From an uncultured Flavobacteriaceae bacterium (GTDB lineage: Bacteria > Bacteroidota > Bacteroidia > Flavobacteriales > Flavobacteriaceae): DNA of 64,000 bases. Numbering within the stretch: position 1 is the stretch's first letter; the number at the start of each line of letters is the position of its first letter. A program made the position numbers and the translations under genes. The notes beneath the pieces were generated by a model. It was not told the origin of the DNA, did not search any database, and worked only from the letters and a program-made list of their open reading frames with translations. Positions 1 to 64,000 of the stretch are shown one piece after another. The stretch lies in the NCBI GenBank assembly GCA_905181825.1, contig CAJIZJ010000010.1, forward strand, positions 1 through 64,000. Direction: 5' to 3'.

Positions 1-260
1 AAGAAAAATTTGATTCTTATATGGTATGGAATGCCGTAGGAGGAAAGTCTTGGAAAGTTGGTGACAAGTACATCAGTCTGTTTGTGAGTTTAAACAATAT
101 TCTTAATACCCAATTTAAAACGGGTGGATTTGAGCAAGGGCGTAACGCAAATTACCAAACTCTGAAAGAAGATACGAGCGCGCCAACTCGTCGCTTTGGA
201 CCAAAATACTGGTTTGGTCGTGGGACCACTTACTTCATGAACCTTAACCTTAGATTCTAA
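1..260 (+). CDS. TonB-dependent receptor, C-terminal fragment (5' end outside window)
   Basis: Frame is open from the left edge (EKFDSYMVWNAVGG...) and ends in the typical outer-membrane beta-barrel terminal strand ...TYFMNLNLRF*. Confidence 0.75.
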   Translation, partial: EKFDSYMVWNAVGGKSWKVGDKYISLFVSLNNILNTQFKTGGFEQGRNANYQTLKEDTSAPTRRFGPKYWFGRGTTYFMNLNLRF

Positions 261-289
261 CAAAAAAATAAACATTAATTTATCATATT

Positions 290-1738
290 ATGAAAACAAT
301 AAATTTTAAAAACTATCTATTAGCGCTCTTAACGAGTGTTGCTATTATGTCTTGTGTACAAGACGATGATTTTTCGGTGCCAGAAAGTGTAGGGACGGAA
401 GAAAATATAGCGCTTACTGAACTACTTTCAGGAGATATAAACTTAGTCTCAATTTCAGAAGTTAAAGCGATGTATGACAGTAGCTCAGAAATGCCTTTTC
501 GAGTTGATACCAATATCGTAGTTAAAGGCTATGTGACTTCTTCAGATTTAACAGGTAACTTTTATAAAGAATTTTACTTGCAAGATAGCCCAGAGAATCC
601 AACGGCGGCTATCAAAATTATTTTGAGCCAAGTAGATTCTTACAACAGATTTAATAAAGGTCGTGAGGTATATATTAATCTAAACCCATTATTTGAGTCT
701 GGAGTACCAGGCGGATTGTATATTGGAGAAGAGCGTGTTGGAAATGAAGTTATTACTATTGGTGGTGGCACCGAAAGTGATCAATATGGTACGACTGTAA
801 CCAGTTTAACACAAAGTCAAATGGATGCGACATTAATCAGGTCTGAAATTACTGAAGAGATTGTTCCATTGAACGTTCAATTTTCTCAAATAGCAAGTGT
901 TCATGTTGGTATGTTTGTGCAAATTGATAATGTTGAGTTTGAAGATAATTTAGCCGGCCTTCGTTATTTTGACCCTTCTGAGGATTACGATACACAAAGA
1001 ACTTTACAGTCTTGTTCTGGGTTTAGCTATTCCAATATGAATCTTGAAACAAGTGGTTTTGCAAATTATAAAAATGAAATGTTACCAACTGGTAATGGTT
1101 CCGTTGCCGGAGTCGTTTCTAAGACTTATGATGGAAGTTCTTTGATTCTAGCCTTAAACACAACAGATGATGTAGACTTTAGTGGATCTCGTTGCGAACT
1201 ATTAAATGTTGATGATTTTGGAATTCTTTTTGAAGAAGACTTTGAAGCCTATGCAAATTTTGACCAGATTTCTGGTAATTGGACAAATTATATTGAAGAA
1301 GGTTCTAGAGATTGGATCGCAAGAACAACTACTGACACTGGTAATCCGGGAAGTAGAATCGCACAAATTAGTGCCTATAATTCTGGTGATGCAAGTACCG
1401 TTTCATGGTTAATTACGCCACAGATTGATTTAGACGCTCAGGAATTTGAGTTCTTTGACTTTGAATCTTCAAATAGTTTTAGTGATGGCAGTGAATTAGA
1501 ATTATTGATTTCTACAGACTGGGACGGAACAGATGCAAGTGTGTCTTCTGCCACTTGGACATCTCTTCCAGGGACCATTGTGCCAGACGCTACTTATTAC
1601 AAAGATTGGATCTACTCTGGATTAGTTGATTTAAGCCCTTATTCTGGGAATGCTCATATTGCTTTTAAATACACTGCCAATTCAGGCAATACAGGAACCT
1701 ATGAAATTGATAATGTTAAAGTATTGGTTCAAAACTAG
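290..1738 (+). CDS. DUF5689-type exported protein with C-terminal choice-of-anchor J-like domain
   Basis: Lipobox-like N-terminus (AIMSCVQ), OB-like segment VVKGYVTSSDLTGNFYKEFYLQD, C-terminal EDFE...GNW...WLITPQIDLDAQ...DNVKVLV; follows a TonB-dependent receptor. Confidence 0.75.
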   Translation: MKTINFKNYLLALLTSVAIMSCVQDDDFSVPESVGTEENIALTELLSGDINLVSISEVKAMYDSSSEMPFRVDTNIVVKGYVTSSDLTGNFYKEFYLQDSPENPTAAIKIILSQVDSYNRFNKGREVYINLNPLFESGVPGGLYIGEERVGNEVITIGGGTESDQYGTTVTSLTQSQMDATLIRSEITEEIVPLNVQFSQIASVHVGMFVQIDNVEFEDNLAGLRYFDPSEDYDTQRTLQSCSGFSYSNMNLETSGFANYKNEMLPTGNGSVAGVVSKTYDGSSLILALNTTDDVDFSGSRCELLNVDDFGILFEEDFEAYANFDQISGNWTNYIEEGSRDWIARTTTDTGNPGSRIAQISAYNSGDASTVSWLITPQIDLDAQEFEFFDFESSNSFSDGSELELLISTDWDGTDASVSSATWTSLPGTIVPDATYYKDWIYSGLVDLSPYSGNAHIAFKYTANSGNTGTYEIDNVKVLVQN

Positions 1739-1761
1739 TATTAATTTATATCTATAAATCT

Positions 1762-1792
1762 AAAAAACCTGTGATCTGATCACAGGTTTTTT
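1762..1792. terminator. Rho-independent (bidirectional) terminator
   Basis: AAAAAACCTGTGATCTGATCACAGGTTTTTT: strong stem with A/T tracts on both sides. Confidence 0.85.
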
Positions 1793-1806
1793 CTATATTG
1801 GCAACT

Positions 1807-2184
1807 ATGAATTTTTTCAACCAACTTTACCTGACCGTTTTTAGCCGTTTTAAAGGTCGTTTTAAGCAAAAAGCCAACACTATAGCATTGTACTATGTTT
1901 CTGTAGTAGAAATAGCATTACTGCTGCTACTTGGTGTATTTCTTATTAAGTTTTTAGATCAAATGAAAGTCGTCGTCATGTCGGGGGCCAATTCTTGGCT
2001 TCTTTTTATAATGACAGCGGTTTTTATTCACTTCAAAAACTGGCTCAGTTACAGTGGTCGTAAACGCCGTGTACTAAATGCTAAGCTCTCTAACAAAAAA
2101 GGCTTAGAGTATTCCCTGTTTATGCTCATTGTGCTCCCTGTTGGAATTATTGGGTTAGCCTTATTGATGTTACAAGCATTATAA
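1807..2184 (+). CDS. Small membrane protein, unknown function
   Basis: ORF 1798..2184; ATG at 1807 (MNFFNQLYL) preferred over the TTG at 1798. About three hydrophobic segments. Confidence 0.6.
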   Translation: MNFFNQLYLTVFSRFKGRFKQKANTIALYYVSVVEIALLLLLGVFLIKFLDQMKVVVMSGANSWLLFIMTAVFIHFKNWLSYSGRKRRVLNAKLSNKKGLEYSLFMLIVLPVGIIGLALLMLQAL

Positions 2185-2188
2185 AATT

Positions 2189-2220
2189 AAAAAAGCCTCA
2201 GCATTTGCTGAGGCTTTTTT
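2189..2220. terminator. Rho-independent (bidirectional) terminator
   Basis: AAAAAGCCTCAGCATTTGCTGAGGCTTTTTT between convergent genes. Confidence 0.85.
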
Positions 2221-2239
2221 AATTAAGTAATTTAATTAC

Positions 2240-4159
2240 TTATTGGTCATTTGGATTTCCTGATAAGATCAAGAATTCTGAGCGTCTATTTAGTTGGTGC
2301 TCTTCTTCCGTACAACGTCCACCACAGTCTATGCTAGGAATCGTTTCCCCTTTTCCAGAACCTGTTATTCTAGTGGCATCAATTCCTTTTGAAATCACAT
2401 ACTGAGCGGTAGTCAGTGCGCGTCTTTCAGAAAGAGATAGGTTGTAAGAAGCAGATCCTCTAGAATCTGTATGCGATTCTGCACTGATAACAATTGACTT
2501 GTATTTAGTCATTAACTGAACTAATTTGTCTAATTCAAATGCTGCCTGAGCAGTAATATTAGATTTGTCAAAGTCAAAGTAAATAGGATTTAAAATGACT
2601 TTGTTTGCAAGTATAATTTCTTCTATAGGCGTTAATAGTAGTTCGGCAGAAATCTCTTCTTCACTGGTTCCAGCTACTAAGGTAGATCCACTTTCGTAAT
2701 CTATTTTAGATCCCACAAGTTTAGTGTCTATATCACATTCGATGATGTATTCGACAATACCTTCGAAATTAGAAATTTTTGTCCCAAAAATATTACCCTC
2801 AGAATCTTGAATACTCACAGATGCTCCATCTAAGATTAATCCTGTTTTGCTATCTCTTACAGTCACCGTCATAAGGACATCACAGATTGGTTGAAGTTTT
2901 TTAATGGCGTAAATATCATCACTTCCCATTCCACCTTCTCTATTTGAAGACACAAATCCTTTTTCAGTTTCTTCATTAAAGCTAAAGGCAAAATCATCTG
3001 CATTTCCGTTCACTGGAATGCCGATGTTTCTTACAGGTCCTGCTTTTCCATCAATAATCTTAGTAAAAAACACATCCAACCCTCCTAGACCAAGGTGGCC
3101 ATTTGAAGAGAAATAAAGAGTGTTACTAGTGCTAATGAAAGGGAACATTTCTTGTCCTTCAGTATTCACTTTTTGACCTAGGTTTGTTGCTTCTCCAACA
3201 GAACCGTTTTCATCTATGGGCGCACTATAAACATCGAAATTACCATAGCCACCAATTTTGTCTGAAGCGAAATATAAGGTTTTGCCGTCTGCACTAACGG
3301 ATGGGTTTTTTACAGAATAGTTCTCACCATTTAATGATAATGGCTCTGCTTCTGACCATTGACCTTCTTGGTTTATAGATTTGTAGAGATGTAAAACACT
3401 GATTTTATATTTTGTTGAAGGATCTTTTTCATATATTTTATCATAAAAACTTTCACGAGAAAAATACATTGTATTTCCGTCAGGAGAAAAACTCACAGTC
3501 CCTTCATGGTACTTTGTATTAATGTTATCTTCAATAATTGAAGGCATTTGAAATTCACCGTCGTCATTTACAACAGCAGTATAAATATCTAAAAAGGCCT
3601 CAGTACTCCAGCCATAAGTTTTTCTGCTATTTCTATCGTTTCTAGCTGAGGTGATGTAAAGTTTACCATTTTTAAGAGTTCCTCCAAAGTCAGAAACTTC
3701 TGAGTTAATGGATAAGTTTTGAACATTAAATTTCTTTCCCTTTTCTAGTATTTTTGGTAAATAATTAGGATTGTCTCTAAAAGCTGTTGCTCTGTTGTCT
3801 GCCGGTCGCATTGAAGCGAACTTAGCCAATTGTACATTAGATTCTTCGTATTTACCATTGGCTTTAAGCATCTGTGAATAGTTGTAAACCATTTCAGGAT
3901 CTGTAGCAGTCTCAAGTGATTTTGCGTACCATTTTTCAGCCTCAACAGTGTTGAATACGTTATAATAGCTTTCTGCTAGTTGGCTATACACATAAGTATC
4001 CGCCTTTCCGTCTTCTACTAGTTTTAAATAATCTGCAGCAGCATCAACAAATTCAAATTTATTGAAATGTTTGTCTGCTTTTTTGGTGTCATTACCTTGA
4101 GCAGTTAGACTAGCACTAGTTAGTAATGTGATAATAAAAATTGATATAATATTTTTCAT
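2240..4159 (-). CDS. OmpA family protein with TPR-like and PD40/WD40-like repeats
   Basis: C-terminal OmpA motif IYFDFDKSNIT...ESHTDSRGSASYNLSLSERRA; repeated YFASDKxGGxGxxDVY segments. Confidence 0.9.
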   Translation of the reverse strand: MKNIISIFIITLLTSASLTAQGNDTKKADKHFNKFEFVDAAADYLKLVEDGKADTYVYSQLAESYYNVFNTVEAEKWYAKSLETATDPEMVYNYSQMLKANGKYEESNVQLAKFASMRPADNRATAFRDNPNYLPKILEKGKKFNVQNLSINSEVSDFGGTLKNGKLYITSARNDRNSRKTYGWSTEAFLDIYTAVVNDDGEFQMPSIIEDNINTKYHEGTVSFSPDGNTMYFSRESFYDKIYEKDPSTKYKISVLHLYKSINQEGQWSEAEPLSLNGENYSVKNPSVSADGKTLYFASDKIGGYGNFDVYSAPIDENGSVGEATNLGQKVNTEGQEMFPFISTSNTLYFSSNGHLGLGGLDVFFTKIIDGKAGPVRNIGIPVNGNADDFAFSFNEETEKGFVSSNREGGMGSDDIYAIKKLQPICDVLMTVTVRDSKTGLILDGASVSIQDSEGNIFGTKISNFEGIVEYIIECDIDTKLVGSKIDYESGSTLVAGTSEEEISAELLLTPIEEIILANKVILNPIYFDFDKSNITAQAAFELDKLVQLMTKYKSIVISAESHTDSRGSASYNLSLSERRALTTAQYVISKGIDATRITGSGKGETIPSIDCGGRCTEEEHQLNRRSEFLILSGNPNDQ

Positions 4160-4178
4160 AATTTTAGCTTAACTTAGA

Positions 4179-5090
4179 TTAGAAATAACGTGGAGATCGT
4201 GAAACTTTTGTGGTGAAGTTAAGATCAAAATTAATAAAGATTTCATGTGACGAATTGGTCACAATATCCAAATCTGAACGTATGGCATCATATGCATACC
4301 CAATTCTCATATTGTTGGACACTTGAAAATTAATCATCCCACTAAACGAATCTTGTAGGCGATAGCCTAGTCCAACCTCTACTATATTATACATAAAAAG
4401 ATTGGCGTTTATGTCATAACTAATAGGCGCATCGGTCGCGTATTTTAAAAGTGCATGAGGCTTTAATTTAAAGTTTTCAGATAAATCAAACACATAACCA
4501 GCAGCTGCAAAAAAGTGTTCGGATTCAGATCCGATTTTTCTACCCTGTGTGTCTAAATGCACACCATTTAAAATATTAGGTACTGATGCAGAAATATAGT
4601 ATTTGTTTGGTTTGTAAAAATAAACCCCTGCCCCAATGTTTGGCGTCATTTCATTAATATTAGATTGGAAGTTAGGGTCGAAATCGTCAATTAAATCCAA
4701 ACTTATTAACCCTATATCATGAAATGTAAACCCTCCCTTTAACCCAAATGCTAATTTGGTAACGGTTCCTACAGGAATTGTGTAAGAAAAATCTACATAA
4801 GCATTTGTTTCTTTTACAGGTCCAATTTGATCGGAAATCACAGAAAGACCTAAGCCTACTTGTTTTCCTACAGGCGAGTGAATGTTAAATGTAAATGTTT
4901 CTGGTCCACCATCTAATCCTACCCACTGACTGCGATACAATGCGCCGACAGATAAACCCTCAGTAGAGCCTGTGTAAGCTGGGTTAATAATGTTCATATT
5001 GTACATGTACTGCGTGTACTGAGGATCTTGTTGGGCATTCACCTGAGACGCCAACAGTATTGTAAATAAAAGTTTTACTAAATTTTTCAT
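4179..5090 (-). CDS. PorP/SprF family type IX secretion system membrane protein
   Basis: QQDPQYTQYMYNMNIINPAYTGSTEGLSVGALYRSQWVGLDGGPETFTFNIHSPVG is the signature N-terminus of the family. Confidence 0.93.
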   Translation of the reverse strand: MKNLVKLLFTILLASQVNAQQDPQYTQYMYNMNIINPAYTGSTEGLSVGALYRSQWVGLDGGPETFTFNIHSPVGKQVGLGLSVISDQIGPVKETNAYVDFSYTIPVGTVTKLAFGLKGGFTFHDIGLISLDLIDDFDPNFQSNINEMTPNIGAGVYFYKPNKYYISASVPNILNGVHLDTQGRKIGSESEHFFAAAGYVFDLSENFKLKPHALLKYATDAPISYDINANLFMYNIVEVGLGYRLQDSFSGMINFQVSNNMRIGYAYDAIRSDLDIVTNSSHEIFINFDLNFTTKVSRSPRYF

Positions 5091-5111
5091 TATAGTCAGT
5101 TGTTGTTTTGG

Positions 5112-8100
5112 TTAGTAGTTAAGGTATATCCAGCTAATAATTGGCTCTTTTTCTGATGCAAATTGAACTACATAGAAGTAAGTTCCTACAGGTAGTAAAT
5201 CGTTAGAACCGTCATTTCCATCACTAGCGTTTTGTCCACACCATTGATCCATGTAGTCATTCATTTCAAAGACTTTGATTCCGTATCGGTTGAATATTTC
5301 AATTTTAACAATGTCTTCCTTGTCTTCTAAGTGATCCAATTCTAAGCAATCATTCAGTCCATCCCCGTTAGGTGAAAGCCCTTGAGGCATATCCAAACAA
5401 TTAGCATTCATGTAATACCCTACTTCAATAATTGTTGCCGATTCACATGAGGACATGATGTCTGTTACAACCACAGTAATCATTCCGTTTTCTTGTTCTG
5501 CTGTGTGTGTGTAATAGTCATCTGACCCAGATTGGACTTCAACTCCGTCTACGTACCATGTATATTCTAGTTCGTCTCCCAAAAGATCCATGTTTAAAAC
5601 ATTAACCTCTAAATCAACGTCTTCATTCATACATTTTGTGAAGCTAGTACCTTCTTCAAGTTCAGGAACTATACTTTCAGTTACAGTAATCATAGTATCT
5701 CCGAAACACCCTGCTTCGTCAATAGCGGTAACTAAATAGTCTCCAAATTGCCCTGAAGGTACTACATAGGTATTATCAGGACCTGATTGTACATCCACTC
5801 CGTCATACGTCCAGTAGTAAGTCGTAGAGTCTGCAACGTCAGCGTCAACAGTCACTTCTAATATACTTTCATCTCCAGGACATTGGTAAACAATATCGCT
5901 AGCTGCAATTGGCTCTGGAGTCGGACTTATTTCAACAACTACTGTGTCCGTTACGGTCGCTGTTCCACCATTACATAAGTTATAGGTAATTGAAGCGGTA
6001 TAGGTTGTTGTTTCTGTAGGAGATACTGTTACAGTATCCTCATTTCCTAGCAAAGTAGTTCCTTCAAACCATTCAAATACGTAGTCGTCTGTTCCAAGAG
6101 ATGGTGTAAATCTCCAGAACTCATCAGTTGCTTCCCAAACGCTTGTGTTTCTCTCTGGTGGTGTGAATGCAATTGTATCCTCGATGTTTTGAACGCCTAC
6201 AACTGCTAATCCGTCGTTCCAAGTGTCACAAATTGGCTTGTCATAAATATTTATATCTATTGTATTTGAAGACTCATAAAGAATAATTTGAGAGCTTGAT
6301 TGTATGTCGTTACAAGAGAAATGACATATTTCAGAAAAATTGACTACAAATTGTCTAGATGGTGAGGATCCCAGGACCATATAGTTAATAGATCCACATA
6401 CACTAGGATCAATATCATGAGCGACCCCAAATATATTAGCCTCTGACAGACTTGTATTCGTTGAATTTGGTAAGGTGTCATCCGTGTCTATATTATAGCC
6501 ATTATAACTATCTGCGTTGTCTATTTCAAATGAAAGCACGCCGTTAGATCCTATTAATATTTGACTGTAGGTGCCTCCAAAGAAACAAAATTCAAAACCT
6601 AAGTCTATTACATCAGACCAGCGGTCATCAATCTCTAAGCTTGTTGGTACACCACCAGTTAATGGAGGGGAAGGACATCCTTGTTGAGTGGTAACGTCAT
6701 AAGAAGTGGTGTCTTGCCCTAATGGGTGGTATACAGCAGTCAAGTTTGTACTAGCGCCTTCACAAAATCCAGTATCCTCTCCAGCATATATAATTGAACA
6801 ATCATTTGGAGCTGGTGGACATAAAAATGTTAAATCTCCACTATTGATTGAACAGCTAGTATCATCTGAGTTAGTAACTGTAATATTAACATTTGAATTC
6901 GCTTCATAAGGTCCAAACGTGAACATCCCAGTTGATTGAGTCGTTTGTGCTGACAAACCATCAGTCATGCTTATGTTAACCGCTGACCCAAGGTCAGTCA
7001 AGTCAACATCTACATAAAACTCTTGGTTTGGTTCGCAAACACCTACAACTTCATAGGTTGCAGACTGTGTAACACATGTCTTACATGCTACAACAAAATC
7101 CCAAGGAATATAAGTATCAGAAGATTCACAACTTCCAAACCCATCAGAGTCAACTTCAATATAAACCGATGTTAATGTCGATTCTATGACAAGTCCTGCA
7201 AAATCGTCAAGATCAGAGTCATTGTTGTTAAATAAAACGGTTCCTGTGTTATCACTCCCATCATAGATAGTAAGATCATCCCAGAACCCTTCGATTGTTC
7301 CGGCATTAAAAGTTATTTTTAATGGAAATCCATCTGTTGAACTAAAAACCCAAAAGGTTGAATCATTAATTGTGTAACAGTAGTTAATATTTAAAACATC
7401 TACTCCACATTCAATGGTATAGTCTGTTTGTTGTGTTGTTGTAAAAGTTACAGGTCCAGACCATGTAGAGTAGCCATCATCAGCACCACAATCGGCACGT
7501 ACATATACATCGTATGTTGTTAAGAACTCCAGATCAGTAAACTGTGTTGAGTTTACCGTTGTTACAGTACCAGCAGCCGTTGGTGCAGGAGATCCTGTCG
7601 GTAAAATCACATACTCCCAAGAGTCATTTCCTGTACCAGGCGTCCAATTAAAATCTGCTGTTGTTCCAGAAATATTTGAAACATTCAATTGATTTGGAGG
7701 AAAACAACTAGGAGCAGGTGCACAAGAGATTAATATTTCATAACCTGATCTAACAACTGATCCATCACTGTCAAACACAAATGTTAAGGCACCTGTTGCA
7801 TGTGTAGATGAAATAGGATCAGGGATGTCAGTTCCAGCAAATTCCCCTACTACAATAGCAGTTATATCCGGTCCGTCATAAACGATCAAATCATCGCAGC
7901 AACCTTCAGTATTAAAACTAAGAAAAGTAAAAGTCACTAGGTCTCCATCATTTTCAGGGTATACAGTTACAGTTGTCAATTCATTACTTGAATAGTCTCC
8001 ATCAGCTCCACCAGAGTCGTATATAGTATCTCCACAGGCAGGGCTTGTTGTTATGTTTAAAGGGCCTGTCCATGTGCTTACGTCAGTAGCATTACAGATG

Positions 8101-9584
8101 GCTCTTATGTAAATTTCATAATCTGTTCCAGAGTCAAGTCCGGTAATTGTGAAAGGATTTGTTGTGATTGCAGTTCCTGCAGTAGTAGGAGTTCCAGTTC
8201 CTTGAGGTTGTATGATATATTCCCATTGGGTTTCTTCATTATTTACCGTCCATGAAACATCAACAGAACTAGCTGTAACAATAGATGCAGTTAAGTCAGT
8301 TGGCGCTAAACACTCAGGTTGCGGTGCACAAGAGATTAATATTTCATAACCTGATCTAACAACTGATCCATCACTGTCAAACACAAATGTTAAGGCACCT
8401 GTTGCATGTGTAGATGAAATTGGGTCTGGAATTTCTGTCCCATCAAAAACACCTACAATAGTAGATGATGTATCCGGTCCGTCATAAACGGTTAGGTCGT
8501 CATAGTTTGCTTCAGTATTAAAACTAAGAAAAGTAAAAGTCACTAGGTCTCCATCATTTTCAGGAAATACAGTTACAGTTGTCAATTCATTACTTGCATA
8601 GTCTCCATCAGATCCTCCGGAGTCATATAAAGTATCTCCACAAGCTGGATTGGTTGTAAAGCTAGCCATAGCCCAAGAACTATAAGTTCCGCCACAATCA
8701 GTCCTTATATATAGGTCATATGACGTATTAGAATAACAGCCTGTAATTGTTAAAGGATTATCAGAACTAGCGGTGCCAGTTTCTGCAGGAGTTTCACCTG
8801 AAATCAATAATTGATACTCCCATGAGGTAATTTCCGCTTCCGCTGTCCATGAAATGACAGCACCTGTTGCAGATGTACTATCAACTGTTAACATGCTTGG
8901 AGCGGCACAACTTGGGCATGATGCTGTAACATCAGCGACCTCACCATGAATACCTGAAGCGAGTTCTCCACCATCGCCGTTTAGGATTGCCCAAGAAACT
9001 TCAGCAGTCCATGTACCCGTAGTCCAGTTTGAAATTGAAATTTGTGAACCATCAGTTGCAGCAAATAATAAATTTTCAGTACTGCCAGAAGTTACACCAG
9101 CGTTAGCAGCAGTAGCTCCCGCAACAACTACAACGCCATCAACTAATATATCAACCGTTGATCCGTTCCATCCATCTCCATAAGAATCGTTCATTACAAA
9201 AGTGTGTTCACAAGCTGGTGGTGGTGTACAATAACCATTTGTCGTAGGGATTTCTCCATGACTACCCGAAGCTAGAGAAGTACCCTCATTATCTAGGATT
9301 GCCCAAGAAACTTCACCAGTCCATGATCCCGTAGTCCAGTTTGAAAGCGTAATTTCAGTTCCGGTCGCAGCTTGGAATACTAAATTTTCAGTACTACCAG
9401 AAGTTACACTAGCGTCAGCAGCAGTAGCTCCCGCAACAACTACAACGCCATCAACTAATATATCAACCGTTGATCCACTCCATCCATCTCCGTATGAATC
9501 GTTCATCACAAAAGTGTGATCGCATTGGCTGTAAGAAAATAGGGTAAAGCAAAACAGGACTATTAAAGTAGTAATATTTTTCAT
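5112..9584 (-). CDS. Giant T9SS type B (CHU_C) adhesin-like protein with tandem N-terminal domains and FN3/CUB-like repeats
   Basis: 1490 aa; signal peptide; C-terminus LSPNGDGLNDCLELDHLE...IEIFNRYGIKVFEMNDY...LLPVGTYFYVVQF...ISWIYLNY; repeated YDSGG(A/S)DGDY CUB-like and FN3-like units. Confidence 0.9.
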   Translation of the reverse strand: MKNITTLIVLFCFTLFSYSQCDHTFVMNDSYGDGWSGSTVDILVDGVVVVAGATAADASVTSGSTENLVFQAATGTEITLSNWTTGSWTGEVSWAILDNEGTSLASGSHGEIPTTNGYCTPPPACEHTFVMNDSYGDGWNGSTVDILVDGVVVVAGATAANAGVTSGSTENLLFAATDGSQISISNWTTGTWTAEVSWAILNGDGGELASGIHGEVADVTASCPSCAAPSMLTVDSTSATGAVISWTAEAEITSWEYQLLISGETPAETGTASSDNPLTITGCYSNTSYDLYIRTDCGGTYSSWAMASFTTNPACGDTLYDSGGSDGDYASNELTTVTVFPENDGDLVTFTFLSFNTEANYDDLTVYDGPDTSSTIVGVFDGTEIPDPISSTHATGALTFVFDSDGSVVRSGYEILISCAPQPECLAPTDLTASIVTASSVDVSWTVNNEETQWEYIIQPQGTGTPTTAGTAITTNPFTITGLDSGTDYEIYIRAICNATDVSTWTGPLNITTSPACGDTIYDSGGADGDYSSNELTTVTVYPENDGDLVTFTFLSFNTEGCCDDLIVYDGPDITAIVVGEFAGTDIPDPISSTHATGALTFVFDSDGSVVRSGYEILISCAPAPSCFPPNQLNVSNISGTTADFNWTPGTGNDSWEYVILPTGSPAPTAAGTVTTVNSTQFTDLEFLTTYDVYVRADCGADDGYSTWSGPVTFTTTQQTDYTIECGVDVLNINYCYTINDSTFWVFSSTDGFPLKITFNAGTIEGFWDDLTIYDGSDNTGTVLFNNNDSDLDDFAGLVIESTLTSVYIEVDSDGFGSCESSDTYIPWDFVVACKTCVTQSATYEVVGVCEPNQEFYVDVDLTDLGSAVNISMTDGLSAQTTQSTGMFTFGPYEANSNVNITVTNSDDTSCSINSGDLTFLCPPAPNDCSIIYAGEDTGFCEGASTNLTAVYHPLGQDTTSYDVTTQQGCPSPPLTGGVPTSLEIDDRWSDVIDLGFEFCFFGGTYSQILIGSNGVLSFEIDNADSYNGYNIDTDDTLPNSTNTSLSEANIFGVAHDIDPSVCGSINYMVLGSSPSRQFVVNFSEICHFSCNDIQSSSQIILYESSNTIDINIYDKPICDTWNDGLAVVGVQNIEDTIAFTPPERNTSVWEATDEFWRFTPSLGTDDYVFEWFEGTTLLGNEDTVTVSPTETTTYTASITYNLCNGGTATVTDTVVVEISPTPEPIAASDIVYQCPGDESILEVTVDADVADSTTYYWTYDGVDVQSGPDNTYVVPSGQFGDYLVTAIDEAGCFGDTMITVTESIVPELEEGTSFTKCMNEDVDLEVNVLNMDLLGDELEYTWYVDGVEVQSGSDDYYTHTAEQENGMITVVVTDIMSSCESATIIEVGYYMNANCLDMPQGLSPNGDGLNDCLELDHLEDKEDIVKIEIFNRYGIKVFEMNDYMDQWCGQNASDGNDGSNDLLPVGTYFYVVQFASEKEPIISWIYLNY
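7717..7814 (-). repeat. 98-nt exact direct repeat, copy 1 (CUB-like domain coding)
   Basis: Identical to 8323..8420 (ggtgcacaagagattaatatttcataacctgatc...gtagatgaaat). Confidence 0.9.
8323..8420 (-). repeat. 98-nt exact direct repeat, copy 2 (CUB-like domain coding)
   Basis: Identical to 7717..7814; offset 606 bp (202 codons). Confidence 0.9.
8900..9524 (-). repeat. Two tandem ~312-bp (104-aa) domain repeats
   Basis: CDHTFVMNDSYGDGWSGSTVDILVDGVVVVAGATAA... and CEHTFVMNDSYGDGWNGSTVDILVDGVVVVAGATAA...; nucleotide period 312 bp. Confidence 0.9.
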
Positions 9585-9628
9585 AAAATTAAATTGGTTG
9601 TTTTTAAAGAGAATGAAGATAATTAATT

Positions 9629-9656
9629 TACAATGTTAACTGTTGTTAACATTGTA
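9629..9656. promoter_or_regulatory. Perfect 12-bp inverted repeat with 4-nt spacer upstream of the giant adhesin gene
   Basis: TACAATGTTAAC-TGTT-GTTAACATTGTA. Confidence 0.6.
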
Positions 9657-9760
9657 TTAATAGTTTAAATGCGTATTTTATCGATAAAGTGCAGCTAGAT
9701 TAAAGCTGTGTGCATTATAATATTTAAAATTTTACTTCTTTTAATCTAGTTTTTAATATT

Positions 9761-9768
9761 TACCTTTG
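9761..9768 (+). promoter_or_regulatory. Candidate Bacteroidetes -7 element for hflX
   Basis: TACCTTTG matches TAnnTTTG, 13 nt before the ATG. Confidence 0.5.
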
Positions 9769-9781
9769 TGCAAACATATTT

Positions 9782-10996
9782 ATGTTAGAAAAAAAAGATA
9801 TTAATTTAGAAAAAGCAGTGTTGATTGGTGTCATTACCAAATCGCAAGACGAAATCAAATCTAAAGAGTATTTAGAGGAGCTTGAGTTTCTAACCTATAC
9901 TGCAGGAGGGGAAGTGATGAAGCGCTTCACTCAAAAGATGGACATGCCTAACCCTAAAACGTTCATTGGAACAGGGAAAATGGAAGAGCTTCGCGTCTTT
10001 ATTGAAGAAAATAACATAGGGACTGCCATTTTTGATGACGAATTATCTTCAGCACAAGAAAGAAATATTAGTAAAATATTAAATTGCAAAGTTTTAGATA
10101 GAACTAATCTCATTCTAGATATTTTTGCCCAAAGGGCACAAACAAGTTATGCTAGGACCCAAGTTGAATTGGCGCAGTGTGAGTATTTATTACCAAGACT
10201 AAAAGGAATGTGGACGCACCTGGAGCGACAAAAAGGGGGTATTGGTATGCGTGGGCCTGGTGAAACAGAAATTGAAACTGACCGTCGGATTGTGAGAGAA
10301 AAAATCGCATTACTCAAGGCAAAAATCAAAAAAATTGACAAGCAAATGTCAATCCAACGAAGTAACAGAGGGGCTATGGTACGGGTTGCTCTTGTGGGGT
10401 ATACTAATGTTGGGAAATCTACTTTAATGAATGTAATTAGTAAATCAGACGTATTTGCTGAAAATAAATTATTCGCAACTTTAGATACTACTGTACGTAA
10501 AGTGGTGGTTAAAAACCTTCCTTTTTTAATGAGTGATACGGTTGGGTTTATAAGAAAGCTTCCAACACAATTAGTTGATTCATTTAAGAGTACACTGGAT
10601 GAGGTCAGAGAATCCGACTTACTTTTGCATGTCGTGGATATTTCTCATCCAAGTTTCGAGGAGCATATCGCTTCTGTAAATTTAATTTTAGGGGAAATAA
10701 ATGCGTTAGACAAACCCACCTTGATGGTTTTTAATAAGATAGATGCTTATGAAGCTGAACCATTTGATGATACGGACTTAATAGCGATCCGTACTGAGGC
10801 ACATTACTCTTTGGATGAGTGGAAAGCGACTTGGATGTCTAAAATTGGCAAAAACTCTTTATTTATTTCAGCCCTAAACAAAGACAATTTAGAAGACTTT
10901 AAAAAACGTGTTTATGATACAGTTCGTGAAATTCACATAAAGAGATTTCCTTATAATCACTTTTTGTACCCTGACTACGAGGATATTATTGAATAA
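9782..10996 (+). CDS. hflX: GTPase HflX
   Basis: VELAQCEYLLPRLKGMWTHLERQKGGIGMRGPGETEIETDRR...VALVGYTNVGKSTLMN...SDTVGFIRKLP. Confidence 0.97.
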   Translation: MLEKKDINLEKAVLIGVITKSQDEIKSKEYLEELEFLTYTAGGEVMKRFTQKMDMPNPKTFIGTGKMEELRVFIEENNIGTAIFDDELSSAQERNISKILNCKVLDRTNLILDIFAQRAQTSYARTQVELAQCEYLLPRLKGMWTHLERQKGGIGMRGPGETEIETDRRIVREKIALLKAKIKKIDKQMSIQRSNRGAMVRVALVGYTNVGKSTLMNVISKSDVFAENKLFATLDTTVRKVVVKNLPFLMSDTVGFIRKLPTQLVDSFKSTLDEVRESDLLLHVVDISHPSFEEHIASVNLILGEINALDKPTLMVFNKIDAYEAEPFDDTDLIAIRTEAHYSLDEWKATWMSKIGKNSLFISALNKDNLEDFKKRVYDTVREIHIKRFPYNHFLYPDYEDIIE

Positions 10997-11023
10997 AAAA
11001 AGCAGCGAATAGCTGCTTTTTTT
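10995..11023. terminator. Rho-independent (bidirectional) terminator
   Basis: AAAAAAAGCAGCGAATAGCTGCTTTTTTT between convergent genes. Confidence 0.85.
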
Positions 11024-11038
11024 ATAGAGTCAATACGA

Positions 11039-11890
11039 TTAAAAACTATAATTTATTCCGAGTCCAATTACTTGTCGTGTTTGTAAACCCTCAAACGCGT
11101 TGTCATCATAAATAGCTTGAAATGCCAAGTTTGTTGAGAAGTATTTATTAATACCCATCACAATATTAATCGTATAATCAAGATCTACATTTTGAGGATC
11201 TCCTAGGTAGTCTGAGTATAGATTTAGGATGTTTTCCATCGTTATATTTTCCATCAAAGTGAATTTATAATAGGCTCCTATAGAGGCTCCCAACTCATAC
11301 CGCGTGCTTTTCCCTTCTTCTACCCCAAAGTAAGCTGCGTCTGGCAGTGTAAGCTCTTTATCCACGACAATTAATTTTGAAGTTGCAGGAGCTATATTCA
11401 CTTTTAAGTTATCGCTTTTTCTCCAAAGCATTCCGGGACCAACTTGTAAATATCCGGGAGACAAAAGACGTGTAGGCCCTTTAGTTTCACTATTAAGGTC
11501 GTCAGTAAATTGTGTTTTAAAATTTAGAAATAGCGAGTAATTCCAGTATCCTTTTGCCTTTTTCCCCAAAACAGAATTCCATTCTAGGCGGTCATCTGAT
11601 TTTTGTATGTCCTGTTCTTTAATTTTTGTAATTCCAAAAGCAGCAATAATTTTATTGTCCCAAGACCAGCTTGCTTTGGAGTAGTTAAAATCATAGTTGA
11701 TACCTATTGCACCAGAAATATTACTGACTCCCCCTGCAACCCAATTATCAAAAGAAGATTGATTTAGTAAAAATGAGAAGGTGCCTCCTTTTGTCCACGC
11801 AGAACTAGGGATACTATCTTGTGTTTTTTCTTGTGAATAAATACTGTGAATTTGTACTGTTAATGCAATTAATAAAATTATTTTTTTCAT
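11039..11890 (-). CDS. DUF3078 domain-containing outer-membrane-like protein
   Basis: WTKGGTFSFLLNQSSFDNWVAGGVSNISG...SWDNKI motif typical of DUF3078. Confidence 0.8.
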   Translation of the reverse strand: MKKIILLIALTVQIHSIYSQEKTQDSIPSSAWTKGGTFSFLLNQSSFDNWVAGGVSNISGAIGINYDFNYSKASWSWDNKIIAAFGITKIKEQDIQKSDDRLEWNSVLGKKAKGYWNYSLFLNFKTQFTDDLNSETKGPTRLLSPGYLQVGPGMLWRKSDNLKVNIAPATSKLIVVDKELTLPDAAYFGVEEGKSTRYELGASIGAYYKFTLMENITMENILNLYSDYLGDPQNVDLDYTINIVMGINKYFSTNLAFQAIYDDNAFEGLQTRQVIGLGINYSF

Positions 11891-11927
11891 GTGTTAATAG
11901 ATTTGGGGATTAATAATAAATAAAGTC

Positions 11928-12437
11928 TTATTTTTTCTTGTAAAGAGGTACTGATGAACATGCTTCTCCATAAAGTATCGATTTTGCAGTAGGTTGCAAT
12001 TTGTCAATCAAAAAAAGATAAGCATTTTGTGGAACAGGCTTATTAGAACAGCCTTTAATAATTACAGGTTTGTTTGTACAGTGGCTGAGATCCAAATCGT
12101 TAATTATTTTTTGATAAAGACTCGTTTCTAAAGCTTCTAAGTCGCCAACAACAACCTGTTTAGCAGTTCCTGAGAGCCGGAGTCTTACAAGCATATAGGC
12201 CCACCCTGGAATGATTGCATCTGAAGTACAGCAAAGGGCAACATATTTATTTTGATAGGCACTCCATTCATGTGCCTCTACAAAGGCTCTGAATTCTTTT
12301 TCGCGAAGAACTAAGCTTTCGTATAACCAGTCTTTAATGTCAAACACTACACGTGTTCCGTTAGGGTAATAGTCTTCTAAGTCAATTGTGATTAAAGCGC
12401 TATTAGCTACACGATTTATAATCTCAGGCGTTTTCAT
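11928..12437 (-). CDS. DUF2480 family protein
   Basis: Short protein (IINRVANSALITIDLEDYYPNGTRVVFDIKDWLYE...) downstream of suf genes, consistent with Bacteroidetes DUF2480. Confidence 0.7.
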   Translation of the reverse strand: MKTPEIINRVANSALITIDLEDYYPNGTRVVFDIKDWLYESLVLREKEFRAFVEAHEWSAYQNKYVALCCTSDAIIPGWAYMLVRLRLSGTAKQVVVGDLEALETSLYQKIINDLDLSHCTNKPVIIKGCSNKPVPQNAYLFLIDKLQPTAKSILYGEACSSVPLYKKK

Positions 12438-12439
12438 GA

Positions 12440-12766
12440 TTATAGCATTCCAAGTTCTAGCTTAGCTTCTTCACTCATCAAGTCTTGCGTCCAAGGGGGA
12501 TCAAAAGTGATTTCAACTTCTGCGTCTTTGACAGCATCTAATGATTTTATTTTTTCTTCTACTTCTAAAGGAAGCGTTTCAGCGACCGGACAGTTTGGAG
12601 TGGTCAGCGTCATTAAGACTTTTACCTCATAATCTTCATTTACAAAGACATCATAAATGAGCCCTAGTTCATAAATATCTACTGGTATTTCTGGATCAAA
12701 AATTGTTTTTATGACACGAACTATTTTTTCTCCTAAAGCATTAACGTCAATTTCTTCGGTATTCAT
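12440..12766 (-). CDS. SUF system protein, DUF59/MIP18 family (SufT-like)
   Basis: IFDPEIPVDIYELGLIYDVFVNEDYEVKVLMTLTTPNCPVAETLP...FDPPWTQDLMSEEAKLELGML. Confidence 0.92.
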   Translation of the reverse strand: MNTEEIDVNALGEKIVRVIKTIFDPEIPVDIYELGLIYDVFVNEDYEVKVLMTLTTPNCPVAETLPLEVEEKIKSLDAVKDAEVEITFDPPWTQDLMSEEAKLELGML

Positions 12767-13188
12767 AATCCTATTTGTGTTTGATATGCTACTGCATACA
12801 TTTTTATTTTTTTAATCATACTTACTAAGCCATTTGCTCGAGTGGGAGATAGGTGCTCTTTAAGCCCAATTTCGTCAATAAAATCAGTATTTGTCTTTAG
12901 GATAATTTCAGGGCTTTGGTTTGAAAAAACTCTAATCAAAATTGCTACAATGCCTTTTGTTATAATTGCATCACTGTCAGCAGTAAATATAATTTTATCA
13001 CTTTCTAACTCAGCATGAAGCCAGACCTTACTTTGACACCCTTTAATGATATTATCCTCAGTTTTGAACTGTGGTTCAACGATCGGTAATGATTTCCCTA
13101 GTTCAATCATATATTCGTACCGCTCCATCCAGTCTTCAAACATAGAAAACTCGTCTATTAACTCTTCTTTTATGGTTTCAATTTTCAT
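12763..13188 (-). CDS. sufE: SufE family cysteine desulfuration protein
   Basis: EEFSMFEDWMERYEYMIELGKSLP...NIIKGCQSKVWL; start refined to MKIETIKEEL (13188) from ORF start 13203. Confidence 0.92.
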   Translation of the reverse strand: MKIETIKEELIDEFSMFEDWMERYEYMIELGKSLPIVEPQFKTEDNIIKGCQSKVWLHAELESDKIIFTADSDAIITKGIVAILIRVFSNQSPEIILKTNTDFIDEIGLKEHLSPTRANGLVSMIKKIKMYAVAYQTQIGL

Positions 13189-13219
13189 ACTACAAAAATA
13201 CAATTCTTAAATTGGAATC

Positions 13220-13666
13220 TTAATTTTCTTTTATAGATATTATAAGCTCAACTAACTCCTTTAGTTCTTTAGGTGGGTTTTTGTGGTCGAAATCACTGGA
13301 TTTTATAGTATCTCCTTTTTTAATTATGGATACGTGTGCGAAAGGCACTCGATCTGATTGTCTTAAATTAGAAGGAGCCGTTAATTGACTTATAGATTTG
13401 AGGTCAATCGCCTCCACTAAATCAATACAGATTTTCCATTCTTTAGCAGAAATTGTACCTGTGATAGGCTTTAGTTTTTCATAGTCTTTAAATAAGATAA
13501 CTGATTTTTCAGTTATAGAAATTTCTTCAAAAAAACCACGGGTATGCGCCTGGTATATTACGGTGAGCTCATGTTGTCCTAACTCTTTTAAGGAGTTATC
13601 ATTTGGTGCTTTAGCAGAGTTACAAGCTAAAACAATTAAAGTCAAACAAGTGATTAGTAGTTTCAT
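13220..13666 (-). CDS. Small predicted lipoprotein embedded in suf operon
   Basis: Lipobox LIVLAC; no recognisable catalytic motif. Confidence 0.6.
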   Translation of the reverse strand: MKLLITCLTLIVLACNSAKAPNDNSLKELGQHELTVIYQAHTRGFFEEISITEKSVILFKDYEKLKPITGTISAKEWKICIDLVEAIDLKSISQLTAPSNLRQSDRVPFAHVSIIKKGDTIKSSDFDHKNPPKELKELVELIISIKEN

Positions 13667-13723
13667 ATGCCTTTGGTAAAGTCAATTTATACAAGTTATT
13701 TTATAAAAGTAATAAAATATAAA

Positions 13724-14962
13724 CTAACGCAACATCATTGTGGCTCTTTTAACCCCTTCTACAAAAACATCTATTTCTTGTTTGGTATTATAGAAAGAAA
13801 AGGAGGCTCTAGCAGTTCCTGAGATTCCAAAGAAATCCATAATTGGCTGTGCGCAGTGTTGCCCTGTACGAATTGCAATCCCTAGCTTATCAATAATAGT
13901 TCCAAGGTCATAGGCATGGACACCTTCAATGTTAAATGAGATCACTGATGTTTTGTTTTCTTTTGGGCCGTAGATTTTCATACCACTAATAGCATTCATT
14001 TTCCCAGTAGCATATTCTAATAGCTCATGTTCGTAAGAAGCAATAGCATCAAAACCAATAGAATTCATGTAGTCAATCGCCGCTCCAAAAGCGATTCCAC
14101 CACAAATATTTGGAGTTCCAGCTTCAAATTTATGAGGGAGTCCAGCATAAGTTGTTTCTTCAAAGGTTACCTCCGAAATCATTTCTCCACCTCCCTGATA
14201 AGGGGGCAGTTTATGAAGCCAAGCTTCTTTTGCATAGAGCATTCCAACTCCTGTTGGTCCACACATTTTATGTCCAGAAGTCACATAAAAGTCTACATCT
14301 AAAGCCTGAACATCGGGCTTAATGTGAGGGCAAGCCTGTGCGCCATCAATTAATATTGCAGCTCCTACTTTATGTGCTTTTTGAATCATTTCCTCAATAG
14401 GGTTAATGGTTCCCAAGGCGTTAGAAATATGATTTACAAAAACCAGTTTTGGATTTAAAAGCAACAAGTTGTCATAAGCATCCATGTCTAAGGCCCCCTC
14501 TTGTGTCATGGGAATTACTTTTAAAGTTGCTTTTGTTTTTTCACAAAGCATTTGCCAAGGTACAATGTTGCTATGGTGTTCTAATGCAGATACTAAAACA
14601 GTATCAGATTTCGTTAGCAAGCCAGCAAATCCATTCGCTACCAAATTAATACTATGAGTAGTCCCAGAAGTAAATATGATTTCGTGAGAATGCAACGCGT
14701 TAAAGTGCTTTTGAATTATTTGCCGAGCGCCTTCATATTTGTCTGTTGCTTCCTGACTTAGTGTGTGTACTCCTCTATGGATATTTGAATTGTAATTTGA
14801 GTAATAATCGACAATGACATCAATAACTTGCTGAGGTGTTTGTGAGGTAGCCGCATTGTCAAAGTAAATTAAGGGCTTCCCATTAACATTTCTCGAAAGT
14901 ATCGGAAAATCATTTCGGATATTTTCTACATCAAAAATCATATTTGAGTTTTGGTTTTTCAT
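13724..14962 (-). CDS. sufS: Cysteine desulfurase SufS
   Basis: YFDNAATSQTP...NIHRGVHTLSQ...TSGHKMCGPTGVGMLY...RTGQHCAQPIM. Confidence 0.96.
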   Translation of the reverse strand: MKNQNSNMIFDVENIRNDFPILSRNVNGKPLIYFDNAATSQTPQQVIDVIVDYYSNYNSNIHRGVHTLSQEATDKYEGARQIIQKHFNALHSHEIIFTSGTTHSINLVANGFAGLLTKSDTVLVSALEHHSNIVPWQMLCEKTKATLKVIPMTQEGALDMDAYDNLLLLNPKLVFVNHISNALGTINPIEEMIQKAHKVGAAILIDGAQACPHIKPDVQALDVDFYVTSGHKMCGPTGVGMLYAKEAWLHKLPPYQGGGEMISEVTFEETTYAGLPHKFEAGTPNICGGIAFGAAIDYMNSIGFDAIASYEHELLEYATGKMNAISGMKIYGPKENKTSVISFNIEGVHAYDLGTIIDKLGIAIRTGQHCAQPIMDFFGISGTARASFSFYNTKQEIDVFVEGVKRATMMLR

Positions 14963-16278
14963 TACAAATCAAATCCAATATTAACGCCCAGTTTTTTAGC
15001 AATCAATTTATTAATTCTGTTTTTTAATTGAGGAATTTTAACACTTTCTAAAACGTTATTTGCAAAGGCATACATTAAAAGTGCTTTTGCTTCTTTTTCA
15101 GGTATTCCTCTTGCGCGCAAGTAAAACAGTGCATTTTCGTCTAACTGTCCAATAGTACATCCATGCGAGCATTTCACGTCATCTGCAAAAATCTCTAACT
15201 GAGGCTTGGTGTTTATTGTCGCTTTATCATTAACAAGTAGGTTGTTGTTAGCCTGAAAAGCATTGGTTTTTTGGGCTTCTTTATTTACAAGTACTTTTCC
15301 GTTAAAAACCCCTACAGAGCTATCGCTAAATATTCCCTTATAATCTTGATGGCTTTCACAATTTGGTTCAATATGGTGAACCAGTGTATTGTGGTCTACA
15401 TGTTGTTTGTTTCCAATTATGGTCACCCCTTTCAAGGTAGAGTCCATGTGCTCACCATTTTGATAAAAGTTTAAATTATTCCGTGTTAATTTACCGCCAA
15501 AACTAAATGTATGAACAGAAACGTGACTCTCTCTTCCTTGGTCTATAAACGTGCTGTCTATAAGTGAAGCATTCTCTTTGTCATTTTGAACTTTATAGTA
15601 ATCAATAATCCCTCTTTTAGCAGCAAATATTTCGGTTACACTATTGGTTAAGGTTGGATTGTCCGTAAGACTTTGGTGACGTTCTATGATTTGAACATGT
15701 GCATTTTCATCTACTACAATTAGATTTCTAGGCTGTAGCAAAAGAGCTGCCTCATTTCCAGTTGAAAAATGAATAATCTGAATAGGTTTTTCAACCAATT
15801 TATTTTTAGTAATATGGATATAGGCCCCTTCGTTTACAAAAGCAGTATTTAGCGACGTTAAGCTATTCTTTTCTATTATTTTATTAAAATAGTTTTCAAT
15901 TACCGATCGGTATTTTGGTTTTTCTAAAGCATAAGACATGAGGCAAATATCAATGCCATCATGTGTAGTTTGAGATAGGTGAGACGCATATTTTCCGTCC
16001 ACAAATACAATCTTATAACTGTCAATATCGTGTATGAAATAGGGTTGAACATCTTTATACTCCAAAGCATGTTCTGTTTTTGAAAATACACTAAAGTCTT
16101 CTTTGAGAACCTTTTTTAGGCTTGTATATTTCCAAGCCTCTTCTTTTTTTTCAGGAAATCCTTTGTTTTCAAAATGGGTAAGAGCCTCTGTTCTCATTGA
16201 GTGAACAAAAGTGTTGTCTAATGAAATCTGATTTTCAAAAGCAATAAAAGAGGATACTAATTTTTCTTTAAGTTCCAT
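14962..16278 (-). CDS. sufD: Fe-S cluster assembly protein SufD
   Basis: KKEEAWKYTSL...FADDVKCSHGCTIGQLDENALFYLRARGIPEKEAKALL. Confidence 0.96.
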   Translation of the reverse strand: MELKEKLVSSFIAFENQISLDNTFVHSMRTEALTHFENKGFPEKKEEAWKYTSLKKVLKEDFSVFSKTEHALEYKDVQPYFIHDIDSYKIVFVDGKYASHLSQTTHDGIDICLMSYALEKPKYRSVIENYFNKIIEKNSLTSLNTAFVNEGAYIHITKNKLVEKPIQIIHFSTGNEAALLLQPRNLIVVDENAHVQIIERHQSLTDNPTLTNSVTEIFAAKRGIIDYYKVQNDKENASLIDSTFIDQGRESHVSVHTFSFGGKLTRNNLNFYQNGEHMDSTLKGVTIIGNKQHVDHNTLVHHIEPNCESHQDYKGIFSDSSVGVFNGKVLVNKEAQKTNAFQANNNLLVNDKATINTKPQLEIFADDVKCSHGCTIGQLDENALFYLRARGIPEKEAKALLMYAFANNVLESVKIPQLKNRINKLIAKKLGVNIGFDL

Positions 16279-16295
16279 AAAGGCTTTGCGTTCTT

Positions 16296-17048
16296 TTAAT
16301 TTTCAGATTCTTGTTTAATCCAGTCGTAGCCTTTTTCTTCTAATTCGAAGGCTAGTTCTTTGGTTCCTGATTTTACAATTTTCCCATTGTAGAGTACGTG
16401 TACATAATCAGGTACAATGTAATCTAGTAAGCGTTGGTAATGAGTAATGATTACGACTGCATTGTCTTTGGACTTTAATTTATTAACTCCATTAGCAACA
16501 ATTCTAAGTGCATCAATATCCAAACCTGAATCCGTTTCATCTAGGATAGCTAGTTTTGGCTCTAACATTGCCATTTGAAAAATTTCATTTCGTTTTTTTT
16601 CACCACCTGAAAATCCTTGGTTTAGAGATCTAGATAAAAATTTTCTGTCAATTTCCAACAACTCTGATTTTTCACGAATCAGTTTTAGCATTTCTTTGGC
16701 GGGCATATCATCTAAACCTTTTGCTTTACGCATTTCATTTAGCGACGTTTTTATGAAGTTAGTTACTGTAACTCCAGGGATTTCTACTGGGTACTGAAAG
16801 GATAAAAAGATTCCTTTATGTGCCCGTTCTTCAACAGAAAGTTCGTCGATATTTTGACCTTCTAAGGTGATTTCTCCTTTTTCAACTTCGTATTCTTCTT
16901 TTCCAGCGATTACTGAGGCAAGTGTGCTTTTTCCAGAGCCATTAGGCCCCATAATAGCATGTACTTCTCCTGGTTTTATCTCTAGATTTATGCCTTTAAG
17001 AATTGACTTTTCGTCAATGTGTGCATGTAAATTAGTTATTTTTAACAT
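16296..17048 (-). CDS. sufC: Fe-S cluster assembly ATPase SufC
   Basis: Walker A GPNGSGKST, FSGGEKKRNEI signature, LDETDSGLDIDALR. Confidence 0.97.
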   Translation of the reverse strand: MLKITNLHAHIDEKSILKGINLEIKPGEVHAIMGPNGSGKSTLASVIAGKEEYEVEKGEITLEGQNIDELSVEERAHKGIFLSFQYPVEIPGVTVTNFIKTSLNEMRKAKGLDDMPAKEMLKLIREKSELLEIDRKFLSRSLNQGFSGGEKKRNEIFQMAMLEPKLAILDETDSGLDIDALRIVANGVNKLKSKDNAVVIITHYQRLLDYIVPDYVHVLYNGKIVKSGTKELAFELEEKGYDWIKQESEN

Positions 17049-17050
17049 AA

Positions 17051-17407
17051 TTATTCTGTGCCTAATTTTAGTGTATTATCCGTTTCTTTTGCTGCAGAAA
17101 CAGCGATGATATCAATAATTTCTATTTTATTTTCCCATAAAATTTTTGGGTCTTTTTTTGTAGAGATAATTCCAGTTATTTCTACGTTTACCATATCTGT
17201 ATTACTTGTTTTGAATGACGCTGCTTTTTTATTTAATTCTATAGCTTTAGCATTTAAAAACACCCCATAAATTTCATTGTCATTTTGTAAAACTGCCGCA
17301 TCTTCAAAAAAGATATAGTTTCCTTTGATAGTCGTCAGTCCCTCAGGAGTTGAGTTTTTACAGCTTAAAACTGAAGTTATTAAGAGAAATATAAATATTC
17401 TTTTCAT
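17051..17407 (-). CDS. Small predicted lipoprotein between sufB and sufC
   Basis: Lipobox ITSVLSC; 118 aa beta-rich; no recognised domain. Confidence 0.6.
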   Translation of the reverse strand: MKRIFIFLLITSVLSCKNSTPEGLTTIKGNYIFFEDAAVLQNDNEIYGVFLNAKAIELNKKAASFKTSNTDMVNVEITGIISTKKDPKILWENKIEIIDIIAVSAAKETDNTLKLGTE

Positions 17408-17417
17408 TTTTTAAATT

Positions 17418-18866
17418 TTATCCTACAGAACCCTCTAAACTTATTTCTAATAGTTTTTGTGCTTCAACAGCAAATTCCATTGGGAGTTTATTTAATACAT
17501 CTTTACTAAATCCGTTAACAATTAACGCTATTGCTTTTTCGGTTTCAATTCCACGCTGGTTACAGTAAAATATCTGGTCTTCACCAATTTTACTTGTGGT
17601 AGCCTCATGCTCAATCTGGGCAGTCTTATTTTTAACCTCAATGTAAGGAAAGGTGTGTGCGCCACATTCATTTCCCATTAACAAACTGTCACATTGGGAA
17701 AAGTTTCTAGCGTTATCAGCTCTAGAGCTTATTTGCACCAAGCCTCTGTAGCTATTTTGTGATTTTCCAGCTGATATTCCTTTGCTAATGATTGTTGACT
17801 TGGTGTTTTTACCCAAGTGAATCATTTTTGTTCCTGTATCAGCTTGTTGGTAGTTGTTTGTAACTGCAATAGAGTAAAATTCTCCTACTGAGTTATCTCC
17901 TTTCAATATGCAGGATGGATATTTCCATGTAACAGCACTTCCTGTTTCAACTTGAGTCCAAGAAATTTTAGCGTCCTTTTCACAAACACCTCTTTTTGTC
18001 ACAAAATTGTAAACCCCACCTTTTCCTTCTGCGTTCCCTGGGTACCAGTTCTGGACAGTTGAGTATTTGATTTCAGCAGCATCTAGTGCAATTAACTCTA
18101 CAACGGCTGCATGTAATTGGTTTTCATCTCTACTAGGGGCGGTACAGCCTTCAAGATAACTCACGTAACTAGCTTCGTCTGCAATTAATAGTGTGCGTTC
18201 AAATTGACCTGTTCCTGCTTGATTTATTCTAAAATAAGTAGAGAGTTCCATTGGACATCTCACACCTTTAGGGATGTAACAAAAACTACCATCACTAAAT
18301 ACCGCACTGTTAAGTGCTGCATAGTAATTGTCTGTTGTAGGGACTACTGTTCCAATATATTTTTTAACGAGTTCAGGGTGTTCTTTAATGGCCTCCGAGA
18401 TGCTCATAAAGATAATTCCTTTTTCTCCTAAGGTTTTTTTAAAGGTGGTGGCAACCGATACGGAGTCTACTACAATATCCATTGCGACGTTATTCATCTT
18501 CTTTTGTTCATCAACAGAGATGCCTAATTTCTTGTACATCGCTAATAAGTCGGGATCAACATCATCAAGTGTTTTGTTAGGGTCTACAGCAGTTGGAGCT
18601 GAGTAATAGGCAATTGCTTGAAAGTCTGGTTTTTGATATTTTACGTTTGCCCAGTCTGGTTCCTTCATGCTTTTCCAAATCTTAAAAGCTTCTAGCCTCC
18701 ACTCTGTCATCCATTCAGGCTCTTCCTTTTTCTTTGAAATTGCTCTTACAATAGATTCGTCTAACCCAATTGGAAACGTTTCAGAATCTAGATCTGTATA
18801 AAAACCATATTCATACTCTTTGGTTTTTAACTCTTCTCTTAAATCGTCTTCTGTGTACTTACTCAT
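17418..18866 (-). CDS. sufB: Fe-S cluster assembly protein SufB
   Basis: [38 protein letters not shown]...SYLEGCTAP...[23 protein letters not shown]. Confidence 0.97.
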
Positions 18867-18883
18867 ACCGTTTGTAAATTATA

Positions 18884-19213
18884 TTATAAAGAAAAAGATT
18901 CTCCACACCCACAAGTGCGATTTGCATTGGGGTTATTAAACACAAATCCTGCTCCATTTAACCCTCCAGAATACTCTAGAGTAGTTCCAATTAGATACAG
19001 AAAACTTTTGGTATCAACTACAATTTTTACTCCATTATCTTCAAACAACTTATCACCATCGATCTGAGATTTATCAAACTTTAAGTCGTAAGACAAGCCT
19101 GAGCATCCCCCACTTTTTACACCAACTCTAACATAGTCTTTGCTGGGATCAAAACCATCTTCTTGCATTAATTGCAAGACTTTACTTTTTGCTGTTTCTG
19201 AAACTTTTATCAT
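18884..19213 (-). CDS. HesB/IscA/SufA-type Fe-S scaffold/carrier protein
   Basis: Conserved cysteines GGCSG and CGCGESF; start refined to MIKVSETAKSK (19213), ORF track start 19288. Confidence 0.93.
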   Translation of the reverse strand: MIKVSETAKSKVLQLMQEDGFDPSKDYVRVGVKSGGCSGLSYDLKFDKSQIDGDKLFEDNGVKIVVDTKSFLYLIGTTLEYSGGLNGAGFVFNNPNANRTCGCGESFSL

Positions 19214-19318
19214 AGTGCTTATATAGCTGCTTTCCAAATAGGGAACAAATATACAACATAAGGTGGGGATTTCCATAAATCCTAACATTATATTAATATA
19301 TGAGAAGATAGCTTTTAC

Positions 19319-20395
19319 CTATGGATTTGAAAATTTTGGGTTGCTTATAAAGTCCTCGTCTGTTAAGGTTAATAAAAAAGCCTTAAGGTTGGCTTTTTCT
19401 TGAAAACTGAGCTGCACACCTCCTTGAGCTACTTTTTTCATCAACGGGTCAATAGTTGTGGAGTTTTGAAGTCCTTCGCTATAGTGATTAATAACGTCTT
19501 CTAAAGTTGAAAATCGCCCATCATGCATGTAAGGTGCTGTAAAAATTAGATTTCTCAATGATGGTGATTTAAATTTCCCATCATCCGAAGGATCTCCTGT
19601 AACACGACCAAGGCCTAGGTCTGTTATCTCTGAATCTAAGCCATTATTGTGAAATTTATTGTCTGTCCATAGAGGGTTGTTTTCACTTCCGTGGCAATGA
19701 AAGCAATCGCCTTTTGATTCATCCATAAAAATATTAAATCCGCTAATCTCCTGTGCAGATAAATCGCTAGTTCCTAATAAATAGTTGTCAAATTTTGAGT
19801 TTGCAGAAATGAGAATTCTTTCAAACTGAGCAATGGCTTTTGAAACTAAAACAGAATCAATAGGTAGGTCTCCAAAAGCAGCCTTAAAGAGCTGTGGGTA
19901 CTCTAAATCTTGAGATATTTTTTCTGCTACTTCAGGCCAAGTGGTATGCATTTCAATTGGGTTAGTAATGGGCTCAAAGGCTTGGTTTTCTAGTCCGGAT
20001 TCACGCCCATCCCAGAAAAAACGATCTTCATAGTTCCATGCTAAATTAAATAAAGGCATTGAGTTCCTGATGCCGAAAAACCCATCAATTCCTTCGCTAA
20101 ATCGGCTACTATCCGTAAAAGCATTTGTAGGGTTATGGCAGCTGGCACAGGCTTGAGTGTTGTCTGCAGATAAAATTGGGTCATAAAATAATTTTCTTCC
20201 TAGTGAAATCCCTTCTTGTGTTTGAGGGTTGTTTGATGGAATAATAGGGTTGAGTATGAGGGATTCAAACAGTGGAGGAATTTGCAAAGGACTTGGAGTG
20301 GTTGTATTTACATAAGAATCTGTTGATTCTTTATTACACGACAACGCTAGGAGTGTCAATAAAAACGAGATTATATTTGATTTCAGAGTCCTCAT
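19319..20395 (-). CDS. Di-heme cytochrome c peroxidase / MbnH-like lipoprotein
   Basis: Two CXXCH motifs (CASCH, CFHCH), LGRKLFYDPILSADNTQACASCHNP, SLRNLIFTAPYMHDGRFSTLEDVINHY; lipobox LLALSC. Confidence 0.92.
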   Translation of the reverse strand: MRTLKSNIISFLLTLLALSCNKESTDSYVNTTTPSPLQIPPLFESLILNPIIPSNNPQTQEGISLGRKLFYDPILSADNTQACASCHNPTNAFTDSSRFSEGIDGFFGIRNSMPLFNLAWNYEDRFFWDGRESGLENQAFEPITNPIEMHTTWPEVAEKISQDLEYPQLFKAAFGDLPIDSVLVSKAIAQFERILISANSKFDNYLLGTSDLSAQEISGFNIFMDESKGDCFHCHGSENNPLWTDNKFHNNGLDSEITDLGLGRVTGDPSDDGKFKSPSLRNLIFTAPYMHDGRFSTLEDVINHYSEGLQNSTTIDPLMKKVAQGGVQLSFQEKANLKAFLLTLTDEDFISNPKFSNP

Positions 20396-20401
20396 TATGG
20401 G

Positions 20402-21172
20402 TTAGTTATTATTCACCAAAGTAAAAGCATTTTGTCCGTTCTCATACATAATTATTTGAGCCGCAGAATTTGGCATTAGCATTTGATTATAGTCATTTAG
20501 GTTCCAGGTGCTTGGATTTTTAAACCATTCAGCAATATTCATAGCAATATTAATTTCACCATCCTCTTTAATACTTACAGCACCCAAATTGACTCTAAAA
20601 AAGGTGTCTTGCGGAAAGCTCGGATTATCTCCTGGGTTGTCAACGGCTCTAATAGCGTGGTAATTATATCCTTGTTCTATATTATCAGTATTCAAAAACT
20701 TCCCATCCATTTGCATGTAGTGATAGCCGCCTCCAAGCATTAAAGGAACATTCCAAGATTCAGAATTGAGATCATTATAAGACCCGTTAGAGTTTTTTTC
20801 ATTTGTGAATCCAAATACAAATGAAATATTACTATAAGATCCGGTTTCAATTAGATCCGTGGTCACGTAAGCTAAAGAGCTATCATTTGCAATGTCGATC
20901 AGTCTATAGTCCTCTATTTCAATAGTTTGCCCATTATTTTTTGTCAATACAAGGTCAGAAATAAGGTAGCGCAAGCGCTCAATACTTAAAAGGTTTCCAA
21001 AGGCATTGGTGTAACTAAACGCATTCAAATCTGAGTTTGTAACCTGGACTCCATCCCAATGATGAGTAAACTTTAGACTTACAGTCGTTTGGCTCGTGCT
21101 ATCGTCCAAATCAGTATTGCAGCCATATAGCATCACAAGCGTTAAAGTTAAAAAAAGAGATTTCAGTTTCAT
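20402..21172 (-). CDS. MbnP family (copper-binding) lipoprotein
   Basis: SLKFTHHWDGVQV...IERLRYLISDLVL...GGGYHYMQMDGKF...YNYHA, typical of MbnP-like proteins; lipobox MLYGC; adjacent to a di-heme CcP. Confidence 0.85.
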   Translation of the reverse strand: MKLKSLFLTLTLVMLYGCNTDLDDSTSQTTVSLKFTHHWDGVQVTNSDLNAFSYTNAFGNLLSIERLRYLISDLVLTKNNGQTIEIEDYRLIDIANDSSLAYVTTDLIETGSYSNISFVFGFTNEKNSNGSYNDLNSESWNVPLMLGGGYHYMQMDGKFLNTDNIEQGYNYHAIRAVDNPGDNPSFPQDTFFRVNLGAVSIKEDGEINIAMNIAEWFKNPSTWNLNDYNQMLMPNSAAQIIMYENGQNAFTLVNNN

Positions 21173-22542
21173 TTTGCCTTAAGGATTAAAAGGTCTGTAA
21201 AGCCTTTGTTTTCTGTAATATCACCATTTGAGCTGTTAGTATCTCCAACGGCCACAACGGATCCATCTGTTAGTTCGGCCGCTCCATAGAAAAAATCAAC
21301 TTCACTGCCTCCAATGGTTTTCTGCCATTCTAAGTCCCCACTGCTATTTATTTTTAGAATTAAGGCGTCATTTTGACCTTTATTACTACTTAAGTCACCA
21401 TCTGAACTTCTTGAGCTTCCGGCAATTAAAAATCCATTATCTTGTGTTTTTGAAACGGATCTTCCGACATCAAAGTTCGTTCCACCCAAGGTTTTTTCCC
21501 ATATTAGAGATCCTTCGGAATTAATTTTAATCATCCATAAATCAGCAGCCCCTCTGTTTTGAGAAACGTCAATGTTAGCACTTCTAGTATCTCCTACAAC
21601 TAAGTAATTGCCATCTGCTGTATTACTTATGGCACGTGCTTCGTCAATTTCGCTGCCACCAAACGATTTTTCCCAAACTAAATCACCTGTGTTAGAGATT
21701 TTAATAACCCAAAAATCGTAAGAACCTTTATTGTTTGCAACGTCAACGTCATTGCTATCTGAAGAGCCCACAATAATATAGCCATTGTCTTCAGTTTGAA
21801 TGGCGTCGTAAGCTGTGTCTGTAAAGCTCCCGCCATAATAGTTACTCCATTCTTTAATGCCATTAGCATTTAATTTAATCACCCAATAGTCTCCACCAGC
21901 ATGCCTGCGTTGTGAGCTTGAAACTCTATCGCCTTGACCGTTTGAGGCTGTTACATCCAACACTCCTGACACTAAGTACCCATTGTCATTTGTCTGTATA
22001 ACAGAGTAGGGGACGTCACTTCCTGCGTACCCAAAGGAATATTCCCACAAAATTGAACCATTTCCGTCTAATTTAATCATCCAAAAGTCGTCATATCCTG
22101 CGTTTTCAGAAACATCAAGGTCTTCACTTTTACTTTTTCCAATCACAGTATAACCACCCTCTGAAGTTTGAATTATATCAGTACCCCGATCGTCATCACT
22201 CCCACCATATGTTTTTTGCCATTCCAACTCGTTTAAAATATTAAACTTCAGAACCCAGTAATCATAGGACTCATTAGATTTACCTGCGATATCTCCATCC
22301 ATACTCTGAGTGTGCCCAATAACAGCATAGCCTCCATCGAAGGTTTTAATTACGGACTGTCCACTCTCGTTTTTGGAACCTCCTAAAGTTATGACAGACT
22401 CAATTTCTAAAGGAATGCCACCACTTGTTTGAGAATCTTTTTCTTTAGAACACTTCAAGAGTATTGTGCTGGCAAACAGCCAAAAGACTAATAAATAATA
22501 GTTGTAAATACTATAGTACATAGCTTGAAAATCAAAAATCAC
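21169..22542 (-). CDS. Seven-repeat beta-propeller-like lipoprotein
   Basis: Repeats of the form DxWxxKxxxxGxxxWxxxxGGSxxDxxxxxxxTxDxGxxxxGxxxSxxxDvxxNkG; alternative start MYYSIYNYY at 22521; lipobox-like TILLKC. Confidence 0.75.
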   Translation of the reverse strand: MIFDFQAMYYSIYNYYLLVFWLFASTILLKCSKEKDSQTSGGIPLEIESVITLGGSKNESGQSVIKTFDGGYAVIGHTQSMDGDIAGKSNESYDYWVLKFNILNELEWQKTYGGSDDDRGTDIIQTSEGGYTVIGKSKSEDLDVSENAGYDDFWMIKLDGNGSILWEYSFGYAGSDVPYSVIQTNDNGYLVSGVLDVTASNGQGDRVSSSQRRHAGGDYWVIKLNANGIKEWSNYYGGSFTDTAYDAIQTEDNGYIIVGSSDSNDVDVANNKGSYDFWVIKISNTGDLVWEKSFGGSEIDEARAISNTADGNYLVVGDTRSANIDVSQNRGAADLWMIKINSEGSLIWEKTLGGTNFDVGRSVSKTQDNGFLIAGSSRSSDGDLSSNKGQNDALILKINSSGDLEWQKTIGGSEVDFFYGAAELTDGSVVAVGDTNSSNGDITENKGFTDLLILKAK

Positions 22543-23779
22543 TTCTTCTTATAATAAATAAACCTCTGTCGATGTCGCTAATTATAATGTTTTCACTTGT
22601 AAAAAACGGATATATATTCCAAACACCATCAAATGCTGCACTATCATTTTCTGGATAGGTGTCAAAAAAGCCAATTTCAGAGATCGTATTGTTTTCAATT
22701 TGAGATAAGTCTAACACACGAATACCCGCCGTATAATTGGCTAAATAATAATCATCTCCATTTGTATAGCCGTTGTGATCAATAGCTAGAGTTGTTCCTA
22801 AATAGTCAAAATCGTACAAAGGATTATCCAAGTCAGTAAAGTCAAAAATAATTGTGCGTGTGTTCGTTCCAATGTTTAATTCATCTTTTTCATCGCCTAC
22901 TATAAAATGAATTAAATCTTCAGTAAACCAACCTTGATGGGTATACCCAATATTTGAATAGGCTATAGTTGAAATTGTGATTGGATTTGCTTTGTCAGAA
23001 ACATCAGCTATAACAATTTCAGTCTCATTGCTTCCTACTAATATTTCTTTTCCAGTATAGTCAACATCAGGACCAGAATAATTAACCACTTGTGCATCAT
23101 GAGAATACCCTCCCTCAGCAAATCCGCCTTCTGAAATGGGTGCTGCAGGGTTTTGAATATTTATAAACAGGGCACCTCCAGAAAAAGGCCCATTTCGATT
23201 TGCGCCTACCACGTAAGCATAGCCTGAGGACTCGTTAATAACAATATTATGAGCCTGGCCAAAATCTGTAAAATGGGAGTCAGCAGTAAATATTTCTGGG
23301 GCATTAGAGACGTTTTTAAGCCGGGTAAGGTCAAAAACTTGCATTCCATGCCCTGGAGCTTCACTTACAATAAAGGCATGATCTTGATATACTTTTATAT
23401 CTCTCCAAGAGCTGTTTACAGTCGCTGTTGGTAAAACGCCAATCAGTAGTGGCGCCACAGGATTGCTTATATCTACAAAAGCTGCATGAGAATTGAGCCC
23501 TACGAGCGCATATTCCTTATTAGTTGTTGGGTCCGTCCAACCCCATGAATCATTTCCAGAGAGACTGCCTGCGCCAGTACCAGGAGTCAAATCTTGTAAA
23601 GACATATAACTCATAAGGTCATAGCCATTACAGGGGTATATGTCAGCCATTCCATTTTCACAGGGCCAAGTAGCAGTATAGGTTTGAGGGGCTAATTCGT
23701 CTCCATAAGTTTCGTTGCCACAGGAAGTTAATAGCCCAATTGCGATACACAGTATTAAAAAAGGTTTTTCTACATTCAT
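22532..23779 (-). CDS. Choice-of-anchor B family (LVIVD-repeat) lipoprotein
   Basis: WGWTDPTTNKEYALVGLNSHAAFVDISNPVAPLLIGVLPT...SWRDIKVYQDHAFIVSEAPGHGMQVFDLTRL; lipobox GLLTSC; start refined to MNVEKPF (ORF start 23791). Confidence 0.88.
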   Translation of the reverse strand: MNVEKPFLILCIAIGLLTSCGNETYGDELAPQTYTATWPCENGMADIYPCNGYDLMSYMSLQDLTPGTGAGSLSGNDSWGWTDPTTNKEYALVGLNSHAAFVDISNPVAPLLIGVLPTATVNSSWRDIKVYQDHAFIVSEAPGHGMQVFDLTRLKNVSNAPEIFTADSHFTDFGQAHNIVINESSGYAYVVGANRNGPFSGGALFINIQNPAAPISEGGFAEGGYSHDAQVVNYSGPDVDYTGKEILVGSNETEIVIADVSDKANPITISTIAYSNIGYTHQGWFTEDLIHFIVGDEKDELNIGTNTRTIIFDFTDLDNPLYDFDYLGTTLAIDHNGYTNGDDYYLANYTAGIRVLDLSQIENNTISEIGFFDTYPENDSAAFDGVWNIYPFFTSENIIISDIDRGLFIIRRSDF

Positions 23780-23885
23780 AATTTCACACAATTAATCGAT
23801 CCCCAAAACTACATCAAAAACTGAAAAGAACTCCAAAACTATTGAATTACTTATCAAATGTGTCTGAAATCTACCAAAAGCGCCT

Positions 23886-23893
23886 TATTTTTG
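23886..23893 (+). promoter_or_regulatory. Candidate -7 element immediately upstream of thiL
   Basis: TATTTTTG, 4 nt before the ATG. Confidence 0.5.
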
Positions 23894-23897
23894 CAGA

Positions 23898-24956
23898 ATG
23901 ATTGAAGATAAAAACCAAGAACGCACATCTATTAGCTCGCTAGGTGAGTTTGGGCTAATAGACCATTTAACCAAACAGTTTAACGATAAAAATGCCTCTA
24001 CATTAAAAGGGATTGGAGATGATGCTGCGGTATTAGATTTTAAAAATAAATTGGTTGTATTAACAACGGACTTGCTCGTAGAGGGTGTTCATTTTGACTT
24101 AAGTTACATGCCATTAAAGCATTTGGGCTACAAAGCTGTAATGGTTAATTTATCGGATGTGTACGCGATGAATGCAAATGCGACTCAAATAACGGTTTCT
24201 ATTGCTGTTTCTAATCGGTTTTCGTTGGAGTCTCTAGAGGCTCTTTATGCAGGGATCCATCAAGCTGCAGAAGTATACGGAGTGGATGTTGTTGGTGGTG
24301 ATACTACGTCTTCTCAGACAGGTCTTATGATTTCTGTAACCGCGCTTGGCGAAGTAGATTTAGAATCTGTGGTAAAGCGAAGTGGTGCTCAGTCAAATGA
24401 TTTATTAGTAGTTAGTGGGGACCTTGGTGGAGCTTACCTAGGCCTTCAGGTGTTGGAACGTGAAAAACAGGTTTTTAAAGTGAACCCAAACAATCAGCCT
24501 GATTTAGAGGCTTACACTTATATTATCGAACGTCAATTAAAGCCCGAGGCTCGAAAAGACATTATAAAACTTCTCAAGGACCTTGATGTATTGCCAACTT
24601 CAATGATTGACATTAGCGACGGCTTGTCTTCAGAGATTATCCATTTATGTAAACAAAGCGAGGTAGGGTGTGATTTATATGAAACAAAAATCCCTCTAGA
24701 CCCACAGGTCATATCAACAAGTGAAGAGTTTAATATGGACAGCACTACAGTTGCTCTAAACGGTGGTGAAGACTATGAACTATTGATGACCATTTCTCAA
24801 GAAGATTTCCCTAAAATCAAAGCCAATCCAAATTTAACAGTTATAGGGTATATGACTGATCCAGGCAACGGCATGAATTTAGTGACAAGAGCCGAGGCTA
24901 AAATTCCATTAACCGCACAAGGGTGGAACCCATTGAGTTCGGATTTAGAACCCTAG
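23898..24956 (+). CDS. thiL: Thiamine-phosphate kinase ThiL
   Basis: SLGEFGLIDHL...GIGDDAAVL...VLTTDLLVEGVHFDLSYMPLKHLGYKAVMVNLSDVYAMNA...GGEDYELL. Confidence 0.95.
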   Translation: MIEDKNQERTSISSLGEFGLIDHLTKQFNDKNASTLKGIGDDAAVLDFKNKLVVLTTDLLVEGVHFDLSYMPLKHLGYKAVMVNLSDVYAMNANATQITVSIAVSNRFSLESLEALYAGIHQAAEVYGVDVVGGDTTSSQTGLMISVTALGEVDLESVVKRSGAQSNDLLVVSGDLGGAYLGLQVLEREKQVFKVNPNNQPDLEAYTYIIERQLKPEARKDIIKLLKDLDVLPTSMIDISDGLSSEIIHLCKQSEVGCDLYETKIPLDPQVISTSEEFNMDSTTVALNGGEDYELLMTISQEDFPKIKANPNLTVIGYMTDPGNGMNLVTRAEAKIPLTAQGWNPLSSDLEP

Positions 24957-24960
24957 CAAG

Positions 24961-25521
24961 TTACTTCCATTGCAAGCTTTCAATAAGATGCATCATATCT
25001 TTTTGAATATAGTTTATGGCAGGTAATATGGAATCATAGTTGGGTTTTGTTTCAAAGTATAGCGCTCCAGATAAAAAGTGACTTGTACTATCGGTTACAT
25101 AAAATTGTGATTGCGACGCGACATTTCCTTTAAGATCATAGAACATCCCATGTACTTTCCCCCAATTATTATCATATTTACGTTCTGAGATCTCATCGGC
25201 AATTTGACGGTGTTTTTGAGTCATTTTTCTTGCGTCAGCGATGTGTTTTTTTAAGTTGTTATTTACTTTTTTGTAGTTAATAAAAACTGAAGCCTTCAAG
25301 TTTGGATATCGAAGAATAAGCCCTTCTAGGCTATTGTTTTTTTTAGAAAAAGACAGCTGTGCTAACTTGTTTTTCTCAAACTTAAAAGGCAACTCTAATA
25401 GGCTTTCATGATAAGATGCTTTTGGATAATCTAAACTCAGAAATGCTTTTGGTTTAGGAACTAAAACTTCATCACAAGACAAGCACATTAAAATGCATAA
25501 GAGAACAGTGTATAGTTTCAT
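24961..25521 (-). CDS. gldD: Gliding motility lipoprotein GldD
   Basis: Lipobox LMCLSC, PKPKAFLSLDYPKASY motif; located next to gldE. Confidence 0.92.
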   Translation of the reverse strand: MKLYTVLLCILMCLSCDEVLVPKPKAFLSLDYPKASYHESLLELPFKFEKNKLAQLSFSKKNNSLEGLILRYPNLKASVFINYKKVNNNLKKHIADARKMTQKHRQIADEISERKYDNNWGKVHGMFYDLKGNVASQSQFYVTDSTSHFLSGALYFETKPNYDSILPAINYIQKDMMHLIESLQWK

Positions 25522-26843
25522 TATTTTTTCAAAGTTACTTTTAATTGCTTAATGCGTTTATTACTAAGAGCTTCTACAGTAAACGTATACGTTTTAAAAT
25601 TAATTTCACTATTTATTTTTGGAAAGCTTTTTGAGATTTCAAGCACAAACCCTGCTAAGGTTTCTGCCTCTCCTTTTTCGTCTTCAAAAACCGATTCATC
25701 ATCAATTTTTATAATTCTATAAAAGTCCTTTAAAGTTGTTTTTCCTTCAAAAATAAAATTGTTGGCATCTAGCTTTGAGTATATTAAATCGTCATCATCA
25801 AATTCATCACTAATATCTCCAACAATTTCTTCAATAACATCCTCTAATGAGACTACACCCGAAGTGCCACCATACTCATCAACCACTACGGCAAGATGAA
25901 TTTTTTTCTCTTGAAACTCGACCATCAAATCATCTAGTTTTTTGTTCTCAGGAACAAAAAATGGTGCTCTCAATAAAGTGGTCCAATCAAATTCATTTTT
26001 TTGAAGATGAGGTAATAAGTCTTTTACATATAATATCCCAGTAACACTATCGATACTGTCATTATAAACAGGGATACGAGAATAGCCATTTTTTATAATT
26101 TCAGGAATTATTTCACTGTACTTTATCGACTGGTCTAAGGCAAATATGTCAATACGTGGGCGCATTACTTGTTTGGTGTCTGTATTTCCAAATGATACAA
26201 TCCCTTGTAGTATTTTCTGCTCTTCTTGTGTAGTGTCTTCATCACTGGCGAGTTCTAATGCTTGGGATAAATGGCCTACATTTAAAGTCGATTTTTGCTT
26301 CCCTAGTTTTTTATGAATTCCAAGAGTTGCTTTTTGCATAGGAATGCTAATAGGAGAAATTATTATATCCAGAGCTTTTAAGGGGTAAGCCATGAATTTT
26401 GAAAACTTTAAGTTGTTTCTGTTAGCATATACTTTAGGTAGGATTTCCCCAATCAGTAAAATCAAAAATGTAATTACAATCACTTCAATAAAAAAGACTA
26501 AGTCAATTTTTAAGCCTCCAAAACTGAGTTCAGAATCAATCCCTTTGAACAAGACTTCTCCTAAAGATGCAAATAATAGGACGATTGCGATATTTATAAA
26601 ATTGTTAGCGACTAGTATAGAAGCAAGTAATTTTTTTGGTTGTGTTAGAAGTTCGATAATGATTTCAAAAGACTTTGATTTGGTTTTCTTGGCCTCGTCT
26701 AAGTCTTTTTGGGTTAGAGAAAAAAGCGCGACTTCAGCCCCAGAAATTAGTCCAGAAGCGATCAAAAGCACCAGAAGCCCAATGAGACCAGGGATTAGCG
26801 ATGAATTTAAAAGTGGCACGATGCTTAAGAGTTCAGAATTCAA
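25521..26843 (-). CDS. gldE: GldE, gliding-motility-associated CNNM/CBS-domain membrane protein
   Basis: DUF21 plus CBS pair plus CorC_HlyC: QVMRPRIDIFALD...VVVDEYGGTSGVVSLEDVIEEIVGDISDEFD; flanked by ssb and gldD. Confidence 0.92.
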   Translation of the reverse strand: MNSELLSIVPLLNSSLIPGLIGLLVLLIASGLISGAEVALFSLTQKDLDEAKKTKSKSFEIIIELLTQPKKLLASILVANNFINIAIVLLFASLGEVLFKGIDSELSFGGLKIDLVFFIEVIVITFLILLIGEILPKVYANRNNLKFSKFMAYPLKALDIIISPISIPMQKATLGIHKKLGKQKSTLNVGHLSQALELASDEDTTQEEQKILQGIVSFGNTDTKQVMRPRIDIFALDQSIKYSEIIPEIIKNGYSRIPVYNDSIDSVTGILYVKDLLPHLQKNEFDWTTLLRAPFFVPENKKLDDLMVEFQEKKIHLAVVVDEYGGTSGVVSLEDVIEEIVGDISDEFDDDDLIYSKLDANNFIFEGKTTLKDFYRIIKIDDESVFEDEKGEAETLAGFVLEISKSFPKINSEINFKTYTFTVEALSNKRIKQLKVTLKK

Positions 26844-26868
26844 TTATATAATTTCAGTTAAAATTCAA

Positions 26869-27309
26869 TTAAAAAGGCAGGTCATTAGGTTGTTCTTGGG
26901 ACATTTCAGCTTTATGTAGGGTAGTTATGGAGTTTTTGTTTTCCAATTCACCAGCGGGTTGAGCGTTTTCGCTTTTGGCGGTTAAGAATGTGAAATCAAC
27001 ACATTGAATTTCAGTAGAATAACGATCATTTCCTTTGTCATCCTGCCATTTACGTGTTTTCAATCGGCCTTCAATGTATACTTTATCACCTTTTTTCAGG
27101 TATTTCTCACATATTTCAGCTCCTTTATTTCGCACCACGATATTGTGCCACTCAGTATTTGTTACTTTTTCGTTTGTTTGCTTATTAGTGTAGGTTTCGT
27201 TAGTAGCTAAAGAGAAGCGTCCTACACAATTTTTATCATCAAAATAGTGCATTTTAACCACATCTCCTAGGTGCCCAATAAGCATTACTTTATTTAAAGT
27301 TCCTGACAT
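26869..27309 (-). CDS. ssb: Single-stranded DNA-binding protein
   Basis: OB-fold SSB (LNKVMLIGHLGDVVKMHYF...TEWHNIVV...YIEGRLKTRKWQD) and acidic tail ending NDLPF. Confidence 0.95.
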   Translation of the reverse strand: MSGTLNKVMLIGHLGDVVKMHYFDDKNCVGRFSLATNETYTNKQTNEKVTNTEWHNIVVRNKGAEICEKYLKKGDKVYIEGRLKTRKWQDDKGNDRYSTEIQCVDFTFLTAKSENAQPAGELENKNSITTLHKAEMSQEQPNDLPF

Positions 27310-27385
27310 AAAAGTGAATATTTGTAGAGTTGAATTAATTTGAAATTTGGATATAAAGATATCTAAAAATTAGAGATGCTCATAC

Positions 27386-28426
27386 CTAATTTTGAAAATT
27401 ATTAATAAACCGTTCAATAACAATAGGAACAGGATACGACTTAATATCGGACCACTTAACACCGTCTTTAATTATAGTTGAGGTTTTTAAAATCCAAAAC
27501 TTTATATGCAACTCTTGGTGAGATAGTTTGTGGATTAGGTCTGTTTCATTAAATAATACTAACTCTTTGTAGGTTGCTGGAATTAATGGAAGAGACTCGA
27601 AATGAATTAATAAGTCTTCTGCTGTTACTGGCGCTTCTGTTTCGATGAGTGGAAATTGATATAATTGCTGCCAGATCCCTTTTTCTGTGCGCTGCTCCAA
27701 GTACGTATAATTGTCTTCATAAGTCATGACTATAAAATTAAAGTACTTTTTAGATACCTTTGTTTTTTTTAGTTTAACGGGAAGTAATTTTATAGTTCCT
27801 GTAGCATAGGCTTTACAATTTACGCTTAAAGGGCATTCGCCACAGATGGGCGATTGAGGTTTGCATTGTCGGGCTCCAAACTCCATGATTGCTTGGTTGT
27901 AATCTCCAAAGTTGGAGATGGGAAGCAAGGATTCTGCAAGAGTTTTAAATTGTTTAACCCCTTCAGTGCTGTTTATGGGCGTATCTATGCCAAAATATCG
28001 AGCTAAAACACGATACACATTTCCGTCCACAACTGCTACAGACTCCTCGTAGCAAATGGAGGCAATAGCGCTTGCTGTGTAATCGCCCACCCCTTTAAGT
28101 TGCAAAAGCTCCTTGTAGTTTTGTGGAAATACGCCACCCAAATGTTCTGTGATATATTTTGCTGAGAAGTGAAGATTCCTAGCCCTAGAGTAGTAGCCCA
28201 ACCCTTGCCAAAGTTTTAACACTTCAGTTTCCGATGCATTAGCGAGGTCTTGGATGCTTGAGAATTTGGATATAAATGCTTCATAATAAGGCAGACCTTG
28301 TTTGACTTGGGTTTGTTGTAGTATAATTTCAGACAACCATATATTGTAAGGATTCTTAGATCTTCGCCAAGGCAAATCTCTCTTGTTTACTGAGTACCAG
28401 ATAGTTAAACTTGAGTTGAAGTTCAT
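27386..28426 (-). CDS. mutY: A/G-specific adenine glycosylase MutY
   Basis: LPWRRSKNPYNIWLSEIILQQTQV...LKGVGDYTASAIASICY; Fe-S Cys cluster CKPQSPICGECPLSVNC. Confidence 0.95.
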   Translation of the reverse strand: MNFNSSLTIWYSVNKRDLPWRRSKNPYNIWLSEIILQQTQVKQGLPYYEAFISKFSSIQDLANASETEVLKLWQGLGYYSRARNLHFSAKYITEHLGGVFPQNYKELLQLKGVGDYTASAIASICYEESVAVVDGNVYRVLARYFGIDTPINSTEGVKQFKTLAESLLPISNFGDYNQAIMEFGARQCKPQSPICGECPLSVNCKAYATGTIKLLPVKLKKTKVSKKYFNFIVMTYEDNYTYLEQRTEKGIWQQLYQFPLIETEAPVTAEDLLIHFESLPLIPATYKELVLFNETDLIHKLSHQELHIKFWILKTSTIIKDGVKWSDIKSYPVPIVIERFINNFQN

Positions 28427-28512
28427 TTTTAAAATTGGTTGAGCTGCAAAAATAATCTTTTAATATATTTAATTTTAATTCTTTAGGGATGAAATATTGA
28501 ATTTAAAATACA

Positions 28513-28520
28513 TATATTTG
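28513..28520 (+). promoter_or_regulatory. Candidate -7 element for the HU gene
   Basis: TATATTTG matches TAnnTTTG, 42 nt upstream of the ATG. Confidence 0.45.
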
Positions 28521-28562
28521 CAAGCCTATTAAAAAACATTAACTTTTAAAATAAGATATAAA

Positions 28563-28856
28563 ATGACTAAAGCTGAAATTGTAGCTAAGATCTCCAACGA
28601 CTTAGGAATTGAAAAAGGAGATGTGTTAGCAACTGTTGAATCTTTTATGAGCGAAGTAAAAGGGTCTTTAGAGACAGGTGAAAATGTTTATCTAAGAGGG
28701 TTTGGAAGCTTCATTATTAAAACAAGAGCCGAGAAAATTGGTAGAAATATTTCTAAAAATACTTCAATCAAAATTCCAGCTCACAACATTCCATCGTTTA
28801 AGCCATCTAAAGTTTTTGTAGAGGGCGTTAAATCGAAGGTTAAAGTAAACAAATAA
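28563..28856 (+). CDS. HU family DNA-binding protein
   Basis: MTKAEIVAKISNDLGIEKGDVLATVESF...GENVYLRGFGSFIIKTRAEKIGRNISKNTSIKIPAHNIPSFKPSK. Confidence 0.95.
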   Translation: MTKAEIVAKISNDLGIEKGDVLATVESFMSEVKGSLETGENVYLRGFGSFIIKTRAEKIGRNISKNTSIKIPAHNIPSFKPSKVFVEGVKSKVKVNK

Positions 28857-28886
28857 ATTAATTACTAATTTCTAAAAAATACATTT

Positions 28887-28976
28887 ATGCCAAGTGGTAA
28901 AAAACGTAAAAGACATAAGGTAGCAACGCATAAGCGTAAAAAAAGACGTCGTGCTAACCGTCACAAGAAGAAATAA
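28887..28976 (+). CDS. 29-aa highly basic micro-protein, AURKAIP1/COX24 (mS38/bS22)-like candidate
   Basis: ATG...TAA encodes MPSGKKRKRHKVATHKRKKRRRANRHKKK; absent from the ORF track because of length; followed by a hairpin. Confidence 0.8.
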   Translation: MPSGKKRKRHKVATHKRKKRRRANRHKKK

Positions 28977-28979
28977 TTT

Positions 28980-29005
28980 GAAAAAGTAGCATAAGCTACT
29001 TTTTC
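28980..29005 (+). terminator. Hairpin/terminator after the micro-ORF
   Basis: GAAAAAGTAGCATAAGCTACTTTTTC. Confidence 0.75.
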
Positions 29006-29224
29006 GATTTATTTACAGAACGTTCTTTGATATCTAATTCGTGAAAAATTCAGTCACACCTTACTGAGTACACGAGTTTACTGGATTAAATCCTGTGAAA
29101 TCTTAGTATTTAAACAATTTGTTTAGATATTCAAGGTTATACTCCTATGTGTTTATAGGAATGAATCAAGAAAAAAATATTATAATCCGTCTGTACAACA
29201 ATGTTCAGATTAAAATTAACACTT

Positions 29225-30772
29225 ATGAATAAAGAATTAATAATTCGATCAAATTCAGATAATGTTGATTTTGCCTTATTAAAAGATGGAAAATTAATTG
29301 AATTTCAAAAAGACGAAGATAATAGCAAGTTTTCTGTAGGCGATGTGTTTTTAGCCAAAGTCAGAAAATCTGTTCCGGGTCTTAACGCTGCATTTGTAAA
29401 TGTAGGGTATGAAAAGGATGCATTCTTGCATTACCATGATCTTGGACCCAAGTATCCAACGCTTATGAAATTCATGAAACGTGTAAGCACAGGTAAATTA
29501 AAAGATTATTCTTTAAAAAACTTCACTTTTGAAGAAGACATGAAAAAAGATGGTAATATTGACGAAATTATAAAGTCAAACCAATCTATTTTAGTTCAAA
29601 TTGTAAAAGAACCAATTTCCACAAAGGGACCTAGAATAAGTTCTGAGATCTCTCTGGCTGGACGCTATTTAGTACTCGTCCCTTTTTCAGACCGTATATC
29701 AATTTCTCAAAAAATTGAAAGTCGAAAAGAAAAAGAGCGATTAAAACGTCTTGTAAGAAGTATAACACCAAAAGGATTTGGAGTCATTATTCGTACTGTT
29801 GCCACAGATAAAAAGGTAGCAGAACTCGATAAAGATCTTCAAAGTTTATACTCAAAGTGGGAATCTATATGTAAAGCAATTCCACGCGCCCATACGCCAA
29901 GTAAAGTTCTTGGTGAAATGAACAAGGCTTCCTCTATTTTAAGAGATATTTTCAATGATACCTTCACTGGTATTACGGTTGATAATGAAGTGCTTTTCAA
30001 TCAAGTTAAAGATTATGTAATTCAGATCGCACCTCACAAAGAGTCGATTGTGAATTATCACGATCCTAAAACACCAATTTTTGAAAAATTTGGAATTGAA
30101 AGACAAATCAAGACTTCGTTTGGAAAAACCGTATCAATGGCTCGAGGTGCTTATTTAATTATTGAGCATACAGAAGCCCTTCATGTAGTTGATGTCAACA
30201 GTGGTAATCGTTCAAGCAAACAAAGAAACCAAGAGGATACTGCATTAGAAGTCAATTTAATTTCTGCAACCGAACTAGCACGCCAATTTAGATTGCGTGA
30301 TATGGGAGGAATAATTGTAATTGATTTTATTGATATGAATAAAGCGGAGAATCGCAAAAAACTCTTTAATCATCTTAGAGATGAGATGAAAGACGACAGA
30401 GCCAAACACAAAATATTACCTCCAAGCAAGTTTGGGTTAATTCAAATCACAAGACAACGTGTTCGACCAGAAATGAACATTAAGACCAAGGAAGCAAATC
30501 CTAACGGAATTAATGGCGCTGAAGTTGAAGCTCCTATTGTTTTGATCGAAAAAATCAATCATCAGCTGGATCAAATTATTAAAAAAGGCTATAAAGACGT
30601 GACTTTAAACACACACCCTTTCATAGCAGCCTTTATTACTAAAGGCTTCCCATCCATACGTACAAAATGGTATTTTGAACATAAAAAATGGGTAAAAGTA
30701 ATGCCAAGAGATGCTTACACGTATCTACAATATCATTTTAAAAATAGTAATGGCAAAACCATTAGACTGTAA
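29225..30772 (+). CDS. rng: Ribonuclease E/G family protein
   Basis: MNKELIIRSNSDNVDFALLKDGKLIEF...GDVFLAKVRKSVPGLNAAFVNVGYEKDAFLH...FIDMNKAENRKKL; start refined from 29201. Confidence 0.95.
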   Translation: MNKELIIRSNSDNVDFALLKDGKLIEFQKDEDNSKFSVGDVFLAKVRKSVPGLNAAFVNVGYEKDAFLHYHDLGPKYPTLMKFMKRVSTGKLKDYSLKNFTFEEDMKKDGNIDEIIKSNQSILVQIVKEPISTKGPRISSEISLAGRYLVLVPFSDRISISQKIESRKEKERLKRLVRSITPKGFGVIIRTVATDKKVAELDKDLQSLYSKWESICKAIPRAHTPSKVLGEMNKASSILRDIFNDTFTGITVDNEVLFNQVKDYVIQIAPHKESIVNYHDPKTPIFEKFGIERQIKTSFGKTVSMARGAYLIIEHTEALHVVDVNSGNRSSKQRNQEDTALEVNLISATELARQFRLRDMGGIIVIDFIDMNKAENRKKLFNHLRDEMKDDRAKHKILPPSKFGLIQITRQRVRPEMNIKTKEANPNGINGAEVEAPIVLIEKINHQLDQIIKKGYKDVTLNTHPFIAAFITKGFPSIRTKWYFEHKKWVKVMPRDAYTYLQYHFKNSNGKTIRL

Positions 30773-30803
30773 AAAAAAGCCTCGCAAAAGCGGGGCTTTT
30801 TTT
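30771..30803. terminator. Rho-independent terminator between convergent rng and leuB
   Basis: AAAAAAAAGCCTCGCAAAAGCGGGGCTTTTTTT. Confidence 0.85.
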
Positions 30804-30826
30804 ATATAAAATATTTAATAATTTCA

Positions 30827-31945
30827 TTAAATAATAGTAGACTGTCCTAGATGCATATTTCTAAAATTCATATTTGAATCATCCGGATTGTTAATGTAGT
30901 CCTCTATGAAATCACCCACTTTACTGGTCGAAATATTATCAAATTTTGTGTTAAGATCGGGTGTAGTGATGTTTAGTTTAAGTGACTTTTCAACGGCTGT
31001 TCTTATCATTTCAGCTTCCTTATGCAACTCGAAGTGATCTAGTAACATAGCGGCAGATAATATGGAAGCGATTGGGTTTGCAATTCCTTTTCCTTCAGCT
31101 TGTGGATACGAACCGTGGATTGGTTCAAACATAGAGTGTTTGTCTCCAACTGAGGCAGAAGCTAATAGCCCAATTGAGCCTCCTATGACACTTGCCTCAT
31201 CACTGATTACGTCTCCAAATAAGTTTTCTGTTAGAATTACATCAAACTGTGTTGGATTCAAAATCATTTGCATAGCAGCATTGTCTACAAACAAGTAGTC
31301 CAGTTCTATTTCTGGGTAGTCTTTTGCAAGTTCACCAACAACTTTTCTCCAAAGCCTAGAGCTTTCTAATACATTGGCCTTATCAATCAGAGTTACCTTT
31401 TGTCGCCTTGCTTTGGCGGCTTTGAACGCAAGGTGTGCAATTCGCTCTATTTCGTAACGAGAATACTCACAAAGGTCAGAAGCTGTATTTCCATCGGCAC
31501 TTATTTTTTTTTCTCCAAAATAAATTCCCCCAGTTAGTTCTCTGTAAATACTAATGTCCGTCCCTTTAATTATTTTTTTCTTTAAAGGCGATTTTCCAAG
31601 TAATGACTCATAAGCTTTTACGGGTCTTATGTTGGCATATAACCCTAACTGTTTGCGGAGTTTAAGAAGGCCTTGTTCTGGACGTACTTTTGCAGAAGGA
31701 TCATTATCATATTTTGGGTGTCCAATAGCGCCAAATAATATAGAATCATTGGCTCTACAAACATCAAGCGTGCTTTCGGGTAATGGATCGCCAACTTGAT
31801 CGATCGCAATGGCGCCAACGGGCGCAGGTGTAAAGCTAAAATTGTGATCAAAATTGACCGCAATTGCTTTTAATACTTTCACAGCTTCTTGAGTGACTTC
31901 GGGTCCAATTCCGTCTCCAGAGAGTACAGCGATTTTTAAGTTCAT
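30827..31945 (-). CDS. leuB: 3-isopropylmalate dehydrogenase
   Basis: MNLKIAVLSGDGIGPEVTQEAVKVL...RELTGGIYFGEKK...MFEPIHGSYPQAEGKGIANP. Confidence 0.96.
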   Translation of the reverse strand: MNLKIAVLSGDGIGPEVTQEAVKVLKAIAVNFDHNFSFTPAPVGAIAIDQVGDPLPESTLDVCRANDSILFGAIGHPKYDNDPSAKVRPEQGLLKLRKQLGLYANIRPVKAYESLLGKSPLKKKIIKGTDISIYRELTGGIYFGEKKISADGNTASDLCEYSRYEIERIAHLAFKAAKARRQKVTLIDKANVLESSRLWRKVVGELAKDYPEIELDYLFVDNAAMQMILNPTQFDVILTENLFGDVISDEASVIGGSIGLLASASVGDKHSMFEPIHGSYPQAEGKGIANPIASILSAAMLLDHFELHKEAEMIRTAVEKSLKLNITTPDLNTKFDNISTSKVGDFIEDYINNPDDSNMNFRNMHLGQSTII

Positions 31946-31946
31946 A

Positions 31947-32537
31947 TCAATAGGGTTTTTGAAGCTCAAAGGCTTCGATGAGTTCTTTTTTACTTAATAA
32001 ATAATCAATATCGTCATAGCCATTAATCATACATGTTTTTTTGTAAGGATCAATTTCAAAACTTTCGCTCAAATTGGTCCCTTTAATGCTGATGGTTTGA
32101 GCTTCTAAATTCACTTCAAATAACGTGGATGCATCCGTGTCAATTGCGGCAAATAGTGCATTTAAAAAGCCTTCTGACACTTGTACAGGCAATAAACCAT
32201 TGTTGAGGGCATTCCCTTTAAAGATGTCCGCAAAGAAGCTAGAGACAATTACTTTGAATCCAAACCCTACCAGTGCCCATGCTGCATGTTCTCGACTTGA
32301 GCCACATCCAAAATTGTCGCCTGCAATTAAAATACTCCCAGAGTATAATGGATTATTAAGAGAGAAGTTTGAGACTGCCTTCCCTGCTTTATTAAAACGC
32401 CAATCTCTAAAGACGTTGTCCCCAAACCCTTTTTTGTCAGTCGCCTTTAAAAAACGAGCTGGTATGATCTGATCCGTGTCTACATTTGCAATATTTAATG
32501 GAATTGCTTGAGACGTATGTGTTTTAAATTTTTCCAT
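31947..32537 (-). CDS. leuD: 3-isopropylmalate dehydratase small subunit
   Basis: [14 protein letters not shown]...[21 protein letters not shown]. Confidence 0.96.
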
Positions 32538-33919
32538 TAATTTAATTGTTTAGTGATGTCAATGATTTTACCTTCAATAGCTGTTGCAGCGGCCATTAAT
32601 GGACTCGCCAAAATAGTTCTTGCCCCTTGTCCTTGTCTACCCTCAAAATTTCTATTTGATGTAGATACACAGTATTCGTTTTGTGGAATTTTATCGTCAT
32701 TCATAGCTAAACAGGCTGAACATCCAGGTTGTCTTAACTCAAACCCAGCATCATTAAATATATCTTTTAGGCCTTCTTCTATAATTTGAGTTTCTACTTG
32801 TTTACTTCCAGGTACTAGCCATGCAGTTACATTTTTGGCCTTCTTTTTTCCTTTAACATAATCGGCAGCGACTCTAAAATCTTCGATTCTAGAATTTGTA
32901 CAGCTGCCAATAAATACAAAATTTATAGGCGTGTCAATCAACGATTTACCAGCTTCAAAATTCATATACTGCAGTGACTTCTTAAATGAAGGGTCATTAT
33001 TTACAGGGATTGTATCAGATATTTTAATCCCCATTCCGGGATTTGTACCGTAAGTAACCATCGGTTCAATATCTTCTGCATCAAAGAAATATTCTTTATC
33101 AAAAGGAGCACCATCATCAGTTGGAAGCGTTTTCCAATAGGCTACTTTTTTATCAAATGCCTCATTTTTAGGGGCAAATTCACGGCCTTTTACATAGTCA
33201 AACGTGGTTTCATCCGGCGCAATCATTCCGCCTCGAGCTCCCATTTCAATACTCATGTTACAAACGGTCATTCGACCTTCCATACTCATCTTTTCAAAGA
33301 CATCGCCTGCATATTCACAGAAATAACCTGTCCCAGAATTAGTGCCTAATTTTGAGATAATATATAAGATTACATCCTTAGAAAGCACTCCATTTTTAAG
33401 TGTACCGTTGACAGTTACTCGTAAGCTTTTAGGTTTTGATAACAACAAACACTGACTCGCAAATACTTGGGCAACTTGGCTGGTTCCAATTCCAAAAGCT
33501 ATGGTTCCAAAAGCCCCATGTGTAGAGGTGTGACTGTCACCACAAACCATAGTCATTCCAGGCTGAGTGATGCCTAGTTCAGGCGCCATTACGTGTACAA
33601 TCCCATTATATTTATGGCCTAATTCATAAAGAGTAATATTGTTTTTTCGACAGTTCTCAGAGAGTTGAGCAAGTTGTTTTCTAGATAACTCATCTTTAAC
33701 CGGTAGATGTTGTTCTAGAGTAGGCGTATTGTGGTCAGCTGTAGCTGCTATTTGCTGTGGTCTAAAAACAGGAATGTTTCGCTCTTCTAATTCATTAAAA
33801 GCCTGTGGACTAGTGACTTCATGAATTAAATGCTTGTCAATGTATAGCACTTGGGGGCCGTTTTCAACTGTATCAACGACATGGGCGTCCCAAACTTTAT
33901 CAAACAGAGTTTTTTTCAT
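32537..33919 (-). CDS. leuC: 3-isopropylmalate dehydratase large subunit
   Basis: [13 protein letters not shown]...[14 protein letters not shown]...[14 protein letters not shown]...[10 protein letters not shown]. Confidence 0.97.
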
Positions 33920-33934
33920 AAATGCGTATTTGAT

Positions 33935-35095
33935 TTAGTTATAAATCTTAGTGGTTTTTATAATTTCGTGAATATCAGAATCTATCACTTCTTTTTTGGT
34001 GTCTGCAAAATTTAAGAACTCCGCATAGACAACGTCCAATTCAAGTTTAGTAAGTTCATAGCCTACGTTTTTAGCTCTGTATGCTAAGGCTGCACGACCA
34101 CTTCTTGCAGTAAGTACGATAGCCGACTCTGTAACGCCAACATCTTTCGGGTCGATTATTTCATAAGTTTCCCGATTTTTAATCACTCCATCTTGATGAA
34201 TTCCCGAGCTGTGCGCAAATGCATTTGCACCAACAATAGCTTTGTTGGGTTGGGTATAAATACCCATGTTTTCAGAAACTAATTGACTGATGCCATATAA
34301 CATTGTCGTATTGATATTAGTGTCTAAATTTAGATAAGGATGCTGTTTCATGATCATAACAACTTCTTCCAAAGCAGTGTTTCCGGCACGTTCGCCAATG
34401 CCATTAACGGTACATTCTATTTGCCTAGCCCCGTTAATAATTCCTTCAATAGAATTAGCGGTTGCTAGACCTAAGTCGTTATGGCAATGACACGAAATGA
34501 TAGCTTTATCTATTCCTTTTACGTTTTCCATTAAATATTTAATTTTAGCCCCATACTCGTGAGGTAGACAATAGCCAGTTGTGTCTGGAATATTTAATAC
34601 GGTGGCTCCTGCCTTGATAACTGCTTCACAAACGCGAGCTAAATACTCGTTGTCAGTTCGGCCAGCATCTTCAGCATAAAATTCTACATCTTCTACAAAA
34701 GATTTTGCGTAAGATACTGCTCTGACAGCACGCTCTATAATGGCCTCTTTATTAGACTTAAATTTATGTATTATATGGGAGTCTGAAGTCCCAATACCTG
34801 TATGTATTCTAGGTTTTTTAGCGTATTTCAGCGCTTCAGCAGCAATTTTTATGTCATTTTCTACCGAACGAGTCAGTCCGCAAACCGTCGCATTTTTTAC
34901 AATTTTTGAAATTTCTTCCACAGATTTGAAATCGCCTGGACTTGATACGGGAAATCCTGCTTCAATTACGTCAACACCTAATAAGTCTAGCTGTTTTGCA
35001 ATAATTATTTTTTGAGGTGTATTTAGCTTACAGCCAGGGACTTGCTCTCCATCGCGAAGCGTTGTGTCAAAAATTTGAATTTGTGTTTTAGACAT
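33935..35095 (-). CDS. leuA: 2-isopropylmalate synthase (homocitrate synthase family)
   Basis: [42 protein letters not shown]; adjacent to leuCDB. Confidence 0.93.
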
Positions 35096-35242
35096 TTATC
35101 GGAATATATTTTTCTATTGTTATACGAATTTATATTTTGGTTCTTTTAAATGAAGGGTTCTCATATTTGCTTTACGATGCATAACAACCCATTATTTCAA
35201 TTAAGCACCTAATATACAACATAATATGTCAATATTTATACT

Positions 35243-36793
35243 ATGACTAGAGAGCAAAAAGATAATTTATTTGTGCTTATAAAGTCATTGTCCAAATCTG
35301 AAAAAAGACAATTTAAACTCTACGTGGGTCGTTTGGGGGTTAATGAGGATTCTAAATTTTTATTACTTTTCAATGTTTTACACAAACTAAAGGTATATGA
35401 CGAAGCGTCAATTTTAAAAAATGGTTTCGTAAAGAAACTACAACTATCTAACTTAAAAGCACATTTATATAAGCAGATATTAATTAGTTTAAGATTAAAT
35501 CCCTCTCACCAAAATATTAGAATTCAGATTCGCGAACAATTAGATTTCGCTACGATTTTATATCATAAAGGTCTTTATACTCAAAGTTTAAAAATTCTTG
35601 ATAAAGCGAAGTCACTGGCCATTACCAATGAGGAAAAAAATATTGCTAACGAGATTATAGAACTTGAAAAAGTAATTGAATCTCAGTACATTACTAGAAG
35701 TATCAGTACCAGAGCTGATGAGTTAACAATTCAAGCCAAAGAACTTAATAAACAAAACTTGTTAGCTAGCAAGCTGTCTAATTTATCCCTTCAATTATAT
35801 GGTTTGTTTTTAAAAACCGGTTATGTAAAGCAGGCTTCTGAGCATGAAAAAGTAACTAAATATTTCAATGAACGACTCCCTGATTACAAAATATCAGAAT
35901 TAGGATTCAGAGAGAAATTGTGGCTTTACAAATCATACTTATGGTATAGTTTTTTGACTCAAGATTTTCTTGCCTGCTATAAATATTCAAAAAAATGGGT
36001 CGATTTATTTCACGAATATCCTTCTATGATTCGGCTTAATCCTGTTTTTTTTCTCAATGGAAATCAAAACCTTTTGGAAGCTTTATTTTTTATAAAGCGA
36101 CATGATAAATTTAAGGATACACTTAATAACTTGATTAACATTAGAGGGCAAGACTGGTTCCCTAAAGATGATAATGTAGAAAGTCTATCCTTTTTATTTA
36201 TCGGTTTAAATAAGTTTAATGCCCATTTTATGGAAGGTACTTTTAAGGAGGGGCTTCCATTAATCCCAGAGACACTAGAGGGTCTTCGCAAGCATAAAAG
36301 TCGTATCGATGAACATCATGTTATGGTGTTTTATTATAAAATTGCAAGTTTATATTTCGGGATCGGTGACTATCATAAATGCATCGAGTTTTTAGCAAAA
36401 ATAATCAGCAATAAATCATTGCAAATGCGTGAAGATCTTTTATGTTTTTCTAGAATCTTAAATTTAGTCGCGCATTATGAAGCGGGATTAGACTACAACC
36501 TTGAGACGCTTATAAAGAGCACCTACAAGTTTTTGATAAAAATGGAAGATCTTCATTTGGTTCAAAAAGAGATGATCAAGTTTTTGAAACGCTTAGGAGA
36601 TATTTACCCTCAAGATATTAAAGCAGCGTTTAAGGAACTTCATGCTAAGCTAAAGGTGTTTGAAAATGATCCTTATGAAAAACGAGCCTTCTTGTATTTA
36701 GATGTATTATCCTGGCTTGAGAGTAATATAGAAAATAAATCGGTAGAATACATAATTCGCCGAAAATATTTATCTTTAAATAAAATAAATTAA
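35243..36793 (+). CDS. Conserved hypothetical protein, alpha-helical/TPR-like
   Basis: Long intact 516-aa ORF (MTREQKDNLFVLIKSLSKSEKRQFKLYVGRLG...), divergent from leuA; no domain recognised with certainty. Confidence 0.7.
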   Translation: MTREQKDNLFVLIKSLSKSEKRQFKLYVGRLGVNEDSKFLLLFNVLHKLKVYDEASILKNGFVKKLQLSNLKAHLYKQILISLRLNPSHQNIRIQIREQLDFATILYHKGLYTQSLKILDKAKSLAITNEEKNIANEIIELEKVIESQYITRSISTRADELTIQAKELNKQNLLASKLSNLSLQLYGLFLKTGYVKQASEHEKVTKYFNERLPDYKISELGFREKLWLYKSYLWYSFLTQDFLACYKYSKKWVDLFHEYPSMIRLNPVFFLNGNQNLLEALFFIKRHDKFKDTLNNLINIRGQDWFPKDDNVESLSFLFIGLNKFNAHFMEGTFKEGLPLIPETLEGLRKHKSRIDEHHVMVFYYKIASLYFGIGDYHKCIEFLAKIISNKSLQMREDLLCFSRILNLVAHYEAGLDYNLETLIKSTYKFLIKMEDLHLVQKEMIKFLKRLGDIYPQDIKAAFKELHAKLKVFENDPYEKRAFLYLDVLSWLESNIENKSVEYIIRRKYLSLNKIN

Positions 36794-36810
36794 AATATAC
36801 CGAAAAATAT

Positions 36811-36842
36811 TTGGTTTATATCTTTTTATTATTGAATATTTG
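36811..36842 (+). promoter_or_regulatory. Candidate Bacteroidetes -33/-7 promoter for the SAM-riboswitch transcript
   Basis: TTG at 36811-36813, ~21-nt spacer, AATATTTG at 36835-36842 (one mismatch to TAnnTTTG). Confidence 0.45.
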
Positions 36843-36873
36843 CATTCACAAAGTTCAATAACTTACTGAAATG

Positions 36874-36990
36874 TTATCAAGAAAGGCGGAGGGATAGACC
36901 CAACGAAGCCTTAGCAACCCTTTAATTTATTAAAGTAGGTGCTAAATTCTACTTGATTTTCGATTTAATAATTGGAAGTTAGATAGATAA
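36874..36990 (+). ncRNA. SAM-I (S-box) riboswitch
   Basis: TTATCAAGAAAGGCGGAGGGATAGACCCAACGAAGCCTTAGCAACCC...GTAGGTGCTAAATTCTAC...GGAAGTTAGATAGATAA: conserved S-box core; P1 TTATC/GATAA; upstream of metY. Confidence 0.95.
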
Positions 36991-37110
36991 CTAACCCTAT
37001 TTACAGATCTGTAAATATGATTTCTTTATAACATTTTTCTAATAAGTACACTTTTCAAAAAGTGCATTTGACTTTTGGTTTAATTAGTATTAACTCAAAA
37101 AAATAGAAAA

Positions 37111-38409
37111 ATGAGTACTCAAAAATTCGCAACCCAAGCGTTGCATGCAGGACACAATGTTTCAGAAAATGGAGGGACACGAGCCGTGCCAATTTATCAA
37201 TCGACAGCTTATGTCTTTAACAGTTCTGACCATGCGGCTAATTTATTCGCTTTGGCCGAACCAGGAAATATTTATACCCGTATAAATAATCCTACAAATG
37301 ATGTTTTGGAGCAGCGACTAGCTGCTTTGGAAGGCGGTATTGCAGCGGTCGTAACCGCTTCAGGAACAGCTGCAATTGCAACGAGTTTATTAACCTTATT
37401 AAAAGCGGGTGATCATATTGTTGCCTCAAGCAGTTTGTATGGAGGAACTTATAACTTACTAAGTGTAACACTTCCAAGACATGGAATTACAACTACATTT
37501 GTAGATCCATCCAATCCCGAGAACTTTCAAAAAGCAGCCCAAGAAAATACCAGAGCCTTTTTTATTGAATCTCTTGGAAATCCAAAACTAGATGTTTTGG
37601 ATATCGAAGCAATTTCTAAAGTTTCCAAAGCTTATAAGGTGCCATTAATTGTAGATAATACAGTTGCAACCCCTTACTTATTAAACCCTATTGCATACGG
37701 CGCTAATATTGTTATTCAGTCCCTTACAAAATATATTAACGGAAATGGAACCGCTCTTGGTGGTGCTATTATTGATGCCGGTACTTTTGATTGGGGTAGT
37801 GGGAAATTTCCAGAATTTACAGAGCCTTCAGCAGGCTATCACGGGTTAATTTATAACGAAGTTATTGGCGCTGCTTCCTTTATTGCTAAAGTTAGAATAG
37901 AAGGTCTTAGAGATTATGGTGCTGCATTAAGCCCATTTAACGCGTTTCAAATTATTCAAGGCTTAGAAACCTTAGAAGTAAGGATTCAGAAGCACAGTGA
38001 AAATGCATTGGAGCTGGCACAGTGGTTGCAAAAGCAAGCCGATGTGGAGTGGGTTAATTATCCAGGTTTAGACTCGAGTCCTTACAAAGCACTTGCCGAT
38101 AAGTATTTACCTAAAGGACAAAGTGGAATCGTAACATTTGGTGTAAAGGGCGGCTTTGAAGCAGCCAAAACAATTGCAGATACCACAAAGTTATTTTCGT
38201 TACTCGCTAATATTGGAGACACCAAGTCTTTGATCATACACCCAGCAAGTACAACACACCAACAGCTAAGTGACGCTTCGCAAGAGGCAACAGGAGTTAC
38301 CAAAGACTTAATTCGTTTGTCTGTTGGAATAGAAAATATTGAAGACTTAAAATCTGATCTTATTGAGGCTTTCAAAGAAGTGAGTGAACTTGCATTACAA
38401 ACAAATTAA
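37111..38409 (+). CDS. metY: O-acetylhomoserine aminocarboxypropyltransferase / sulfhydrylase
   Basis: Cys/Met metabolism PLP enzyme: FATQALHAGHNVSENGGTRAVPIYQSTAYVF...SLTKYINGNGTALGGAIID...GDTKSLIIHPASTTHQQL. Confidence 0.95.
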   Translation: MSTQKFATQALHAGHNVSENGGTRAVPIYQSTAYVFNSSDHAANLFALAEPGNIYTRINNPTNDVLEQRLAALEGGIAAVVTASGTAAIATSLLTLLKAGDHIVASSSLYGGTYNLLSVTLPRHGITTTFVDPSNPENFQKAAQENTRAFFIESLGNPKLDVLDIEAISKVSKAYKVPLIVDNTVATPYLLNPIAYGANIVIQSLTKYINGNGTALGGAIIDAGTFDWGSGKFPEFTEPSAGYHGLIYNEVIGAASFIAKVRIEGLRDYGAALSPFNAFQIIQGLETLEVRIQKHSENALELAQWLQKQADVEWVNYPGLDSSPYKALADKYLPKGQSGIVTFGVKGGFEAAKTIADTTKLFSLLANIGDTKSLIIHPASTTHQQLSDASQEATGVTKDLIRLSVGIENIEDLKSDLIEAFKEVSELALQTN

Positions 38410-38414
38410 GATTG

Positions 38415-38861
38415 ATGAGCAATTTAAGATTTACTGTGAATGGCGAAAGTAATTCGACCACACAATTTGTTGCCAACGCACGACACTTTAAATTAGTTGT
38501 CGATGAACCAGAGGACTTTGGAGGCACTGATGCAGCTGCGAATCCTGTTGAGTATATTTTAGCCGGCTTAGCTGGCTGTATAAATGTGGTAGGTCACTTG
38601 GTTGCTAAGGAATTAGGGTTTGTAATATCCAAACTCAACATTAATGTTTCTGGTGAAATCAATCCTGATAGATTATTAGGGATTTCTATTCATGAAAGAG
38701 CAGGGTTTCAATCCATTCAAATTAACCTTAATCCAGAAACGGATGCCGATATTGTGACCTTATCTAAGTGGTTAAAAATTGTGGAGAATAGATGCCCTGT
38801 TAAAGATAATTTTAGAAATGAAACACCTGTTAGATTATCCGTTGAGAAAGTTTATAGATAA
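38415..38861 (+). CDS. OsmC family protein
   Basis: DEPEDFGGTDAAANPVEYILAGLAGCINV...ENRCPVKDN; two conserved cysteines. ATG at 38415 (MSNLRF) preferred over TTG at 38412. Confidence 0.9.
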   Translation: MSNLRFTVNGESNSTTQFVANARHFKLVVDEPEDFGGTDAAANPVEYILAGLAGCINVVGHLVAKELGFVISKLNINVSGEINPDRLLGISIHERAGFQSIQINLNPETDADIVTLSKWLKIVENRCPVKDNFRNETPVRLSVEKVYR

Positions 38862-38879
38862 TATAAAAACAAATTAAAA

Positions 38880-39869
38880 GTGTCAGTACTACAGTATTTT
38901 AATATTCCTAATTATACCACTAAAACTGGTAAGACTTCTTCTTTAAAGATGTCTTATCAGCTTTTTGGTAAACCACTGTATGAAGCCCCTATAGTTTTGA
39001 TTAATCATGCATTAACGGGCAATTCTAATGTAACAGGTGAAAGTGGTTGGTGGACGCCAATTGTGGGGCCTGGTAAAGTCGTTGACACCAATTTATACAC
39101 CGTGTTAGCTTTTAATATCCCAGGTAATGGACAGGACCAAAACCCGTCTAACCTCATTGAAAACTATAAAGATTTTACGGCGGGTGATATTGCTCAAATT
39201 TTTGCATTAGCCTTAGAGGACTTAAAAATAACTCAGCTTTTTGCAGTTATTGGCGGATCTGTTGGGGGTGGACTGTCTTGGGAACTCGCGGCTTTAAAGC
39301 CCGATCTTATTGAGCATCTTATTCCGATTGCTTCCGATTGGAAATCAACCGATTGGTTGTTAGCCAATTGTCATATTCAAGATCGAATTCTAAACAATTC
39401 CTCGGAGCCTTTGGCAGATGCACGCATGCATGCGATGTCGCTCTATCGAACCCCTGAGTCTTTAAAAAGTAAATTTGATAGAACGCTTCAGGACGGAGAG
39501 GCTATTTTTGCAGTTGAAAGTTGGTTAAACTACCATGGTAATATATTAAATGAGCGTTTTCAGCTTGCTGCATATAAAATGATGAATCAAGTGCTACGCA
39601 CTATTGATATCACTCACGGAAAAGAAGAGTTTATAAAAGTAGCTTCAAAAATTAAATCTAATATCCATATTGTTACGATTAATTCAGACTTATTTTTTAA
39701 ACCCGAAGAAAACTGGGAAACTTATGTAGATTTAAAAACACATAAAGAGAATATCACGATTTCAGAAATTCAGTCCATTCATGGGCATGATGCATTTTTG
39801 ATTGAATTTGCTCAACTGGAAGTAATTTTGGAAGGTGTTTTTAGAATTGTATCTAAGTCACACATGTAA
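38880..39869 (+). CDS. Alpha/beta-fold homoserine O-acetyltransferase-like (MetX-like) protein
   Basis: LINHALTGNSNVTGESGWWTPIVGPGKVVDTNLYTVLAFNIPGNG, nucleophile elbow GGSVGG, C-terminal GHDAFLIE; GTG start. Confidence 0.85.
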   Translation: MSVLQYFNIPNYTTKTGKTSSLKMSYQLFGKPLYEAPIVLINHALTGNSNVTGESGWWTPIVGPGKVVDTNLYTVLAFNIPGNGQDQNPSNLIENYKDFTAGDIAQIFALALEDLKITQLFAVIGGSVGGGLSWELAALKPDLIEHLIPIASDWKSTDWLLANCHIQDRILNNSSEPLADARMHAMSLYRTPESLKSKFDRTLQDGEAIFAVESWLNYHGNILNERFQLAAYKMMNQVLRTIDITHGKEEFIKVASKIKSNIHIVTINSDLFFKPEENWETYVDLKTHKENITISEIQSIHGHDAFLIEFAQLEVILEGVFRIVSKSHM

Positions 39870-39890
39870 TTTTAATTACTAGCAAAAACA

Positions 39891-39925
39891 AAAAAAGCCT
39901 GTGAAATTCATTTCACAGGCTTTTT
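39891..39925. terminator. Rho-independent (bidirectional) terminator
   Basis: AAAAAAGCCTGTGAAATTCATTTCACAGGCTTTTT between convergent genes. Confidence 0.9.
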
Positions 39926-39996
39926 AATAGTGTATTAAAAAAGTACTTATTCCTTAATAATCTTCACTGTTTTACTTTTATTATCAGCGTTGATTT
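39911..39996 (-). repeat. 86-nt exact direct repeat, copy 1 (terminator arm plus CTD 3' end)
   Basis: Identical to 41350..41435; similarity continues into the coding region with scattered differences. Confidence 0.9.
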
Positions 39997-41071
39997 TTAT
40001 TAAATACATTCCGGGATTTAAAGCGCTAAGATCTAATCTATTGTTGTTCATTAAATCTTCACTAGACTTCAACACTAGTTGTCCTAATTGGTTGTATACT
40101 TCAACACTGTCAAATCCTTCTGGACTGTTAATAGTGACCACATCCTTTACAGGGTTTGGACTAAGTACTATAGCGCTAAGTTGAATATCTTTAACAGATA
40201 ATATATTAGCACTTGTTGTAAATGACCAAACTGGGCAATTTACTGCAGAGCCGCCAGCGTTTTCAGGAACAACCTGCCAGTAGTAAGTTGTTTCTGTAGT
40301 CATGCCATAAATTGAAAATCCATCATTTGCTGTAGTTGTAGTATTTACACTGGTCATATCAGCGGTAGCACCAAAGTTAAAAGCATAAGCTACTGGAGCA
40401 TCACCAGTTGAACCTGGAGACCAAGTAAAAGTGTATTTTTGGTCTGTTGCATCAATTACATCATCACCATTCATGTCAGAGTCCATAGTTAAGTCTACTG
40501 TAGCTCCGTCTTCTGGATTTGGTGTTGTAGCAGGTACTGGAGCAGTTGCATTCATATTAACTAATGCTAAATCATATAAGTATAATCTGTCACCATCGTC
40601 ATTACTCCATACAAAAGCAATGTATATACTAGAACCTTCGTATGTACTTAGATCTGCACTGAGAATTGCGCTTGGGCTAATATCGACTTCACTAAAGGAA
40701 GCTACTTCAGAAAATCCAGAGTTCTGGTCAGTCGTTGAAACCTGTACTGATAAGTTGGAACTGTAATTAAAATCAGGATATTGGTCTTGTACTCCAAAAG
40801 TTAACCCTGAGGTGGTATTAGTGATTTCTAATAGAGGCGAGACCAGCCAGTCTTCACATTGCTGTCCTGAAGTTCCAGAAGCCTCCCATGTTATATACAT
40901 AAAACTATTTGCACCATCATCAACCCAGGTCCATGATTGTTCAGCTCCTTCCCCGTTGGATCCAGCATACTGAATCCACCCATTATCTAAGGGGCTGGTT
41001 GACCAATCAAATTGAGCATGGCTAGTAAAGCCGACTAACATAATTGTTAATAATAAAGTAATTTTTTTCAT
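39947..41071 (-). CDS. T9SS type A sorting domain protein with choice-of-anchor J-like domain
   Basis: Signal peptide (MKKITLLLTIMLVGFTSHAQ), CTD LSPNPVKDVVTINSPEGFDSVEVYNQLGQLVL...LNPGMYLIKINADNKSKTVKIIKE. Confidence 0.9.
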   Translation of the reverse strand: MKKITLLLTIMLVGFTSHAQFDWSTSPLDNGWIQYAGSNGEGAEQSWTWVDDGANSFMYITWEASGTSGQQCEDWLVSPLLEITNTTSGLTFGVQDQYPDFNYSSNLSVQVSTTDQNSGFSEVASFSEVDISPSAILSADLSTYEGSSIYIAFVWSNDDGDRLYLYDLALVNMNATAPVPATTPNPEDGATVDLTMDSDMNGDDVIDATDQKYTFTWSPGSTGDAPVAYAFNFGATADMTSVNTTTTANDGFSIYGMTTETTYYWQVVPENAGGSAVNCPVWSFTTSANILSVKDIQLSAIVLSPNPVKDVVTINSPEGFDSVEVYNQLGQLVLKSSEDLMNNNRLDLSALNPGMYLIKINADNKSKTVKIIKE

Positions 41072-41328
41072 TGAGTAGGTTTTTAAAGTTCGTTAATAAA
41101 AGTATAAAATTTTATTTAATTAAATGTTTTTTTTACATAAAATCCTCATAACCAGATTTATGTGATCGTTTAATTGAATTTTAATATATTTATTTATTTT
41201 AATTATCAAATTTTATCTAACTAATATTTTTACTTAAGTATCGAAACCCTAAGAAACTATGGACTTTATTTCACATATTTAATTTTGAAAACTCAACAAA
41301 GTGCTCTTTTTAAAACTTATACAAAATA

Positions 41329-41364
41329 AAAAAAAGCCTATGAAATGAATTTCACAGGCTTTTT
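41329..41364 (-). terminator. Rho-independent terminator of the second T9SS-cargo gene
   Basis: AAAAAAAGCCTATGAAATGAATTTCACAGGCTTTTT; G-U wobble in the minus-strand RNA stem. Confidence 0.8.
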
Positions 41365-41435
41365 AATAGTGTATTAAAAAAGTACTTATTCCTTAATAAT
41401 CTTCACTGTTTTACTTTTATTATCAGCGTTGATTT
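41350..41435 (-). repeat. 86-nt exact direct repeat, copy 2
   Basis: Identical to 39911..39996. Confidence 0.9.
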
Positions 41436-42579
41436 GTATTAAATACATTCCTGGATTTAAAGCGCTAAGATCTAATCTATTATTGTTCATTAAACTTGAA
41501 TTAGATTCTATTACTAATTGACCTAATTGGTTGTATACTTCAACTGAGTCAAATCCTACAGGGCTGTTAATTGTAATCACATCCTTTACAGGGTTAGGTG
41601 AGACGCTTAAAGCTTCAATTGTAAAGCCATCTACTCCTAAAGGATCAGCTGCACCTGTTGTGAAGCTGTAAACTGCAGATTCTGTACTACCAGCAACATT
41701 AACACTAGCAACTTTCCAGTAATAGGTTGTATTTGGCTGCCAACCGGCATCAACTGTAGCTCCATAGGTTACACCAGCTCCGCCATCAACGGTGCCATCA
41801 AGCCCAGTTACTGGATTTGTAACCGCATCTGCAGTTGCCCCAAAATACCAGTCATAAGTAGTAGCAGGATCTCCCGTAGTGGCTGCATCCCATGAAAACA
41901 TAATCATTTTAGATCCAGCAGTTGATAGTAAAATTTCTACATCCGTAGCTGTGTCAGCAGGGGCCATATTAATACATACGTCTGGGGCACTGCCTTCAGG
42001 TTGTTGAACAACAATGTTATCAAATGACCATCCCCAAGAGAAGTCACCAGTCCATCTTAATTTTATATGAGCAGCAGGAGATCCAGCAATATTTGAAGAA
42101 ATATCATAAAGCATTGTGCCAAATGCATAGTCATTAGCTGTACCAGTACCTGTTATGGTGTCAATCACTTCCCAAGTAGTTCCTCCATCAGCAGAGACTT
42201 CTACTGTAATTACTTCACCATAACCACCTCTCATAAATGAATCGAAAGATAGCTTTATAGTGCTCATAGAACTAAGGTCCATAGCAGGAGATATTAATGA
42301 GATGTCTTCAGCCCCATTTGCTCCATTTACATCACTATTAATTTCTGCATAATTACCACTCATTGCAATGCCTAAGCCAGTGTATAGGTATTGGTTAGCA
42401 GGACCAAATCCAATAGCATCTCCTGTATTGTTAATCGTAAATATTTCGGTGGGGTCAGATCCCGCATTAGTATTAGACCATGTGGTCGGAATTCCCGCTT
42501 CAAAATCCTCACTTAAGACGATTTGAGCGTTAGTAATAAAAGTAACCATTAATATGGCTAACAAAGTAATTTTTTTCAT
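41386..42579 (-). CDS. T9SS type A sorting domain protein with choice-of-anchor J domain
   Basis: LSEDFEAGIPTTWSNTNAGSD...DISLISPAMDLSSMSTIKLSFDSFMRGGYGEVITVEVS...WGWSFDNIVVQQ plus CTD ending KTVKIIKE. Confidence 0.92.
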   Translation of the reverse strand: MKKITLLAILMVTFITNAQIVLSEDFEAGIPTTWSNTNAGSDPTEIFTINNTGDAIGFGPANQYLYTGLGIAMSGNYAEINSDVNGANGAEDISLISPAMDLSSMSTIKLSFDSFMRGGYGEVITVEVSADGGTTWEVIDTITGTGTANDYAFGTMLYDISSNIAGSPAAHIKLRWTGDFSWGWSFDNIVVQQPEGSAPDVCINMAPADTATDVEILLSTAGSKMIMFSWDAATTGDPATTYDWYFGATADAVTNPVTGLDGTVDGGAGVTYGATVDAGWQPNTTYYWKVASVNVAGSTESAVYSFTTGAADPLGVDGFTIEALSVSPNPVKDVITINSPVGFDSVEVYNQLGQLVIESNSSLMNNNRLDLSALNPGMYLIQINADNKSKTVKIIKE

Positions 42580-42825
42580 TTGTATTTGTTTAAAGATTAT
42601 TCAATAAAGGTAAACATTTTTTTATTGGGCGTCAAATAATTAAATGATTAAGACGTTGTTTTTGAAGGATGTATATGTAAAATATTGAATTATAGAACAA
42701 TTAACCTATCATTGGCATAATATTGTGGATTTAGTTATTTAGACTTAAGATTGTTTTTTTAACTAAACCATAAGAAGCAACAATTATAATATGTTTATTT
42801 TTGTTAATCAACTAAAGCACTTTTT

Positions 42826-43803
42826 TTGAAAGTTATAGAAAACATAAAAAAACCAATCACTTATGAGATGGAACTTTTCGAAAAGAAATTTCGATTGTCC
42901 ATGTCCAGCAGGGTGGCGCTTCTGAACCGAATTACGCATTATATAGTCAATCGAAAGGGCAAGCAAATGCGTCCAATGTTTGTGTTTTTAACTGCTAAAA
43001 TGATATCTAACGGCGACGTTAGCGAACGGACCTATCGAGGTGCTTCTGTTTTAGAGTTGATTCACACTGCTACTTTGGTGCATGATGATGTGGTGGATGA
43101 AAGTGACCGCCGACGCGGATTTTTCTCTATTAATGCGCTTTGGAAAAATAAAATAGCTGTTTTAGTAGGCGATTTTTTATTGTCAAAAGGCCTTTTGCTT
43201 TGTATTGATAACAACGATTTCGATCTTTTAAAAATTATTTCTGTTGCCGTTCGTGAAATGAGTGAAGGCGAGCTGTTGCAAATTGAAAAAGCCCGGAATC
43301 TAGATATTACAGAAGCTGTTTATTATGAAATTATTCGACAAAAAACAGCAACGCTTATCGCTGCTTGCTGTAGCTTGGGTGCCGCTTCTGTTAAGCCACT
43401 TTCTGAAGATGTAGAAACGATGCGAAAATTTGGAGAACTCATTGGTATGGCTTTTCAAATTAAAGATGACTTATTTGATTATGGAACTCAACAAATTGGG
43501 AAGCCCACAGGAATTGATATTAAAGAACAAAAAATGACGCTTCCGTTAATTCACGTTTTAAATCAATGTTCTAAAAAAGAAAAGAGATGGCTAATCAATT
43601 CCATTAAAAATCATAATAAAGACTCCAAGCGTGTTAATGAAGTAATCACTTTTGTAAAACAAAATGGGGGACTAGACTATGCAGTGCTGAAGATGAAATC
43701 TTTTCAGCAGGAAGCCTTAGAGTTATTAAAGCCTTATCCAGAATCGATCTACAAAAAATCATTAATTTTAATGGTCAATTATGTAATCGAGCGAAATAAG
43801 TAA
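42826..43803 (+). CDS. Polyprenyl synthetase family protein
   Basis: ELIHTATLVHDDVVDESDRRRG...GMAFQIKDDLFDYG: both Asp-rich motifs; TTG start. Confidence 0.94.
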   Translation: MKVIENIKKPITYEMELFEKKFRLSMSSRVALLNRITHYIVNRKGKQMRPMFVFLTAKMISNGDVSERTYRGASVLELIHTATLVHDDVVDESDRRRGFFSINALWKNKIAVLVGDFLLSKGLLLCIDNNDFDLLKIISVAVREMSEGELLQIEKARNLDITEAVYYEIIRQKTATLIAACCSLGAASVKPLSEDVETMRKFGELIGMAFQIKDDLFDYGTQQIGKPTGIDIKEQKMTLPLIHVLNQCSKKEKRWLINSIKNHNKDSKRVNEVITFVKQNGGLDYAVLKMKSFQQEALELLKPYPESIYKKSLILMVNYVIERNK

Positions 43804-43856
43804 CTAAAAACCCTTACTTTTATAGTACATTTACAGCATCCATTTAATTTTTTATA

Positions 43857-45809
43857 TTGATATCAAAAGCCACCATAGATCAAGTATTTGACACTGCTCG
43901 TGTAGAGGAAGTGATTGGGGATTTTGTGCAGCTCAAAAAATCGGGAAGTAACTTTAAAGGTTTAAGCCCGTTTAGTGAAGAACGCACCCCTAGTTTTATG
44001 GTATCGCCTGTAAAGCAAATTTGGAAAGATTTCTCAACTGGAAAAGGGGGGACCTCCGTTTCATTTTTAATGGAGCATGAACACTTTACATATCCAGAGG
44101 CTATTAAATATTTAGCTCGAAAATATAATATTGAGATAGAAGAAACCGTCCAAACGGATTCTGATAAAGAGGCTGCAGGCGAACGCGAAAGCATGTATCT
44201 GGTTAGTGAATTTGCACGTACCTACTATCAAAACACATTACATAAAACAGACCAAGGAAAAGCAATTGGCCTTAGTTACTTTAAGGAGCGTGGTTTTACG
44301 GACGAAACGATTCAAGACTTTCAATTGGGTTTTTCGACAGATGCATGGAGTGGGTTGACAGATTCAGCCTTAAAAAAAGGCTATAAATTAAAGTTTTTAG
44401 AAAGTACAGGGCTCTCCATTGTAAAGGGTGAAAAGCAATTTGACCGTTTCAAAGGCCGAGTTCTTTTTCCAATACATAGTATGTCTGGGCGTGTGCTTGG
44501 ATTTGGAGGTCGAATTCTAGCCAAAAATGAAAAGGCAGCCAAATATCTAAACTCTCCAGAAAGCGACATCTATCATAAAAGTAAAGTTTTATATGGGATC
44601 TACTACGCAAAACAAACCATTGCCAAAGAAGATAATTGTTTTTTAGTAGAGGGTTATACCGACGTAATTCAATTTCATCAAAAAGGGATTAAAAATGTGG
44701 TGTCCTCTTCGGGAACCGCTTTAACTCCGGATCAAATTAGGTTAATTAATCGCTTGACTAAAAATATCACAGTCCTATTTGATGGTGATCCTGCTGGGAT
44801 TAGAGCATCTCTGCGAGGGATCGATTTGATTTTGGAGCAGGGGATGAATGTCAAAATCTGTACATTTCCAGAAGGGGAGGACCCAGATAGTTTTGCCAAG
44901 CAAAACACCTTAGAGGAACTTAAGGATTACCTAAAGTCAAACGCCAAAGATTTTATTGCCTATAAAGCGTCCCTGCTCATGGAGGAAGCTCAAAATGATC
45001 CGGTAGCAAAAGCAAATTTGATTCGAGACATGGTGACCAGCATTTCGAAGGTCTCCGATAATATTCAGAAAGAAATTTATGTACGTGAATGTTCGCGTAT
45101 TATGGATATAAGTGAAGATGTGTTGTTTAGTACTTTGGCACAGATGGGTAAAAAAGCACAGAGTGATGCTAACAAAACCTATAATAAAAAGCAAAAAGCC
45201 TTTGAGGTTGTTAAGTCTGTAGCACCCCCCCAAAAAGTAGATATTCAATATGAGCTAGAGCAAAAAATTATTGAAATTTTATTGCTTTATGGCAGTCGAA
45301 AAGAATCTTTTGAGGATCTTATCCTAAAAGAAAATGATAAAGAAGAGTTGGTGCTAGAGCCCGTTATTCATGAGGTTAAGGTGTTTGAGAAAATATTTTT
45401 GGATTTGCAGGAAGATGAGATGCAGTTTACTAATGAGAACTTCAAAACACTTTATTACACAATTATCGATAGTTTAAATCAGACTGACGATTTTGTGATT
45501 GAATCTTTTGTAAATCGATTAGACCCTACTTTAGCATCGGATGTCACTAATATTTTAATGAATGAGGAACGTTACAATCTTCATAACTGGGAGAAAAATA
45601 ATATTTTCCCTAAGCAAAAAGAGGTAAGTATCGCTCAACTAGTGAGTGAAACAATCTTAACACTCCGCTGTTATTTAATTGATAGAAAGGTAAACGAAAT
45701 AAAACAAGACACTAAAGACACTATTGACCATCGAACGCTTCTTGAAGATGTTTTGAACTACTCTAATTTAAAAATGTTGCTTTCTAGAAAACTAAACAGA
45801 GTGCTATAA
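43857..45809 (+). CDS. dnaG: DNA primase DnaG
   Basis: DQVFDTARVEEVIGDFVQLKKSGSNFKGLSPFSEERTPSFMVSPVKQIWKDFSTGKGG...VEGYTDVIQFHQKGIKNVVSSSGTALT; TTG start. Confidence 0.96.
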   Translation: MISKATIDQVFDTARVEEVIGDFVQLKKSGSNFKGLSPFSEERTPSFMVSPVKQIWKDFSTGKGGTSVSFLMEHEHFTYPEAIKYLARKYNIEIEETVQTDSDKEAAGERESMYLVSEFARTYYQNTLHKTDQGKAIGLSYFKERGFTDETIQDFQLGFSTDAWSGLTDSALKKGYKLKFLESTGLSIVKGEKQFDRFKGRVLFPIHSMSGRVLGFGGRILAKNEKAAKYLNSPESDIYHKSKVLYGIYYAKQTIAKEDNCFLVEGYTDVIQFHQKGIKNVVSSSGTALTPDQIRLINRLTKNITVLFDGDPAGIRASLRGIDLILEQGMNVKICTFPEGEDPDSFAKQNTLEELKDYLKSNAKDFIAYKASLLMEEAQNDPVAKANLIRDMVTSISKVSDNIQKEIYVRECSRIMDISEDVLFSTLAQMGKKAQSDANKTYNKKQKAFEVVKSVAPPQKVDIQYELEQKIIEILLLYGSRKESFEDLILKENDKEELVLEPVIHEVKVFEKIFLDLQEDEMQFTNENFKTLYYTIIDSLNQTDDFVIESFVNRLDPTLASDVTNILMNEERYNLHNWEKNNIFPKQKEVSIAQLVSETILTLRCYLIDRKVNEIKQDTKDTIDHRTLLEDVLNYSNLKMLLSRKLNRVL

Positions 45810-45812
45810 TAA

Positions 45813-46436
45813 TTATTTTTTTTGACGGCCGTGATCTATTAACTCCACTAGGTTAGAGACATTTAATTTTTTCATTAAGCGTAATTTATAAGTACTCACT
45901 GTTTTTTCATTAAGGTCTAACTGGTTGGCAATTTCGTTATTTCTTTTTCCAGATGAAATAAGCTTCAAAACCTCAACTTCACGAGTCGAAAGTTTTTTAT
46001 ACAGTTTCATTGTGCCTTGACTGTTTTTCTCAAAAGTAAGTGTTTGCGCAAGTTCTTTACTAACATGAATACCTCCTTTATACACTTTTAAAATGGCTCT
46101 TTTAATTGTTGCTGTCGTCACTGATTTTGATAAATATCCAGAGGCACCAGCTTTTATGGCGCTAATGGCATAAATATCTTCTGGGTGAGTACTAAAAACA
46201 ATCACTGACACATCTCTAAAGTCCTTTTTAATGGTTCGAAGTACGGTGATTCCATTAACATCTGTCAAGTCAATAGACATCAAAACGATGTCAGTATTTG
46301 ACTTTTTGAGATACTCTAAAAGTTGTTTTGCAGAGTTGGCGGTATTAACGATTTTAATGTCTGATGAGTTCTCAAATAGCATACGGATTCCATAGCTTAC
46401 TATTGGTTGATGGTCTGCTACAAGAACTCGAATCAT
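45813..46436 (-). CDS. LuxR/NarL-type response regulator
   Basis: REC domain (VLVADHQPIVSYGIRMLFE...SGYLSKSV) and HTH (LSTREVEVLKLISSGKRNNEIANQLDLNEKTVSTYKLRLMKKL). Confidence 0.93.
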   Translation of the reverse strand: MIRVLVADHQPIVSYGIRMLFENSSDIKIVNTANSAKQLLEYLKKSNTDIVLMSIDLTDVNGITVLRTIKKDFRDVSVIVFSTHPEDIYAISAIKAGASGYLSKSVTTATIKRAILKVYKGGIHVSKELAQTLTFEKNSQGTMKLYKKLSTREVEVLKLISSGKRNNEIANQLDLNEKTVSTYKLRLMKKLNVSNLVELIDHGRQKK

Positions 46437-46441
46437 TGATT

Positions 46442-47233
46442 TTAGTGTTTTAAGTTACTAGGGATTTCACATACAGGGATTGGGTTCATTTTGTGTTTAT
46501 TGGCAGCGTTAAATCGATTGTAGATTTCAAACACAGTACGGTCCCTTCCCACAAAATCGTTTATCTTTTTTCCGTCTTCAACACTCTTCATAGCCCATTC
46601 AAGTTCAGGGTAGGAGGCCCCAATTTGGTCTTCATCACTTCTAGAATCCCCAAATAGCCCATCGCTAGGAGCTGCGTTCAGGATGCTTTTAGGGATTTTC
46701 AATGCGCTTCCCAAATCGTATACTTCTGATTTTAAAAGGTCAGCAATTGGGCTGAGGTCTACCCCGCCATCACCATATTTGGTATAAAATCCAACACCAA
46801 AATCTTCTACTTTATTTCCTGTTCCAGCGACTAGTCTTCCCAATATACCTGCGTAGTAGTAAAGTGTGGTCATTCGTAACCGTGCTCTAGAGTTAGCCAA
46901 GGCCATATCTACAGTAGCTTGTGGCTGCTGCAAGTCAATTTCATTTTTAAACCCGTCAAAAACAGGAGATAAGTTCACACGTGTTGATTGTACGTTTGGA
47001 AACTTTTTTTCAAGTTGGGTTATATGTTCTTGGGCTCTTGAAACATGACTCTCGGATTGGTGAATAGGCATTTCTAAACACATCACTTCCAATCCAGTCA
47101 TTGCACACAGCGTAGAAGTAACTGCAGAATCTACTCCCCCTGATACACCAATAACAAATCCGTTTACTTTTGCGTTTTTTGCATATGTTTCCAACCAGTC
47201 TACAATAAAGGGTATCACTTGATTCGTTTTCAT
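46442..47233 (-). CDS. nadE: NAD(+) synthase
   Basis: GVSGGVDSAVTSTLCA; VAGTGNKVEDFGVGFYTKYGDGGVDLSPIADLLKSEVY. Confidence 0.95.
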   Translation of the reverse strand: MKTNQVIPFIVDWLETYAKNAKVNGFVIGVSGGVDSAVTSTLCAMTGLEVMCLEMPIHQSESHVSRAQEHITQLEKKFPNVQSTRVNLSPVFDGFKNEIDLQQPQATVDMALANSRARLRMTTLYYYAGILGRLVAGTGNKVEDFGVGFYTKYGDGGVDLSPIADLLKSEVYDLGSALKIPKSILNAAPSDGLFGDSRSDEDQIGASYPELEWAMKSVEDGKKINDFVGRDRTVFEIYNRFNAANKHKMNPIPVCEIPSNLKH

Positions 47234-47406
47234 ATATTCAATTTTTGATAGCCTTACAAAAGTAAACTATTCTAAATAAATTATTTTATCTAAATTAAAT
47301 TTAATGAACAAAATTACAATTCAAATACTTTACAGTTTACTATCTTAGTTTATTTATGTTTAAACCAATTAAAGTTCTATTGGTCTAAATATTATAACCA
47401 ATTACA

Positions 47407-50400
47407 ATGAAGGGACTAAGTTTTAATCACATATGTGTTTTAGTACTATTATTAAGTGTTCAGCTAAGTTTCGCTCAGTTAAGTCGAACCCACTATATTC
47501 CACCAATAAGTACCGCTGACGACTCAAATGCAGTTCCTCAAAATCAGTTTTTACACATTTCAACTCCTAGTCAAACGCCTGTTAGTATTACAGTGACCGA
47601 AATTGGAGGTACGACTTCAGTTCTTTCAGCTTCAAATGCAACTCCACTAGAGATTCTGATTGGTTCAGGGGTAAATACCCCTTTTGTTGCAGATGTTAAT
47701 ACGACAGGGACTAAATATACAAACAAAGGCTATTCGATTCAAGCTGAACAACCTGTTTACGCGTCTGTCCGACTCGTTGCCGGAACGAGTCAAAATCAAG
47801 CAGGGTCTTTGGTGTCCAAAGGCTTATCTGGTCTTGGTACAACTTTTAGAGTTGGAACCTTCACCAATCAAAAAACATTTACACCGACAAATTTAGATTA
47901 CTTGAATTTTGTGTCTGTTATGGCTACTGAAAATAATACCCAAGTTGATTTCTCTGATTTACCCCCTGGAATTATTATAGAAAACAATACTCCAACTTCT
48001 GTTGTTTTAAACTATGGAGAGTCCTATGTAATTGCACTAAATCCAGCAGCTGCACCGGCAAATAGAGACGGCTTAGTTGGTGCTCTTGTAAGCGCGACCA
48101 AACCAATAGTAGTAAACTGTGGGTCTTCAAACGGAAGTAATTCAACAGGGAATGGGCGTGATTTTGGAATTGATCAAATTGCTCCTTTTGAAACCATTAG
48201 TATCGATGGACAATCGTACAGTGAATATATATTTGTGAGAGCTAATGGATATGATGATATCGAACGACCATTGATTGTGGCTCATTTAGATAATACAGCG
48301 GTCTATGTCAATGGAGATGATACAACAGGTACTTTATTAGTCAATTTGTCTGCAGGCGAATATATTAGTATCGACGGAACCTATTTTAGTACCCAATCAG
48401 TTTCTGGTTCTAATCCAGGAGGTAACATGTATGTTTGGACCTCTAAAACAGCCTTTGCCTACCAAGGAATTGGAGGCTCAAGTAGCGAGGCTAATCAAGA
48501 GCTGTTTTTTGTCCCCCCTATGAACTGTAAGACACCAAAAACCATTAACAACATACCTCTTATTCAGAACACAGGCACAGGAAGTGTTGCTTTTTTAGGA
48601 GGAATAACAATTGTTTCAGAAGTTGGCGCTTCTGTTTTAGTTAATGGCGCCGCAACGACTGCCTTGCCCCAGACAGTTAATGGAAATCCAAACTTCGAAA
48701 CCTATTTAGTAAGTGGTCTGTCGGGAAATGTAAGTGTGTCTTCAAATAAACAAATTTATGTTGCATATTATGGGGCTAACGGCGCTGCTGCTTTAGGAGG
48801 TTTTTACTCCGGATTCATCTTCAAGCCAGAAATTGCATCTTCAGCGCTAACATCCGTAGTAACTGAGATCTGTATTCCTAACATAGAACTTGGCCTTAAT
48901 AGTTTAGAATCTTTTGATTCTTATCAGTGGTATTATAATGGCATAGCTATTCTAGGAGCTAATTCTGAAATATGGATACCAGACACTCCGGGGTTTTATC
49001 AATTAGAAGGCGTTATTACAGATTGCCAAACAGTTTTTTCAGATAATATACCGGTGAGTAGTTGTGCAGGGGACTTTGATAACGATGGCGTTAATAATAA
49101 TATTGATAGGGATGCTGATAATGATGGTGCACTTAATAATCAAGAATCTAATTGTGACTTAACATTTAACCTTTCAAACACCTCAGGTCCATTTTTTACG
49201 GCTATTAATGTGGCGAGTACAGCTAATAGTCTAGCCACGACATTTACGGGATATGCAGATCAATCCATGTGGTTACAAGCCGCATCGTCAACAGCAACGG
49301 CTATTAGTTCAAGTACGTATACACTCGATTTTGATGAGCCTACGAGTTTTATCATAAAGCAATCGGATTCTAATGGCCCATCTGGGATAGTAGATTTTGA
49401 TGATCAAGAGTCTTTTGTGATTAGTGTTCCTTACACGGAAACGCTTACTGTTATGAATCCGGACAACCAACTTTTAATTGATACTAATTATGACGGCATT
49501 TTTGATAATAATATTGATGTCTTTACAGCATTTGAAATTCGCTTTAAATTAAATTCAGCAATCTTAAACGCTGAAAATGTGAGCTTTTCATTTCATAGTA
49601 ATCAATCGAGTGGATTTAGTATAAAATATATTAATACATCAGAGACTGAGCTCAACTCAGCGGCTTTTCAGCTTAGTCAAGCGTGTAGGCCGTTAGATTC
49701 TGACGGAGATATGATTTCTGATGCTCTAGATTTAGACAGTGATAATGACGGTATTTTGGATGTCATAGAAAATGGTAACTCGAATTTAGATCAGGATCAA
49801 GATGGTCAGATCGATGAGGTTGAATCTAATGACATTAATTTAGATGGTCGTCATGATGCGGCTGTTAATCCAGCTGATTTTGATGGAGATTCAGTATTTG
49901 ATTTTCTAGATCTAGACAGTGACAATGATGGGTTGTATGATCTTTTTGAAGCGGGTGTTGGGGTTGCTTTAGACACTAACAACGATGGTCAGATAGATTT
50001 AGGGTTTTTAGACTCCAACATGAACGGTGCCTCAGATGTTTCAGAAGCCATTACAGTTGCAGACTCGGATGCTGATGGCACCCCCGATTACATTCAATTG
50101 GACTCTGATTCAGATGGTTGTTTTGATGCAGATGAGGCAGGATTTACAGCCACTCTAGGAGTTTTAGACGGAACTGCATTTAATAATGAAGGGCTAGTAT
50201 CTGGAGGTGATGGTTATGATTTTGCTACAGATAGTAATGCAGACGGACTTTTTGATTATCAAGATTATATTAACATAATTCCACTAGAGATAGACTCTCC
50301 GATCTCTGTTTGCGAATTTGAAAATACCTCAATTTCTGTTTCTTTAGAAAACAGTTCTAGTGCCTTTGACAGCATACAATGGGAGCGTAGTTTGGATGGC

Positions 50401-52524
50401 GGCGCCAGCTGGACTGCCGTTGCTGAGGTTTTAAATAGTTTTGAAGGACAAGACACTAGTGACTTACAAATTTTAAGTGCTGATTTTTCTATCACTACTA
50501 ATATATTCCGAGCAAGAATGGAACGTGTAGACTATGTGTGTGGGCCTATTTACACGAGTGAAGTTGAGCTTATTGTTAACCCTTTGCCGGTAATCCAATC
50601 AAACGTTCAGTTATTTCAATGCGATCAAGATTCAGATGGCATCACTTTTTTTAACCTTAATGAGGCCAGTCAAATAATATCCGCAAATTATCAAAATGAA
50701 ATTTTTTCATTTTATTTTTCACAAGCTGATGCAGAGCTTGGAGATATATCTACAGCTATCTCAGATCCTATTAGTTATGAAAACGCAACAACAGAGCTGT
50801 TTGTGAATCCAAATAATTTATTTGTTAGAGTAGAAACTGGTTTTGGGTGCGCCACAGTCGCAGAGTTAAATTTATTAGTTTCTACAACGCAAATCCCAAA
50901 CACATTCTTTATTCCTGATTACCATGAGTGCTTTGACTCTGTCAACGGCTTAACCTCCTTTGACTTTAGTGATTCTGAAGCTATGATTTTAAATCTTTTT
51001 CCTGCATCACAATCTCTTTCTGTTACTTACTACGAGACAGAAGCAGAAGCACTTTCAGAAACAAATCAGATTATCGATAGCTCAAATTATGACAATAGCA
51101 CCGGATTAGACCAATCGATTTGGGTTAGAGTGGATTCTAACTTAGATAATTCTTGTGTTGGCATGGGCTTGTATATTAATTTAATAGTAAATCCATTACC
51201 GACCATAGAAGCTCCTTTAGCGAACCCTTATTATTGCGTAGAGGGTTCTAATGTGATTACGATTGACTTGCCATTGGAGTTTAATGACTTGCTTTTGGGT
51301 TCTCAGTCCCCACCAATTTTTTCGGTAACGTATTACACCACATCTACTGATGCAGTGGATGCTACTAATTCAATAACAACAATGTCAAACACCTCTTCTT
51401 CACAGCTAGTGTATTGTAGAGTTGACAATCTGAATACATTTTGTTTTGATATAAAATCTTTTACGGTAGATTTTATCCCAGATCCCCGGGCAGCTATAGT
51501 TGCTCCGTTTGAAGTTTGTGATACGGACAATGATGGTGTTTTTATATTTGACACATCCAATTTAGAATCGACTGTTTTAGATGGACAAACATCCATGTCA
51601 ATCAATTATTTTGACGCTTTTGGAGCTCCATTAACCGATTCAAACGGTCTTGCAGTCAACAGTCCTTTTCCAGCTGTTTTTTCTTCAAACACAAGTATTA
51701 TACGGGCAGTGGTTTCCAATACTTTTTGTAACGATGCTTATGTAGATATAAATTTTACTGTGAATTCTAACACAGATTTTTCAGTAGCGAATATTATAAT
51801 TTGTGATGGTGCATCAGAACTTTTAGAGTTAGATTTAGATTATCCATCAAATATATATGACTATACTTGGTTGCTGCCAAGTATGGATACCTATTTTTCT
51901 GCTTCACCAGAAATTACAGTTACTCAAACCGGACTTTATTCAGTAACTGTTACCAACTCCAATGGGAGTTGCTCAAGTACTCAAAGTTTTGAAGTTCTAG
52001 CTTCTGAAGGTCCAACACTTTCAATGGAGGACATTACGGTTGTTGAAGCGACATCAAACAACTCTATTTTTATTTTAGAATCTAATTTAGGATTTTCTAA
52101 TTATGAGTTTAAATTGATAGATGAAAATGGGTTTCTGGTTTCAGGATATCAAGATGAGGGCTATTTTGATAATCTAACGGGCGGGTTTTATACGTTGTAT
52201 GTAAGGGACGAACTGCAGTGTGAAGAGGTGTCAATTATAATCCCGGTAATTTATTTCCCTAGTTTTTTTACTCCAAACGGAGATGGCTACAACGATGTGT
52301 GGACAATTAAAGGGGTCCTTCCTAACAATTATATGTCTAGTCAGATTTATATATTTGATCGCTATGGCAAACTTTTAAAGTCAATGTCATTAAATAACAA
52401 TTATTGGGATGGCTTGTATAATGGAGTACGCCTTCCTTCAAGTGATTACTGGTTTCAAATTGAACTTGTTAGGCTAGACGGGACTCCACTAATAAAACAA
52501 GGACATTTCAGTCTTAAATACTAA
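47407..52524 (+). CDS. Giant T9SS type B (CHU_C) cell-surface protein with IgGFc-binding-like N-terminus and TSP3-like calcium-binding repeats
   Basis: 1705 aa; signal peptide; DxDxDGxxDxxDxDxDNDG repeats (about aa 550-920); C-terminus FFTPNGDGYNDVWTIKGV...IYIFDRYGKLLKSM...DYWFQIEL...KQGHFSLKY. Confidence 0.9.
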   Translation: MKGLSFNHICVLVLLLSVQLSFAQLSRTHYIPPISTADDSNAVPQNQFLHISTPSQTPVSITVTEIGGTTSVLSASNATPLEILIGSGVNTPFVADVNTTGTKYTNKGYSIQAEQPVYASVRLVAGTSQNQAGSLVSKGLSGLGTTFRVGTFTNQKTFTPTNLDYLNFVSVMATENNTQVDFSDLPPGIIIENNTPTSVVLNYGESYVIALNPAAAPANRDGLVGALVSATKPIVVNCGSSNGSNSTGNGRDFGIDQIAPFETISIDGQSYSEYIFVRANGYDDIERPLIVAHLDNTAVYVNGDDTTGTLLVNLSAGEYISIDGTYFSTQSVSGSNPGGNMYVWTSKTAFAYQGIGGSSSEANQELFFVPPMNCKTPKTINNIPLIQNTGTGSVAFLGGITIVSEVGASVLVNGAATTALPQTVNGNPNFETYLVSGLSGNVSVSSNKQIYVAYYGANGAAALGGFYSGFIFKPEIASSALTSVVTEICIPNIELGLNSLESFDSYQWYYNGIAILGANSEIWIPDTPGFYQLEGVITDCQTVFSDNIPVSSCAGDFDNDGVNNNIDRDADNDGALNNQESNCDLTFNLSNTSGPFFTAINVASTANSLATTFTGYADQSMWLQAASSTATAISSSTYTLDFDEPTSFIIKQSDSNGPSGIVDFDDQESFVISVPYTETLTVMNPDNQLLIDTNYDGIFDNNIDVFTAFEIRFKLNSAILNAENVSFSFHSNQSSGFSIKYINTSETELNSAAFQLSQACRPLDSDGDMISDALDLDSDNDGILDVIENGNSNLDQDQDGQIDEVESNDINLDGRHDAAVNPADFDGDSVFDFLDLDSDNDGLYDLFEAGVGVALDTNNDGQIDLGFLDSNMNGASDVSEAITVADSDADGTPDYIQLDSDSDGCFDADEAGFTATLGVLDGTAFNNEGLVSGGDGYDFATDSNADGLFDYQDYINIIPLEIDSPISVCEFENTSISVSLENSSSAFDSIQWERSLDGGASWTAVAEVLNSFEGQDTSDLQILSADFSITTNIFRARMERVDYVCGPIYTSEVELIVNPLPVIQSNVQLFQCDQDSDGITFFNLNEASQIISANYQNEIFSFYFSQADAELGDISTAISDPISYENATTELFVNPNNLFVRVETGFGCATVAELNLLVSTTQIPNTFFIPDYHECFDSVNGLTSFDFSDSEAMILNLFPASQSLSVTYYETEAEALSETNQIIDSSNYDNSTGLDQSIWVRVDSNLDNSCVGMGLYINLIVNPLPTIEAPLANPYYCVEGSNVITIDLPLEFNDLLLGSQSPPIFSVTYYTTSTDAVDATNSITTMSNTSSSQLVYCRVDNLNTFCFDIKSFTVDFIPDPRAAIVAPFEVCDTDNDGVFIFDTSNLESTVLDGQTSMSINYFDAFGAPLTDSNGLAVNSPFPAVFSSNTSIIRAVVSNTFCNDAYVDINFTVNSNTDFSVANIIICDGASELLELDLDYPSNIYDYTWLLPSMDTYFSASPEITVTQTGLYSVTVTNSNGSCSSTQSFEVLASEGPTLSMEDITVVEATSNNSIFILESNLGFSNYEFKLIDENGFLVSGYQDEGYFDNLTGGFYTLYVRDELQCEEVSIIIPVIYFPSFFTPNGDGYNDVWTIKGVLPNNYMSSQIYIFDRYGKLLKSMSLNNNYWDGLYNGVRLPSSDYWFQIELVRLDGTPLIKQGHFSLKY

Positions 52525-52569
52525 TAATTTATTTTTAGACAGAATTCAATTTTAAAAAAATAGATTAAT

Positions 52570-52577
52570 TACTTTTG
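52570..52577 (+). promoter_or_regulatory. Candidate -7 element for gldBC
   Basis: TACTTTTG matches TAnnTTTG, 8 nt before the ATG at 52586. Confidence 0.5.
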
Positions 52578-52585
52578 TGGTTGAA

Positions 52586-53596
52586 ATGAATTTAAATAAT
52601 AGTTTGAAAATAAACCTCACCTCCCTTCCGGTATCTCTTGTTGTAAAGACCGTTGTTTTTTTGTTGTTTGCCGCTATTTTTTCATGTAAAAATTCATCAA
52701 AAGTAGAAAAAGAAATTTCTGCCATAAATATAGACTTGACTGTAGAGAGGTTTGACCAACTCTTTGCGAATTCCTCACTGTCCGATCTTCCTGCGCTACA
52801 AGAGTCATATCCGTTTTTGTTTTCTAAAAAATATCCTGACTCTGTTTGGACACTCCGTATGGAAGATCCAATTCAAGCGCTGTTAGCGACTGCTGTAGAT
52901 AGTGTGTTTGGAGACTTTCAAACTACAGAAGCTGAAATTAAGTCATTTTATCAGCATTTTAAATACTATAACAAATCATTCAAAACTCCTAGAATAATCA
53001 CCGTTTTGTCTGATGTTGACTATCGAAATAAAGTAGCGGTTACAGACACAATAGTACTCATTGCTTTAGATACCTACCTTGGTAACGATCATGAGTTTTA
53101 TACCAGTTTTTACGATTATGTAAAGCAAAACTTGAATTCAACACAAATTGCTCCGGACTTAGCAACTTCGTATGCTGAACAACTCATATACCAACCAAAC
53201 AGAACCACCTTTTTGGACGAAATGATTTATTTTGGAAAGCAATTGTATTTGAAAGATTTGTGGATTCCATTTAAGAAAGACCATGAAAAAATAGGATATT
53301 CAATCTCAGAATATGAATGGTCAGAAGCCAACGAATATTATATATGGCAGAACTTTGTTGAAAATGAGTTGCTCTACGAAACAGATCGAAAATTACTGGG
53401 AAGATTTATAGTAGCGGCCCCATTTTCTCGATTTAATTTAGAGTTAGACAGGGAGTCGCCTGGTAGACTCGGTCAGTATATAGGCTGGCAAATTGTAAGA
53501 TCTTACATGAAAAACAATCCGACATCTGTTCTTGAAATGACGCAAATGAACCCTCAAGATATTTTTAATAACGCGAAATTTAAACCAAAAAAATAA
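52586..53596 (+). CDS. gldB: Gliding motility lipoprotein GldB
   Basis: MNLNNSLKINL...AAIFSCKN lipobox; INIDLTVERFDQLF...; followed by gldC. Start moved from GTG 52577 to ATG 52586. Confidence 0.93.
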   Translation: MNLNNSLKINLTSLPVSLVVKTVVFLLFAAIFSCKNSSKVEKEISAINIDLTVERFDQLFANSSLSDLPALQESYPFLFSKKYPDSVWTLRMEDPIQALLATAVDSVFGDFQTTEAEIKSFYQHFKYYNKSFKTPRIITVLSDVDYRNKVAVTDTIVLIALDTYLGNDHEFYTSFYDYVKQNLNSTQIAPDLATSYAEQLIYQPNRTTFLDEMIYFGKQLYLKDLWIPFKKDHEKIGYSISEYEWSEANEYYIWQNFVENELLYETDRKLLGRFIVAAPFSRFNLELDRESPGRLGQYIGWQIVRSYMKNNPTSVLEMTQMNPQDIFNNAKFKPKK

Positions 53597-53934
53597 TGGC
53601 AAATACCCACACCTCAAAAATTCAAATTACCGTAGGGTTAGATGATAATCGAATTCCAGAAAAGTTACATTGGACTGCTCAAGACGGTGGGGTTTCTAAT
53701 GAGGAGGCAAAGGCTGTAATGTTGTCCGTATGGGATCAAAAAAAGCAAGAGTCTCTTAGGATTGATTTGTGGACAAAAGACATGCCTGTTGATGAAATGA
53801 AGCTTTTTTTTCATCAAACATTAGTGACCATGAGTGATACTTATTTACGTGCAACCCAAGACGAAAAAATGACTGCTACCATGAAGGACTTCTGCGATTA
53901 TTTTGCTGAAAAACTAGATCTTATTAAAAAGTAG
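53596..53934 (+). CDS. gldC: Gliding motility protein GldC
   Basis: SKIQITVGLDDNRIPEKLHWTAQDGGVSNEEAKAVMLSVWDQKKQESLRIDLWTKDMPVDEMKLFFHQT; TAATG overlap with gldB. Confidence 0.95.
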   Translation: MANTHTSKIQITVGLDDNRIPEKLHWTAQDGGVSNEEAKAVMLSVWDQKKQESLRIDLWTKDMPVDEMKLFFHQTLVTMSDTYLRATQDEKMTATMKDFCDYFAEKLDLIKK

Positions 53935-55215
53935 TTACCAAACATTTAAACGGTTCGAGTCTAGTTTTAAAAATATAAACACCAGTATTGTAAAAGCCCA
54001 GAGACCTGAGCCTCCGTAGCTAAAAAACGGAAGAGGGATGCCAATAGTTGGAATTAAGCCCATAACCATTCCTATATTAATGAGGAAGTGTGCGAATAAT
54101 ATGCTTGCGACACCATAGCCATACACTCTGCTAAACTGTGACTTATGCTGCTCCGCAAGATAAACGATTCGCAATATTAGCAACACGAATAAAATCACGA
54201 CCATACTACTTCCAAAAAACCCCCATTCTTCACCAACAGTACTAAATATATAATCGGTATGTTGTTCTGGTACAAACTTCCCTTTAGTTCGAGTGCCATC
54301 CATAAACCCTTTCCCAAAAGTACCACCTGACCTAATCGCCTTTTCAGATTCATTTAGATTGTAAGAGATATTACGCTTCATAGCTTGAAGCTTCTCAGGG
54401 TCTTTTTCTAACCTAAGCCAAAGTCCAATTCGGTCCTGTTGGTGCTTTTGAAGTACTTTAGTGTAGGCCCACTCAACTCCAAAACTTAGACAAATACTAC
54501 AAAGCAAAATGGCAATAGTTCCTCGAAATTTTTTCTTTTTCCGTTTGATGAAAAACTGATAAAAAAGAAGTAAAACTGCAATAACACTATTTGTGGCAAT
54601 TGCAGAAAACTTCAAGGTTGAAATGCCTAGAATTGTTAAAAACACTCCAAATAATAAATAATATTGAGGGATGCCTTCTCTATAAAAAACAAAGAACAAA
54701 CTTCCAAATACAATCGTGCTTCCTGCATCATTTTGCAGTAAAATAAGAATTGCAGGCAGCCCTACTAAAATGCCAGCCCTGATTTGATCTCTTCGTTCTT
54801 TAATGTTTGTTTGCAAGTCGCTAATATATTTTGCCAGTGCAAGCGCTGTTGCAAATTTCGCAAATTCACTGGGTTGTAATGTAAGCCCTCCAAAGTCATA
54901 CCAAGAAGTTGCGCCGTTTATTTGTTTTCCAAAAACAAACAACCCAATCAATGAGAATATAGAACCAAGGTATAATATACTAGCAAATCGTTCGTAGAAC
55001 TTGGCATCTACTGTGAGTATGACTGTTATTAGGATTAGGGATCCTATCATAAACATTAGCTGTTTGCCATAGGGTTTAGTAATGTCCAAATAGGAAGTAA
55101 ATTCGCCACTAGTCGAGGCGGATAAAATATTGAAATACCCAAAGATGACTAGTGTTGTGAAAATAATTACAGCAATCCAATCTAATTGAAAACTGTTGGA
55201 GCGGATTACATTCAT
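53935..55215 (-). CDS. rodA: Rod shape-determining protein RodA (SEDS glycosyltransferase)
   Basis: FTSYLDITKPYGKQLMF...LQPSEFAKFATALALA...FVPEQHTDYIFSTVGEEWGF...IPLPFFSYGGSGL. Confidence 0.95.
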   Translation of the reverse strand: MNVIRSNSFQLDWIAVIIFTTLVIFGYFNILSASTSGEFTSYLDITKPYGKQLMFMIGSLILITVILTVDAKFYERFASILYLGSIFSLIGLFVFGKQINGATSWYDFGGLTLQPSEFAKFATALALAKYISDLQTNIKERRDQIRAGILVGLPAILILLQNDAGSTIVFGSLFFVFYREGIPQYYLLFGVFLTILGISTLKFSAIATNSVIAVLLLFYQFFIKRKKKKFRGTIAILLCSICLSFGVEWAYTKVLQKHQQDRIGLWLRLEKDPEKLQAMKRNISYNLNESEKAIRSGGTFGKGFMDGTRTKGKFVPEQHTDYIFSTVGEEWGFFGSSMVVILFVLLILRIVYLAEQHKSQFSRVYGYGVASILFAHFLINIGMVMGLIPTIGIPLPFFSYGGSGLWAFTILVFIFLKLDSNRLNVW

Positions 55216-57077
55216 TGGTCATTAATTTTAAAGGGTTTGCCACTGTATGGCTTTAGATATTCGTTTTCTAAACTTTTTTCTATAACCAACTGTTCCATTC
55301 TTTTTAAAGAAACCTCTCCTTTTATATATTTCTCAATCATTAAACTCGCCACTCTTCCTGCCCATCGTGCTCCATAGCGTCCGTTTTCAACTAAAACTGC
55401 GACAGCAATTTTCGGATTTTCTTTAGGAGCAAATGCAATAAATATAGAATGATCAGTAAGTTGTTGTCTAACACCATCTACCTTTGTGAAGTTTTCAGCA
55501 GTTCCAGTCTTGCCACAGATTTCGATTCCAGGAACTTTTAAAAAACTAGCGGTTCCTTTATTGTAAACATTATACATTCCTTCAATAATAGGCTCGTAGT
55601 ATTTAGGGTCTATTGATGTTTGTTTTGGAATTTTGAAATCAGGGATTATCTCTTCATTCTCAATAGCCTTCATAATATGGGGCGTAAAATAAAAACCTTT
55701 ATTTGCAATAGCAGCAGTCATGTTTGCTAATTGAATTGGTGTTACTAAAATTTCTCCTTGTCCAATTGCATTTGAGATAATAGTTGTAGCACCCCATTTA
55801 AATTCTGGATACCACTTGTCATAGTAGCTGCCATCTGGTATGTTTCCTTTTTTTCCAACAGATAAATCATTACCTAAAAAAGCCCCCAAGCCAAAACTTT
55901 TGATGTGATCACTCCATATGTCCATTGACTGGGATGAATTATCATATTTTTCGATAGTATTTCTAAAAGCCATTGCAAAATAAGAATTACATGAATAGCT
56001 AATGGCAGAATCCAAATTCCTATAACCACCACCACAATGACATTGCATGGTTCGTTTATTTTTTCCATACACGTATTGCCCACTACAAAACAAGTTTGTA
56101 TTTGTTTTAATCACTTTTTCTTGCAGGGCTGTCAGGGCAACCAGTACTTTAAATGGAGACCCTGGCTCGTGCATCCTTACGAGTCCTTTATCGATCAAGG
56201 GGCGGTGTATTGAGTCCAAGTATAGTGTTGTATAGTTTTTTGAACGCTCTCTCCCTACAAGTAGGTTTGGGTTATATGAAGGGGCGGAGACAAGACTTAG
56301 AATTTCGCCACTGCTGGGTTCAATAGCGACGATGCCTCCAATTTTGTTTTGCATTAACAATTCACCATAAGCCTGTAGCTCAGAGTCAATAGTAATTTTA
56401 AGGTCTTTTCCAGGAACAGGTAGAGTATCGAAAGCACCATCCTTATAGGCTCCAATATCTCTATTATAAATGTCTTTTTGGATGTATTTCACACCCTTAA
56501 TTCCCCGAAGTGTTTTTTCGTATGAGATTTCTACTCCTTGCTTCCCAATCAAATCTCCAAGTTTGTAATAGCTGTCTTTTTTTATGTCTTTTGCATTGGC
56601 CTCAGCGATGTATCCTAGTACGTTTGCGCCAATTGAAGTCTGATAGTCTCTTACCGATCTTTTTTGAATATAAAAGCCCTTAAATTTTCTTAAATTTTCT
56701 GATAAAAACGCATAGTCTTCTTTTGAGAGGTGAGGCAAGAATACCGATGGAAGTCGGGGAGAGTATCGTTTAGCGCGCTTGTAATATTTTAAAAACTTAA
56801 GTCTATCAATTTTCAACAAATCACAAAACATCAAGGTGTCTAAAGGCTCTACTTCACGAGGGATTACCATCACGTCATAACTAGGCTGATTAGCAACCAA
56901 AAGACTGTCATTTCTGTCATAAATATAGCCTCGTTTAGGGTAGTGAAATACTTTGCGTATCGCATTGTCATTATTTAAATCATAGTCAGCCGATTCATAG
57001 ATTTGTAAATAAAACAGCCTAGCAATAAAGCTAACTCCTGTTAGAATGACCATTCCAAAAAGAAGAATTTTTCTCAT
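55212..57077 (-). CDS. mrdA: Penicillin-binding protein 2
   Basis: KRGYIYDRNDSLLVANQPSYDVMVIPRE...SAISYSCNSYFA (SxN), EICGKTGTAEN (KTG); overlaps rodA. Confidence 0.95.
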   Translation of the reverse strand: MRKILLFGMVILTGVSFIARLFYLQIYESADYDLNNDNAIRKVFHYPKRGYIYDRNDSLLVANQPSYDVMVIPREVEPLDTLMFCDLLKIDRLKFLKYYKRAKRYSPRLPSVFLPHLSKEDYAFLSENLRKFKGFYIQKRSVRDYQTSIGANVLGYIAEANAKDIKKDSYYKLGDLIGKQGVEISYEKTLRGIKGVKYIQKDIYNRDIGAYKDGAFDTLPVPGKDLKITIDSELQAYGELLMQNKIGGIVAIEPSSGEILSLVSAPSYNPNLLVGRERSKNYTTLYLDSIHRPLIDKGLVRMHEPGSPFKVLVALTALQEKVIKTNTNLFCSGQYVYGKNKRTMQCHCGGGYRNLDSAISYSCNSYFAMAFRNTIEKYDNSSQSMDIWSDHIKSFGLGAFLGNDLSVGKKGNIPDGSYYDKWYPEFKWGATTIISNAIGQGEILVTPIQLANMTAAIANKGFYFTPHIMKAIENEEIIPDFKIPKQTSIDPKYYEPIIEGMYNVYNKGTASFLKVPGIEICGKTGTAENFTKVDGVRQQLTDHSIFIAFAPKENPKIAVAVLVENGRYGARWAGRVASLMIEKYIKGEVSLKRMEQLVIEKSLENEYLKPYSGKPFKINDQ

Positions 57078-57580
57078 GTTTGTTTTTTACTAAATAGTGA
57101 GGTAAAAAGTAAACAAAGCAAGAGAGTGAATATGCTTGAGTAGAAAGTTTGTTTTAAAATCAATAGTATTTCATTTTGATTAAAAACAACCAGGACAAAT
57201 AGGATAAAATGATGTATGATTATGAGTGATAAAAAGTAAACTACACGCTGTGTGAAGTCAGTATTGCTAAATTTTACAGCTTGATACTCGTAGGCAGCAC
57301 CAAAAGAAAACTTTAAAAATAGCGGTCTGATATAAGCAATAAGAACACTCGCAGCTGCGTGTGTACCTCCAGAATCTAAAAACACATCAACCATAAGCCC
57401 TAGTAGAAAACTGCTAAAAAGAAAGCTTAATCGATTATTAGATGTTGGGTACAATAAAATAAAAAGTAAATAAATAAACGGGTTAATGTATCCCATAAAG
57501 TTAATATTACTACATATCAAAGTTTGTACAAGAAGTAGTCCAAAAAATCGAAATATGTTTACAAGTACAATATTATTCAT
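57074..57580 (-). CDS. mreD: Rod shape-determining protein MreD
   Basis: Multi-TM 168-aa protein between mreC and mrdA; INPFIYLLFILLYPTSNNR...GLMVDVFLDSGGTHAAASVLIAYIRP. Confidence 0.85.
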   Translation of the reverse strand: MNNIVLVNIFRFFGLLLVQTLICSNINFMGYINPFIYLLFILLYPTSNNRLSFLFSSFLLGLMVDVFLDSGGTHAAASVLIAYIRPLFLKFSFGAAYEYQAVKFSNTDFTQRVVYFLSLIIIHHFILFVLVVFNQNEILLILKQTFYSSIFTLLLCLLFTSLFSKKQT

Positions 57581-58379
57581 TGGGTTCTTTTAGGGTCTCT
57601 AGTTCGTTAAGGTCATTGTTTTTTATTAAGTAAACATGCCCCAGATTGGTCATGTCATTAAATAATTTTACCTCAATAATATATAGATCTTCGGTGTCAT
57701 TCAGTCCATAGGAGTCTATAGTGCCTACTGGGATATTTGCTGGGAATGTTGATGAAAATCCACTAGTGACTATACTGTCTCCTATTGTTAGCTTTACAAG
57801 GTCTTGAATGTCTTTTAATTGAACTACATCTGGCGCTTTAGCATCCCATGTTAGGGTTCCAAAGTGGTTTGTTTTTTTTAACTTCACATTCACTCTACTA
57901 TTGGTGTTTAGTATAGATAAAACTCTTGAGTAGTTAGTTGATGTTTTGTCAATAATCCCTACAATTCCTCTGGAGGTAATGACTCCATAGTCTTCCTTGA
58001 TGCTATCCTTTAATCCCTTATTAATAGTCAAATAGTTGTTTGGTTGTGCGTAGCTATTTTTATAAACTTGCGCAGAATTTAAGGAGTAGGTTCGCTTTAA
58101 AACAGAATCAATAGAAGTACTTATTTCTTGGTTAAACCGTTTAGATTTAAGTCGGCTATTTTCTTCCAATAACAGCTGATTTTCTTTTACTAAATTAAAA
58201 TATTGACTTATACTATGAGAGATGCTATATACGTTAGCCGTTAATCGATTTGAAGAATTAAGAAATTTACTTCTGTGAAATTCATGGGATTGAATGGTAA
58301 GTGAAAGGGCAATTGAAAACAACAACAAAAACAAGACGAATGTTTTGTTTTTAATGAAGAAATTAAAAAGTTGTTGCAT
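57573..58379 (-). CDS. mreC: Rod shape-determining protein MreC
   Basis: N-terminal TM, coiled coil, YLTINKGLKDSIKEDYGVITSRGIVGIIDKTSTNYSRVLSILN...; next to mreB. Confidence 0.92.
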   Translation of the reverse strand: MQQLFNFFIKNKTFVLFLLLFSIALSLTIQSHEFHRSKFLNSSNRLTANVYSISHSISQYFNLVKENQLLLEENSRLKSKRFNQEISTSIDSVLKRTYSLNSAQVYKNSYAQPNNYLTINKGLKDSIKEDYGVITSRGIVGIIDKTSTNYSRVLSILNTNSRVNVKLKKTNHFGTLTWDAKAPDVVQLKDIQDLVKLTIGDSIVTSGFSSTFPANIPVGTIDSYGLNDTEDLYIIEVKLFNDMTNLGHVYLIKNNDLNELETLKEPNE

Positions 58380-58389
58380 TACTTAAAAT

Positions 58390-59418
58390 CTATTTTATCA
58401 AGACGCTTTTATATTTAGCAAGGTTTTTTAGAACAATTCCAGTCCCTCTAACAACAGCTCTCAAAGGGTCTTCTGCTATATACACAGGAAGGTCAGTTTT
58501 TTGAGATAATCGCTTATCAAGACCTCTTAACATAGACCCACCTCCGGCAAGATAAATACCAGTATTGTAAATATCGGCTGCAAGTTCGGGTGGGGTCTGA
58601 GAGAGAGTCTCCATAACGGAGTCTTCAATTCTAAGTATCGATTTGTCTAACGCTTTTGCAATTTCACGGTGTGTAATTTGCACTTGTTTTGGTTTTCCAG
58701 TCAGCAAATCTCTTCCTTGAACATTCATTTCGTCTGGTGGAACTTCCAAGTCTTCTGTTGCTGCTCCAATCTGAATTTTTATTTTCTCTGCAGTTCGGTC
58801 TCCTACATACAAATTATGTTGCGTACGCATGTAATATATAATATCATTAGTAAATACATCTCCGGCAACTTTAACGGACTTGTCACATACAATACCACCT
58901 AAGGCGATCACGGCAATTTCTGTTGTGCCACCTCCAATATCAACAATCATATTTCCTTTAGGCTGCATAATGTCTACTCCAATTCCAATAGCAGCTGCCA
59001 TTGGTTCATGAATTAAATAGACTTCTTTCCCATTTACGCGTTCAGCAGATTCTTTTACAGCACGCATTTCCACCTCTGTAATTCCTGAAGGAATACAAAT
59101 CACCATCCTTAATGAGGGAGCAAATAATTTATTTTTTAGAGCGGGAATGCTTTTTATAAATAAGCTAATCATTTGTTCAGAAGCATCAAAATCAGCAATT
59201 ACCCCATCTTTTAATGGTCGTATTGTTTTGATGTTTTCATGCGTTTTACCTTGCATCAAATTTGCTTCTTTTCCAACAGCAATAATTTTTCCAGATACAC
59301 GATCTCTAGCCACAATTGATGGGCTGTCAATCACAACTTTATCGTTGTGAATTATTAATGTGTTTGCGGTTCCTAAGTCGATCGCTATCTCCTCTGTCAA
59401 GAAGTCAAAAAATCCCAT
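58390..59418 (-). CDS. mreB: Rod shape-determining protein MreB
   Basis: EEIAIDLGTANTLI...MIVDIGGGTTEIAVIALGGIV...LAGGGSMLRGLD. Confidence 0.97.
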   Translation of the reverse strand: MGFFDFLTEEIAIDLGTANTLIIHNDKVVIDSPSIVARDRVSGKIIAVGKEANLMQGKTHENIKTIRPLKDGVIADFDASEQMISLFIKSIPALKNKLFAPSLRMVICIPSGITEVEMRAVKESAERVNGKEVYLIHEPMAAAIGIGVDIMQPKGNMIVDIGGGTTEIAVIALGGIVCDKSVKVAGDVFTNDIIYYMRTQHNLYVGDRTAEKIKIQIGAATEDLEVPPDEMNVQGRDLLTGKPKQVQITHREIAKALDKSILRIEDSVMETLSQTPPELAADIYNTGIYLAGGGSMLRGLDKRLSQKTDLPVYIAEDPLRAVVRGTGIVLKNLAKYKSVLIK

Positions 59419-59515
59419 ATGCTATAAATAATTTACTGAAAAATGTTAAAGTAATATGCTCTTTTGTAAATGTACTAAATTAAAAGTTATTTTGGTAAGG
59501 CTGCCCTTAAATAAA

Positions 59516-61048
59516 TTAGTGTTTAAAATGACGTGTTTTTGTAAATACCATTGCCACATTATTGGAGTTGCAATAGTCAATGCTTAACTGGTCTTTTATC
59601 GAGCCTCCTGGCTGAATTACAGCTGTAATTCCCGCATTTTTTGCAATTTCCACACAATCAGGGAATGGAAAGAAGGCATCGCTAGCCATCACAGCCCCAC
59701 TTAAATTAAACTTAAAAGAAGTAGCTTTATGAATGGCTTGATTTAAGGCGTCTACGCGACTTGTTTGCCCGGTTCCGCTAGCGCACAATTGCTTGTTTTT
59801 AGCCAATACGATGGTATTTGATTTTGTGTGTTTACAAATCTTAGAAGCGAACAACAGGTCTTCAATCTCACTTTCAACAGGCGTGGAGGTAGTAGCATTT
59901 TCCAAAATAGAAGCATCATCAGTAATGGTGTCTTTTTCCTGAACTAATACACCATTTAAGCAAGTTCTTACACTTGTTTCAGGAAGGCTAACTGAATTCT
60001 GAATTAGTAAAATTCTATTTTTCTTCCCTTTTAATACACTTTCTGCTTCAGCACTAAACGAAGGTGCAATCACTACTTCACAAAAAAGTGTATGAATTTT
60101 TTCAGCAGTTGCTAAGTCAACTTCACAATTTGATATTAAAACGCCACCAAAAGCAGATACTGGATCTCCTGCTAAGGCGTCTATGTAAGCCTGATGTAGA
60201 GATTCTCTTTGCGCCACTCCGCAAGCGTTATTGTGTTTTAGGATTGCAAAGGTTGGATTTTCGCCATTAAATTCATTCATTAGATTCACTGCAGCGTCAA
60301 CATCTAAAAGGTTGTTATAGCTTAGTTCTTTTCCGTGAAGCTTTGTAAACATCGCTTCAAAATCTCCAAAGAAATATCCTTTTTGATGTGGATTTTCTCC
60401 ATAACGAAGCACGCTTCCTTGCGTTTCACTAATTTTCAATACAACCTCTTCCTTTTCTTTGTTGAAATAGTTAAAAATTGCACTGTCATAATGTGAAGAC
60501 ACATTAAATGATTTGGTAGCAAACCGTTTGCGATCTTCAATAGAAATAGCGCCATTTTCAGCAGTAATTAGGTTTAAGAATTCTCCGTAGTCTTCAACAG
60601 AAGACACACAAATGACATCTTTAAAGTTTTTGGCTGCCGCTCGAATCAATGAAATTCCTCCGATGTCAATTTTTTCAATAATATCTTCGTCGCTAGCTCC
60701 TGAAGCAACTGTTTTTTCAAAGGGATATAGGTCCACAATGACGGCGTCTATTTGTGGGATTGAAAAAGTATCCATCTCCTGGACATCCTGATCATTATCT
60801 TGGCGATTTAAAATCCCACCAAATATCTTAGGGTGTAAGGTTTTTACACGCCCTCCAAGGATTGAAGGGTATTCTGTAATTTCTTCAGCAGGAACCACGT
60901 CTATACCTAAGTCATTAATAAATTTTTGAGTACCCCCTGTAGAATAGATAGTAACTCCTTGTTCGTTTAGTTTTTTTACAATAGGCGCTAACCCTTTTTT
61001 ACTAAACACAGAAATTAAGGCGGATTTAATTGTTTTGTTTTGGCTCAT
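59516..61048 (-). CDS. purH: Bifunctional AICAR transformylase / IMP cyclohydrolase PurH
   Basis: KSALISVFSKKGLAPIVKKLNEQGVTIYSTGGTQKFI...RYGENPHQKGYFFG...LKHNNACGVA; start refined to MSQNKTIKS (ORF start 61102). Confidence 0.96.
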   Translation of the reverse strand: MSQNKTIKSALISVFSKKGLAPIVKKLNEQGVTIYSTGGTQKFINDLGIDVVPAEEITEYPSILGGRVKTLHPKIFGGILNRQDNDQDVQEMDTFSIPQIDAVIVDLYPFEKTVASGASDEDIIEKIDIGGISLIRAAAKNFKDVICVSSVEDYGEFLNLITAENGAISIEDRKRFATKSFNVSSHYDSAIFNYFNKEKEEVVLKISETQGSVLRYGENPHQKGYFFGDFEAMFTKLHGKELSYNNLLDVDAAVNLMNEFNGENPTFAILKHNNACGVAQRESLHQAYIDALAGDPVSAFGGVLISNCEVDLATAEKIHTLFCEVVIAPSFSAEAESVLKGKKNRILLIQNSVSLPETSVRTCLNGVLVQEKDTITDDASILENATTSTPVESEIEDLLFASKICKHTKSNTIVLAKNKQLCASGTGQTSRVDALNQAIHKATSFKFNLSGAVMASDAFFPFPDCVEIAKNAGITAVIQPGGSIKDQLSIDYCNSNNVAMVFTKTRHFKH

Positions 61049-61158
61049 TTTGAAGTCTAATGTTAAACACCAAAAATAGTCAATTAACCCATAAGAACTC
61101 ATCCAAATTCTCTCAAAAACAGAAGTTTTTTTTAACTAAACACCAGAGTTATTAACAT

Positions 61159-61611
61159 CTACATAAGTGTGGCGACTGATCGACACACAAATTCTAGGAA
61201 TCGTTCGTCTGCCTGCGTAAAAGGATCAATAGTATTCGAGTCAATATCAATTTGCCCAACATTTTTATTATTTACAAACAGCGGAACTACGATTTCTGAT
61301 TTTACATTAATACTGCATGCTATGTAATTGTCTTGAGAATTGACATCGGCTACCACAAAGTTTTCATTACTAACAGCCACTTGCCCACAAATCCCTTTTC
61401 CAAATGGGATAATTGTGTGGTCTGTATGCGCCCCTGCGTACGGTCCAATTTTAAGTTCTTTTTTTTCGCCATTTCTAAAATAAAAACCGACCCAATCGTA
61501 ATGGCAGACCGAGACTTTTAATAAATTACAAATAGCCTGTAGGGTTTCATCAAGCACATTTGAATTAGAGACTAAGCTGCTTATTTTAGGTTTCAATTTA
61601 TTGAAATTCAT
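61159..61611 (-). CDS. GAF domain protein, fRMsr-like (free methionine-R-sulfoxide reductase superfamily)
   Basis: YDWVGFYFRNGEKKELKIGPYAG...IPFGKGICGQVAVSNENFVVADVNSQDNYIACSINVKSEIVVPLFVNNKNVGQIDIDS. Confidence 0.85.
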   Translation of the reverse strand: MNFNKLKPKISSLVSNSNVLDETLQAICNLLKVSVCHYDWVGFYFRNGEKKELKIGPYAGAHTDHTIIPFGKGICGQVAVSNENFVVADVNSQDNYIACSINVKSEIVVPLFVNNKNVGQIDIDSNTIDPFTQADERFLEFVCRSVATLM

Positions 61612-61686
61612 CAGGATATATTTCTGTAAAAATACTATTAATCCTAAATATGGTTTTAAAATAATTTTCTTTTTGTGTTAATTTTC

Positions 61687-61713
61687 CTGTAAGTATAACT
61701 AATGTACATACAG
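61687..61713. promoter_or_regulatory. Imperfect 27-bp dyad, candidate operator
   Basis: CTGTAAGTATAAC-T-AATGTACATACAG; 8 of the 9 outermost pairs are complementary; just upstream of a candidate -7 box. Confidence 0.4.
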
Positions 61714-61719
61714 TTTTAC

Positions 61720-61727
61720 TAAATTTG
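61720..61727 (+). promoter_or_regulatory. Candidate -7 element
   Basis: TAAATTTG, 4 nt before the ATG at 61732. Confidence 0.45.
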
Positions 61728-61731
61728 TATA

Positions 61732-62139
61732 ATGACTGAACCTAAGTTACATAAAGTTTTTTCTATATTATTAGCTGTTTTAATACTTCTATCAGCTTTT
61801 TCATTTAGCGCTGATACTCGTTTATGCAGCACTGTGCTGTCGGCGTCTGTTTCTTCTACTAAGGTTAAATCGTGTTGTAGCTCTTCTTTTGAAAAGGTTT
61901 CCAAAGTTGTTCAAGATAGTTGTTGTCAAAATAAGTTAATTTATGTCGACGGCTTGAATCAGTTTGACGGTATTTCAGTTTCCTTAGAGTCGCCTTCTCT
62001 TGAAATTTTTGAAGTCGTTACAAACAACTCTGTCAATTTTGTTAATTACCATGCTTCTAATTCTTTTTCGTATTCTAACTATATTCCACCAAACCTAGTC
62101 ATGGAGCCACAGATAGAGTATCAGACTTTCTTGATTTGA
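61732..62139 (+). CDS. HYC_CC_PP-like small exported Cys-rich protein
   Basis: LHKVFSILLAVLILLSAFSFSADTRLC...VKSCCSSSF...QDSCCQNK...YIPPNL: pattern of a single Cys, CC pairs and PP near the C-terminus, immediately upstream of a TonB-dependent receptor. Confidence 0.65.
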   Translation: MTEPKLHKVFSILLAVLILLSAFSFSADTRLCSTVLSASVSSTKVKSCCSSSFEKVSKVVQDSCCQNKLIYVDGLNQFDGISVSLESPSLEIFEVVTNNSVNFVNYHASNSFSYSNYIPPNLVMEPQIEYQTFLI

Positions 62140-62223
62140 TTTTATTGTATTAATCACATTTATTGTTGCACTCTGTTGTGCGGTTAAAAACCTACTAAGG
62201 ATATAATTTGAAATTAATAAACA

Positions 62224-64000
62224 ATGAAATTCACTTTACAAATAATACTATTATTGCCATTTTTTCTTTTTTCACAAAAAGAAATTACTGGGGTAGTTAT
62301 GGAGCAGAGTTCCAATAATGAGCGGGTGCCACTGTTGGGTGCTAATGTGTTTTGGCTCAACACAACCCTTGGCACTATGACGTCAGATGATGGCACTTTT
62401 AGGTTGCCGTACGATACTTCTTATAAAAAGCTAGTAATCAGTTATATTGGGTTTAGGACAGATACACTTTTGATCGAAACCCCAAAAAGTATTTTCCATG
62501 TATTAAAAGCTTCTGACGATTTAGGAGAGGTAACCGTATCAGTGCGAAGAAAATCTTCAGCAACTTCCTACCTGTCATCTCAAAACATTACGACTATAAG
62601 TAGTAAGGAACTATTAAAAGCTGCTTGTTGTAATTTGTCTGAAAGTTTTGAAACAAATCCCTCAATTGATGTCAATTTCACGGATGCAATTTCAGGGACA
62701 AAGCAAATTAGAATGTTGGGGTTGACCAGTCCTTATATTTTAATTACTACCGAAAACATTCCTTCCATACGTGGCGCTTCTCAAGCCTATGGTTTGAGTT
62801 TTGTTCCAGGAACTTGGGTAGAGAGTATTCAAATAACCAAAGGCGCCGGAAGTGTCGTTAATGGCTTTGAAAGTATCGCTGGTCAAATTAATGCCGAACT
62901 GGTAAAGCCAACCACAGACAATCGTATTTTTGTAAATGCCTACGGGTCCTTAAACGGTCGTACCGAATTAAACACACATTTTAACACACAGCTTTCTGAC
63001 AAGTTAAGTACAGGTGTTTATATACATGCTGATAATCGATCACAAAAATTTGATAGAAATAATGATTCATTTCTTGATATGCCTTTAGTAAATCAGATTA
63101 ATATAATGAACCGTTGGCAGTATGCAAATCTTCAAAAAGGGTTAATTAGTTTTCTAAATGTACGATACCTAAACGATGAAAAGCAAGCGGGACAGCTTAA
63201 CTTCGACCCAAAAACCGACCGCTTATCTAACTCTGTTTGGGGAAGCGAAATTAATACAAGACGCTTTGAGGTGTCTGGAAAATTTGGGTATGTAAACCCA
63301 GATATACCGTACCGTAGCTTAGGGGTTCAGCTTGCGTATAGTGATCATGATCAAGCTTCTTATTTTGGAACTAATCAATATGATATAAGTCACAGAAGTA
63401 TATACTCAAATATGGTCTACAACACCATTATTAGTGATTCAAGACACAAAATGAAGACAGGTTTAAACGCCACTTATGACCGCTATAATGAGTTGGTAAA
63501 TTCACAGGTTTATAATAGAACCGAACGCTCTGTTGGAGGTTTTTTTGAATATAGTTTTGACAATCTTGATGCTTTAAATTTAACGGCAGGTATTCGTATT
63601 GATCATCATAATTTGTTAGGCACATTTTTCACACCACGTTTGCATGCGCGCTATGCACCTTGGGAAAAGTCGGCATTTAGAGTGTCTTTTGGTCGCGGAA
63701 AACGAGCTGCTAACATTTTCACAGAAAATCAAAAGTTATTTGCCTCCTCAAGACAAATTAATGTGCAAAGTTCTGGAGGAGCCATTTACGGATTAGATCC
63801 TGAAATTGCATGGAACTATGGACTCTCTTTTTTACAGGGCTTTAATTTATTTGGCAGAAAAGCAGACCTTACACTGGACTTTTATAAAACCAATTTTGAG
63901 AACCAAGTTGTAGTAGATTATGAGAACCCCTATGAAGTGAGTTTTTACAATCTTGAAGGGGCTAGCTATGCCAGTAGTTTTCAGGCAGAATTTAGTTGGA
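62224..64000 (+). CDS. TonB-dependent receptor with N-terminal carboxypeptidase-like regulatory domain (3' end outside window)
   Basis: ATG at 62224: MKFTLQIILLLPFFLFSQKEITGVVMEQSSNNERVPLLGANVFWLNTTLGTMTSDDGTFRLPYD...SYIGFRTD...plug NPSIDVNFTDAISGTKQIRMLGLTSPYILITTENIPSIRG...VESIQITKGAGSVVNGFESIAGQINAELVKP; frame open to the window end. Confidence 0.93.
   Translation, partial: MKFTLQIILLLPFFLFSQKEITGVVMEQSSNNERVPLLGANVFWLNTTLGTMTSDDGTFRLPYDTSYKKLVISYIGFRTDTLLIETPKSIFHVLKASDDLGEVTVSVRRKSSATSYLSSQNITTISSKELLKAACCNLSESFETNPSIDVNFTDAISGTKQIRMLGLTSPYILITTENIPSIRGASQAYGLSFVPGTWVESIQITKGAGSVVNGFESIAGQINAELVKPTTDNRIFVNAYGSLNGRTELNTHFNTQLSDKLSTGVYIHADNRSQKFDRNNDSFLDMPLVNQINIMNRWQYANLQKGLISFLNVRYLNDEKQAGQLNFDPKTDRLSNSVWGSEINTRRFEVSGKFGYVNPDIPYRSLGVQLAYSDHDQASYFGTNQYDISHRSIYSNMVYNTIISDSRHKMKTGLNATYDRYNELVNSQVYNRTERSVGGFFEYSFDNLDALNLTAGIRIDHHNLLGTFFTPRLHARYAPWEKSAFRVSFGRGKRAANIFTENQKLFASSRQINVQSSGGAIYGLDPEIAWNYGLSFLQGFNLFGRKADLTLDFYKTNFENQVVVDYENPYEVSFYNLEGASYASSFQAEFSW

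Follow-up and report, generated by a model that had tools for sequence, protein, structure and literature searches.

The window, by which we mean the whole 64,000-nucleotide stretch of DNA that was analysed (contig CAJIZJ010000010.1 of an uncultured Flavobacteriaceae bacterium), contains a block of four adjacent, co-directional open reading frames on the minus strand. In the direction of transcription they encode a choice-of-anchor B (LVIVD) lipoprotein (22532..23779 from an ATG, or 22532-23791 with the alternative start), a seven-repeat SBBP/beta-propeller lipoprotein (21169..22521 from an ATG; a GTG at 22542 is also possible, giving 21169-22542), a variant MbnP lipoprotein of 256 aa (20402..21172) and an MbnH/MauG-like di-heme lipoprotein of 358 aa (19319..20395). 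A previous sequence-only reading had described four closely packed, co-directional genes directly upstream of suf, and our check of the open reading frames recovered all four at the positions noted earlier, each product carrying a lipobox-like N-terminus and the translations containing the motifs GGGYHYMQMDGKF, CASCH and CFHCH as quoted. Of the short junctions given there, the 4-nt overlap and the 6-nt gap hold irrespective of the start codons chosen, whereas the 11-nt overlap between the LVIVD and the propeller gene becomes a 10-nt gap when ATG is used instead of GTG/TTG. The suf genes indeed follow the block in transcription, starting at about position 19213 behind a gap of about 105 nt with a sufA-like gene (Fe-S_biosyn, Pfam PF01521, 8e-18; 18884..19213, minus strand), which we judge to be a neighbour outside the module. 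The presumed lipid Cys of the seven-repeat propeller is directly preceded by Lys (LLKC, 22440-22521), an unusual lipobox in which many relatives have Ser. Between sufB and sufC, inside the suf operon, lies a gene for a small lipoprotein of unassigned family that has no Pfam match (17051-17407), the place of which is taken in several other genera (e.g. L220) by a lipoprotein of metallo-beta-lactamase fold.

The arrangement of the block is not due to chance, since the same four-gene order recurs in all of the 80 loci taken from named species or genomes, several of which end early at contig ends. Our survey thus bears out a conserved synteny. Of the 201 sampled Flavobacteriaceae genomes, 100 encode members of the MbnP family, in at least two sequence types, and the type present in the window was found in one context: divergent thiL, LVIVD in one to four copies, propeller, MbnP, MbnH, sufA, sufB, usually a small lipoprotein, sufC and sufD. 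Clusters of this order were detected in at least 50 sampled Flavobacteriaceae genera, with median gaps of 8, 2 and 5 nt between the four genes and of 150 nt to sufA. The four-gene operon, probably of surface lipoproteins, is widespread in marine flavobacteria. In some genera (L033, L038, L060, L063) the LVIVD gene stands in tandem, in up to four copies, on the thiL side of the block. One genome carries an insert of roughly 4 kb that splits mbnP from mbnH (L238:6459-10530) and encodes a large extracytoplasmic protein and a response-regulator-like ORF. Regarding the location of the products, acidic residues behind the lipid Cys act as an export signal of surface lipoproteins in Bacteroidota (PMC5080379). 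Such residues often follow the lipid Cys of MbnP and of the seven-repeat propeller, which is suggestive of a surface location for these two proteins; the resemblance is weak for MbnH and LVIVD, for which detection of the lipid Cys by pattern is noisy, and a surface location is accordingly less well indicated for them.

The MbnP-like protein is a true relative of MbnP that belongs to a distinct branch of the family. It matches the Pfam family MbnP (PF20243) with 2.8e-26 and 93.0 bits against a curated cut-off of 27, and a fold search with its AlphaFold2 model (pLDDT 84.4) returned, as the only matches at E <= 0.001, the six chains of the Methylosinus MbnP structure 7l6g (E 3.3e-7). The fold match is remote (TMq 0.48-0.58, 12% identity). 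Neither phmmer with the protein from the window nor a first mixed profile matched an MbnP structure, which was reached by a wider profile and by the fold search, and the model TIGR04052 (MbnP_like_WxW) gave no match to the window protein at E <= 1. The homology to MbnP that had been proposed is therefore borne out by the Pfam cut-off and the fold match. The same is true of the absence of methanobactin genes, as a search by family for a homologue of the biosynthesis protein MbnB (PF05114) found none in this 77%-complete genome.

The di-heme protein contains the two heme-binding motifs CASCH (C83-H87) and CFHCH (C231-H235) as well as Trp128 and Tyr305, and matches Pfam CCP_MauG with 1.8e-56. Among the NCBIfam models, the MbnH family TIGR04039 ranks first with 264.9 bits, below its curated cut-off of 362.85, followed by MauG (TIGR03791) with 178.4 bits, and the best PDB match is 6e1c ('Di-heme enzyme', 2.4e-53), which we take to be MbnH of Methylosinus trichosporium. 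The Tyr of the window enzyme aligns with a Tyr at the same place in 6e1c, and the aligned MbnH residues serve there as ligands of two hemes, as axial Tyr ligand and as bridging Trp. Both CXXCH motifs, Trp128 and Tyr305 are kept in 141 of 141 MbnH partners. Since the protein is a member of the di-heme peroxidase superfamily, it might also serve, at the surface or in the periplasm, as a peroxidase or in electron transfer, with MbnP as a structural partner of which no residue is modified. However, classical peroxidases score below MbnH for the window enzyme, the MbnH and MauG models being ahead, and classical di-heme peroxidases have a Met where MbnH has the Tyr. By its profile and alignment matches, the protein is thus assigned to the MbnH branch of the MauG family, which upholds the MbnH-type identity proposed before.

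The sequence-only reading had taken the oxidation of an MbnP Trp to kynurenine, supporting copper binding, as the template for this locus. In an alignment of members from many Bacteroidota families with 7l6g, the canonical motif reads M-x-W-x-W-x-x-G and is followed by a conserved His. Work attributed to Manesis et al. in 2021 is said to have found that the first Trp is converted to kynurenine and that a Cu(I) site is formed from a His, a Met and the kynurenine. The residues of note in the protein of the window are W39, E138-S-W140-N-V142, GGGYH151, H172, W216, W223 and M233. By alignment, W140 corresponds to the first of the two Trp in WxW, and H172 to the His that is conserved among canonical MbnP proteins, so that the oxidisable Trp is present in the window itself, where the old target could still serve. 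Canonical chemistry, in which MbnH turns W140 into kynurenine and a Cu(I) site is built with H172, would agree with these two alignments and with the retention of W140 in 95 of 142 window-type sequences. Yet none of the 142 has the Met two residues upstream, at position 138, the second Trp is kept in 11 and gone in 131, where Val takes its place (WNV in the window), and position 140 itself is Phe in the remaining 47. These 47 forms are devoid of any WxW and of Trp at positions 136-146, while W216, W223, H151, H172 and M233 are all kept. The switch between Trp and Phe requires 6 to 7 changes by parsimony, of which well-supported branches force only two, and both states occur within Hyunsoonleella and within Seonamhaeicola. 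A persisting canonical mechanism therefore appears unlikely to us. Because the signature is broken and F140 occurs in 47 sequences with MbnH intact, the known kynurenine-copper chemistry is not general in this branch, and the proposal is not borne out in the form in which it was made: the Met and the second Trp are lost, and a third of the relatives have Phe in place of the first Trp.

All 46 MbnH partners paired with an F140 MbnP retain the heme motifs, Trp128 and Tyr305, and this conservation indicates that MbnH is still under constraint in the branch despite the loss of the known target Trp. Retention of the enzyme without its target would also be in keeping with the peroxidase function considered above, in which no residue of MbnP is modified. 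Against this stands a strict co-typing: window-type MbnP is always paired with window-type MbnH, and five WxW-type MbnPs at the same site always go with the other MbnH type. This argues that the relation of enzyme and partner has probably been kept, and together with the profile ranking and the aligned Tyr it makes a peroxidase or electron-transfer role rather improbable. H151, H172, W223 and M233 are invariant in 142 of 142 sequences, H172 being retained from the canonical protein and GGGYH151 and W223 being new invariants.

The two propeller proteins had been regarded as unassigned partners of MbnP and MbnH, a description that proved too narrow, because the pair is able to persist without MbnP/MbnH in 13 genera. 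Among the typed genomes, an MbnP/MbnH pair without the propellers was never found at the thiL-suf site. The seven-repeat propeller matches the NCBIfam SBBP lipoprotein model below its cut-off (1.8e-14) and the propeller region of CylK in the PDB (7.4e-23), and is conserved across 160 aligned sequences. The LVIVD protein is covered by TIGR04312 (5.4e-161, 535.9 bits against a cut-off of 100), and its AlphaFold2 model (pLDDT 90.3) is seven-bladed as judged from the strand pattern. At or next to the starts of the innermost strands of the blades lie W79/W81, W125, H177, H227, H281, H335 and W387, a ring that is conserved in all groups, including 13 of 13 genera without MbnP/MbnH at the site, and in 20 of 20 members outside the family (W81 in 18, Tyr in two). 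The top fold match of the model, before generic WD-type propellers, is the Sphingobium phosphotriesterase 5hrm, presumably a metalloenzyme. The near-invariant ring of four His and Trp and this fold match suggest a candidate metal site in the choice-of-anchor B family, which is without known function. A literature search found no paper on these propellers together with MbnP. One of the genomes that have the propellers alone encodes, between the LVIVD gene and thiL, a large lipoprotein that combines PA14, DUF7133 and cytochrome c domains (L201:8706-11621). Given its four His and three Trp at the blade starts, the LVIVD protein might itself be matured by MbnH, as has been proposed for MauG homologues beside the SBP56 methanethiol oxidase, a precedent with SCO1 and MauG neighbours (PMC5739008). 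Since the ring is kept where MbnP and MbnH are missing and essentially kept in the 20 outside members, the LVIVD site would be independent of the MbnH of the block. This full conservation weakens the proposal, which we regard as improbable.

The position next to the Fe-S assembly operon suf had suggested a metal-homeostasis link as an attractive but unproven idea. In one form of such a link, the block would be co-transcribed with suf and answer a metal stress harmful to Fe-S clusters. The adjacency is retained over many genera: both thiL and suf were placed in 128 genera, and in 125 of these they lie next to each other in divergent orientation, no more than 20 kb apart; 52 of these 125 junctions belong to genomes with block-type MbnP. 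However, about 47 other genera have 0.46-1.3 kb between thiL and sufB, which leaves space for little beyond sufA and is too small for the block, and in one genome (L217) a complete block of the WxW type stands apart from suf. Among 92 genomes typed by sequence, 50 have the window-type block and 5 the same block with an MbnP/MbnH pair of the WxW type; only the two propellers are present in 13, only LVIVD in 1 and none of the four in 23. These states change 25 times on a SufB+ThiL tree, a quick tree with many weak forks on which the counts do not separate gain from loss. Between mbnH and sufA lies a Bacteroidota -7 box, TATATTTG (19246..19253, minus strand), a candidate for a separate suf promoter, and the pattern TAnnTTTG recurs there in 127 of 129 loci, where shuffled sequences would give 20.6. 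It mostly lies within a narrow range of 25-35 nt from the reference point used; counted from the MIKV start codon, the distance is about 9 nt longer. Given this conserved box, suf very probably has its own promoter, although transcriptional read-through from the block may occur. Upstream of the LVIVD gene, pattern matching yields the candidate -7 box TAGTTTTG (23804..23811, minus strand) and a second one at 23834-23841; in relatives such a box is found in 49 of 123 loci against 21 expected, at no fixed distance, and is thus a weak signal. Scans for sigma-70 consensus promoters did no better than shuffles, as expected for a host from the Bacteroidota. The conserved sufA box and the block-free thiL-suf junctions make a functional connection to suf unlikely, and the specific scenario of co-transcription under metal stress is very improbable. 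The adjacency of block and suf is most likely an inherited position, the old thiL-suf gap being empty in many genera.

We consider that the locus is best read as an operon whose lipoproteins handle a metal, most likely copper, at the outer membrane and whose MbnH acts on a residue of MbnP other than the canonical one, and we put the probability of this reading at roughly one half. The four lipoproteins would act on the metal at the outer membrane, and MbnH would oxidise a residue of MbnP as in the known pair, with target and metal site relocated. Such a relocation is suggested because the M-x-W-x-W motif is broken, H172 is kept and H151, W223 and M233 are newly invariant; W223 would be the best candidate target and H151 and H172 the best candidate ligands, but the invariance of W223 could reflect folding alone. 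The propeller pair would form the base of the module, to which MbnP and MbnH would be an addition, and the suf operon would be a separate transcription unit. A more far-reaching version, which we put forward tentatively and with the odds against it, holds that MbnH makes a protein-derived cofactor or metal site unlike kynurenine-copper on a relocated MbnP residue, again with W223 as best candidate, within a surface complex on a metal-binding propeller ringed by four His and three Trp. To our knowledge, MbnH/MbnP is among very few known enzyme-partner pairs that build a metal site by Trp oxidation. The enzyme of this branch may make a modification other than the known one, and a natural branch that repeatedly swaps the target Trp for Phe while keeping the enzyme offers a direct test of other MbnH-type chemistry. 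The branch is common in marine flavobacteria and, if it handles copper, would represent a widespread, unstudied surface system.

When compared to the pair of Methylosinus trichosporium OB3b (7l6g, 6e1c), the flavobacterial proteins are alike in their families, adjacent genes, MbnP fold, the His after the GY strand, and the heme and Tyr layout of MbnH, but their branch has not kept M-x-W-x-W, the window protein has no TIGR04052 match, and the genes are not beside methanobactin genes and are tied to two propellers. The WxW-type pairs of Bacteroidota (TIGR04052/TIGR04039) are homologous, and in five genera such a pair occupies the thiL-suf site together with these propellers. They differ in keeping WxW, in an HHVHN-like C-terminal tail and in having neither GGGYH nor W223, and their MbnH is about 40% identical to that of the window. 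The SBP56 methanethiol oxidase, too, is presumably a propeller. It is a copper protein in which His and Trp residues are conserved, encoded in an operon of mtoX, SCO1/senC and mauG (PMC5739008); in contrast, LVIVD belongs to another propeller family, and the block has no SCO1 gene and contains MbnP instead. The CorA/CorB and MopE/SACCP systems of methanotrophs, compared here through the literature only, combine a secreted copper protein, in which a Trp near Cu(I) is converted to kynurenine, with the gene of a di-heme peroxidase-like protein (PMC3912023). The sequence of MbnP shows no marked similarity to MopE or CorA (PMC3621798), and the likeness of our locus to these systems lies in a copper- or metal-protein candidate that is encoded together with a di-heme protein.
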